This document shows, piece by piece, positions 1-40,653 of a stretch of 40,653 bases of DNA. This DNA comes from Candidatus Neomarinimicrobiota bacterium (GTDB taxonomy: Bacteria > Fidelibacterota > SORT01). Location of the stretch: assembly GCA_022573815.1 (NCBI GenBank), contig JACZTG010000019.1, forward strand, positions 1 to 40,653, written 5' to 3'. Position 1 is the stretch's first letter. Every line of letters starts with the position of its first letter. The notes under the pieces are model-generated. The model did no database searches. It was not told where the DNA came from and saw nothing but the letters and a program-made list of their open reading frames with translations. Both the position numbers and the translations under genes were made by a program.

Positions 1-2
1 TT

Positions 3-1646
3 GATATCTTCAAACAGAATATTGAAAACAAGGGAGCGAATTTCGACCATCTCTTTCGATTTAGTCCTGATGGAATGGCAACTCAATTCAAAGACAGCTG
101 GTCTATAGGTACAAGATGGTCAAGAATCTTGAGTGAAAATACTTTTTTTACTCTCAAGCTGCACCACTTTCAAAATACTACGAAAAGCTATGTTTTTGAA
201 AATCCATTGGATTCCGGATATTCTTCAGATGACAGACTGCGACAAAGAGGAAATTTTTCCTTTTACAGCGGTGGAACCGATATGAGAAACGATTGGCGAC
301 AAACAAGAACCAGTCTGCTAAAAGCGGATATTACAAGCCAAGTTTCCACTGTACATCAACTCAGGAGCGGCGTAGAAGTAAAAATTCACAGACTTAGTCT
401 TCATGATTTCAATGTAAGAAATAATGCCAGCAGCAGTTTTGAAAGTTACATTCCTGTTGCGGGAGGAACCAATAACCAGGCGTATATCCAAAAGCCAAAG
501 GAATTTTCAGCTTATCTTCAGGATAAAATAGAAATCGATTATCTTATAATTAACGGCGGTTTAAGGATCGATATTTTTGATCCGGCTGCTAATGTATTAC
601 TCGATTTTTCGAGACCGCAAATTCTCGATCCAAATGATTCAACATTGACCTTACCGAGACTCGGAGAAAAAGCCGATCAAAAAATTCAAGTTAGCCCAAG
701 ATTCGGAATCGCGTATCCTATAACGGACAGAGGAGTGATTCATATTTCCTACGGCCACTTCTTTCAAATTCCATCATTCGAATTTCTTTTCACAAACCCT
801 AATTTTTCTATAAATACTGAATCAGGAAGGGCATCGGTATTTGCGGAGCCTTTTGGAAATGCTGATCTTAAACCGCAAAAAACTATCTCTTATGAAATCG
901 GGTTACAGCAGCAGATAGCGGAAGATATCGCAATTGACATCACAGGCTATTATAAAGACATAAGGAATTTACTTGCCACTAAGATCGAGACAATCGCCAC
1001 AGGAGAGACTCATTCGGGTGTTTCTTATGGAAGATTTATCAACAGGGATTTTGGCAATGTACGTGGATTAATCTTTTCATTAGAGAAAAGGGCAAGCAAT
1101 AATATATCGGGAACGCTGGATTATACTTACCAGATTGCTAAAGGAAACGCTTCCGATCCGAAATCGGTGTTGATTGACAATCAATCAGATCCGCCCGTTC
1201 AAACAGAAAAAGAACTCGTTCCGCTTGATTGGGATCGGACGCAAAGTATGACATTGACAGTGTCATTAGGTCCACCAAAAAAATATCTTATAAGTATATT
1301 GGGCAAAATGGGAACGGGACTCCCATATACGCCGTCGTTTTTAGATCAAAGGACTGGTCTTGAAAACAGCGATAGAAGACCGATAACATTAAATTTTGAT
1401 ATTAACGCATTCAAGGTTATAAATTTAAGTGGACTTGATGTTACAATTTTCGTTAGAATATTTAATCTTTTTGATAGATTGAATGAAAGAGAAGTTTACA
1501 ATGATACAGGACGAGCGACATATACTCTCGAAGCTAACTTACCCGGAATTATCGGAGGTCTGAATACTAAAGAAGAATTTTTCAACCGTCCTGAATGGTA
1601 CAGCCCGCCCAGACAGGTAAACCTTGGGATTACTATAGACTTTTAA
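3..1646 (+). CDS. TonB-dependent outer-membrane receptor, C-terminal part (5' truncated by window)
   Basis: The reading frame is open from base 3, so the gene begins upstream of the window and about 547 codons of its C-terminal part remain. The first in-frame ATG at 75 is internal. The sequence is typical of the beta-barrel half of a TonB-dependent receptor: alternating short hydrophobic and aromatic strands (ISYGHFFQIPSFEFLF, ISYEIGLQQQIAEDIAIDIT, YTYQIAKGNA), a 'NPNF...NADLKPQKTISYEIGLQQ' type segment common to these receptors, an internal 'LFDRLNEREVYNDTGRATYT' segment, and a terminal aromatic residue (VNLGITIDF). Receptors of this kind import large ligands such as oligosaccharides, siderophores or cobalamin across the outer membrane using TonB energy. 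The plug domain is outside the window. The sugar importer downstream favours a glycan ligand, but that is inference. The next gene starts 22 bases after the stop. Confidence 0.85.
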   Translation, partial: DIFKQNIENKGANFDHLFRFSPDGMATQFKDSWSIGTRWSRILSENTFFTLKLHHFQNTTKSYVFENPLDSGYSSDDRLRQRGNFSFYSGGTDMRNDWRQTRTSLLKADITSQVSTVHQLRSGVEVKIHRLSLHDFNVRNNASSSFESYIPVAGGTNNQAYIQKPKEFSAYLQDKIEIDYLIINGGLRIDIFDPAANVLLDFSRPQILDPNDSTLTLPRLGEKADQKIQVSPRFGIAYPITDRGVIHISYGHFFQIPSFEFLFTNPNFSINTESGRASVFAEPFGNADLKPQKTISYEIGLQQQIAEDIAIDITGYYKDIRNLLATKIETIATGETHSGVSYGRFINRDFGNVRGLIFSLEKRASNNISGTLDYTYQIAKGNASDPKSVLIDNQSDPPVQTEKELVPLDWDRTQSMTLTVSLGPPKKYLISILGKMGTGLPYTPSFLDQRTGLENSDRRPITLNFDINAFKVINLSGLDVTIFVRIFNLFDRLNEREVYNDTGRATYTLEANLPGIIGGLNTKEEFFNRPEWYSPPRQVNLGITIDF

Positions 1647-1668
1647 AAATAATACCAATGTTCTTATT

Positions 1669-4600
1669 ATGAATATACCATTATATCACATATATAAAAT
1701 CCTTCCAATCCTGTTGATATTATCAATTGGTTTTACTACTTCATATGCTCAACGTCAACCTGACCCGAATAAGGGAGATGAAAAATTCACTCAATGGGGA
1801 ATTCTTGATGGTAATCGCGTCAGAACACTTTATTCGAATCATGGAGAAATTTCCCGCTGGCCCGATCAACCGTCAGGTGAATGGCCTAAAGGAACCGGGC
1901 ATTCTTACGTGGATGGCGTAGCAATAATCGTAAGCGCTGAGACTCAAAATAAATTCGGTCAGACTATCCATCCAATGTCTACCAATTATAGAGAATTTAT
2001 TGATACTGACCCTGTTACGGGAATAGCATGGGGTTGGGCTCCGGTAAGGGGATATTCCAACCCAAGGCAGGATTTTCCGGCAAGGAGCGACAATCCAAAT
2101 ACATGGCCCTCGTTCTGGCCTGATAAGATGTCGGACATGTCTGATCCCGGTTGGCCCGGAGTTTGGAATGGATTTTTTGGTAAGGGTATCACAAACGCGG
2201 ATGTTGAAACTTATTTTATTTCTGATGACAGTCCGGATAAGGAGTGGAGTACTGATCCGGCACATCTTTTTCATCCTGATCCTGATGATACTACAAGAGG
2301 TGGTTTGGGGCTGGAGATTTCAACAAGGGGATTCCAATGGTCGCATGTACTTGCCCAGGACGTTATCTTTTGGTTGTATGAAATAACTAACGAGGGTAAA
2401 GTAGATTACGAAGATGTATTTTTTGCTCAGTATATAGATTGGGGAGTGGGAGGTACTGATGATTCAGGCGATGACGAAGGAGCATATAATGTACTTTTAG
2501 ATATGGCATTTGCATGGGACTTTGATGGCTTAGGTTCGCCCGGAAAATGGGGACCTGTGGGAGTAGGAGGATATGCTTTTCTTGAAAGTCCGGGAAAATC
2601 TTCCGATCTAAAAGACAATGACGATGACGGTATTATAGATGAGAACAGAATAAATGAAGCCGGCGAGTTTTTAGATGTGTTTCCCTATGGTATTGATGAT
2701 CCAGTTGCGTTCGAATTATTTTATAAACGTCCTCCAACACCACATTTTTCGGGAGACGAGGACGATGATTGGGTTAATTTTACGGATATAAACAATTCCG
2801 GTATTTGGGATGATGGCGAACCTCTCAATGATGATGTCGGAACTGATGGTATCGGACCTTTTAGTACAATTTATATTGGACCCGATGCGGACGGAACCGA
2901 GGGAAACGGGATACCAAACCAGGGAGAACCTAACTTCGGAATTACTGATAAAGATGAATCAGATCAAATTGGTCTAACCGGGTTTAGTGTGTTTGCTGTC
3001 CATGACTTCGAGCTTCAAAATGACGAAGAAGACTGGAGTTTATTCAGCCGTACTCTATTACCAATAGCCAGTTTGGTTCTTGAAGGGGGAAGAAATCTCG
3101 GAATGTTTTTCTCATCTGGTAAATTTCCGCTGAAGGCAGGTCAGACGGAACGATTTTCGATGGCATTGCTGTTCGCCGAGAAAGATTTTATAAGTGTTCT
3201 TGATCAAAACCAAATTTTAAACTCTTCAATGGCTCGTAAAAAGGAGACTGTTCAGCAAATATATAACGCGGATTATCAATTTGCAAAACCGCCCGATAAA
3301 CCTGTACTTCGAGCCGTTCCGGGAGATGGAAGGGTTATCTTGCAGTGGGATGCTCTTGCAGAAGAATCTTTTGATCCATTTTTAAGAATAAAAGATTTCG
3401 AAGGATATCTGATTTATAAGAGCACTGAACCGACTTTCTTAGAAAATTTAACTATTACAAACACTTTTGGCGCGTTAACCTTTCAAAAACCAATTGCTCA
3501 ATTCGATTTGGACAACGGAATAAGAGGATTACATCCGGTAGATATCGAAGGAGTTAAATTCAACATCGGTATAGATAGCGGCCTAAGACATTTCTTTGTG
3601 GATACTGATGTGATAAACGGCAGGACATATTATTATGCAATTGTTTCCTATGATAGAGGGTTAGTTGCTACGGATACGTCAGGTACAATAATTACAGACA
3701 GTCAAGGTAATGTGAAAGGATTAGCGCCTTCATTTTCCACGTCCATAATACAGAGCGACATTTCGGGAAATATAACATCTGATGTAAATACGGCAGCAGT
3801 AACCCCCAGGTCACCATCAGCAGGATTTATTCTACCGGAAATCAATGGCGAAATCATTTATTCTGGGCCCGGAACTGGAGCTATTTCTGTTGATATTTTA
3901 TTCAACGAAGTAATCAAAGACAATCATACTTATGAAATAAAATTCACTAATGAAGGCGCACATCTTAATAGTACCAGACCATCGTATACTCTGACTGATA
4001 TAACTTCAAATTCAGTTCTTCAATCAGCTGTTGAAATTAATATTGACGGTCAGGAAGTGGATTTGTTTGACGGGTTAGCCGTACAAATATTCAACGACAG
4101 TATTGTAACCTTGATTGATACAGCCACTAAATGGCTTGGTAATCCGACAACCAACCTACTTGTCACTGTCAAAAAACCGCATAACGAGGAGTTTGTATCA
4201 AAGCTATTTAATGAAATTAACGGGAAAAGTATTCCATATCCGGCGGATTATGAGATTATATTCGATAATGTAGATATAGATACTTCTCACTCGTGGGGTT
4301 TAGGCAGGTTACCGATGCCGCTTCCTTTTAAGATCTGGAATACAACAGAAGAGAAATGGGAAAAAATCGGTATTGTAGAAACAGTCAAGAATGGAACAAT
4401 CAACAGGACATGGGATTGGGATGAGTCAGTGCTTATTATGGGTGGGGATAGCGCACATTTGGAACCGGAGTTCAGGCAGGGTAACGCATATTGGGTTATC
4501 CGGTTTTTTGATCCTGAAGATTCTACGGTCACTCCGATTCTACCGGGACCCGGGGACGTATATCAAATTAAAACCAAAAAGCCGTTCAGAACCGGAGAGA

Positions 4601-4968
4601 CTGTGGAGTTTACCGTAAATTCAGGAAAATTTACTACTGAACAAACACAATTTGATATGGATAGAATCGCTGTAGTACCAAATCCTTACGTCGGGACGTC
4701 AGTATTTGAACCGCCGAACATTTATAAATCAGGAAGAGGAGAGAGAAGAATTTGGTTTATACATCTTCCGGCAGAATGTACAATAAGGATTTATAATATA
4801 AGAGGTTACCTAATTGAAACTCTACGTCATAACGGAGCCTCTGATGACGGGGAAGAAATATGGGATTTGACCTCGAAAGATGGAATGAATGTGGCTTACG
4901 GTCTGTATATCTACCATATCGAATCACCGCTTGGCGAAAAGGTAGGAGAATTTGCGTTAATTAAATGA
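1669..4968 (+). CDS. Large secreted surface protein with Asp-rich repeats, Fn3-like and FlgD-like C-terminal domain
   Basis: The protein has 1099 residues and an N-terminal signal peptide (hydrophobic residues about 10-25, cleavage near SYAQ). Residues about 300-430 are rich in D/N-G-D motifs (DNDDDGIIDE, DEDDDWVNF, DADGTEGNG) resembling calcium-binding repeats. Residues about 540-690 (PDKPVLRAVPGDGRVILQWD onward) look like a fibronectin type III-like module. The last 90 residues match the FlgD-Ig or type IX-secretion-like tail: 'VVPNPYVG', 'IRIYNIRGYLIETL', 'AYGLYIYHIES', ending in 'GEFALIK'. Such tails are widespread in FCB-group surface proteins. It lies between a TonB receptor and a PorV-like protein, and PorV proteins deliver or anchor such secreted proteins. 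Glycan binding is a guess from position. No catalytic motif was recognised. It overlaps the next gene by 4 bases (ATGA). Confidence 0.75.
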   Translation: MNIPLYHIYKILPILLILSIGFTTSYAQRQPDPNKGDEKFTQWGILDGNRVRTLYSNHGEISRWPDQPSGEWPKGTGHSYVDGVAIIVSAETQNKFGQTIHPMSTNYREFIDTDPVTGIAWGWAPVRGYSNPRQDFPARSDNPNTWPSFWPDKMSDMSDPGWPGVWNGFFGKGITNADVETYFISDDSPDKEWSTDPAHLFHPDPDDTTRGGLGLEISTRGFQWSHVLAQDVIFWLYEITNEGKVDYEDVFFAQYIDWGVGGTDDSGDDEGAYNVLLDMAFAWDFDGLGSPGKWGPVGVGGYAFLESPGKSSDLKDNDDDGIIDENRINEAGEFLDVFPYGIDDPVAFELFYKRPPTPHFSGDEDDDWVNFTDINNSGIWDDGEPLNDDVGTDGIGPFSTIYIGPDADGTEGNGIPNQGEPNFGITDKDESDQIGLTGFSVFAVHDFELQNDEEDWSLFSRTLLPIASLVLEGGRNLGMFFSSGKFPLKAGQTERFSMALLFAEKDFISVLDQNQILNSSMARKKETVQQIYNADYQFAKPPDKPVLRAVPGDGRVILQWDALAEESFDPFLRIKDFEGYLIYKSTEPTFLENLTITNTFGALTFQKPIAQFDLDNGIRGLHPVDIEGVKFNIGIDSGLRHFFVDTDVINGRTYYYAIVSYDRGLVATDTSGTIITDSQGNVKGLAPSFSTSIIQSDISGNITSDVNTAAVTPRSPSAGFILPEINGEIIYSGPGTGAISVDILFNEVIKDNHTYEIKFTNEGAHLNSTRPSYTLTDITSNSVLQSAVEINIDGQEVDLFDGLAVQIFNDSIVTLIDTATKWLGNPTTNLLVTVKKPHNEEFVSKLFNEINGKSIPYPADYEIIFDNVDIDTSHSWGLGRLPMPLPFKIWNTTEEKWEKIGIVETVKNGTINRTWDWDESVLIMGGDSAHLEPEFRQGNAYWVIRFFDPEDSTVTPILPGPGDVYQIKTKKPFRTGETVEFTVNSGKFTTEQTQFDMDRIAVVPNPYVGTSVFEPPNIYKSGRGERRIWFIHLPAECTIRIYNIRGYLIETLRHNGASDDGEEIWDLTSKDGMNVAYGLYIYHIESPLGEKVGEFALIK

Positions 4969-6005
4969 CAATATTTAAATTCAGAAAAATCTTACTACCG
5001 TTGCTCATCTTAGTGAATGGTCATGCATATGGTCAAAATTTTGTGGAGAACGTGTCTAAGGTGGGGATATCAGCTGCGCCGTTTCTCTCCATTCCTGTCG
5101 GTCCGAGAGCGAACTCACTTGGGGGCGCATTTGTTGCAGTGGCAGATGACGCGTCCAGCATCTATTGGAATCCCGCGGGTATTTCAAGACTAAACGGGAA
5201 CGAGTTTATAATCACGCATACACAATGGATTGGCAATGTAAGCCACGATTTTGGCGGAATTGTAATTGCGCTGGGATCCGGTGGAGCCATAGGGCTGAGC
5301 GTTATTTCAGTCAGCACTGACGAGATGGAGGTCCGAACAGAATTTGAGCCGGAAGGAACCGGCGAATTTTTCAATGTTAGCGATCTTGCATTCGGCGCAA
5401 CCTATGCTAAGAATTTGACTGATCGGTTTTCGATTGGTTTTACCGGAAAATATATTTTCCAGAAAATTTGGCACTCTCAGGCTCAAGGTTTGGCATTTGA
5501 TTTCGGAACTTTATTTAAAACCGATTTATTCAACGGTCTCAAAATCGGCGCTGTTATTACCAACTTTGGACCTGATCTTTCAATCGACGGACGTGACCTT
5601 CGCTATTTCTTGGACCCTGATCCAAATGCTCTTGGAAATAACGAACGGATACCGGCGCGAGTGGAAACAGATCCTTGGCCATTGCCGCTGAATTTTCAAT
5701 TTGGGATATCTACGTATGCATTCAGCAATGAGACATCTCAACTGATAGTTTCTCTTGATGCGTTACATCCCAGCGATAATTTTGAATTTGTAAATATCGG
5801 TATCGAGTATGTTCTAAATGAAACGATATTCCTACGGGGAGGCTATAAAGGTTTGTTTCTTAAAGACAGTGAAGAAGGCTTGGCATTTGGAGCGGGAGTT
5901 AATTTTGCGTCAACTAACGGAACAAAATTACGAGCTGATTATTCTTTTCAGGACTTTGGCAGGCTCTCCAATATAAACACATTTGCTTTATCGATCTTCT
6001 TCTAA
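4965..6005 (+). CDS. PorV/PorQ (UPF0164) family outer-membrane protein
   Basis: The protein has 346 residues with a signal peptide ending near HAYGQ. The mature N-terminus carries the family hallmark 'GPRANSLGGAFVAVADDASS' followed by IYWNPAGISRL. This is the FadL-like PorV/PorQ/UPF0164 signature (a small 'A.GGA..A.ADDA.A.YWNPAG' block). The remainder is predicted beta-barrel with glycine and aromatic strand patterns and ends in FALSIFF, a terminal aromatic residue as expected for BAM insertion. In Bacteroidota PorV works with the type IX secretion system. Here the gene directly follows, and is translationally coupled to, the large FlgD-tailed protein. That supports a shared export or surface-attachment role, which is inference because no other secretion genes are in the window. 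Confidence 0.8.
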   Translation: MTIFKFRKILLPLLILVNGHAYGQNFVENVSKVGISAAPFLSIPVGPRANSLGGAFVAVADDASSIYWNPAGISRLNGNEFIITHTQWIGNVSHDFGGIVIALGSGGAIGLSVISVSTDEMEVRTEFEPEGTGEFFNVSDLAFGATYAKNLTDRFSIGFTGKYIFQKIWHSQAQGLAFDFGTLFKTDLFNGLKIGAVITNFGPDLSIDGRDLRYFLDPDPNALGNNERIPARVETDPWPLPLNFQFGISTYAFSNETSQLIVSLDALHPSDNFEFVNIGIEYVLNETIFLRGGYKGLFLKDSEEGLAFGAGVNFASTNGTKLRADYSFQDFGRLSNINTFALSIFF

Positions 6006-7322
6006 GTGGTTCGCTTTCAATCGATTTTTAAAAAAGTTTTCCTTGTCACATCATTTTTATTTCAAATATTTTTTATCTCCTGTTCAAAAAATCCGTCTGA
6101 AAGAGCGGAGAAATATTTAACTTATTGGTCTGCCGCGAATCAGCAAGAGATAGACCTTGCTGCAATAGTAGTGGAGAAATGGAATTTACTGCATCCTGAA
6201 TTCCCTGTTCGAACGGAGCCTATAGCTTCCGGACAATCCAGCGAAGAGGTTTTATTGGCGGCCATTGCCGGCAGAACTACACCGGATATTTGTTCTAATA
6301 TATGGCCCGGAGTCTTAGAGCAGTATGTAGAAGCACAAGTAGTTGTTCTGCTGGACACGATGCCGGGATTCGACAGTTTAATTACATCGCGAATACCTGA
6401 TAGACTTGTTTCCGGGTATGCTTCTTCTGATGGAAAATATTATCAAATTCCATGGAAATCTAATCCTGTACTCTTCATTTATAACACAAATTATTTTGAT
6501 GTTTTGGATATAAAAAAAGTTCCGACCACTTATAAGGAATTTGATAATATTTCCAGAAAAGTATTAGAACTATCAAAAACCGGTGAATCGCCTATTAAAT
6601 GGATGCACTACAGGAACGTATTGCCCATATGGTGGCAACGGTTATTTGATTTCTATCCTTTTTATATAGCCGCTTCAGGAGGGAAAACTCTCTTAAAAGA
6701 CGGTAAAGTCGATTTTGACAATGACAGCGCAGTAAAAGTTTTTGAATTCTTCGCCTCAGGATATCGAGAAGGTTTCGTTTCTAAATCGATCCTGCAGATG
6801 GAAGATCTGTTTATTAAGGAAAAAGTATTGGCGGATATAGTCGGACCCTGGAGAGTTTCACATCTGGCAAAATTCGCCCCTCATATAAATTATAAGTATG
6901 GACCGCTGCCAAGACCGGATGATGTGACAGGCCCACCGCTAACATATGCCGACCCTAAGTCCATCGTTATCTTCAAAACTGCTCCGTATCCGGAAATGGC
7001 ATGGGAATTTGTAAAGTTCATGGTTTCTGAAGAGAGCGATAGGTTACTTTTGGAGATTGCTACCCAATTGCCCATTAGAAAGAATCTGTTAGAAAACGAA
7101 ACATTCGATGAATTTTTCGAGAAGAATCCTGAGCTGACATTATTTGCTGAACAAGTAACATATGCAGTTGGTGTGGACAAAACGATATACTTACAAGAAA
7201 TATTCGATATAATCAGCCAGGAATTTGAAGCTGCCTGTATCCATCATGTTAAAACACCGAGTAAAGGTATAAAGGACGCTGCTAAACGAGTACGACTTCT
7301 TCTTGCAAGAGACCGGACATGA
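6006..7322 (+). CDS. ABC sugar transporter substrate-binding lipoprotein
   Basis: The protein has 438 residues and starts at GTG immediately after the preceding TAA stop, with no clear Shine-Dalgarno, so expression is probably coupled. Residues 1-26 form a lipoprotein signal (hydrophobic stretch, lipobox FISC, Cys26). The mature protein is a family 1 solute-binding protein of the MalE/UgpB type: 'LTYWSAANQQEIDLAAIVVEKWN', 'IWPGVLEQYVEA', 'SNPVLFIYNTNYFDV', 'DIVGPWRVSHLAKFAP', 'YADPKSIVIFKTAPYPEMAWEFVKFM'. It would capture a sugar in the periplasm for the two permeases that follow. The stop overlaps the permease start by 4 bases (ATGA). The ligand cannot be read from the sequence. The neighbouring GH130 suggests a manno-oligosaccharide or other beta-linked glycan. 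Confidence 0.88.
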   Translation: MVRFQSIFKKVFLVTSFLFQIFFISCSKNPSERAEKYLTYWSAANQQEIDLAAIVVEKWNLLHPEFPVRTEPIASGQSSEEVLLAAIAGRTTPDICSNIWPGVLEQYVEAQVVVLLDTMPGFDSLITSRIPDRLVSGYASSDGKYYQIPWKSNPVLFIYNTNYFDVLDIKKVPTTYKEFDNISRKVLELSKTGESPIKWMHYRNVLPIWWQRLFDFYPFYIAASGGKTLLKDGKVDFDNDSAVKVFEFFASGYREGFVSKSILQMEDLFIKEKVLADIVGPWRVSHLAKFAPHINYKYGPLPRPDDVTGPPLTYADPKSIVIFKTAPYPEMAWEFVKFMVSEESDRLLLEIATQLPIRKNLLENETFDEFFEKNPELTLFAEQVTYAVGVDKTIYLQEIFDIISQEFEAACIHHVKTPSKGIKDAAKRVRLLLARDRT

Positions 7323-8179
7323 TGAATAAGAATGAAAAAATGGGTTACTTGATGTCGGCTCCTTATATGATTTATTTTCTTATGTTTTCAGCCTTTCCCA
7401 TATTTTTTTCCCTCTTTCTTGTTTTTCACAGGTGGAATATAGTGGGTCCTATGAAATGGGTCGGCTTGGCAAATTTAAATATGATGTTTTCTGATCCATT
7501 GTTTTGGAAGTCCATTTGGAACACTGTACGGTTCTTATTAATTCATATCCCTCTACAGGTGATTATCGCTCTTGGACTTGCCGAAGTGTTGAATCAAAAG
7601 ATCAAAGCAAGGGCGTTTTTTAGAGCGTCCTTTTTCTTACCTGTCGTAGTATCCGGAGTTGTAGTGACCATCCTTTGGAAACAGCTATATTCAACTGATA
7701 CAGGATTGTTAAACGGCATGCTTGCGCTGATAGGGATTGGTAAAATTGAATGGCTCACCAACCCGGCGATGGCAATGCCTTCAATCGCTATTATGGCCAC
7801 ATGGAAAAATGTCGGATTATATTTGATACTATTTTTAGCGGGATTACAAAATGTACCGGCATATATGTATGAAGCTGCTGATTTGGACGGAGCCACGACC
7901 TTCCAAAAATTCCGCTACATTACTGTCCCGGCAATAAATCCGGTAATCGTTATGGTGATAATCCTCTCCACGATCAATGGTTTCTCGCTGTTCATCGAGC
8001 CATATGTAATGACGGGCGGAGGGCCGTTGAATAGTACATTGTCAACGGTTCTTTATATATACAGACAGGGATTCAGTTTTTATAAAATGGGCTATGCCGC
8101 TACGCTTGGGTTTATGCTCGCAGGAATAATTTTTGTTGTGGTCTTAGTACAAAGAAAATTTATTGAGCAGGAGAATTAA
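7319..8179 (+). CDS. Sugar ABC transporter permease, MalF/UgpA type
   Basis: The protein has 286 residues and about six membrane segments, starting with MGYLMSAPYMIYFLMFSAFPIFFSLFLVF, which is the usual N-terminal helix of the MalF/UgpA family. The cytoplasmic EAA loop that contacts the ATPase is present: 'EAADLDGATTFQKFRYITVP' with the expected downstream Pro-Val-Ile helix. Length and motif order match family norms. A second ATG lies one codon downstream (7322) and may be the true start. It is the first of a permease pair and is followed six bases later by the second. Confidence 0.92.
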   Translation: MMNKNEKMGYLMSAPYMIYFLMFSAFPIFFSLFLVFHRWNIVGPMKWVGLANLNMMFSDPLFWKSIWNTVRFLLIHIPLQVIIALGLAEVLNQKIKARAFFRASFFLPVVVSGVVVTILWKQLYSTDTGLLNGMLALIGIGKIEWLTNPAMAMPSIAIMATWKNVGLYLILFLAGLQNVPAYMYEAADLDGATTFQKFRYITVPAINPVIVMVIILSTINGFSLFIEPYVMTGGGPLNSTLSTVLYIYRQGFSFYKMGYAATLGFMLAGIIFVVVLVQRKFIEQEN

Positions 8180-8185
8180 AGTACG

Positions 8186-9001
8186 GTGCTGAAAAAGGTA
8201 ATATTCTACGTTGTTTTGCTGGGCGCCGCACTCACCTTTCTATATCCTTTCATATGGATGATTGCCGCTACCCTCAAACCAGAGATAGAGATTACAGAAC
8301 TATCGCTAATACCCAAGGAATTTACGCTCAGATCCTACCAACTTGTTTTTGAAAAAATTCCAATTGTAAGAGCATTTTTCAATAGCATGTTCGTGTCCAC
8401 AGTCTCTACCGCCTCTGTTTTATTTTTCAGCAGTATGGTGGGATACGCCTTGTCACGCTTGCAGTTTCGAGGAAGGGAGATGCTGTTTGCTCTAATCCTC
8501 ATAACTATGATGATACCCGCGCAAATTACGCTTATTCCTATGTATATACTGATGGTAAAATTGGGACTGATAGATACTTATCGCGCACTGATTTTTCCTG
8601 CTTCCATCAGCACTTTCGGTATACTTCTTTTTCGCCAATATTTTAAGTCTTTTCCACAGGAAATAATCGATGCGGCAAGAATAGACGGAGCAAGCGAGTT
8701 TAGGATACTTTATCGAATTATTTGGCCGAATTCGATTCCTACCCTTATCACCGTTGGTCTTATTACGTTTATGGGAATATGGAACGATGTATTATGGCCT
8801 CTAATAGTAATCAGACGGGAAGATTTGATGACCATGCCGCAGATGGTAACCTTATTCTCTATAGGTGGTAGGGCTGAAGCTCAGCTTGGGGCTATTCTGG
8901 CTGCAGCTACATTATTAGCTGTTCCGGTAATGTTGGTATTCATATTTTTTCAGAAATATTTTATCAGGAGTATGGCAACAAGCGGTCTCAAGAGCGGCTA
9001 A
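8186..9001 (+). CDS. Sugar ABC transporter permease, MalG/UgpE type
   Basis: The protein has 271 residues and starts at GTG. The N-terminal helix ends with 'LYPFIWMIAATLKPEIEI', a block diagnostic of MalG/UgpE-type permeases. The EAA loop reads 'DAARIDGASEFRILYRIIWP', and the C-terminus ends in QKYFIRSMATSGLKSG, close to the family's usual 'QRYFVRGLTAGAVKG' ending. It pairs with the upstream permease to form the transmembrane pore. The ATPase that would power it is probably the MalK-like protein at 13365-14444, since no other ATPase of this class is present. Confidence 0.92.
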   Translation: MLKKVIFYVVLLGAALTFLYPFIWMIAATLKPEIEITELSLIPKEFTLRSYQLVFEKIPIVRAFFNSMFVSTVSTASVLFFSSMVGYALSRLQFRGREMLFALILITMMIPAQITLIPMYILMVKLGLIDTYRALIFPASISTFGILLFRQYFKSFPQEIIDAARIDGASEFRILYRIIWPNSIPTLITVGLITFMGIWNDVLWPLIVIRREDLMTMPQMVTLFSIGGRAEAQLGAILAAATLLAVPVMLVFIFFQKYFIRSMATSGLKSG

Positions 9002-9007
9002 CTGAAT

Positions 9008-10243
9008 ATGAAAAAAACAGTGACGATTATATTATTAATGATTTCCATTGCATTGTCATGCGGAGACGCTAATAATGTCAATCAAAATAAAATAGACCTT
9101 ATCAACATAAATCTCGACCATCTGAATTTCCTCTCCGAATCGATTACTTTTGCATCAGAAGAGGTTTTAATAATTCACATTTATTCCGAATACCCGGATT
9201 ACGTGTATGTTGCGGCTGACGGAGAGGGAATTTCCGCAGTTGACGACGTAGCCCGCGCTGTGTTAGTATATCTGAAATATTATGAGCAGTTCGGCGGTGA
9301 CGACTTCCTGCTGAGAGCAAAGAAAGGACTCAGGTTTATACTGAGTATGCAAGCTTCAGACGGAGAATTCTACAACTTCATCAATGAAGATCACACGATA
9401 AATCGAAACGGCATTACCAGTATTAAGTCCTTTAATTGGTGGGCCATCAGAGCAATACGCGCTATGGCTTATGGTTATAAAGTTTTTAATTTAAATCAAT
9501 CGACATTTGCTGACAGCTTAAAGACGTCATTGGAGCGAACGTTTCCACATATCGACATTTGGATATCGAATTATGGGAATTATAATTTAAATTCCCCATA
9601 TAAAACTCCGGGGTGGCTTATCAATCAAGCAGGCGACCAAACATCAGAATTGGTTCTCGGATTAATTGACTACTTTCATGCAACAGGAGACGAAGTGGTC
9701 AAAGAGTACATAAGAAAACTAACTAATGGGCTTGTGGATTTTCAAATCAGAGAAGGAAATTTCGCAGGCGCGCATCTTTCGTGGCAGAATATTTGGCATG
9801 CCTGGGGCGCCCACCAAGTTCAAGCCATTGCCAAAGCGTATAAGATATTTAACGACGAGAATTGGCTCGTATCAATAAATGCCGGAGCGGGATTTTATTC
9901 CAAGATTGTTCTCGATGGTCATCTGAATGAACTTGAATTCAGATCCGCCGATTCCGTAAACGTCAAGAAGTTCCCGCAAATTGCATATGGCATACACGCG
10001 ATAACATCAGGATTAATGGAAGCGTTTTTGGTGACAGGAAATGACGATTACAGGAAAAATATGAATAGAGCTTTGGAATGGTTTTCCGGACAAAACGCTG
10101 TAAATGTGGTTATGTATGATTCCACAACAGGCAGGACTTTCGATGGAATCGGTGAAAATGGTGTCAATCGAAATTCAGGCGCAGAGTCAACGATAGAAGC
10201 GTTATTAACCTTTTTGGAATTGAAAGAGAAAGGGTTTCTTTAA
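9008..10243 (+). CDS. Lipoprotein with predicted (alpha/alpha)-barrel, putative glycan-active enzyme
   Basis: The protein has 411 residues. The first 18 residues form a lipoprotein signal with lipobox ALSC (Cys18). The mature protein is helical with repeated 'W..RA' and 'DDVARA' elements: 'ISAVDDVARAVLVYLKYYEQ', 'LRFILSMQASDGEFYNFI', 'NWWAIRAIRAMAYGY', 'GAGFYSKIVLDG', 'NSGAESTIEALLTFLELKEK'. This pattern is typical of six-hairpin or terpenoid-cyclase-type alpha/alpha barrels found beside GH130 enzymes in glycan loci. I do not recognise a specific family and do not assign a reaction. It probably faces the periplasm, anchored by lipid, and follows the permease genes after six bases. An acidic catalytic pair cannot be named with confidence. 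Confidence 0.6.
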   Translation: MKKTVTIILLMISIALSCGDANNVNQNKIDLININLDHLNFLSESITFASEEVLIIHIYSEYPDYVYVAADGEGISAVDDVARAVLVYLKYYEQFGGDDFLLRAKKGLRFILSMQASDGEFYNFINEDHTINRNGITSIKSFNWWAIRAIRAMAYGYKVFNLNQSTFADSLKTSLERTFPHIDIWISNYGNYNLNSPYKTPGWLINQAGDQTSELVLGLIDYFHATGDEVVKEYIRKLTNGLVDFQIREGNFAGAHLSWQNIWHAWGAHQVQAIAKAYKIFNDENWLVSINAGAGFYSKIVLDGHLNELEFRSADSVNVKKFPQIAYGIHAITSGLMEAFLVTGNDDYRKNMNRALEWFSGQNAVNVVMYDSTTGRTFDGIGENGVNRNSGAESTIEALLTFLELKEKGFL

Positions 10244-10278
10244 TAAATAATGATGATAATTATATATAGGAGCGTAAT

Positions 10279-11235
10279 TTGGCAAGGAACGTAAGTGATG
10301 AGTTATTCAAACGTCATAAGAATAATCCAATAATAACAAGTGAGGATTTACCGTATAAGGCTAATTCGGTTTTCAATGCAGGTGCAATTCAGATTAATGG
10401 CGAATCCCTCTTACTCTTAAGAGTGGAAGATATGAGGGGACATTCTCATTTAACAGTTGCACGAAGCAAAGACGGGGTATCGAATTGGGAAATAGATGAC
10501 AAGCCGTCAATTGCGCCCGATCCTTCCAATTATCCTGAAGACGAATGGGGTGTTGAAGACCCGCGAATAACATATCTTGAAAATCTGGATAAATACGGCA
10601 TAGTATTTTGTTCCTACTCTAAGGATGGTCCACTCGTGAGCTTGGCGCTTACTAAGGATTTTCGGAATTTTGAGAGAATAGGCGCGATTTTAAAGCCATT
10701 TGATAAAGATGCTGTTCTTTTTCCCGTTAAAATAAATAATAAATGGGCGCTAATTCATCGACCGTATCCTATTGGAGATGACCCCGGCGCTCATGCCCAT
10801 ATCTCTTATTCAACAGATTTGAAGACTTGGAATAATCGCAAAGTTCTGCTTCGAGCCAGAAACGGATCGTGGTGGGATGCAAATAAAATAGGGGTGAACA
10901 CTCCACCCTTATGGACTTCTCACGGCTGGTTAATCTCCTATCACGGAGTCAGGCAAACTTGTGCGGGATGTATATATCGAGTGGGATTAGCCTTACTGGA
11001 CATAAATAATCCGGAAATTGTTACTCATAGAACAGACGAATGGGTATTCGGTCCCAAAGAAGATTATGAGATGCACGGCGATGTTGGCAATGTGGTTTTT
11101 CCTTGTGGCTGGATTCGAAAAGATGATGAGCTATGGATGTACTACGGAGCAGCTGATACAAGTATTGGTCTGGCAATTGCAAATTTTCACGAACTAATGG
11201 ATTATGTTCTTCAATATCCTGTAAAGGACAGATAA
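10279..11235 (+). CDS. GH130 family glycoside phosphorylase/hydrolase
   Basis: The protein has 318 residues. The start is TTG at 10279, placed seven bases behind a good Shine-Dalgarno (AGGAG at 10268-10272); no earlier ATG is usable. The five-bladed beta-propeller signature of GH130 is clear: 'KRHKNNPIITSEDLPY' at the N-terminus, 'NAGAIQINGESLLLLRVED', 'EWGVEDPRITYLENLDKYGI' (the Asp is the family's proton donor), 'AVLFPVKINNKWALIHRP', 'HGDVGNVVFPCGWI' and 'YYGAADTSIGLAIANF'. There is no signal peptide, so it acts in the cytoplasm. Known members phosphorolyse beta-1,4 or beta-1,2 mannosides or mannosyl-glucose; some only hydrolyse. Which one this is cannot be read off directly. It fits as the intracellular enzyme for oligosaccharides brought in by the ABC importer encoded just upstream. 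Confidence 0.9.
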   Translation: MARNVSDELFKRHKNNPIITSEDLPYKANSVFNAGAIQINGESLLLLRVEDMRGHSHLTVARSKDGVSNWEIDDKPSIAPDPSNYPEDEWGVEDPRITYLENLDKYGIVFCSYSKDGPLVSLALTKDFRNFERIGAILKPFDKDAVLFPVKINNKWALIHRPYPIGDDPGAHAHISYSTDLKTWNNRKVLLRARNGSWWDANKIGVNTPPLWTSHGWLISYHGVRQTCAGCIYRVGLALLDINNPEIVTHRTDEWVFGPKEDYEMHGDVGNVVFPCGWIRKDDELWMYYGAADTSIGLAIANFHELMDYVLQYPVKDR

Positions 11236-11301
11236 AGTTATGTGTCATGAAAGTTATAATAAAAGATGCCCGGAAAATATTTTCACTATAAATCTATTCT
11301 A

Positions 11302-13083
11302 ATGAAAATCTACTCATCTGTTTTATCGCTATCTGTGATTATGACTACAGTGTTTTTTTTCGGATGCGAATCTGAATCCACCGATGATCTATTGCTTGCT
11401 ACTGTTGACGGAAAAAGAATAACTGTTAACGATTTTTTACGGGAGGGTCAAAAGATTCCTGCTCGCCGTGTTTTAAATATTGGAGCGTCGATAAGGAACT
11501 ACAAGAAACCTCAGGATATTCTTGATTTAATTATCGAGATGGAAATTATGGTTCAGGAAGCAACCGATAGTGGTTTAGATAAAACAGATGAGTACAACAA
11601 GAGACGAAAATATGAGGTTGAAAGGCAATCAAGGTGGGAGCTCTACTATCGTGAAATAGATTCTGTTATAGTTGTTACTGAAGAAGATACAAGGCTTGAA
11701 TTTTTAAGGCACAATCAACAGCTGATGGTATCACATATTTTTGCAAATAAAAAGAATGGTATTAAATCTATTCAATCAAGACTTGATGCCGGAGAAAATT
11801 TCGCGGCTATTGCCAAGAGCACCTTTTCCGATACCATATTGGCATCTAATGGAGGAAAACTCGGCTGGATTAAATGGGGGGAATGGGATCCATATTTTGA
11901 GGAAGCCGCGTGGAAATTAAAACCGGGTGAAATTTCCGGACCAATCCGATCAACTTTTGGCTGGCACATAATAAAAGTCGAAGATAGAAAACAGAATATT
12001 TTTATTACCGAAGAAGATTATGCGTTAAAGATATCAACACTCATTGATGCAGTTCGCAAAAGAAAAGCGGATAAGTATTCAAATGAATATTTGAATAGGT
12101 TGATGAAAGAAAAAAATCCACTAATCAATAAAGAGACATTTAATTCAATTGCAGTATTTATGGCAGAGGTTAAATCAAGAAATAAGACGGGCTTACCCTT
12201 ACTCCTATCAAATATGGATCCTGAGCTGAAAGCGCTTTCTGAAGAGTTCGCCACCAAACTTGATGATATCCTCGTCACGTGGAATGGAGGTGAACTAACC
12301 GTTTCTGATTTTCTTGATGATATGAGAATAAACAGATCGAAAGAATTTAATATCACAGGGACGTTGTCTCTGAATCGTGCAATCTGGCGATGGTTGAGGG
12401 ACAGACTTCTTGCTGAAGAATCAATCAAAAAAGGTTATCACAACAGCAAACGTGTCACCGATGAAATCAGATTTTGGCATCAAAATCGGATGATGAATGA
12501 CCTTATTAGTTCAGAAATTAGAGCAATAAATATTACGGAAGCGGAAATAACCGAATATTACAAAGAGAACAAGAGAAAATATTTATCAGAGCCGATGGTG
12601 AACTTAAGAGAGATTCTTGTGAGCGATGAAAGCAGTGCAAATAAAATCTTACAAAAGCTGGAAGATGGCGCTGATTTTTCCCTTTTGGCGAAAGAGTACT
12701 CAATCAGAAAAGAGGCAGCAGCCAACGGAGGAGAACTCGGCTACATTCAGAGCGGGCAATTTCAACCTTTAGATAAATACGCTTTTTCCTCAAAAGTTGG
12801 CGATATTATTGGACCTATTCAAAATGGGTCGGAATTTTCAGTCATAAAAATTATCGGGAAAAAAGGAAAACTTCCCATTCCACTTGAAGAGGTAAAGAGC
12901 CGGATTCGTATAGAAATCCTTAGAAAAATGGAAGCGGATATTTATATAAAAACAGTGAGCAAGGTTCGCACAAAACATGAAATCATTGTAGATACAGAAT
13001 TATTCAGAAAAGAAATAATTGAGAGTGGACGATGGTCTGACCTGAAAGAAAAAATATCAGACCTTTTCGTTGTGAGAAATTAG
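11302..13083 (+). CDS. Lipoprotein peptidyl-prolyl isomerase with two parvulin domains (SurA/PrsA-like)
   Basis: About 593 residues if translation starts at ATG 11302, which places a lipoprotein signal (hydrophobic, then FFFGC) at the N-terminus. An in-frame ATG at 11266 would add 12 residues ahead of it and is less likely; neither has a strong Shine-Dalgarno. Two rotamase (parvulin) domains are visible. The first, about residues 139-230, has 'SHIFANKKN', 'GGKLGWIKWGEWDPYFEEAA' and 'GPIRSTFGWHIIKVED'. The second, about 430-521, has 'LREILVSDESS', 'GGELGYIQSGQF' and 'GPIQNGSEFSVIKI'. The flanking helical segments resemble a SurA-like chaperone body. It probably folds periplasmic or outer-membrane proteins. 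Its place after a surface-protein and barrel locus fits, though it may only be a neighbour. Confidence 0.88.
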   Translation: MKIYSSVLSLSVIMTTVFFFGCESESTDDLLLATVDGKRITVNDFLREGQKIPARRVLNIGASIRNYKKPQDILDLIIEMEIMVQEATDSGLDKTDEYNKRRKYEVERQSRWELYYREIDSVIVVTEEDTRLEFLRHNQQLMVSHIFANKKNGIKSIQSRLDAGENFAAIAKSTFSDTILASNGGKLGWIKWGEWDPYFEEAAWKLKPGEISGPIRSTFGWHIIKVEDRKQNIFITEEDYALKISTLIDAVRKRKADKYSNEYLNRLMKEKNPLINKETFNSIAVFMAEVKSRNKTGLPLLLSNMDPELKALSEEFATKLDDILVTWNGGELTVSDFLDDMRINRSKEFNITGTLSLNRAIWRWLRDRLLAEESIKKGYHNSKRVTDEIRFWHQNRMMNDLISSEIRAINITEAEITEYYKENKRKYLSEPMVNLREILVSDESSANKILQKLEDGADFSLLAKEYSIRKEAAANGGELGYIQSGQFQPLDKYAFSSKVGDIIGPIQNGSEFSVIKIIGKKGKLPIPLEEVKSRIRIEILRKMEADIYIKTVSKVRTKHEIIVDTELFRKEIIESGRWSDLKEKISDLFVVRN

Positions 13084-13364
13084 TTTTTGAGGCAGTATTG
13101 TTATGAGTAATAAAGGTGAATATGAGACACAGATTCCGTGCAGCAGAACTTAAACGATTTTAAGAAGTGAGCGATATTTTCAGTGAAATCTATAAGTTTA
13201 ATTTGTAACATAAACCTTTGACTAAATTGTGGGAGCTTGCGGATATTAAAAGAACTCTTATAAAATAAATGGAATCGGTGGGGCAACCTTATGAATTTCC
13301 CGGTTGACCCGATTATTATAAATTTTAGTGAGTATTCAATTTTAACTCAACAGAGGAAATTACA
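13084..13364 (+). other. Intergenic stretch, no gene recognised
   Basis: These 281 bases between the foldase and the ATPase contain no convincing gene. One frame from ATG 13122 reads as protein-like pieces (RHRFRAAELKRF, EVSDIFSEIYKFNL, HKPLTKLWELADIKRTLIK, MESVGQPYEFPG) broken by three in-frame TAA codons at 13161, 13206 and 13266. It could be a heavily decayed gene or chance. A Shine-Dalgarno AGAGGAAA precedes the ATPase start. No clear promoter or terminator hairpin was seen. Confidence 0.35.
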
Positions 13365-14444
13365 ATGGCAGTTGTAAAATTGAAAGATGTGACAAAGGTA
13401 TTTGACAATGAAATCTATGCTGTAAGGGATTTCAGTGTTGATATCTCCGACGGTGAATTTGTCGTATTAGTAGGTCCTTCCGGTTGTGGTAAATCCACTG
13501 TGCTACGTATGATCGCCGGGCTGGAGGATATAACTTCCGGGGATATTTATATTGAAGATAAACTTATGAACTACGTTGCCCCGAAGGATCGAGATATCGC
13601 AATGGTCTTTCAGAACTACGCTCTTTATCCTCACATGAATGTATACGACAACATTTCATTTGGACTGAAGTTAAGAAAAGTTAAACCGAGCGAGATCAAG
13701 CAGAGAGTTGAAAAAGCAGCTGATATTCTTGGAATAAGTAGTTTAATGCATAGAAAACCGAAGGCGTTATCCGGTGGTCAGAGACAAAGAGTTGCCCTTG
13801 GAAGGTCAATAGTGCGCCAACCGAAAGTTTTTTTGTTCGATGAACCGCTGTCAAATCTTGACGCAAAACTACGTGTAGGAATGCGCACTGAAATATCCAA
13901 ATTGCACAATAGATTAAAGACAACGATGATCTATGTGACTCATGATCAGGTTGAGGCAATGACCTTAGGTGATCGGATTATAATTATGAATGATGGAGTA
14001 ATCCAACAATATGGTACTCCGGTTAATCTGTATGACAATCCTGTAAATAAATTTGTAGCAGGATTTATCGGCAGTCCTTCTATGAACTTTATCAGCGGTA
14101 AAGTGGAGAAAAATCAGGGATTGGTATTTAAAAGCGGAAGGTTAAGTTTTCAAATTGATGGTGGAGCTGAGGATAAACTAAAGGATTATGTCGGAAGAGA
14201 AATTATATTCGGAATACGTCCGGAAGATATTTCTATCTCCGGCGAAGAAAAGGGAACCCCAATGTCAGTGGATATTTTAGAGATGATGGGGAATGAGATC
14301 TATCTTTATTTAAATATAGAACAAAACACAATGATTGCAAGAGTTCCACCGGATACGAAAGTGAAAGAAGGAGAGAAGATCAACGTGAGTTTTAATTATT
14401 CTAAAGCTCATTATTTTGACCCCGATTCGGAAAAAAGTATATAG
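13365..14444 (+). CDS. Sugar ABC transporter ATP-binding protein, MalK/UgpC/MsmK type
   Basis: The protein has 359 residues. All nucleotide-binding motifs are present: Walker A GPSGCGKST (residues 37-45), Q-loop in MVFQNYALYPHM, ABC signature LSGGQRQRVALGR, Walker B VFLFDEPLSNLDAKLR, and the switch His in THDQVEAMTLGDRI. After about residue 235 it continues into the TOBE/OB-fold regulatory domain typical of MalK-type ATPases (FIGSPSMNFISGKVE, FGIRPEDISI). Length is normal for this group. A clear Shine-Dalgarno (AGAGGAAAT) lies upstream. It is separated from the permeases by three genes, yet is the only ATPase of this class in the window. UgpC/MsmK-type ATPases commonly serve several sugar importers, so a shared role is possible. 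Confidence 0.93.
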   Translation: MAVVKLKDVTKVFDNEIYAVRDFSVDISDGEFVVLVGPSGCGKSTVLRMIAGLEDITSGDIYIEDKLMNYVAPKDRDIAMVFQNYALYPHMNVYDNISFGLKLRKVKPSEIKQRVEKAADILGISSLMHRKPKALSGGQRQRVALGRSIVRQPKVFLFDEPLSNLDAKLRVGMRTEISKLHNRLKTTMIYVTHDQVEAMTLGDRIIIMNDGVIQQYGTPVNLYDNPVNKFVAGFIGSPSMNFISGKVEKNQGLVFKSGRLSFQIDGGAEDKLKDYVGREIIFGIRPEDISISGEEKGTPMSVDILEMMGNEIYLYLNIEQNTMIARVPPDTKVKEGEKINVSFNYSKAHYFDPDSEKSI

Positions 14445-14568
14445 AGCCCTAAAATTTCTGAGCAGAGATATAGAATTATGGTTCTGCAACCTAAATTGTT
14501 TAATAAAAGCGCGTCGTCGAAAAAATGTTCGTTTTTGGCACTCCCCACTTCGTGTCCCAAAACCTAAA

Positions 14569-14650
14569 TTCCCAAAACTACCCCATTTAATGAGTTATGG
14601 TACAAGAGTCAGGCTGTTTCAAATACGTCTAAATACATGAGTTTTGGGAA
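14569..14650 (+). repeat. Inverted repeat (11-bp arms) in the long intergenic region
   Basis: TTCCCAAAACT at 14569-14579 is exactly complementary to AGTTTTGGGAA at 14640-14650, with 60 bases between. A second partial copy of the left arm (CCCAAAAC) lies just upstream at 14556-14563. The stretch 14445-14682 otherwise has no recognisable gene. Ends of a small degraded mobile element or a long-range stem are both possible; no transposase is visible. Confidence 0.45.
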
Positions 14651-14674
14651 AATTATTTAAAAGAGGTCAAATAG

Positions 14675-14824
14675 TGGTACGCCCGGGTGGACTTCCCGCA
14701 AGTTACGGGACAACATCCCGCCAATGGCGGGGCGACCACCGGCAAATGGCTTAAAAGGACTCTGCCCGATACTGAGTATCAGGCACTTACGGCGATAGGG
14801 CACTCAAAAGTGACATTTGAGTAA
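14675..14824 (+). pseudogene. Short protein-like frame without a normal start (possible gene remnant)
   Basis: A 49-codon frame follows a TAG at 14672-14674 and ends at TAA 14822-14824. It reads protein-like in its second half (NGGATTGKWLKRTLPDTEY, QALTAIGHSKVTFE). The only candidate start is GTG 14687, with no Shine-Dalgarno. I do not recognise the family. The same bases form several strong hairpins, so this may instead be a structured RNA in which a long open frame arises from high local GC. The two readings compete. Confidence 0.25.
14683..14822 (+). ncRNA. Candidate structured RNA element upstream of the MATE gene
   Basis: A locally GC-rich block within an AT-rich intergenic region. Visible helices are: an outer stem CCGGGTGG (14683-14690) with CCACCGG (14736-14742, one bulge), enclosing hairpin TCCCG/CGGGA (14694-14698 with 14706-14710) and hairpin CCCGCC/GGCGGG (14717-14722 with 14726-14731, loop AAT). 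Next comes hairpin TGCCCGATAC/GTATCAGGCA (14763-14772 with 14776-14785, one mismatch), then hairpin ACTCAAA/TTTGAGT (14802-14808 with 14816-14822). It matches no riboswitch consensus I know. It sits about 140 bases before the MATE start, where a leader or regulatory RNA would be expected. The strand is assumed from the gene. Confidence 0.35.
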
Positions 14825-14945
14825 TTGAACCAACTGTAATGGTTGAAAAAGTTATTCAATTAAACGATGACATTCTTTTGTAAACTTTATTGATATAATT
14901 TATTTATATTTTTGTGTCGTATAAAGTTATTCAAATAGCTCAAAT

Positions 14946-14954
14946 AGGAAGGAG
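14946..14954 (+). promoter_or_regulatory. Ribosome binding site that places the MATE start at ATT 14960
   Basis: AGGAAGGAG is a strong Shine-Dalgarno. The next in-frame codon at proper spacing (5 bases) is ATT at 14960. The nearest conventional in-frame start, TTG at 14978, is 23 bases away and would begin inside the conserved 'KLTEG' N-terminus. The ATG at 14970 is in another frame and stops after three codons. Confidence 0.6.
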
Positions 14955-14959
14955 CGATC

Positions 14960-16321
14960 ATTCAAAATAATGCGAAATTGACTGAGGGGAATGTTGGCGG
15001 GCAGATAATAAGAATGGCGTTACCGATGTTTTTCGGGATCTTCGGAATGATCGCATTTAACCTGATTGACATCTATTTCATCGGACAACTTGGCACGCTG
15101 GAACTTGCAGCCGTCAGTTTCACTTTTCCTGTGGTATTCATAATAGGAAGCGTGGCGCTTGGACTCGGTATAGGTACCACAACATTAATATCCCGCGCAA
15201 TCGGCGAAGGTAACTCTGAACAAGTCAAACGTATTACAACAGACAGTCTTGTACTTTCCGTGATTATTGTCGGTAGTGTGATTGGCATTGGTTTGATCTC
15301 GATGGATAGTGTTTTTACTATGATGGGAGCAAGCGGTGAGGAGCTCTTGCTAATAAGGGATTATATGACATTTATTTATCCCGGCGCACTATTTGTTGTC
15401 ATACCAATGGTAGGTAATGGCGCTATCAGGGCAACGGGCGATATGAAAACACCGGCTATGATAATGGGCGTTGCGGTATTAGTAAATCTGATTCTTGATC
15501 CCATTTTAATATTCGGATTCGGTCCGTTTCCACGGTTAGAGCTCACCGGGGCGGCAATAGCTACTGTTATTTCACGGGCGATTACATTTGTCGTTTCGTT
15601 ATCTGTTTTACATTACAGGGAACATATGCTTGCATTCACAATTCCGGATATAAAAGAAGTATGGGAGTCATGGAAGAGTATTTTATACATAGGAATAGCA
15701 ACTGCCGGCACACAGGCAGTATATCCGATAGGCATGGGTTTCATATATCGGATTATATCTACCTATGGGCATGGAGCAGTAGCTGCGTTTGGTGTGGCAA
15801 CAAGGATCGAAGCATTAGCTTTAGTAATGATGATGGCGCTATCAAGCGCTATTAATCCCTTTATCGGTCAGAATCTTGGTGCACAAAAATTTGAGAGAGT
15901 AAAAGAAGGAATCATATATGTAAATCGATTCGCGCTTAAATGGGGGATTGTCGCAGCGGTTATTCTTGCGTTGGTGGCTAAACCGTTTGCTTCAGTCTTG
16001 CACGCCGATGCAGAGGTTATATCAATCGTAAGTCTGTTTCTATGGATAGTCCCTATCAGTTATGGACTTTATGGAATTATGATGATTGCAAATTCGAGTC
16101 TAAACGTTTTGCATAGACCGCTTCATGCTACTGCCATCGCCTTTATTCAAATGTTCGTTATGTTTATTCCACTTGCTTTTATAGGTTCAGAGCTCATAGG
16201 AATAAAAGGCATATTTGGAGCATCGATGATTTCGAAGACAGTTGCAGGAATTGGAGCATATTATTGGCTCAAAAGAGCGATTAAAAATGATATTACAGAA
16301 AAATACAAAGTTTCACATTGA
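14960..16321 (+). CDS. MATE family multidrug/cation efflux protein, apparent ATT start
   Basis: About 453 residues from ATT 14960 (447 if TTG 14978 is used). The N-terminus 'NNAKLTEGNVGGQIIRMALP' matches the usual MATE opening 'LTEGPI...LALPM'. About twelve hydrophobic segments follow in two homologous halves, with MATE blocks 'NLIDIYFIGQLGTLELAAVS', 'GNGAIRATGDMKTPAMIMG', 'NLILDPILIFGFGPFPRLEL' and 'NPFIGQNLGAQKFERVKEG'. MATE proteins export drugs or metabolites in exchange for Na+ or H+ across the inner membrane. It stands alone between the sugar ATPase and the haem operon, after a hairpin-rich leader region, and its substrate is unknown. The start codon choice rests on the Shine-Dalgarno at 14946-14954. 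Confidence 0.9.
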   Translation: MQNNAKLTEGNVGGQIIRMALPMFFGIFGMIAFNLIDIYFIGQLGTLELAAVSFTFPVVFIIGSVALGLGIGTTTLISRAIGEGNSEQVKRITTDSLVLSVIIVGSVIGIGLISMDSVFTMMGASGEELLLIRDYMTFIYPGALFVVIPMVGNGAIRATGDMKTPAMIMGVAVLVNLILDPILIFGFGPFPRLELTGAAIATVISRAITFVVSLSVLHYREHMLAFTIPDIKEVWESWKSILYIGIATAGTQAVYPIGMGFIYRIISTYGHGAVAAFGVATRIEALALVMMMALSSAINPFIGQNLGAQKFERVKEGIIYVNRFALKWGIVAAVILALVAKPFASVLHADAEVISIVSLFLWIVPISYGLYGIMMIANSSLNVLHRPLHATAIAFIQMFVMFIPLAFIGSELIGIKGIFGASMISKTVAGIGAYYWLKRAIKNDITEKYKVSH

Positions 16322-16329
16322 AACATTGC

Positions 16330-16344
16330 ATTTCATAATGAAAT
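16330..16344 (+). promoter_or_regulatory. Perfect palindrome upstream of the haem promoter (possible operator)
   Basis: ATTTCAT-A-ATGAAAT is a perfect 7-bp inverted repeat around a single base. It lies about 100 bases upstream of the -24/-12 element at 16445, a distance at which sigma-54 activator sites are often found. It could also be a hairpin just after the MATE stop; there is no T-tract, so it is a poor terminator. The regulator is unknown. Confidence 0.35.
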
Positions 16345-16444
16345 AATAAGCAATATCATTCAGTAGAAAACAATTCGATATAATATTGGCTATCCTCACC
16401 AAATAACAATAACTTACACTCACATTTTTTAAATCGAATTCAGA

Positions 16445-16459
16445 TGGCATAAATATTGC
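16445..16459 (+). promoter_or_regulatory. Sigma-54 (-24/-12) type promoter of the haem operon
   Basis: TGGCAT (16445-16450), five bases, then TTGC (16456-16459). This gives the invariant GG and GC of the -24/-12 consensus TGGCAC-N5-TTGCW at the required 10-base gap, with one mismatch (T for C at position 6). Transcription would start near 16471 and run into hemA. It lies in a 240-base gap with no other gene. No activator gene is in the window. Confidence 0.55.
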
Positions 16460-16479
16460 CGTATTATAAGGAGAAGAAT

Positions 16480-16491
16480 ATGAATTCGTAA
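16480..16491 (+). other. Minimal leader ORF (Met-Asn-Ser) ahead of hemA
   Basis: AAGGAGAAG at 16468-16476 is the best Shine-Dalgarno in the hemA leader. It is followed four bases later by ATG AAT TCG TAA, a three-codon frame. It is downstream of the -24/-12 element and about 75 bases before hemA, which itself lacks a strong ribosome site. Translation of the leader may influence hemA expression; this is inference. It could also be the relic of an older start. Confidence 0.4.
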
Positions 16492-16564
16492 TTTGGATAA
16501 GGGCTAAAATAATAATTAATGGAATTTGTAAGAAGATTTATTTGATAAAAACTTGGATTAAAAT

Positions 16565-17836
16565 ATCATAAACAATCTAACACTCCTCGGTTCTGATTAT
16601 GGTCACGCTCCAATTGGCGAATTAGAAAAATTATCCGCTTCGGATAAATTTATAGATCAAATATATACTGAGCTTACTGAATCTTACAATATAGATGAAG
16701 TCATTATACTCTCGACATGTAATCGATTCGAAATTTATATAATATCTCAGGAAATTGATATTGAGAATAATGTCTCGAATTATATTCTAAAGCTGACCGG
16801 AACAGCCCTACTTAAAAACAAACAGACTAATTATGTGATAAAAGGGGAAGATGCGGTAAATCATCTGTTTGAAGTTTCTGCGGGATTGAAATCACAAATA
16901 ATCGGTGAACCTGAAATACTCGGTCAAGTTAAGACAGCGCTCCGAAATTCAAGGGATCATAAATCAACAGGACCATTTCTTTTAAAATTATTTGAATCGG
17001 CGATCAAAACGGGTAAGAGAGTTAGAACAAAAACCAGTATCGGCAAAGGGAATGCTTCCTATGGATCTGCCGCACTTGCTAAAGCATCAGAAATTATCGG
17101 ATCACTTCGCGGTAAAAAAATATTATTATTAGGCACCGGCAAAATCGGTATAACAGTATCGAAATATTTAAGTTCTTTAAAACTCAAGTCATTCTACATC
17201 GCCAGCAGAGACAAAAGCAGGGCAAAATCTTTAACTGAAGTGTATGGCGGTATTCCCATCTCTTTCGATCAGGTAAATGATTTAATTCCTGAAGTTGACT
17301 GCCTGATATCAGCTACCAATGCTGATGCACAAATAATTACACGTCATAAACTCGAGAAATTAAAAAGATTTAGCTCGCAGAAAGTATTTATCGATCTGGG
17401 AATGCCTCGAAATATTGATCACGATATAGATAATATTAAAAATGTCCACCTGTTCAATATTTCAGATTTAAATGAATCAATACAGAGATCTATCAAACTA
17501 CGGAAACAGTCGATTCCAAGAGCGAAAGAGATTATAATGAATGAAAAAAAATCATTCAGCAGATGGCATCGTAAATATATGGAAAGCGATATTTCAAAAT
17601 CCCTAATCAATCATTTTAATATTGTAAAGGAAGAATTACTTGCTGTTAGCAGTAATAAAATGAGTGAAAAAGAATTTGTCCAAGTTGATAAGTTCACATC
17701 GTTGCTGGTAAATCGACTTCTCCATCAGCCTTTGAGATATTTGAAAAACGGTGATGGGCCACATCGTGAGATGCTCCTTAAGGACGGCGTTCTTAATAAG
17801 CTATTTGGAATTCAGGATCAAATTAATGGTAAATAA
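16565..17836 (+). CDS. hemA: Glutamyl-tRNA reductase, apparent non-AUG start (ATC/ATA)
   Basis: The enzyme reduces glutamyl-tRNA(Glu) to glutamate-1-semialdehyde with NADPH, the first step of the C5 haem pathway. The frame is open from 16562. The homologous N-terminus (NNLTLLGSDYGHAPIGELEK) starts at once, with ATC 16565 or ATA 16568 the only plausible starts. The first GTG, at 16835, would remove the catalytic cysteine. About 423 residues, normal for the family. Landmarks are catalytic Cys52 in STCNRFEIY, 'SAGLKSQIIGEPEILGQVK', the nucleotide-binding 'KKILLLGTGKIGITVSKYL', 'LISATNADAQIITRHKL', 'FIDLGMPRNIDHDI', and a C-terminal dimerisation helix region. It overlaps hemC by 11 bases. First gene of the nine-gene haem operon. 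Confidence 0.92.
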   Translation: MINNLTLLGSDYGHAPIGELEKLSASDKFIDQIYTELTESYNIDEVIILSTCNRFEIYIISQEIDIENNVSNYILKLTGTALLKNKQTNYVIKGEDAVNHLFEVSAGLKSQIIGEPEILGQVKTALRNSRDHKSTGPFLLKLFESAIKTGKRVRTKTSIGKGNASYGSAALAKASEIIGSLRGKKILLLGTGKIGITVSKYLSSLKLKSFYIASRDKSRAKSLTEVYGGIPISFDQVNDLIPEVDCLISATNADAQIITRHKLEKLKRFSSQKVFIDLGMPRNIDHDIDNIKNVHLFNISDLNESIQRSIKLRKQSIPRAKEIIMNEKKSFSRWHRKYMESDISKSLINHFNIVKEELLAVSSNKMSEKEFVQVDKFTSLLVNRLLHQPLRYLKNGDGPHREMLLKDGVLNKLFGIQDQINGK

Positions 17837-18797
17837 AATAGTTATAGGTTCAAGGGGCAGTAAATTAGCGTTATGGCAGGCTGAGTGGGTGAAAAATGAA
17901 CTCACCAATGCCAACAAAGGTATTGACTTCGAAATTAAAATTATCAAAACAAAAGGCGATCTGGTTCTTGACAAACCTCTTCCAATGATCGGAGGCAAGG
18001 GGGTATTTACAAAGGAGATTGAAGAGGCACTGCTGAATGAAGAAATTGACATTGCCGTTCACTCTTGTAAAGACCTGCCTACAGGAATGACGGAGGGTTT
18101 GTCAATAGGCGCTATTCCATTTCGTGAGAAACCGTCGGACGTATTGATTACTAAAGATGGCAAAGGTTTAGATTCCATAAGTAAGGATTCTGTTATTGCT
18201 TCAGGCAGCCTGCGGCGCAGCGCTCAATTATTGTACTATCGTAAAGATCTGAAAATAGTTGATATCAGGGGTAATGTTCCCACAAGGCTGCGGAAATTCA
18301 AAGAGTCTAATTGGGATGCATTAATTTTAGCTTATGCCGGGCTAAAACGATTAGATCTCCTAAACGAGAATTGTGTTATTCTTGATCATAAAGTCATGCT
18401 TCCGGCTGTCGCGCAGGGAGCTCTTGCGTTACAAATAAGAGCGGATGATAAAAAAATAATTCAAATAATATCTATCCTGAACGATAAAGATTCTTCAGAT
18501 GCGGTGGCCGCAGAGCGGAGCCTTCTTCGGAGACTTCAGGGAGGATGTCAGGTTCCAATCGGCGCTATCAGCAAAATTGAAAAAAACGAATTGAATATCG
18601 AAGCCCAAATAACCGATCTAAGCGGAGATAGGGCTGTAAGAAACAAACTGTCAGGAGATCGCAGCGATGCCGAAAAGTTGGGTAATGAACTTGCTGAAAG
18701 ATTACTTCAAAATGGAGGTCAAGAAATAATGAACGAATTTAAAAAGTCGGAATATTCCAGCTTTACCTCCGAAACAGAGAAGCAGCTAAATGAGTAA
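17826..18797 (+). CDS. hemC: Porphobilinogen deaminase (hydroxymethylbilane synthase)
   Basis: The enzyme polymerises four porphobilinogens to hydroxymethylbilane in the cytoplasm. The start is ATG 17826 (MVNKIVIGSRGSKLALWQAE), the canonical N-terminus; an upstream ATG at 17751 inside hemA would add 25 non-homologous residues. 323 residues. Family motifs are GSRGSKLALWQ, 'KTKGDLVLDKPL', 'GGKGVFTKEIEEALL', 'DIAVHSCKDLPT', 'ASGSLRRSAQLL', 'DIRGNVPTRLRK', and 'RLQGGCQVPIGA' carrying the Cys that binds the dipyrromethane cofactor. It overlaps hemA by 11 bases and hemD by 8 bases, indicating tight coupling. Confidence 0.96.
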   Translation: MVNKIVIGSRGSKLALWQAEWVKNELTNANKGIDFEIKIIKTKGDLVLDKPLPMIGGKGVFTKEIEEALLNEEIDIAVHSCKDLPTGMTEGLSIGAIPFREKPSDVLITKDGKGLDSISKDSVIASGSLRRSAQLLYYRKDLKIVDIRGNVPTRLRKFKESNWDALILAYAGLKRLDLLNENCVILDHKVMLPAVAQGALALQIRADDKKIIQIISILNDKDSSDAVAAERSLLRRLQGGCQVPIGAISKIEKNELNIEAQITDLSGDRAVRNKLSGDRSDAEKLGNELAERLLQNGGQEIMNEFKKSEYSSFTSETEKQLNE

Positions 18798-19605
18798 ATC
18801 TTTAAATGATATTGGTATTTTGGTCACACGTGCGGCTCATCAGCAGGCTGAAATTAGAGCGCTGATTGAGAAGGAAGGCGGTACTCCTCACTTAATTCCA
18901 CTAATAAAAATTGACCCTCCCGAATCATGGGAATATACCGATTCGGCTATCAGTAAAATTGATTCATACGATTGGATATTGTTTACAAGCGTTAATTCCG
19001 TGGACAGTTTCTTGAAGCGAGTTAATCACGTCGGCAAAAATATAGGTTACCTGTTGCCCAAAAAGATTGCCGCCGTAGGCTCAAAGACAAGAAAAAGACT
19101 TGAATATTTTGGATTGAAAGTTTCCCTTCAGCCTAAAATATTTGACAGCGACAATCTTTTAAAATCGTTTAAGAAAGACGATATAATGGAAAAGAGAATC
19201 CTGTTCCCGGGATCGGAGTATGGGAGACACCAGCTGATTGACGGGCTTATCAATATTGGAGCAAAGGTGACTTCGGTTCCTGTATATCGCACAATTCCTA
19301 ACGATGAAGTCAATTCAAGAAAATTGATTTCGCTTTTTGAAGATGGCGTTTTGCAGGTTGCGACGTTTTTTAGCCCATCAACCTTTAAAGTTTTCTTAAG
19401 CCACCTTCCGATTAAAATGAGAGAAAAAACATTAAATAAATCGGTTGCGTTAGCAGTGATTGGAGCTACAACATCAAAATACGTGAAGGGATTGGGCTTC
19501 AAGGCAGATATTATCCCCGAAGAACATACGGTGTTTGGTTTAATCGAAGCGATGAAAAATTGGGCTATGTCAACAAAATCTCTGAAAATAAACGAACTAC
19601 ATTAA
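18790..19605 (+). CDS. hemD: Uroporphyrinogen-III synthase
   Basis: The enzyme closes hydroxymethylbilane to uroporphyrinogen III with inversion of ring D. 271 residues, the usual length for this poorly conserved family. Recognisable elements are 'ILVTRAAHQQAEIRALIEKE' at the N-terminus, 'DWILFTSVNSVDSFLKRV', 'AAVGSKTRKRLEYFGLKV', 'ILFPGSEYGRHQLIDGL', 'VPVYRT', 'VATFFSPSTFKVFL', 'LAVIGATTSKYVKGLGFKAD', and the terminal 'EEHTVFGLIEAM'. Assignment is strengthened by its place between hemC and hemE. The start overlaps hemC by 8 bases. Confidence 0.92.
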   Translation: MSKSLNDIGILVTRAAHQQAEIRALIEKEGGTPHLIPLIKIDPPESWEYTDSAISKIDSYDWILFTSVNSVDSFLKRVNHVGKNIGYLLPKKIAAVGSKTRKRLEYFGLKVSLQPKIFDSDNLLKSFKKDDIMEKRILFPGSEYGRHQLIDGLINIGAKVTSVPVYRTIPNDEVNSRKLISLFEDGVLQVATFFSPSTFKVFLSHLPIKMREKTLNKSVALAVIGATTSKYVKGLGFKADIIPEEHTVFGLIEAMKNWAMSTKSLKINELH

Positions 19606-19641
19606 AATTATCAGACACTGAAAGAATAAACAGCCGGAATT

Positions 19642-20688
19642 ATGCCAAATTCGCTAATCATTGATGCTGTCAACGGCAGACCGACTCCAAGAACACCTGT
19701 TTGGATTATGAGGCAGGCCGGGAGATATTTGCCACAATACAGAGCAATAAGAGAAAAGGTAACTTTGCTTGAAGCGTTTCATTCTCCTGAAATAGCTGCG
19801 GAACTGACATTACAGCCGGTGGAGTTACTCGGCGTAGATGCGGCGATAATCTATTCTGATATTTTGTTGATTCCGGAGGCGTTGGGAATGTCGTTGGATT
19901 ATATTCCGGGAAAGGGTCCTGTTTTTGAGAATCCTCTACGTTCTAAGCTTAGTATTGAGAAATTAAAAATAAATTCTGATTTTGAAGTGCAACTATCATT
20001 TGTCTCAGAAGCTATTAAAAAGGTAAAATCAAAGTTGGATAGTTCAAAACCGTTGATAGGATTTGTCGGTTCACCGTGGACTCTTGCTGTTTATATGATT
20101 GAGGGAGAGAGCTCAAAAAGTTTTATCAATGCCAAAACTTTCATATACAAAGAGCCTGAAATCTTTAAAGAATTGATGGAGATATTGACTGAAGCTGTAA
20201 CTCGCAGTCTTAACTTACAAATAAATGCCGGAGCTGATTTAGTTCAGCTTTTTGATTCGTGGGCGGGACTTTTGAATCCACAACAATTTATCGATATTTC
20301 TCTCGCCTCGATGAAAGATGTTATTAAGAATTTAGATAAGAGTGTTCCGATAATCCTGTTCGCAAAAGGCGCGAGTCACAGCATAGACATTTTAGCCGAT
20401 AGCGGTGCTGATTGTCTTGGAATCGATTGGGGCTCTAATATTTCTGAATCGAGAAAAACAGTAAATAACAGAGTAGCTCTTCAGGGAAATTTGGATCCTG
20501 TAGTTTTACTTTCAGATCAGGAAACAGTCAGAGAAGAAACAATAAAAGTTCTTGAGGCATACGGCGAAGGTAGCGGGCATATATTCAATCTCGGACATGG
20601 AATATTGCCCGAAACTCCTGTGGAAAATGTGAAAACATTTATTGAAACCGTTAGATCGGAAAGTCCTAAATTTCATAATGAAAGTTGA
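19642..20688 (+). CDS. hemE: Uroporphyrinogen decarboxylase
   Basis: The enzyme removes four acetate carboxyls from uroporphyrinogen III to give coproporphyrinogen III without a cofactor. 348 residues. Hallmarks are 'PVWIMRQAGRYLPQYRAIRE' (substrate-binding Arg residues), 'LLGVDAAIIYSDILLIPEAL' with the catalytic Asp, 'GFVGSPWTLAVYMIEG', 'QLFDSWAG', 'LGIDWGSNISESRK', 'LQGNLDPVVLL', and 'GHIFNLGHGILPETPVENV' near the C-terminus. It is separated from hemD by a short 36-base gap and abuts hemN (TGATG junction). Confidence 0.97.
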   Translation: MPNSLIIDAVNGRPTPRTPVWIMRQAGRYLPQYRAIREKVTLLEAFHSPEIAAELTLQPVELLGVDAAIIYSDILLIPEALGMSLDYIPGKGPVFENPLRSKLSIEKLKINSDFEVQLSFVSEAIKKVKSKLDSSKPLIGFVGSPWTLAVYMIEGESSKSFINAKTFIYKEPEIFKELMEILTEAVTRSLNLQINAGADLVQLFDSWAGLLNPQQFIDISLASMKDVIKNLDKSVPIILFAKGASHSIDILADSGADCLGIDWGSNISESRKTVNNRVALQGNLDPVVLLSDQETVREETIKVLEAYGEGSGHIFNLGHGILPETPVENVKTFIETVRSESPKFHNES

Positions 20689-22085
20689 TGATGGGAAACA
20701 AAAATAATAATTCTACACTCTTTGATGAGGATTTACTTAAACGCTATTCAAAACCGGGACCCCGGTATACGAGTTATCCCACGGCTCCTCTATTTAGCGA
20801 AGAAATAGGAGCAAACGATTTTAGAAATGAGATTGCCAGGACGAATGATTTAGTAGAGCCTGCGGATCTTTCACTTTATTTTCACATTCCGTTTTGCGAC
20901 ACACTCTGCTATTTCTGCGCCTGTTCGATGATGATAACTCACAGTGATGACAAAAAAGAGAATTATCTCGGATTTCTGAAAAAAGAAATTGATATGATTT
21001 CGGAGCTTACCAAAAACAAACGCAAAGTTTCACAAATGCATTGGGGAGGAGGTACGCCCAGCTATCTTTTGCCGTCGCAGATAGTAGGACTGGGAGAATA
21101 TATTCAAGATAGTTTTACTTTTGATGATAATGCGGAAGTCAGCGTTGAAATTGATCCGAGAGGGCTGACCCGAGAACATCTTGAAGCCTTCAAAGAGATA
21201 GGATTTAATCGAATAAGTATGGGCGTCCAGGATTTTGATCCTGATGTTCAAAAGGCGATAAATAGAATACAGCCGGAAGATATGACGATTCAGGTGGTTG
21301 ATTGGTGCAGAGAATTAGGATTTGAAAGCATTAATTTAGATCTCATCTATGGATTACCGCATCAGAATGTCAACAATTTTCGTAAAACGATTAAATCGGT
21401 TATCGATATTAAACCGGAGAGAATTGCCACATTTAATTACGCTCATGTTCCATGGATGAAAAAACATCAGACCCTGATCAAAGAGGAATGGCTTCCAAGC
21501 ACAGATGAAAAACTCAAATTACTCCATCTGGTGATTGACGAATTCACCTCTGCGGGCTATGAATTTATCGGTATGGATCACTTCGCATTTCCGGAAGATG
21601 AAATAGTTACCGCCCAAAATAACGGAACACTCCACAGAAATTTTCAGGGGTATACTACCAAAAAGGGATGCGACCTTATTGCAATGGGCATTACCGGAAT
21701 AAGTGAAGTTGGTAATATGTATGCTCAGAACGTTAAAACTCTGGAAGAATATTATGAAATTATCGACAGAGGCGAGCTTGCGACTTTTAAGGGTTACAAA
21801 CTCAGTAACGAAGATAGATTGAGAAAGGAGATCATTATGCAGCTGATGTGTCATTTTTACCTCAATAAGACATCATTTGGTGATGCAAATGATCTGATTT
21901 TTGATGAGCATTTTTCTGAAGCGCTCGAGGTAATGATACCAATGGAGAATGATGGTCTGTTGGAGATCACAGATGACAGCATAACGGTTTTGCCGGCAGG
22001 CAGGTTACTTATAAGGAACATCACAATGTCATTTGATGAATACCTTAGCGATAAGAAAGTAAGTAAGTTTTCAAAAACCATATGA
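20688..22085 (+). CDS. hemN: Oxygen-independent coproporphyrinogen III dehydrogenase (radical SAM)
   Basis: The enzyme oxidatively decarboxylates coproporphyrinogen III to protoporphyrinogen IX anaerobically. The start is ATG 20688 overlapping the hemE stop (TGATG); TTG 20685 is possible. 465 residues, as for true HemN. The radical SAM cysteines in HIPFCDTLCYFCAC (Cys70, 74, 77, with extra Cys79) match the HemN-type C-x3-C-x2-C-x-C pattern. Other elements are 'PGPRYTSYPTAP', 'MHWGGGTPSYLLP', 'NRISMGVQDFDPDVQKAINR', 'LDLIYGLPHQ', 'YAHVPWMKKHQ' and 'GMDHFAFPEDE', and the C-terminal HemN domain has 'QLMCHFYLNK'. HemN rather than HemF fits a cell that makes haem without oxygen. Overlaps hemH by 4 bases. 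Confidence 0.96.
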   Translation: MMGNKNNNSTLFDEDLLKRYSKPGPRYTSYPTAPLFSEEIGANDFRNEIARTNDLVEPADLSLYFHIPFCDTLCYFCACSMMITHSDDKKENYLGFLKKEIDMISELTKNKRKVSQMHWGGGTPSYLLPSQIVGLGEYIQDSFTFDDNAEVSVEIDPRGLTREHLEAFKEIGFNRISMGVQDFDPDVQKAINRIQPEDMTIQVVDWCRELGFESINLDLIYGLPHQNVNNFRKTIKSVIDIKPERIATFNYAHVPWMKKHQTLIKEEWLPSTDEKLKLLHLVIDEFTSAGYEFIGMDHFAFPEDEIVTAQNNGTLHRNFQGYTTKKGCDLIAMGITGISEVGNMYAQNVKTLEEYYEIIDRGELATFKGYKLSNEDRLRKEIIMQLMCHFYLNKTSFGDANDLIFDEHFSEALEVMIPMENDGLLEITDDSITVLPAGRLLIRNITMSFDEYLSDKKVSKFSKTI

Positions 22086-23074
22086 ACCATAATTCAGAGA
22101 AAATCGCTGTAATTTTAATGAATTTAGGCGCACCGGAATCATTGGACGACGTAAAACCGTTTTTACTTAATCTTTTTAATGACCCGGATATAATTGATCT
22201 GCCGATGGGAAAGATATTTCGTCCACTGTTAGCAAAGAGAATTACGAAAAAGAGGTTGCCGGAATCTATGGCAATATATAAAAAGATCGGAGGAGGGTCT
22301 CCTCTACGTGAACTTTCACAAAAACAAGCAAAAGCACTTGAATTAGACCTAAACGAAGATGGTAATTTTAAAGTATATATAGCGATGCGATATTGGAATC
22401 CTTTTACAGAGATAGCAGTTGATAATCTAATTGAGGAAGAGATAAAAAAGGTAATTCTTCTGCCGCTCTATCCTCAGTATTCTATTACTTCAACAGGTTC
22501 AAGTCTGCATGAATTTGAACGAGTACTGAAAAGAAAAAAAGATGCTGATGTGGAATTCAGACTTATTCATGATTATCACGACTATCAATCCTATATCAAT
22601 GCGCTCGCGGAGAAGATTCATGAGGGTACTGAAAAATTCAATGGCGTAGTCGAGGAAGATTTACATCTTTTGTTCAGCGCGCATGGAGTGCCGCTAAGCG
22701 TGATAGAAAAAGGTGATCCTTACGAAAAGCAGGTGCGTAAGACTGTGAACTTGGTAATGACAAAGTTGGAGAACAAATATCACCATTCGATAAGTTTTCA
22801 GAGCAGAGTCACTAAAGTTGAATGGCTTGGTCCCGCTACCGATAAAATTATTCCTGAATTGGGGGAAAACGGTGTTAAAAACCTCCTCGTAATTCCGGTC
22901 GCTTTCGTGAATGACCATTCCGAAACACTTTTTGAACTCGATATATTTAACCGCGATTTAGCAATTAAGGCCGGAATAAAACAATATGAAGTCATGCCCG
23001 CTCTAAACGATTCTCCGAAATTTATCAGTGCAATGAAAGAGTTAGTATTACAAAGGATGGATTCTTGGAACTGA
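22082..23074 (+). CDS. hemH: Ferrochelatase
   Basis: The enzyme inserts Fe2+ into protoporphyrin IX, giving protohaem. 330 residues. Motifs are 'AVILMNLGAPESLDDVKPFL' at the N-terminus, 'YKKIGGGSPLRELSQKQA', 'MRYWNPFTEIAV', 'VILLPLYPQYSITSTGSSL', 'LLFSAHGVPLSVIEKGDPY' with the metal-binding His, 'SFQSRVTKVEWLGPATDKII' and 'LLVIPVAFVNDHSETLFELD'. The organism therefore uses the protoporphyrin-dependent route and not the coproporphyrin- or sirohaem-dependent route. It starts in a 4-base ATGA overlap with hemN and overlaps hemY by 10 bases. Confidence 0.97.
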   Translation: MNHNSEKIAVILMNLGAPESLDDVKPFLLNLFNDPDIIDLPMGKIFRPLLAKRITKKRLPESMAIYKKIGGGSPLRELSQKQAKALELDLNEDGNFKVYIAMRYWNPFTEIAVDNLIEEEIKKVILLPLYPQYSITSTGSSLHEFERVLKRKKDADVEFRLIHDYHDYQSYINALAEKIHEGTEKFNGVVEEDLHLLFSAHGVPLSVIEKGDPYEKQVRKTVNLVMTKLENKYHHSISFQSRVTKVEWLGPATDKIIPELGENGVKNLLVIPVAFVNDHSETLFELDIFNRDLAIKAGIKQYEVMPALNDSPKFISAMKELVLQRMDSWN

Positions 23075-24504
23075 GTAAATCCCATGCTGTTTCTGTGGCG
23101 ATAATCGGAGGCGGCATTTCCGGTTTATCTACAGCATTCTGGCTTGATAAATTAGGAGTTTCCGTTTGTCTATTTGAGGCTTCCGACAGAGTCGGTGGTG
23201 TAATAAACACTACCCTGAAAGACGGTTTTCTCATCGAACACGGACCATCAACGCTTCAAGGAAGAACAAAAGAACTTTTAGAATTGATTGATGATGCCGG
23301 ACTTAAAAATGAAATCTTATACGCAAACGATCTTCAAAAGAACCGCTATATATTAAAGGGGGGAAAACTTGTACCTCTTCCGCTTGGCCCTGTTTCGTTT
23401 GTGACTACCAAGTTATTTTCGCTTTCCGCAAAGTTTAGACTTTTGATGGAGCCTTTTATAAAACCCTCCGATAAAATTGATGAATCGGTTGCTGATTTTG
23501 TGATCAGACGTATGGGAAGAGAATTTCTTGATTATGCCGTTGCTCCATTCGTGGGAGGTATTTTCGCGGGCGATCCTGAAAAAATCAGTTTACGCAGTAC
23601 TTTTCCCCGACTTCATGCCTTGGAAAGAGATTACGGGAGCCTGATTGGCGGTATGGTGAAAAAATTATTTAAAAAGTCGGGAAGTAAATCAAATCGTTCT
23701 CGCCCAAAACTTTTCTCGTTCAAAAATGGACTAAAGACTTTGCCGGATAAATTGACAGGAATTCTTGGAAATAAGGTGCAGACAGGAACGACGGTTAAAA
23801 ATATATCACCCATGAGAGAAATCGGTTCACTATATGAAGTTACGGTTGAAAATGCAGGGAAAACCGATATTATTAGGGCTAATGCTGTAGTAATTTCTGC
23901 GCCGTCATATCAAACGGCAAAACTATTAGAGCCGTTTTCGTCTAAGGTGGCAAACGATCTTAGAATAATCGACTACGCCCCTATGGCTGTGGTTTCGCTT
24001 GGTTACAACAGGAACGATATTGGACATCCCCTCAACGGATTCGGAATGTTATCTCCACCGCGCGAACCGAATAAATTTCTTGGATCACTCTGGACTTCGA
24101 CTTTCTTCGATGGAAGAGCGCCTGATGGCAAAGTATTACTTACCAATTTTATCGGCGGGAAAAGACATCCTGAATTAACCGAACTGGAACCAAATGAACT
24201 TATTGACCTGGTTCACACGAGCTTGGAGAAGATTCTTCACATCACAGGAAAGCCGATATTAAAGGAAGTATTCATAAAGAAGAAAGCAATTCCACAGTAC
24301 ACTATAGGTTATCATGAGATACTGAACGAATTGAATAATGTTGAGGCAAATTATCCGGGTCTTTATATGACCGGGGCGTATAGGGGAGGCGTATCTGTCG
24401 AAGATTGTATAGCAAATGGTAAAGCTACGGCGGTTAAAATATCTGAGTACTTATCAAATATAAAAAACGCTCCTTTGGCAGAGGTAGTAAATGTTTACAC
24501 TTAA
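23065..24504 (+). CDS. hemY: Protoporphyrinogen oxidase, FAD-dependent (HemY/HemG type)
   Basis: The enzyme oxidises protoporphyrinogen IX to protoporphyrin IX. 479 residues, starting at TTG 23065 with Shine-Dalgarno-like AGGATGG upstream. The dinucleotide-binding fold reads '[20 protein letters not shown]', followed by '[20 protein letters not shown]' and '[20 protein letters not shown]'. '[20 protein letters not shown]' and the C-terminal '[20 protein letters not shown]' are PPOX signatures. The classic enzyme uses O2 as acceptor, which contrasts with the anaerobic HemN next to it; other acceptors are possible. The start overlaps hemH by 10 bases and the end overlaps hemB by 14 bases. Confidence 0.95.
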
Positions 24505-25465
24505 ACGCCGACCGAGACGATTGAGGAGAACTGCCTCAATCAGAGACCTCGTTCGTGAAACGAAGTTAAGCCCCGAAGATTTTATACAGCCGTATTTTGT
24601 TGTGCATGGCAAATCGGTACGTAATCCCATCAGTTCACTTCCGGGGCAATTCCAATTTTCGATAGACGAACTGATCAAGGATGCAAAAGAAACGTTTTCT
24701 CTTGGTATAAAAGCAGTGATTCTCTTTGGAATTCCTAATAGCAAAGATTCGGTCGGTTCGGAAACTTGGAACGATAACGGCATCATACAGATCGCAACAA
24801 AGGCTTTGAAGGATGCAATCCCGAATCTGTTGGTGATCTCTGACGTTTGCTTCTGTGAGTACACCGAGCACGGTCACTGCGGTGTGGTGACAAAATCAGG
24901 CGAGCTCGACAACGATGCTACTCTGTTAAACCTGCAGAAGCAGGTGATCTCACATGCCAAAGCGGGTGTTGATATAGTTGCCCCGTCAGGAATGATTGAC
25001 GGTATGGTGGGCGCCATACGGTCTGCTCTTGACGATGAAGGGCATGCACTAATTCCGATATTAAGTTATGCCGCTAAATTTTCATCTTCTTTTTATGGAC
25101 CGTTCCGCGAAGCGGTTGATTCATCACCTCAGTTCGGTGATCGAAAATCTTATCAAATGGATCCCGCAAATCGTAAGGAGGCTCTCAGGGAAGTAGCACT
25201 CGATGTGGAAGAGGGAGCGGATATAATAATGGTGAAACCTGCTTTGCCATATCTTGATATAATAAGAGATGTGAAGGAAAGATGGGATTTACCGGTAGCA
25301 GCCTACAACGTCAGCGGGGAGTATGCTATGATAAAAGCCGCGGCGGAGCGAGGCTGGTTGGACGGTGATGCAGCGATGCTCGAGTCTCTTATTTCAATCA
25401 AGAGAGCTGGCGCGGATATGATATTGACATACTTTGCAAAAGAAGCCGCGAAGACTATTTCATGA
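24491..25465 (+). CDS. hemB: Delta-aminolevulinic acid dehydratase (porphobilinogen synthase)
   Basis: The enzyme condenses two 5-aminolevulinates to porphobilinogen. 324 residues, standard length. Features are '[18 protein letters not shown]', '[13 protein letters not shown]', '[11 protein letters not shown]', the zinc-type metal site '[14 protein letters not shown]' (three cysteines), '[17 protein letters not shown]', the catalytic Lys region '[19 protein letters not shown]', '[19 protein letters not shown]', and the second catalytic Lys in '[19 protein letters not shown]'. It overlaps hemY by 14 bases and hemL by 4 bases. Confidence 0.97.
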
Positions 25466-26760
25466 CTGACGGTTTTTCTCTCAAAAGAAGCGAAGAATTT
25501 TTCCGCAGGGCGGAGAAAGTTATTCCGGGCGGTGTTAATTCACCTGTAAGAGCGTTCGGCGCGGTAGGAGGAACTCCACCTTTTATATCCAAAGCTAAAG
25601 GTTCAAAAATTTACGACGCTGACGGGAATGAATATATTGATTACGTCTGTTCGTGGGGGCCACTTATACTCGGTCATGCACATCCGGTAGTCGTTGCGGC
25701 TATCAAAGATGCGGCGGAAAAAGGTTCGAGTTTCGGAGCGCCCACAGAGAATGAAATTCTATTGGCTGAAAAGATTGTAGAAGCCGTACCGTCAATTGAA
25801 AAGGTAAGGCTGGTCAGTTCCGGGACCGAAGCAACTATGAGCGCTGTCAGATTAGCGAGAGCAGCGACCGGTCGAGATAAAATAGTGAAATTTACCGGTT
25901 GTTATCATGGTCATGCGGACAGCTTTCTTGTTCAGGCAGGTTCAGGAGCGCTGACATTCGGCGAGCCAAGCAGTCCTGGTGTGCCAAGAAGCGTGACAAA
26001 TGATACATTGGTTGCTCCTTATAACGATCTTGATTCTCTGGATGAAGTTTTATCCGAGAATAATGGAGAGATTGCGGCGATAATCGTAGAACCGGTTGCC
26101 GCTAATATGGGTTGTGTTCCTCCTAAGGAGGGATTTCTTGCAGGTCTGAGGGAACGATGCGACATAGACGGTATGACTTTGATTTTTGACGAAGTGATAA
26201 CCGGCTTTCGTATTGCATTCGGCGGAGCGCAGGAGCTCTATGACGTGATGCCCGATATTACCACACTTGGTAAAATAATCGGTGGTGGGCTTCCTGTCGG
26301 AGCATATGGAGGTAAGGCAGAATTGATGGATATGATCGCTCCGATAGGTGCGGTATATCAAGCGGGAACGCTTTCGGGTAATCCGTTGGCAACATCAGCG
26401 GGACTGGCAGTTTTGAATGAATTGTCGAAACCCGGAACTTATGAAAAATTGGAAATGAGATCTTCCGAATTGGAAATAGGGCTAAAAGATGCTATTGAGT
26501 CATTGAAAGTGAAAGCAATTGTCCAACGGGTCGGTTCTTTACTATGTATGTACTTTTCAGATGGACCAATTGAGAAACTTGAGGATATTCCTGATTCCAT
26601 ATCGGAAAGATATAAAAGATATTTTCATTTCATGCTTGAGACCGGTGTCTATCTTGCCCCATCTGCGTACGAGGCGATGTTTATCTCTCTTGCACATTCG
26701 AGTGATGATATAGAATCTACAATTAAGAAAAGCATCTTAGCCTTCGAAAAATTATCATAA
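25462..26760 (+). CDS. hemL: Glutamate-1-semialdehyde 2,1-aminomutase
   Basis: This PLP enzyme converts glutamate-1-semialdehyde to 5-aminolevulinate. 432 residues, typical. Motifs are '[20 protein letters not shown]', '[16 protein letters not shown]', '[20 protein letters not shown]', '[20 protein letters not shown]', '[20 protein letters not shown]', '[18 protein letters not shown]', the PLP Lys region '[20 protein letters not shown]', and '[20 protein letters not shown]'. Together with hemA it shows the C5 pathway is used. Last gene of the haem operon, starting in a 4-base ATGA overlap with hemB. Confidence 0.97.
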
Positions 26761-26799
26761 ATTATAGATGATTGATATTAAAATTAGAGCAACTAAGAT

Positions 26800-26982
26800 T
26801 TGAAATTTTTACTGCCGCTTTTTATTATCGAATGGGTAAAATTGCTTCGCGAAGAAGGCTTTAAGGTTTTCGTTAAGAAGAGGGGTTGGAAAGTTCTTTG
26901 GACTATCGTGATATTCTATCTTATTCGTGATAGTATTCTTTATATCCTGATACCGTTCCTGATTTATCTTGGATTATTTTAA
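26800..26982 (+). CDS. Small membrane protein, function unknown
   Basis: 60 residues from TTG 26800, 39 bases after hemL, with only a weak ribosome site. An amphipathic basic N-terminal half (EWVKLLREEGFKVFVKKRGW) is followed by about 22 hydrophobic residues (LWTIVIFYLIRDSILYILIP) and a hydrophobic tail ending LGLF. The positively charged segment before the membrane span suggests an inner-membrane anchor with N-terminus inside. Composition and co-direction with hemL make it more credible than a chance frame. I do not recognise a family. Confidence 0.5.
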   Translation: MKFLLPLFIIEWVKLLREEGFKVFVKKRGWKVLWTIVIFYLIRDSILYILIPFLIYLGLF

Positions 26983-26994
26983 TCAATTTTATGT

Positions 26995-27022
26995 TAGATA
27001 TATAAGCTATGTTATATATCTA
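26995..27022 (+). repeat. AT-rich hairpin after the small membrane protein gene
   Basis: TAGATATATAA and TTATATATCTA form a perfect 11-bp inverted repeat around GCTATG. There is no T-tract after it, so it is not a standard terminator. It may be a regulatory palindrome or a transcript-end structure of the haem operon. The following 160 bases to the next gene show nothing else beyond a small AAAGCT-TCCC-AGCTTT hairpin near 27092. Confidence 0.4.
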
Positions 27023-27188
27023 AATAGGGTAATAAAGAAAGGATACCACCGCATCTCAAACTTCGAATCATTTATTTCTGCAATTAGCAAAGCTTCCCAG
27101 CTTTCGAAATTAAGAAATAATTCTAAAAAACAAAAAATATGTTTTATTGTAGTTGGAGCAAAGGATTCATATCTTTAATAATCACTTA

Positions 27189-27617
27189 ATGAATGAATTA
27201 ATTCTCATAATCCATGTCTTGTCAGCCACAATATGGGTAGGTGGACATCTTATAATGATGTTCAGGTATCTGCCCGAAGTTATCCGTTCAAATGACATGT
27301 CCTCACTATTAAATTTCGAGTCGAAATATGAAATAATGGGAAAGCCATCTCTTATTCTTTTGATAATCACCGGTTTTTGGATGGGATTAAGTTATGAGGC
27401 AAATCCAATAAACTGGTTCAGCTTTGAAAATGAGATATATTCCCTACTTGCAGTGAAAACCATATTACTTCTGATTACGCTGATCTCCGCCATAGATGCA
27501 CATACTCGGATCGCAAAGAAAGAAGGGATCGATCTTGTCAAATCAACCGCTTTTCATATAAGGGTAGTTACGATAGCTGCTGTTCTTCTTTTAATCGCAG
27601 GAGTACGTTTGCCCTGA
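27189..27617 (+). CDS. CopD-like four-helix integral membrane protein
   Basis: 142 residues from ATG 27189. The N-terminal helix 'LILIIHVLSATIWVGGHLIM' with two conserved His residues is typical of the CopD/DUF-type membrane superfamily (copper export proteins and haem-binding relatives). Three more hydrophobic helices follow: 'SLILLIITGFWMGLSY', 'LLAVKTILLLITLISAIDAH' and 'HIRVVTIAAVLLLIAGVRL'. A longer form from TTG 27153, or from ATC 27171 five bases behind AAGGA, is possible. Related small proteins bind haem through such His residues, so a link to the preceding haem operon is plausible but unproven. Confidence 0.7.
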   Translation: MNELILIIHVLSATIWVGGHLIMMFRYLPEVIRSNDMSSLLNFESKYEIMGKPSLILLIITGFWMGLSYEANPINWFSFENEIYSLLAVKTILLLITLISAIDAHTRIAKKEGIDLVKSTAFHIRVVTIAAVLLLIAGVRLP

Positions 27618-27690
27618 AATAGAGATTTCGATTTCCTTTGACAGCTAGTCTTATATAGGGTAAATTCTCCGGTAGTATTATTACGATCTT

Positions 27691-27702
27691 AGGCAAGGGG
27701 GA
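27691..27702 (+). promoter_or_regulatory. Strong ribosome binding site that places the radical SAM start at ATC 27706
   Basis: AGGCAAGGGGGA at 27691-27702 is a strong Shine-Dalgarno. Three to four bases later the reading frame continues ATC AAG AGA TCT ATC GGA, in frame with the CxxxCxxC motif. No ATG, GTG or TTG occurs between the upstream stop (27673) and the cysteine motif. Confidence 0.6.
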
Positions 27703-27705
27703 ACA

Positions 27706-28596
27706 ATCAAGAGATCTATCGGAATATTCGATATCAGCAGTCGATGTCCGCTTAGGTGCACTCACTGTTATTATTATACCAATATAACGGAAATTCCAAC
27801 GGAACTGTCTGATGAAATATACCTGAAAAAGATTAAACAGGTCAGGAACCGATACGGGATACAATCTGCCTTCTGGGTAGGCGGTGAGCCGTTATTGCGG
27901 TTAAGTCTATTAAGACGAGCTATAAATTTATTTCCGAGAAACGCAATCGTAACTTCAGGGGTTTTACCAATTCCCGGAGATCTAAACGCCTCAATTTTAA
28001 TTTCAATTGACGGTTCCGAAGCGATCCATGACTCAATACGCGGCAATGGTTCCTTCGCAAAAGTCATGCGAAACGTAAAAAGAATACCACCCAAATCTTT
28101 CGCGATTTTCAGTGTCCTCACAGCTGATGCGATAGAACAGATTAAAGCATTTCCAGAGCTCGTGAATCGTGCAAACGCTCTGGGAATATTAGTTGGCTTC
28201 CAAGTGTCGGGGCAGAAATTCTCATCGCCATTAAGCTCTGATTTACGAGAAAGGGCAGTGGATCTGCTTCTTCAACTTAAGGCAACGATTCCGGGCGTAT
28301 TACTTAATAGCGAGAGATCGATCGAACTTTTCAGACCATGCCATCAAAAAACGGTAGCGATGAATTGTATTTACAAAAGTTCGGCAATTTCATTCGATGT
28401 TCGGCTAAAGGTTAAAAAACCGTGTACTTTTGAGGGAAACGCGGATTGCAGTTCATGCGGATGTCCGATGGTAATGATACATGAGGCTAAAATGGGCGGA
28501 GATAGAGAGAGTGTTAACTTATTACACGCATTATTTCCGAAGCGAAACAGCTACAATATCGAAACTTTTGTTCAGCATGGTATTTCCCAGCAGTGA
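27706..28596 (+). CDS. Radical SAM protein with C-terminal Cys-rich region, apparent ATC start
   Basis: About 296 residues from ATC 27706 (Met-Lys-Arg-Ser-Ile-Gly-Ile-Phe). The first conventional start, TTG 27895, would remove the [4Fe-4S] motif CPLRCTHC (Cys14, 18, 21), so the upstream start must be used. The SAM-binding 'FWVGGEPLLR' follows at about residue 61. 'LNASILISIDGSEAIHDSIR' and 'HDSIRG' resemble the radical SAM peptide/cofactor group. Near residues 240-260 a cluster 'CTFEGNADCSSCGCP' could hold a second iron-sulphur cluster or metal. Function is not recognisable. It follows the CopD-like gene after 88 bases and precedes the benzoyl-CoA operon, so a tie to haem modification or cofactor assembly is only a guess. 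Confidence 0.82.
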   Translation: MKRSIGIFDISSRCPLRCTHCYYYTNITEIPTELSDEIYLKKIKQVRNRYGIQSAFWVGGEPLLRLSLLRRAINLFPRNAIVTSGVLPIPGDLNASILISIDGSEAIHDSIRGNGSFAKVMRNVKRIPPKSFAIFSVLTADAIEQIKAFPELVNRANALGILVGFQVSGQKFSSPLSSDLRERAVDLLLQLKATIPGVLLNSERSIELFRPCHQKTVAMNCIYKSSAISFDVRLKVKKPCTFEGNADCSSCGCPMVMIHEAKMGGDRESVNLLHALFPKRNSYNIETFVQHGISQQ

Positions 28597-28604
28597 GAAT
28601 ATGC

Positions 28605-28642
28605 ATCTAATTGAAATTGCAAAAGTAGGAATCTAATTGAAA
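28605..28642 (+). repeat. 12-bp direct repeat upstream of the benzoyl-CoA operon promoter
   Basis: ATCTAATTGAAA occurs at 28605-28616 and again at 28631-28642, 26 bases apart start to start. They lie about 90-125 bases upstream of the -24/-12 element at 28729, a common distance for sigma-54 activator (enhancer) sites. They may be activator-binding sites; this is inference from position and repetition. Confidence 0.4.
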
Positions 28643-28728
28643 AAGAGCTCAATGATTTTAATTGTTACCAAAGTTATCATGTTGAAAATGCTTTAGTTAA
28701 ATGAATAAAACGGGATTTCCCCTACTTG

Positions 28729-28745
28729 TTGGCACGGTAATTGAA
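28729..28745 (+). promoter_or_regulatory. Sigma-54 (-24/-12) type promoter of the benzoyl-CoA operon
   Basis: TTGGCAC (28729-28735), five bases GGTAA, then TTGAA (28741-28745). The -24 half is a perfect TGGCAC; the -12 half has TTGA instead of TTGC. Spacing of the invariant GG and G-x dinucleotides is correct. Predicted transcription start is near 28756, 59 bases before the first gene. The region 28597-28814 has no other gene. Confidence 0.5.
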
Positions 28746-28814
28746 AGAAATTATTAATTAGAGGATTTACAATTAGTAATCGCTTTAAATCGGATAATAA
28801 AATGCGATATTCTT

Positions 28815-29969
28815 ATGAATTTTGACACCATAATTGCTGAGTGCCGCAAGTCGTTAGAACGCCCGTATCAGAATATCAACAAGTGGAAGAAAAAAAGCAC
28901 CACAGGGCTTGCAGTGGGTACTTTTCCTGTTTATACACCATGGGAGATCATTGATGGTTGCGGTATGTTCCCAATAGGGATATTTGGAGGCGGTTCCGAT
29001 GTAGAAATAGAATATGCAGATTCACTTATTCAGTCATTTATCTGTTCAATAGCACGGAGTACTCTTGAAGTGGGGCTCAAGGGAGTTCTGAAAGATGTAG
29101 ATGCTATGGTTTTCCCTTCGATATGTGATGTTTCAAAAAATTTAAGCGGGATTTGGGAAAGGAATTTTCCGGATCACCAAGTAGAATTCATACATCTGCC
29201 GCAGAATATGTATTCAGAAAGTGCAGTTGATTATCTGATTCACGAATATAAACGTCTTGCTGATAATTTGTGCGCAATGAACGGTTCATCACCGAAGGAA
29301 GATTCAATTCTCGAATCGATCTCCGTATACAATAAGAATAGGGCTAAGCTTCGAGAACTTTATGATTTGAGAAATAATGAACCTTGGAAGTTATCTACAG
29401 TGGAGTTGTATATAATAATTCGATACGGCACGCTCGTTCCCCAATCAGTTTTCTCGGATACTCTTGACAAGTTGCTGGATTCCATAGCCGTGAGAGATAA
29501 GGGAGAAAGAGACAGCGTAAGAGTCATATTAGAGGGTTCGTTTTGTGAACAACCGCCTCTGGATATGCTCCACCTTCTTGAAGAGGCCGGCTGTTATATT
29601 GTAGACGATGACTTGCTAATCGGATATCGTTGGTTTATGGAAGATGTTTCAACAGAAGGCTCTCCCTATCGGAATCTTGCTGAAGCGTATATCAATAAGA
29701 GCTATCCGTCTTCAGTCAGACATGACGGAAATCGCTCGAGAAGTGACCATTTATTGAAGAAAGTTAAAAATACAAATGCTGCAGGAGTGTTGTTTTGCGC
29801 CGCAAAGTTCTGCGAACCGGCGCTATTTGATTATGTACTGTTAAAGAACGCACTCGAAACAAAGGATATACCGTACCTATCATTCGAATTTGAAGAAAAA
29901 ATGGGAGTATTTGAATCAATTAAGACTCAGGTAGAAACATTTGTGGAATCGATACTTTTCTTTTCATAA
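28815..29969 (+). CDS. bcrC: Benzoyl-CoA reductase (class I, ATP-dependent), subunit C (BcrC/BzdN type)
   Basis: 384 residues, the length of BcrC/BzdN. It belongs to the 2-hydroxyacyl-CoA dehydratase D-component family, which binds iron-sulphur clusters and the substrate. Signature stretches are 'GTFPVYTPWEIIDGCGMFPI' , 'GIFGGGSDVEIEYADSLIQS', 'FICSIARSTLEVGLKGVL', 'ICDVSKNLSGIWERNFPDHQ', 'GSFCEQPPLDMLHLLEEAGC' and 'LFCAAKFCEPALFDYVLLKN', with several conserved Cys. The holoenzyme reduces benzoyl-CoA to cyclohexa-1,5-diene-1-carbonyl-CoA using ferredoxin electrons and ATP. It is the first gene after the -24/-12 element and runs into the B subunit with a one-base TAATG overlap. Related 2-hydroxyacyl-CoA dehydratases are the main alternative, but the oah/had genes downstream favour benzoyl-CoA. 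Confidence 0.88.
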   Translation: MNFDTIIAECRKSLERPYQNINKWKKKSTTGLAVGTFPVYTPWEIIDGCGMFPIGIFGGGSDVEIEYADSLIQSFICSIARSTLEVGLKGVLKDVDAMVFPSICDVSKNLSGIWERNFPDHQVEFIHLPQNMYSESAVDYLIHEYKRLADNLCAMNGSSPKEDSILESISVYNKNRAKLRELYDLRNNEPWKLSTVELYIIIRYGTLVPQSVFSDTLDKLLDSIAVRDKGERDSVRVILEGSFCEQPPLDMLHLLEEAGCYIVDDDLLIGYRWFMEDVSTEGSPYRNLAEAYINKSYPSSVRHDGNRSRSDHLLKKVKNTNAAGVLFCAAKFCEPALFDYVLLKNALETKDIPYLSFEFEEKMGVFESIKTQVETFVESILFFS

Positions 29970-31222
29970 TGGAAGAAGCTAAATATAAATATCAGGGTGT
30001 TGCCCGGACTTATCAACGTAAGTTACTTGATGACTGGTATTCGGGGATATCTTCTGCGAAAGAAAACAATGAAAAGGTCGCATATCTATTCATAAGCGGA
30101 AATATCGCAGAGCTTTTGAGGGTATTCGATTTTCATCTTGTCTATCCGGAAGTTAACGCTCTCCAATGTGGAGTGAAAAAAGTTGCCGGCGATTTCATCA
30201 TGAAAGCGGAAGATATTGGATATTCTTCTGATGTATGCGGATATGTGAAAAATGATATCGGGCTTTTGATGTCCGGCAATATAGGTCCGTTCGGAAAGAT
30301 TTCTCCTCCTGATCTGCTTGTATGTACGTATTCGGGATGTATGACATATGTGAAGTGGTTCGAGGCGTTAGCAAAAGCTTACGGAACCGAACTATTCATG
30401 TTGGATATCCCGTTTTTGAGAGAAGGAAAACCCACCAAAGGTGATATGAAATATATTCGTTCGCAACTTGAAGAACTCATCGAGGTATGCGAGCGGAAGA
30501 CTGGTATACAATATGATGAAGACAAGTTGAAAGAGATTCTCGGAAATTCCGTAAAGGCCGAAGATCTTTGGGTAAACATACTACAGTCAGCGAAACATGA
30601 ACCATCTCCCTTTGATGCTTTTTTTGAAGCGGTCTTTTTTATGGCTCCCATTTATGTGCTCAGAGGAACCGAAGAATGCGTCGAATATTACCAGAAGGCA
30701 AAATTAGAAATTGAAGAACGAATACAACATAAAACGGGTCCTATCCCGGAGGAAAAATTCCGTATCGTAATGGAAGGACCTCCTCCATGGCCCCATTTCA
30801 GAAGCTTTTGGGAGTTATTCAAAAAGTGGGATGTATGCGCAGTTGCATCCACCTATTCAAAGGTCGGCGGCATTTGGGATTTCGGATTCAGGCATGATCC
30901 GACGCGACCTCTCGAAAGTATAGCCGAATACGCAACTAATTGCTATACCAACTATAACTGGAAAATGCGTTCTAAAATGATAAAAAGTTATATTGATGAT
31001 TACAATGCGGATGCTCTTGTCATTCATTCGGTAAAAAGTTGCCGGGCATTTTCCGTTGGTCAGGCGGATGCGAGAGAGCGGTTTATACGGGAATATAATA
31101 TTCCAACGCTCTTCATCGAATCGGATCTCGCGGACCCAAGATACTTTTCAGAAGCACAGATGCGAAATCGGATTGATGCGTTTTTTGAATCTCTCGAACA
31201 TAGAAGGTTAGTGGGAGGTTGA
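29969..31222 (+). CDS. bcrB: Benzoyl-CoA reductase (class I, ATP-dependent), subunit B (BcrB/BzdO type)
   Basis: 417 residues, in the range for BcrB/BzdO. Same dehydratase D-component family as the upstream subunit, its partner in the active-site heterodimer. Features are 'HLVYPEVNALQCGVKKVAGD', 'GYSSDVCGYVKNDIG', 'LVCTYSGCMTYVKWFEALAK', 'FMLDIPFLREGKPTKGDMKY', 'VMEGPPPWPHFRSFWELFKK', 'YATNCYTNYNWKMRSKMIKS' and 'IHSVKSCRAFSVGQADARE', the last with the cluster Cys region seen in this family. It begins on the last base of subunit C's stop and is followed after 10 bases by the ATPase module. Confidence 0.88.
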   Translation: MEEAKYKYQGVARTYQRKLLDDWYSGISSAKENNEKVAYLFISGNIAELLRVFDFHLVYPEVNALQCGVKKVAGDFIMKAEDIGYSSDVCGYVKNDIGLLMSGNIGPFGKISPPDLLVCTYSGCMTYVKWFEALAKAYGTELFMLDIPFLREGKPTKGDMKYIRSQLEELIEVCERKTGIQYDEDKLKEILGNSVKAEDLWVNILQSAKHEPSPFDAFFEAVFFMAPIYVLRGTEECVEYYQKAKLEIEERIQHKTGPIPEEKFRIVMEGPPPWPHFRSFWELFKKWDVCAVASTYSKVGGIWDFGFRHDPTRPLESIAEYATNCYTNYNWKMRSKMIKSYIDDYNADALVIHSVKSCRAFSVGQADARERFIREYNIPTLFIESDLADPRYFSEAQMRNRIDAFFESLEHRRLVGG

Positions 31223-31232
31223 GGAATATACA

Positions 31233-32027
31233 ATGATAGTAGCCGGAGTAGATGTAGGTTCCACCGCGACAAAATCTATTCTCATGAATGAAAACGGGGA
31301 AATTATCGCGCGTGGATTGACAAATACGGGAGCGAACGTTGTTAAGGCGGCTGAGAGAGTATTCAATCAAGCGCTGAAAATGGCTGATGTGGAAGAGTGG
31401 GACATTGCCTACACAGTTGGGACTGGATACGGTCGTTTTCGTGTGCCGTTTGGAGATACGCAAATTACAGAGATCAGTTGCCATGCAAAAGGAGCTCATT
31501 ATCTCCATCCGAAAACTCGAACTATTTTAGACATTGGCGGCCAGGATACAAAAGCAATTAAAGTTGGTCCAAAAGGTGAAGTAATTGATTTCTGTATGAA
31601 CGATAAATGCGCTGCAGGAACCGGACGGTTTCTTGAAGCCGCTGCAAAAGTAATGGACATCACCCTGGATGACTTAGGAGTTATATCCCTTAAATCGAAA
31701 AAGCCGTTGAGGATTACAAACGTTTGTACTGTCTTTGTTGAATCGGAAATAATTTCGCATCTTGCCTGGGGTAAAAAACCGGAAGATATACTTAGTGGTG
31801 TTCACAATTCGATATCGGGAAGAAGCTCTTCTTTACTACGGCGAGTTGGAGTGGAATCTGAGCTCACGTTTACCGGCGGCGTGTCAAGAAATATAGGAAT
31901 GGTAGCGGCGCTAAAAAAGAAATTAAAAATAAAAATTAATGCTACTGAAGATTCCCAGTATATCGGAGCAATCGGGGCAGCTCTTTTCGCTCTTGAACGG
32001 GCATCAAATAAATCGGTTACGGCCTAA
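31233..32027 (+). CDS. bcrA: Benzoyl-CoA reductase ATPase/electron-activating subunit 1 (BadF/BcrA family)
   Basis: 264 residues, with Shine-Dalgarno GGAGGTTGAGGA upstream. It is an ASKHA-fold activator ('archerase') that drives electrons to the reductase with ATP. Phosphate motifs are 'GVDVGSTATKSILM' (residues 5-18) and 'ILDIGGQDTKAIKVG', with 'TGGVSRNIGM' further on. Cys126 in 'NDKCAAGTGRFLE' and Cys165 in 'NVCTVFVESE' sit where HgdC carries its two cluster-ligating cysteines (Cys127 and Cys166), which bridge a [4Fe-4S] between two monomers. Short size resembles the Azoarcus BzdP/BzdQ type rather than the long Thauera BcrA; the order C-B-ATPase-ATPase also matches bzdNOPQ. The subunit lettering used here is provisional. 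Confidence 0.85.
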   Translation: MIVAGVDVGSTATKSILMNENGEIIARGLTNTGANVVKAAERVFNQALKMADVEEWDIAYTVGTGYGRFRVPFGDTQITEISCHAKGAHYLHPKTRTILDIGGQDTKAIKVGPKGEVIDFCMNDKCAAGTGRFLEAAAKVMDITLDDLGVISLKSKKPLRITNVCTVFVESEIISHLAWGKKPEDILSGVHNSISGRSSSLLRRVGVESELTFTGGVSRNIGMVAALKKKLKIKINATEDSQYIGAIGAALFALERASNKSVTA

Positions 32028-32030
32028 TAT

Positions 32031-32831
32031 ATGAAATTCATCGGAGGAATAGACGTTGGTTCGAGAGTGACAAAAGCGGTCGTGATTGACAATAAAAGAA
32101 AGATACTCGGTAGAGGAACCACAATGACGGGGGCATATTTATCTCAAGCGGCAGAGACCGCATTGAATAAAGCGTGTCAAATTGAAAGCATAAAATTTGA
32201 TGATATAGAATATATAGCCAGCACAGGTTTCGGGAGGTATCAGGTTCCTTTCAGACATATTCAGATCACCGATATCACAAGTAATGCGTTCGGCGCATTG
32301 TATATCTTTCCCAAAACCCGTTGTATTATTGATATAGGCGCAATGAACGCGCGCGCCATGAAAATCAACGAAGAGGGAAGAGTCTTAAAATTCCGTATGA
32401 ACGATAAATGCGCATCGGGCGCAGGCCGATTTTTGGAAAGAGTCGCGCTTGCGCTTGAACTTGAGTTAGACGAAATAGGAAGTATCTCTCTTGGTTCGAA
32501 AAATCCACAGACTATCAGCAACATCTGCGCTGTACTGGCTGAATCCGAAGTTATTAATCTCGTGACCAAGGGTGTGGACGTAGAAGATATTGTTCAAGGC
32601 GCCCACAAATCGATTAGCGATAGGATTGTGGCGTTGCTACGGCAGGTAGGTATAGAAAATGAGATCACTCTTACAGGCGGGGTGACGAAGAATGTCGGGA
32701 TGATAAAAGCTCTTGAGGAAAAACTTGAAGCGCCGCTAAACGTTAGCACGGACTCGGAATTTGCCGGAGCGATAGGGGCAGCACTGTTAGGCATAATGCG
32801 ACTTGAAAAGAAAACCCTTGCTGAAAATTAA
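32031..32831 (+). CDS. bcrD: Benzoyl-CoA reductase ATPase/electron-activating subunit 2 (BadG/BcrD family)
   Basis: 266 residues, starting four bases after subunit 1. A paralogue of the preceding gene along its whole length. Retained motifs are 'GGIDVGSRVTKAVVID', 'NDKCASGAGRFLERVA' (Cys127), 'NICAVLAESEVINL' (Cys166) and 'LTGGVTKNVGMIKALE'. The two cysteines are at the same positions as the HgdC cluster ligands, so a heterodimer with subunit 1 can still share one [4Fe-4S]. It differs in the second phosphate motif, which reads 'DIGAMNARAMKI' instead of 'DIGGQDTKAIKV'. That change may alter nucleotide handling (inference). Subunit lettering is provisional. Confidence 0.83.
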   Translation: MKFIGGIDVGSRVTKAVVIDNKRKILGRGTTMTGAYLSQAAETALNKACQIESIKFDDIEYIASTGFGRYQVPFRHIQITDITSNAFGALYIFPKTRCIIDIGAMNARAMKINEEGRVLKFRMNDKCASGAGRFLERVALALELELDEIGSISLGSKNPQTISNICAVLAESEVINLVTKGVDVEDIVQGAHKSISDRIVALLRQVGIENEITLTGGVTKNVGMIKALEEKLEAPLNVSTDSEFAGAIGAALLGIMRLEKKTLAEN

Positions 32832-32853
32832 ATAAAAAACCTTTAAAGGAAAC

Positions 32854-33918
32854 ATGATGGATGAATTCATTCCTAAGACGGCTGAAGAACTTGATTTGAA
32901 AGAAATCGGTTATGAAAAAACGGACGGTGTGGCAACAGTTACCATAAACCGACCACATAACTACAACGCATATAGTACCGGCTCTCTTATCGAGCTTGCA
33001 AAGGCTTTTAACGATGCGTCCTATGACGATTCAATAGCGGTTATAGTGATAACCGGAGCCGGTAACAGAGCGTTTTGTACGGGTGGAGATGTTAAGGAAT
33101 ATGAGAAATTATACACTAAAAGACCTCATGATTATTGGAAGTATATGGGATTGTTCCGGAGTTACATCGAAAGTATAATGAACAACGGTAAGCCCACTAT
33201 CGCGCGGCTAAACGGTATTGTTGTCGGTGGAGGTAACGAATCACAATTGGCTTGTGATCTGTCTATCATCGCTGAACATGCTTATATAAAACAGGTAGGA
33301 ACAAGCGTAGGTTCCGTAGCGTGTGGAGGAGCAACTCAATGGCTTACTCTTTTTGTCGGCGACCGACGGGCGAGAGAGATCCTTATGTTCAATGAACCTA
33401 TCTCAGCAAGCAAAGCTCTTGATTGGGGACTCGTAAATCAGGTAGTGCCTTCGGTAACGAAAGACGGAGAATTCATAGAGGGTGCAAGCAGAGAAGAGAT
33501 AAAAATGGCCTTAAAAGAAGAAAACGGGTATGCGGTCGACTTAACCAAACTTGATGAAGCGGTTGAAGTTATGACCGATAAACTCAAAGATAAGTTCTAT
33601 GAATGCACCCGATATACAAAACAGCAATTGAATTTCTTCAAAGATTTCGCATGGCATAGTACAATTGGACATGCTCGGGATTGGCTAAGCCTGCACTTTA
33701 CCTCCTTAGAGCCGTATGAAGGAATGACGGCATTCGTCGAGAAACGTCAACCGCGTTATAAAGAGCTTAGGGATAAAATGGCTGACGGCGGTTCTATTGA
33801 ATTTTTATGGGGTCCGTATGAACATGAATGTCCAAAATGTAATGCGAAAGGCATCCCTTCCGAATTTGAATACTGCGGTAAATGCGGCTCAAAACTCAGT
33901 GTAGATGGCTCTTCTTAA
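32854..33918 (+). CDS. oah: 6-oxocyclohex-1-ene-1-carbonyl-CoA hydrolase (ring-opening, BamA/Oah)
   Basis: 354 residues, with Shine-Dalgarno AAAGGAAA just before ATG ATG. A crotonase-fold enzyme that adds water twice and cleaves the ring to 3-hydroxypimelyl-CoA, widely used as the marker of anaerobic benzoyl-CoA degradation. Characteristic blocks are 'GVATVTINRPHNYNAYSTGS', 'ITGAGNRAFCTGGDVKEYEK', 'GLFRSYIESIMNNGKPTIAR', 'LNGIVVGGGNESQLACDLSI', 'YIKQVGTSVGSVACGGATQW' and 'FTSLEPYEGMTAFVEKRQPR'. The C-terminal 35 residues hold a zinc-ribbon-like 'CPKCNAKG...YCGKCGSKL'. It overlaps the next gene by 14 bases. Confidence 0.93.
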   Translation: MMDEFIPKTAEELDLKEIGYEKTDGVATVTINRPHNYNAYSTGSLIELAKAFNDASYDDSIAVIVITGAGNRAFCTGGDVKEYEKLYTKRPHDYWKYMGLFRSYIESIMNNGKPTIARLNGIVVGGGNESQLACDLSIIAEHAYIKQVGTSVGSVACGGATQWLTLFVGDRRAREILMFNEPISASKALDWGLVNQVVPSVTKDGEFIEGASREEIKMALKEENGYAVDLTKLDEAVEVMTDKLKDKFYECTRYTKQQLNFFKDFAWHSTIGHARDWLSLHFTSLEPYEGMTAFVEKRQPRYKELRDKMADGGSIEFLWGPYEHECPKCNAKGIPSEFEYCGKCGSKLSVDGSS

Positions 33919-34651
33919 AGATAAAAAAGCTCTCATAACAGGCGGCAGCACAGGCATCGGTGCGGCAATAGCAATAGAATTTGCCCGACAGGGGGCAGAT
34001 ATAGCAATAACGTTTATTGGAGAGAAAGAAGATGCCGATAAACTATCCACCCATATTTCATCTCTCGGAAGAAAATTTATTTCGATTGAAGCCGATGTAA
34101 CTGACTTCAGCGAGGCTGGAAAGGTTGTAAGCAACGTAGTCGCAGAATTTAAGGGATTAGATATTCTTGTATGCAATGCGGGAATAAATATAGACAGCAC
34201 CATTTGGAATATGGAGGAAGACGAATGGGACAGTGTCATAGACGTAAATCTCAAAGGTTGTTTTAATTATATCAGGGCTGTATCGCCTATACTTAAGAAT
34301 CAAAAATCCGGTAAGATCATAACTATTTCATCCATTAACGGTCTTAGAGGGAAATTCGGATTATCGAACTATTCAGCATCGAAAGCTGGGATAATAGGTC
34401 TCACAAAATCAGTAGCGAGAGAGATGGGCAGATACAATGTAAATGTAAATTCTGTGGCTCCCGGATTTATAGAGACATCTATGACTGCTAAACTATCTTC
34501 TGAAATTCGGGAGGGGGCAATTAAAGAGAGCGCGCTCGGACGGCTCGGTAAACCTGAAGATGTCGCGAATTTGGTTCTCTTTCTCGCGAGCGATGAAGCG
34601 GCTTATATAACAGCTCAGGTGATACAGGTAGATGGCGGGCAACTGATATGA
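33905..34651 (+). CDS. SDR-family (FabG-like) oxidoreductase in the benzoyl-CoA operon
   Basis: 248 residues. A classical short-chain dehydrogenase: nucleotide motif 'ALITGGSTGIGAAIAIEFAR', 'DILVCNAGINIDS', 'DVNLKGCFNYIRAV', 'IITISSINGLRGKFGLSNYS' followed by ASK (catalytic Ser, Tyr, Lys), and 'VNSVAPGFIETSMTAKL'. The start lies inside oah (14-base overlap) and the end overlaps had by 4 bases, so it is part of the operon. Azoarcus bzd clusters also carry an SDR (bzdZ). A role on 3-hydroxypimelyl-CoA or another hydroxyacyl-CoA in the lower pathway is plausible; a housekeeping FabG role is less likely given the coupling. Substrate is not determinable here. Confidence 0.88.
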   Translation: MALLKDKKALITGGSTGIGAAIAIEFARQGADIAITFIGEKEDADKLSTHISSLGRKFISIEADVTDFSEAGKVVSNVVAEFKGLDILVCNAGINIDSTIWNMEEDEWDSVIDVNLKGCFNYIRAVSPILKNQKSGKIITISSINGLRGKFGLSNYSASKAGIIGLTKSVAREMGRYNVNVNSVAPGFIETSMTAKLSSEIREGAIKESALGRLGKPEDVANLVLFLASDEAAYITAQVIQVDGGQLI

Positions 34652-35670
34652 GAGCCGCCGTTTTTTACGGGGCAGGACAAGATCTCGTTATAGAAGAAGT
34701 GCCGACTCCTGAGCCGGGTGAGGGCGAACTGCTTATTAAAATTGCTGCTTGCGGAGTTTGCCATACGGACCTCCATTATATTGATCACGGGGTGCCTACT
34801 TTTAAAAAACCTCCTCTTATACTCGGCCATGAAGCTTCAGGAATAGTAACTGAAATAAATGAGGGAGTCGAGGGGTGGGAGAAGGGAGATAGAGTCTTAA
34901 TTCCTGCGGTTATCAGTTGCGGTAACTGTGAGTTCTGTCTATCCGAAAGGGAAAATATCTGTGCAAACCAGATAATGTTCGGCAATAACGTCAACGGCGC
35001 TTATGCTGAATATATAGCGGCACCGGCAAAAGATTTATTGCATCTGCCTGATACACTCGATCTGAAAAAGTCTTCAATTATCGCCGATGCGGTTTCAACC
35101 CCGTATCATGCCGTCAAAAACAGGGGACGAGTAAAACAGGGTGATAAAGTTGTCGTTATCGGATGCGGAGGGGTAGGTATCAATGTTGTGCAAATTGCCG
35201 CAGCTATGGGAGCTTCGGTCTATGCCGTTGATCTGAGTGATTCTAAACTTGAACTCGCAAAATTGTTGGGCGCATATAAGACGGTAAATCCCCTTGAAGA
35301 TAAAGAGTACGTCCGGAAATTAAAGAAAGAAACGGGTGGCGGGTTCGAGATTGCGTTTGAAGTAATCGGAAATCCCAAGACCATTTCAGAAGGTTACTCC
35401 CTCATTAAGAAAGGGGGCAGATTGGTTGTCATTGGATATACAGCTGAGGAGATGACGTTCTCGCCTGCCAGGTTAATGTATTATGAACTTGAAATGGTGG
35501 GTTCACTTGGCTGCCGCCCGGTAGATTACTTACCTTTGATTGAGATGATTGAACAGGGCAAGATCAAGTTAGAGCCACTTATAACGGGAGAGTATCCGCT
35601 TGACAAGATTAATGAAGCCTTGAATGAACTTAGAAATGGTGAGGCTTTAAGGTCAATTATCGTTCCATGA
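34648..35670 (+). CDS. had: 6-hydroxycyclohex-1-ene-1-carbonyl-CoA dehydrogenase
   Basis: 340 residues. A zinc-dependent medium-chain alcohol dehydrogenase: catalytic zinc site 'CGVCHTDLHYIDHG', 'GHEASGIVTEINEGVEGWEK', structural zinc ligands 'CGNCEFCLSERENIC', NAD motif 'VVIGCGGVGINVVQIAAAMG', and 'GGRLVVIGYTAEEMTFSPAR'. In the benzoyl-CoA pathway this enzyme oxidises 6-hydroxycyclohex-1-ene-1-carbonyl-CoA to the 6-oxo compound, the substrate of the upstream Oah. The family alone would only support 'alcohol dehydrogenase'; the specific name comes from sequence style and its place in the operon. It starts in a 4-base ATGA overlap with the SDR. Last recognisable gene of the operon; a weak ACAAT/ATTGT hairpin with a short T-run follows at 35675-35694. 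Confidence 0.82.
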   Translation: MRAAVFYGAGQDLVIEEVPTPEPGEGELLIKIAACGVCHTDLHYIDHGVPTFKKPPLILGHEASGIVTEINEGVEGWEKGDRVLIPAVISCGNCEFCLSERENICANQIMFGNNVNGAYAEYIAAPAKDLLHLPDTLDLKKSSIIADAVSTPYHAVKNRGRVKQGDKVVVIGCGGVGINVVQIAAAMGASVYAVDLSDSKLELAKLLGAYKTVNPLEDKEYVRKLKKETGGGFEIAFEVIGNPKTISEGYSLIKKGGRLVVIGYTAEEMTFSPARLMYYELEMVGSLGCRPVDYLPLIEMIEQGKIKLEPLITGEYPLDKINEALNELRNGEALRSIIVP

Positions 35671-35746
35671 AAATACAATATCAGCATTGTTTTGTCATTG
35701 AACGAGCGAAATATAGTCGATACGGTTAAAGAATTAGAAAGTAATA

Positions 35747-35972
35747 ATGGGTAAGATGGACAAAATGATGGAAGGAATGATGAAGCGGAAGATGATAAAT
35801 ATGCATAAGATGGAATCTGAGGAAGTTATGAAGAACATGCATGAGATGATGCCCATGATGATGGTCCATTGCATGTCTTCGTTCAAACTATGAGGACCGT
35901 CGAAATATCCTTAACTTCTGAAGAGGGATGCTGGACGAGATGGAAGATAAGCATCCTCCAATAAAAGAATAA
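35747..35972 (+). pseudogene. Met-rich small protein gene, broken by a frameshift and an in-frame TGA
   Basis: ATG 35747 opens a 48-residue frame with 17 methionines and repeated His/Met motifs (GKMDKMMEGMMKRKM, MHEMMPMMMVHCMSS), ending at TGA 35891. If one base is dropped near 35882 the frame continues as SNYEDRRNILNF, then TGA at 35919, then RGMLDEMEDKHPPIKE to TAA 35970. The rejoined product of about 75 residues looks like one small metal-binding-type protein. Immediately after the second TGA a stem GAGGGATGCT (35923-35932) with AGCATCCTC (35950-35958, one bulge) could form. Decay is the simplest explanation. A sequencing error at the frameshift is another. Confidence 0.45.
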
Positions 35973-36354
35973 GCGCAACTATTCATACAAAGATTGAAAA
36001 GGGAATGGTAAAATTGAAGAAGGGATCGAATTCTCCATACAGGTAGAGGGTACTAACGGAACCTGCCCGGCTCGACAGAAGGAATATTCGGGCTGTCGAT
36101 AAGTCTCTGATTCAATTTCCAGTTCGATAAATTCACACTCATTCCGGAATATCGATGTCACCTGGGTAGAACTGCTTCAACAGACTGGGAACCCACCGGA
36201 AACGCCGCTGAAGTGAACAATAGTCCTGGTTTTAATGCTCACATAATCGGTCTTAAAATCAGGCGAGAATTCTTCTCACTTCAAGCAGGCGATTATGTAC
36301 GACTTACAAGAAGAAGATGCTAAAATAGCACTGTATCATAAACGTCAGATTTGA
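35973..36354 (+). other. Degenerate coding-like segments, no intact gene
   Basis: Three frames in turn read protein-like. At 35998-36102, after a TGA at 35995, comes KGNGKIEEGIEFSIQVEG then TNGTCPARQKEYSGCR. At 36111-36323 there are 70 codons without stop (NFQFDKFTLIPEYRCHLGR, TASTDWEPTGNAAEVNNSPG, FNAHIIGLKIRREFFSLQAG). At about 36259-36354 comes SGENSSHFKQAIMYDLQ then EEDAKIALYHKRQI. None has a start codon with ribosome site. This pattern fits one or two decayed genes, but no family is recognised and chance cannot be excluded. From 36355 to 36651 I see only a hairpin and AT-rich sequence. Confidence 0.3.
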
Positions 36355-36410
36355 TACACCCTTTCGCAGTACCAAAACTTTCAAAAACGGGAGCAAATAA
36401 TAATTAGCTT

Positions 36411-36434
36411 TTGAGACAGTGTTTTTTGTCTCAA
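36411..36434 (+). repeat. 8-bp inverted repeat TTGAGACA/TGTCTCAA
   Basis: TTGAGACA (36411-36418) and TGTCTCAA (36427-36434) are perfectly complementary around an 8-base T-rich loop. A third copy of the core, GAGACA, follows in CATGAGACATA near 36447. It lies about 220-240 bases upstream of the -24/-12 element before the hemerythrin gene. It may be a binding site for a regulator. Confidence 0.35.
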
Positions 36435-36651
36435 TAATGATCGTTCATGAGACATATTATTCGCGTCTTAAAACTCACACATTAATATTAACCGAAGACA
36501 ATCCATCTTCGCATTATTAAGAATCTAACCTCGAAATTTTGCATAGCTGGGAAATAATCAATCCCAATATCTTAATCAGCTAAAACAATACTAATTCTAT
36601 CACATTGATATTCAGCGACTTAGGTCGAAAAATAACCTGAAAGATCAAGAA

Positions 36652-36666
36652 TGGCATAATAGTTGT
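36652..36666 (+). promoter_or_regulatory. Sigma-54 (-24/-12) type promoter of the hemerythrin gene
   Basis: TGGCAT (36652-36657), five bases AATAG, then TTGT (36663-36666). The -24 half is identical to the haem operon element; the -12 half has TTGT for TTGC. Predicted transcription start near 36678, about 58 bases before the hemerythrin ATG. It is the third such element in the window. Confidence 0.4.
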
Positions 36667-36735
36667 AATAATGGTGATTATAATCGGAAAATTTTAAAGT
36701 CAATTAACGACTTTGATTTTATAACAGGAGAAAAA

Positions 36736-37341
36736 ATGAAACCTACAGATATACTTATAAAAGAGCACGATGCGATACTAAATATGCTGAACATCTTGGA
36801 GGAAGTTTGTCGAAGATTCGATAACGGAGAGCGTGTGGAAGAATCAGATCTTGAAAATATAGTGGAATTCTTCACAGTGTTTGCGGACAAATGCCATCAT
36901 GGCAAAGAAGAGGACATACTTTTCCCGGCATTGGAGGAATATGGTATACCCAATGAGGGTGGACCGATAGGTGTGATGTTAGCAGAGCATATTGTAGGAC
37001 GAGATAACGTCAAAGGTATGACCAACGCCATTGTTGACTATAAGGAAGGGAAAGATTCCGCCCCTAAAGAGTTCGTCCGATATGGAAGGAGTTACATTGA
37101 GTTGTTAACGGCGCATATTGACAAAGAGAATAACATTCTATTCGTCATGGCTGATAGTCGTATATCGGAAGAGAGGCAGCAATCTCTTTTAGTTGATTTC
37201 GAAAAAGCTGAAATGGAGAAAATCGGTCCGGGAGTACACGAAAAATTCCATAAGCTCTTAGAGGAATTAAGCGCGGTTTATCTGGGAAAACCAACAAAGG
37301 CAGCCTCCTCCGCTTGTGATTGCAGCTGTATGGAATTATGA
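36736..37341 (+). CDS. Hemerythrin-domain protein
   Basis: 201 residues with a clear Shine-Dalgarno (ACAGGAGAAA). The di-iron ligand set of a hemerythrin HHE domain is complete: His11 (IKEHDAIL), His54/His55 and Glu59 (CHHGKEEDILFPAL), His85 (LAEHIVGRD), and His127 with Glu131 (AHIDKENNILF). After the domain a short tail ends in 'SACDCSCMEL' with three cysteines. Such proteins bind O2 or NO, or sense or store iron. Lying between an oxygen-sensitive benzoyl-CoA reductase operon and an iron-sulphur molybdoenzyme, O2 or NO protection is a reasonable inference. Confidence 0.92.
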   Translation: MKPTDILIKEHDAILNMLNILEEVCRRFDNGERVEESDLENIVEFFTVFADKCHHGKEEDILFPALEEYGIPNEGGPIGVMLAEHIVGRDNVKGMTNAIVDYKEGKDSAPKEFVRYGRSYIELLTAHIDKENNILFVMADSRISEERQQSLLVDFEKAEMEKIGPGVHEKFHKLLEELSAVYLGKPTKAASSACDCSCMEL

Positions 37342-37496
37342 ATCTGATAGATACTGAGATTTAACAGCGAGAATAAATGATATTGATGTTATAGGATACT
37401 ATTCAGTTACGAGATTAAGGGAGTTCAAGTGATCTCTGTGCACGTTACGAATAGTAGATTTAGAAAGATTAATTGAGGGAAGGAGTACCTATTTCA

Positions 37497-37511
37497 ATGA
37501 GATACTGTTAG
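37497..37511 (+). other. Minimal leader ORF (Met-Arg-Tyr-Cys) overlapping the moaA start region
   Basis: GGGAAGGAG at 37477-37485 is a strong Shine-Dalgarno, but the moaA ATG (37516) lies 30 bases away with no ribosome site of its own. Between them ATG AGA TAC TGT TAG forms a four-codon frame ending four bases before moaA. ATT 37491, at 5-base spacing, would extend it by two codons. Ribosomes ending here could reinitiate at moaA (inference). The remaining leader 37342-37476 shows no recognised riboswitch. Confidence 0.4.
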
Positions 37512-37515
37512 TAGT

Positions 37516-38505
37516 ATGCTGATCGACTCGTTAGATCGAAAAATAGATTATCTCCGTTTATCAGTGACGGATAGGTGCAATCTCCGCTGCTCGTATTGTC
37601 TTCCTAAATTGTATTCAAATTTTAGTTCTACCTCCGAAATTATGTCAGACGAAGAGGTAGTTTGTCTTGTCAGAGCTTTTGCCGAATTAGGAATCTCGAA
37701 ACTTCGTATCACCGGTGGAGAACCACTCCTACGTCCCGGACTTCCCTCATTAATTAAGAAATTAAGAGAATTGAAATCAATAGATGATATTTCTCTTAGC
37801 ACAAACGGAATACTATTAAAAAAGTTCGCATCTTCCTTATCGGATGCCGGTTTGGACAGGATCAACATCAGTATTGATTCTCTTAACGCTGATAAATATA
37901 AGAGTATAACTTCATTTGGTGAAATCAGCGATGTATTAAAGGGGATCGAATGCGCCTTAGAATTCGGATTCTCTCCCGTGAAACTTAACGTAGTCGTATC
38001 GCGAGGTATGAACGAGGACGAGATAAACGATTTCGCAACCCTGACTGAGACTTATCCTGTCCACGTACGTTTCATAGAGCTCATGCCGATGGGTGAGACA
38101 GGTTATTTCTCATTCGAGAGGCGAGTACCATTGGACGAAATGATGCAATTAGCTCAACCGTTGGAACCGATACCTGTTGAAGATTGGCCCAAAGGATCAG
38201 GACCTGCAAAGTATTTTCGCCGACCTAATGGCATTGGCAGTGTAGGCTTCATCAGTCCTTTGAGCTCGAACTTTTGTTCCGATTGTAATCGGATGCGACT
38301 TTCTGCGAAGGGTATTCTCATTCCGTGTCTCGCAAATAATCAGGGTACGGATCTTTTGAGTATGTTGAGAACCGGTGCGGATGAGAATGAAATCAAGAAT
38401 TCTATCAAACTTACAGTTTCCTGCAAGCCGGAGAAACACTTAATGATGGAAACTGCCACAAATGGAAAATCTTATCCACAATTCATGTGCCAGATGGGGG
38501 GATAG
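37516..38505 (+). CDS. moaA: GTP 3',8-cyclase (molybdenum cofactor biosynthesis protein A)
   Basis: The first enzyme of molybdopterin synthesis, a radical SAM enzyme converting GTP to 3',8-cH2GTP. 329 residues, normal. The N-terminus 'LDRKIDYLRLSVTDRCNLRC' carries the SAM cluster (Cys21, 25, 28 in CNLRCSYC). 'LRITGGEPLLRPGLPSLIKK', 'LSTNGILLKKFASSL', 'RINISIDSLNADKYKSIT' and 'VRFIELMPMGETGYF' are standard. The second [4Fe-4S] that binds GTP is formed by 'NFCSDCNRMRLSAKGILIPC', and the C-terminus ends in Gly-Gly as required. It is 33 bases upstream of the cytochrome gene, giving a Moco-synthesis gene directly in front of a molybdoenzyme. Confidence 0.95.
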   Translation: MLIDSLDRKIDYLRLSVTDRCNLRCSYCLPKLYSNFSSTSEIMSDEEVVCLVRAFAELGISKLRITGGEPLLRPGLPSLIKKLRELKSIDDISLSTNGILLKKFASSLSDAGLDRINISIDSLNADKYKSITSFGEISDVLKGIECALEFGFSPVKLNVVVSRGMNEDEINDFATLTETYPVHVRFIELMPMGETGYFSFERRVPLDEMMQLAQPLEPIPVEDWPKGSGPAKYFRRPNGIGSVGFISPLSSNFCSDCNRMRLSAKGILIPCLANNQGTDLLSMLRTGADENEIKNSIKLTVSCKPEKHLMMETATNGKSYPQFMCQMGG

Positions 38506-38538
38506 AATGTCAATATCAAAATATAAGGGAACAGCGCT

Positions 38539-40170
38539 ATGATCAATTATTATATAACTAAATATTCTATACTCATTATAGCAATAGTAGGATTTGTTCA
38601 ATTAACATGCGCACAACCCGATAAATCAATAAATTTAACGACTGTCAAATCCGGAGAACTCCCAAGAAGTTTGAGCCCTTTGAATCAGACGGAATCGTCA
38701 CCGGAATTATTAGCATCAGGTAAAATTCTATACGATAAGAGGTGCGCGCCTTGCCATGGATTGGATGGAGCAGGAGAGGGCAAAGCAGCCTACTTATTAT
38801 ATCCTAAACCGAGAGATTTTGTATCAGCCCGATATCGGATAGTCTCCACATGGGAGAGAATTCCAACGGATAACGATATATTCGGCGTTGTTTCGAGAGG
38901 AATTCCGGGTTCTTCGATGCCTTCGTGGGCGCATTTATCAGAAATTGAGAGATGGAGTCTTGTTCATTATATCAAAACTTTCGCAGATAATCCGATAGAG
39001 CCGAACACGGCTATAGGTGACAGCGGAGTGGGGCTATTAGAAATTTCTCCTATAGCCGAATATACGCCGGCGGCGGAACAATTGGCGTTTGAACGGTTTC
39101 GAGACGCGTGTGCTACATGTCACGGAGCTACTGGTGAAGGAGATGGAGTCTCTGAGCAAATTGATGAAAAAGGAATGCCTACACGGCCGCGAGACCTTAC
39201 TATGGGCGTGTTCAAGGGAAATCCTGATCCGGAGGAGGTATATCGCAGAATAATATTGGGGATGCCCGGAACACCAATGCCGATGAGCGACTGGGCTTAC
39301 GGAGATGATGCATGGCATCTTACAAATTACGTCCTCGGAATGTCAACGAAACTGAAACGTGATAGGGCGGAAATGAAAAAATTCAGGATTGTAGCGAATA
39401 GAGTGCAAAAGATTCCTGAGCATCCTGATGCTGGTATTTGGAGGGAAGCGGGAACTGTTAACATCCATATGATGCCGCTTTGGTGGAGGGTTGACAGACC
39501 GGAAATATTGACCGTACAGGCTCTTCATGACGGCAGAGAACTGGCACTCAGATTAACCTGGACGGATGCTACCGATGATCATACTGCGATTCGAGTACAG
39601 GATTTCCGTGATGCAGCTGCCATCGAATTCTCAAGTGAAAACGATCCTCCATTTTTCGGAATGGGTGAAAAAAACCAAACTGTAAGTATCTGGATGTGGA
39701 AATCAGAGCGGCAGGCCGATCTAGAACCCGCATTCCAGGATATAGATAAAATGTATCCGAACTTAGGAATCGACTCATATCCCAATCTTATGAAATCCGC
39801 ATTGGAACAGCCGGCACGCAACGCACTGACGCTTGAGTCTGATCCTGATTTCATAACCGGATGGGGAGCGGGAAATATAGTATCGGATCCGACGAGAAAA
39901 TCTGCTGTTGAAAATCTCACAGCGAAGGGATTCGGTACGCTCAAGGCACGGCCCAGGATTGAGCAATACGTAAAATCATTTGGTATATACGATATCGGAA
40001 CGTATAGAGTTGTGTTCAGAAGGTCTTTGAAGGGAGAGGGTCAAAATAGTTTGGATTTTGTTCCTGGACAGCATCTTTCCGTGGCTTTCTCCGTTTGGAA
40101 TGGAAGCGCCGGTGACAGGGATGGTAAAAAATCGGTGACAATCTGGCAGGAATTGATAATTGCTCCTTAA
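38539..40170 (+). CDS. Di-haem cytochrome c fused to an ethylbenzene-dehydrogenase-type haem-binding domain
   Basis: 543 residues with an N-terminal signal peptide (cleavage near TCA-QP). Two cytochrome c modules follow: CAPCH (69-73) with axial Met in 'PGSSMPSWAHLSE', and CATCH (191-195) with 'PGTPMPMSDWAYGDDAW'. From about residue 300 the protein continues as a beta-rich EB_dh-type domain ('VNIHMMPLWWRV', 'LALRLTWTDATDDHTAIRVQ', 'FRDAAAIEFSSENDPPFFGM', 'VSIWMWKSERQADLEP', 'YRVVFRRSLKGEGQ', 'SVAFSVWNGSAGDRDGKKSV'). That domain is the gamma (haem) subunit of type II DMSO reductases such as ethylbenzene, chlorate, selenate or dimethylsulphide enzymes. As the molybdoenzyme follows after 59 bases, it is probably its periplasmic electron-transfer partner. 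Confidence 0.85.
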   Translation: MINYYITKYSILIIAIVGFVQLTCAQPDKSINLTTVKSGELPRSLSPLNQTESSPELLASGKILYDKRCAPCHGLDGAGEGKAAYLLYPKPRDFVSARYRIVSTWERIPTDNDIFGVVSRGIPGSSMPSWAHLSEIERWSLVHYIKTFADNPIEPNTAIGDSGVGLLEISPIAEYTPAAEQLAFERFRDACATCHGATGEGDGVSEQIDEKGMPTRPRDLTMGVFKGNPDPEEVYRRIILGMPGTPMPMSDWAYGDDAWHLTNYVLGMSTKLKRDRAEMKKFRIVANRVQKIPEHPDAGIWREAGTVNIHMMPLWWRVDRPEILTVQALHDGRELALRLTWTDATDDHTAIRVQDFRDAAAIEFSSENDPPFFGMGEKNQTVSIWMWKSERQADLEPAFQDIDKMYPNLGIDSYPNLMKSALEQPARNALTLESDPDFITGWGAGNIVSDPTRKSAVENLTAKGFGTLKARPRIEQYVKSFGIYDIGTYRVVFRRSLKGEGQNSLDFVPGQHLSVAFSVWNGSAGDRDGKKSVTIWQELIIAP

Positions 40171-40229
40171 AAATCAGATAAGAATGAGCGATAAAACAGA
40201 AGAATTTTAAGTATAACGAGGAAGCGACG

Positions 40230-40653
40230 ATGAATAAAAAAACTGAAGGAAAAAATAGGGGTGGGATGGAAAGGAGAGAGTTTCTCAAGTGGATGGAATT
40301 AGGCGCCGGAGCATTAGTCTATACACTGAGCACTCCGATGCATCTACTTTCGTCCCTGAATCCGGCAGAAAACCCATTGGCGGGATCAGTTAAGAGGGGA
40401 TGGGAGAAAGTCTACAGAAATCAGTACAAATATGACAGCTGGTTTGATTGGGTCTGTTCACCAAACGACACCCACGCCTGTAGAGTGAGGGCATATGTCC
40501 GGAATGGGATTGTCACTCGGATGGGATCGACCTATGATTACCAAAATTATTCAGATCTTCAAGGAAATCATGCAACGAATAACTGGAACCCGAGGCAATG
40601 CGCAAAAGGTTATACTTTTCATAGAGTTCTATATGGTCCTTACAGGCTAAAAC
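40230..40653 (+). CDS. Molybdopterin oxidoreductase catalytic subunit, type II DMSO reductase family (3' truncated by window)
   Basis: Only the first 141 codons are in the window. ATG 40230 has Shine-Dalgarno GAGGAAG; ATG 40266 is an alternative. A twin-arginine signal ERREFLKW (Arg15-Arg16) is followed by a hydrophobic stretch (LGAGALVYTL), so it is exported folded. The N-terminal cluster region reads 'YDSWFDWVCSPNDTHACRVR', then 'AYVRNGIVTRMGSTYDYQNY' and 'WNPRQCAKGYTFHRVLYGPY'. This resembles type II DMSO reductase family enzymes, which include nitrate, chlorate, perchlorate, selenate and ethylbenzene enzymes. The substrate cannot be settled without the rest. The preceding haem-domain cytochrome supports the type II assignment. 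Confidence 0.85.
   Translation, partial: MNKKTEGKNRGGMERREFLKWMELGAGALVYTLSTPMHLLSSLNPAENPLAGSVKRGWEKVYRNQYKYDSWFDWVCSPNDTHACRVRAYVRNGIVTRMGSTYDYQNYSDLQGNHATNNWNPRQCAKGYTFHRVLYGPYRLK

Follow-up and report, generated by a model that had tools for sequence, protein, structure and literature searches.

Introduction

To our knowledge, ATA, ATT and ATC (ATH in DNA, AUH in mRNA) start only a handful of genes in most bacteria, and normal gene finders, which assume ATG, GTG or TTG (NTG in what follows), ignore them. The closest described system is infC, where an AUU, AUC or AUA codon behind a strong Shine-Dalgarno (SD) sequence goes with autoregulation by initiation factor IF3. The AUU/AUC of infC and the GTC of Streptomyces sigR are both under IF3 control (PMC5472188). 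In Staphylococcus aureus, retapamulin profiling found infC (AUA), cvfC1 (AUU), ccpN (AUA) and citZ (AUA), all with extended SDs, and reporters with AUA or AUU gave about 10-30% of the output of AUG (PMC13009471). ATG, GTG and TTG interchange at orthologous prokaryotic starts over evolution; of 61,358 ancestral AUG starts, only two became CUG and one AUU (PMC5622118). In experiments in vitro, IF3 accepts nothing but Watson-Crick pairs at codon positions 1 and 2 and excludes weak pairs at the third base (PMC10158994).

The stretch of DNA analysed here (the window) is a contig of 40,653 nucleotides (JACZTG010000019.1; C19 of genome G000) from a draft genome of Candidatus Neomarinimicrobiota bacterium (GCA_022573815.1), and carries a radical SAM gene whose putative start codon is ATC. 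The gene shares with infC the AUH codon behind a strong SD, and the infC of G000 itself has such a codon; however, infC is a single self-regulating gene, whereas the codons described here stand before unrelated metabolic, transport and cell-surface genes. It likewise resembles sigR, whose non-canonical codon follows an extended SD, is conserved across species and was missed by annotation, but sigR is a single regulator whose control function is known and was demonstrated experimentally (PMC5472188), whereas the present starts are predicted from sequence. The four sites of S. aureus are those of a whole genome (PMC13009471), whereas our estimate for this family is 4% of testable genes. NTG codons interchange at orthologous starts here as elsewhere, but replacements by AUH or CUG, rare in the survey of start-codon switching (PMC5622118), are frequent in this family. 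A literature search on Marinimicrobia and start codons returned nothing relevant. From these precedents the mechanism is thus a known one, while its scale within one family appears to be new. Taking the three parts together, we consider it probable that the radical SAM gene initiates at ATC, that it belongs to a family-wide pattern of AUH starts, and that start-codon discrimination is relaxed in this lineage.

Results

The radical SAM gene and its start

The features of the locus, all on the forward strand, are as follows:

27638-27666, +, sigma-70-like promoter of the radical SAM gene (predicted), TTGACA-17-TAAATT, 10 of 12 consensus bases
27676-28596, +, open frame of the radical SAM gene, stop to stop, preceded by the stop codon TAG at 27673-27675
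27695-27702, +, Shine-Dalgarno-like AAGGGGGA; duplex with ACCUCCUUA, -9.9 kcal/mol
27706-27708, +, putative start codon ATC, conserved in the sister genus; protein identity begins at this codon
27706-28596, +, radical SAM protein of 296 residues counted from ATC; PF04055; 75% identity to the ortholog in the sister genus
27745-27768, +, iron-sulphur motif CPLRCTHC (CX3CX2C), 5' of every canonical start codon

Between the preceding stop and TTG 27895 the frame contains no ATG, GTG or TTG. This TTG, its first canonical codon, lies 3' of the iron-sulphur motif, so that a mechanical ORF finder begins there and loses the motif. An initial annotation had proposed exactly this, namely a frame without any canonical codon ahead of its cysteines, truncated by automatic gene finders and opened by ATC behind a strong SD; the first two points are borne out and the third is supported. 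The sequence AGGCAAGGGGGA at 27691-27702 includes a run of five Gs (27697-27701), and the ATC follows 4 nt past the last of these. An SD energy of -9.9 kcal/mol or better is found at only 42 of 13,300 random ATH triplets (0.3%) in the sampled part of G000, and is stronger than the best-decile value for the best NTG starts (-8.7 kcal/mol). RNA structure around the start is nothing unusual (z -0.34), and no Rfam families were found in the window.

The match to the Pfam domain Radical_SAM (PF04055; E=3e-13) begins at residue 20 of the open frame and, together with the CX3CX2C motif, places the protein in the radical SAM superfamily. Like the SPASM proteins of the NirJ/AhbC/ScmE type it combines the CX3CX2C radical SAM core with C-terminal cysteines, but it scores far below all NCBIfam cut-offs (at best 57.9 of 400); membership in the SPASM/NirJ/Ahb subfamilies is thus not supported, and the function of the protein is left without assignment. 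Its best solved relative by sequence is SkfB (E=2e-6). Elsewhere in the window, an operon at 28815-32831 encodes two HGD-D proteins and two of BadF/BcrAD type, which resemble benzoyl-CoA reductase/dehydratase, with SDR and other genes downstream of them, and 38539-40170 encodes an ethylbenzene-dehydrogenase-like cytochrome.

Among close relatives, an ortholog was found only in G002 (Candidatus Neomarinimicrobiota bacterium B25T3L8, JACZYG010000001, a metagenome assembly of a sister genus); a search of three more genomes of the family, two of them incomplete, did not find one. The two genes differ by 41, 37 and 102 changes at codon positions 1, 2 and 3 (275 codons), and this dominance of third-position changes indicates a working gene under purifying selection. 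G002 keeps the ATC AAG, the G-run (GGGGGAAC) and the promoter, which reads TTGAAA-17-TAACTT at the aligned place; sites with at least 9 matches to the promoter consensus arise by chance at about 3.5 per 1.4 kb. Since the predicted promoter ends at 27666, the mRNA would start near 27673, giving a leader of some 33 nt, and an SD thus could not fit before position 27681. A second copy of the gene in G000, on contig C50 (L091), is not a paralog: positions 1-6639 of that contig are 99.3% identical to G002:C1:6724-13362, and since this is a match to a contig from a different genus, C50 is probably misbinned.

G002 has an additional in-frame ATG, without an SD, nine codons upstream of the ATC, where the window reads ACG (27681-27683), and for this reason ATC 27706 is our best reading of the start rather than a certain one. 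The gene might instead start at the position of this ATG, the window then containing either an assembly error of one base in the G-run or a true, damaging frameshift. Such a combination of a one-base indel and a change from ATG to ACG is possible because the ATG is in frame in G002, which reads MILETGGEPIKRSIG, and because two distant homologs (L112, L113; 45-47% identity) have 9-12 residues ahead of the shared N-terminal block; a G-run longer by one base would give (ACG)ILGKGGTIKRSIG in the window, which matches well, and homopolymers are error-prone. The added residues of the distant homologs do not, however, decide the matter, and we hold an ATG-position start to be unlikely: it needs two changes, the ATG of G002 lies only about 15 nt from the probable mRNA start, in both genomes the G-run looks like an SD, and other genes of the lineage have AUH starts with no indel. 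From the ATG position to the ATC, moreover, the window is 4 nt shorter than G002 and the frame is lost; with this net indel the stretch behaves as non-coding. The two distant homologs come from Myxococcales and Proteobacteria MAGs, which suggests lateral transfer of the gene.

Two further genes of the window

Non-AUG starts had also been proposed for a MATE transporter gene and for hemA:

14949-14962, +, start region of the MATE gene: AAGGAG at 14949-14954, then ATC 14957 or, better spaced, ATT 14960
16568-16570, +, candidate start codon ATA of hemA, aligned with TTG in G002 and ATG in G004

For MATE this holds: the first NTG is TTG 14978, within the conserved KLTEG, the SD energy at the AUH codon is -8.0 kcal/mol, and a GCG of the window is aligned with GTG in G002 and G004. 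For hemA the proposal holds too. No canonical codon occurs for 89 conserved residues, and the GlutR_N domain (PF05201) matches the frame from profile position 2 at residue 10, upstream of the first NTG, but ATA 16568 lacks a good SD in G000 (-3.1 kcal/mol), and none is obvious in G002 or G004. About 75 nt upstream of hemA, at 16468-16493, a strong SD (AAGGAG) precedes a mini-ORF of three codons, ATG AAT TCG TAA, possibly a leader peptide or the remnant of an older start.

AUH starts at genome scale

The comparison covers 780 kb of G000 and 757 kb of G002, about a third of each genome, and 176 pairs of orthologs for which the upstream stop is visible in both members. Most of the genomes compared are fragmented drafts; overlap artefacts were removed by hand. 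Among the candidates so rejected are hemL, ruvB, alcohol dehydrogenase and HGD-D, the upstream stretch there being the tail of the gene before, in a different frame. In 11 of the 176 G000 genes no NTG precedes the conserved N-terminus: hemA, radical SAM, asparaginase II, an M28-type peptidase, gcvH, MATE, infC, and HdrC-like, deacetylase, glutaredoxin-like and unnamed genes (one each). About seven of these have a convincing AUH codon (4% of the 176, or roughly one gene in 25) and three do not; the HdrC-like gene has CTG in G000 against TTG in G002, and the deacetylase is missing a good SD. Genes of this kind in G002 are hemG (CTG), hemE, gcvH (ATC) and a porin-like gene (ATA), whose start is ambiguous in three other family members because a GTG sits inside the SD region. 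In hemE of G002 (L173, G002:C66, near 10036), GCG stands where G000 has ATG, and no NTG occurs for 24 conserved residues. The suggestion that AUH starts are a habit of the lineage is thus supported beyond the three genes of the window, by gcvH, asparaginase II, the M28-type peptidase, the porin-like gene and possibly others.

The AUH codons are associated with SDs. Alongside the values given above for radical SAM, MATE and hemA, energies are -9.3 kcal/mol before infC and -8.3 kcal/mol before gcvH. Over 15 genes from the two genera, the best ATH SD energies add up to -86.6 kcal/mol, and in 10 of the genes the value is -5.5 or better; 3 of 30,856 codon triples (ATG, GTG and TTG left out, ATH included) reach this level, and among the 589 count-matched triples ATH alone does. 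The scan for strong SDs with ATH before conserved N-termini that the initial annotation had called for yielded more AUH genes, but its conservation-blind version, a search for orphan SDs, found no excess of ATH (7/63 against 10/105 positions); sites were few, and SD-like sequences within genes added much noise. We discarded an unsupervised start-site model that covered all 61 codons, because A-rich codons near starts dominated it.

In a control pair from another family of the phylum (G018/G008), a small and close set of 44 pairs, infC is the only such gene. Of 33 concordant starts in this pair, 27 are ATG-ATG and one is TTG-TTG; the 120 concordant starts of the present family comprise 73 ATG-ATG, 20 TTG-TTG and 5 GTG-GTG, so TTG starts are unusually common in it. 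This bears on the possibility that AUH starts are mainly a by-product of translational coupling, in which re-initiation near an upstream stop tolerates a weak codon and nothing is relaxed in general. Asparaginase, gcvH, M28 and the deacetylase do start a few codons past an in-frame stop. Nevertheless we give this account little credence, since the radical SAM and MATE genes come after intergenic gaps, strong SDs accompany the AUH codons, and the frequency of UUG starts argues for a general effect rather than for coupling.

Exchange of start codons between genera

The pattern of codons at orthologous starts also argues for general AUH initiation. The start of gcvH is ATC in G000 and G002 and ATA in G001, with no in-frame NTG in any of them. 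Asparaginase II, in which the Pfam domain begins about 53 residues ahead of the first NTG, has ATA in G000, ATC in G001, CTG in G003 and G004, and CTG or an upstream TTG in G002; outside the family it has GTG (G010) or an SD with ATG (G007). In the M28 peptidase, ATA is aligned with ATG in G002 and with TTG in G001, G003 and G004. In these genes, as in radical SAM with its ATC in both genera, the AUH codons are either conserved or swapped only among start-capable codons, an exchange that would be hard to get from errors or decay.

It is accordingly very improbable that the pattern reflects sequence errors and decaying genes, even in drafts of many contigs, one of them probably misbinned: errors would not hit the same codon in three genera, as in gcvH, nor stay start-capable, nor track SDs, the reading frames are intact, and purifying selection acts on the radical SAM gene. 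Translation of the latter from TTG 27895 can scarcely be credited, since although this codon is the first canonical one and has an SD-like energy of -7.0, the shorter protein would lack the cluster-binding cysteines and lose, with CX3CX2C, 63 residues ranking among the best conserved, both in the two genomes and in the distant homologs.

Discussion

The initial annotation had named infC and the initiator tRNA as points to check. infC has an AUH start in G000 and, across the phylum, in the majority of relatives examined. In the infC of G001 (L077), the codon that is in frame at the ideal distance from AAGGAG reads TCG and an ATT lies one base out of frame, so that either the sequence is in error or the start is stranger still. 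The initiator tRNA is ordinary, with a CAT anticodon and the three G-C pairs of a GGG/CCC stem, as in relatives, and the 16S rRNA of G000 ends in the normal tail GGATCACCTCCTTT (CCTCCTTT), with CCTCC; an altered initiator tRNA or anti-SD is thus ruled out as the cause. The IF3 of the family (L071, L072, L075, L077, L078) differs at two sites from most other members of the phylum that were compared, in which these sites are conserved; in E. coli sequence and numbering, the changes would be approximately Q33 to A and G121 to K.

Under the preferred reading, initiator tRNA-fMet would start the radical SAM gene at ATC 27706, paired with the first two codon bases and mismatched at the third, and the strong, closely spaced SD on a short leader would compensate for the weak codon. 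The gene would be one instance of a family-wide pattern in this Neomarinimicrobiota lineage, in which AUA, AUU and AUC (and CUG) may start about 4% of testable genes, interchanging over evolution with ATG, GTG and TTG. The open frames, their conservation, the exchange of codons and the association with SDs are observed; from them we infer that the AUH codons initiate, that fMet is the first residue and that IF3 has a part in it, and any regulatory role would be a further inference. The likely cause would be a relaxed start-codon discrimination in IF3 or the 30S subunit, as with the AUU of infC but family-wide, because initiator tRNA and anti-SD are ordinary; and as AUH keeps the first two codon-anticodon pairs, a less strict IF3 would admit just the AUH set. 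For the wider proposition, that the whole family is loosened, with AUA, AUU, AUC and CUG routine in several percent of its genes and an altered IF3 or 30S subunit as the likely cause, we find the scales evenly balanced.

If this holds, gene finders would truncate or lose a few percent of the proteins of this family, including active-site residues, as in radical SAM and hemA. The family would offer a natural system in which the usual proofreading of start codons by IF3 is relaxed or tuned, and it would become testable which changes in IF3 or the ribosome permit AUH initiation and how SD strength compensates.
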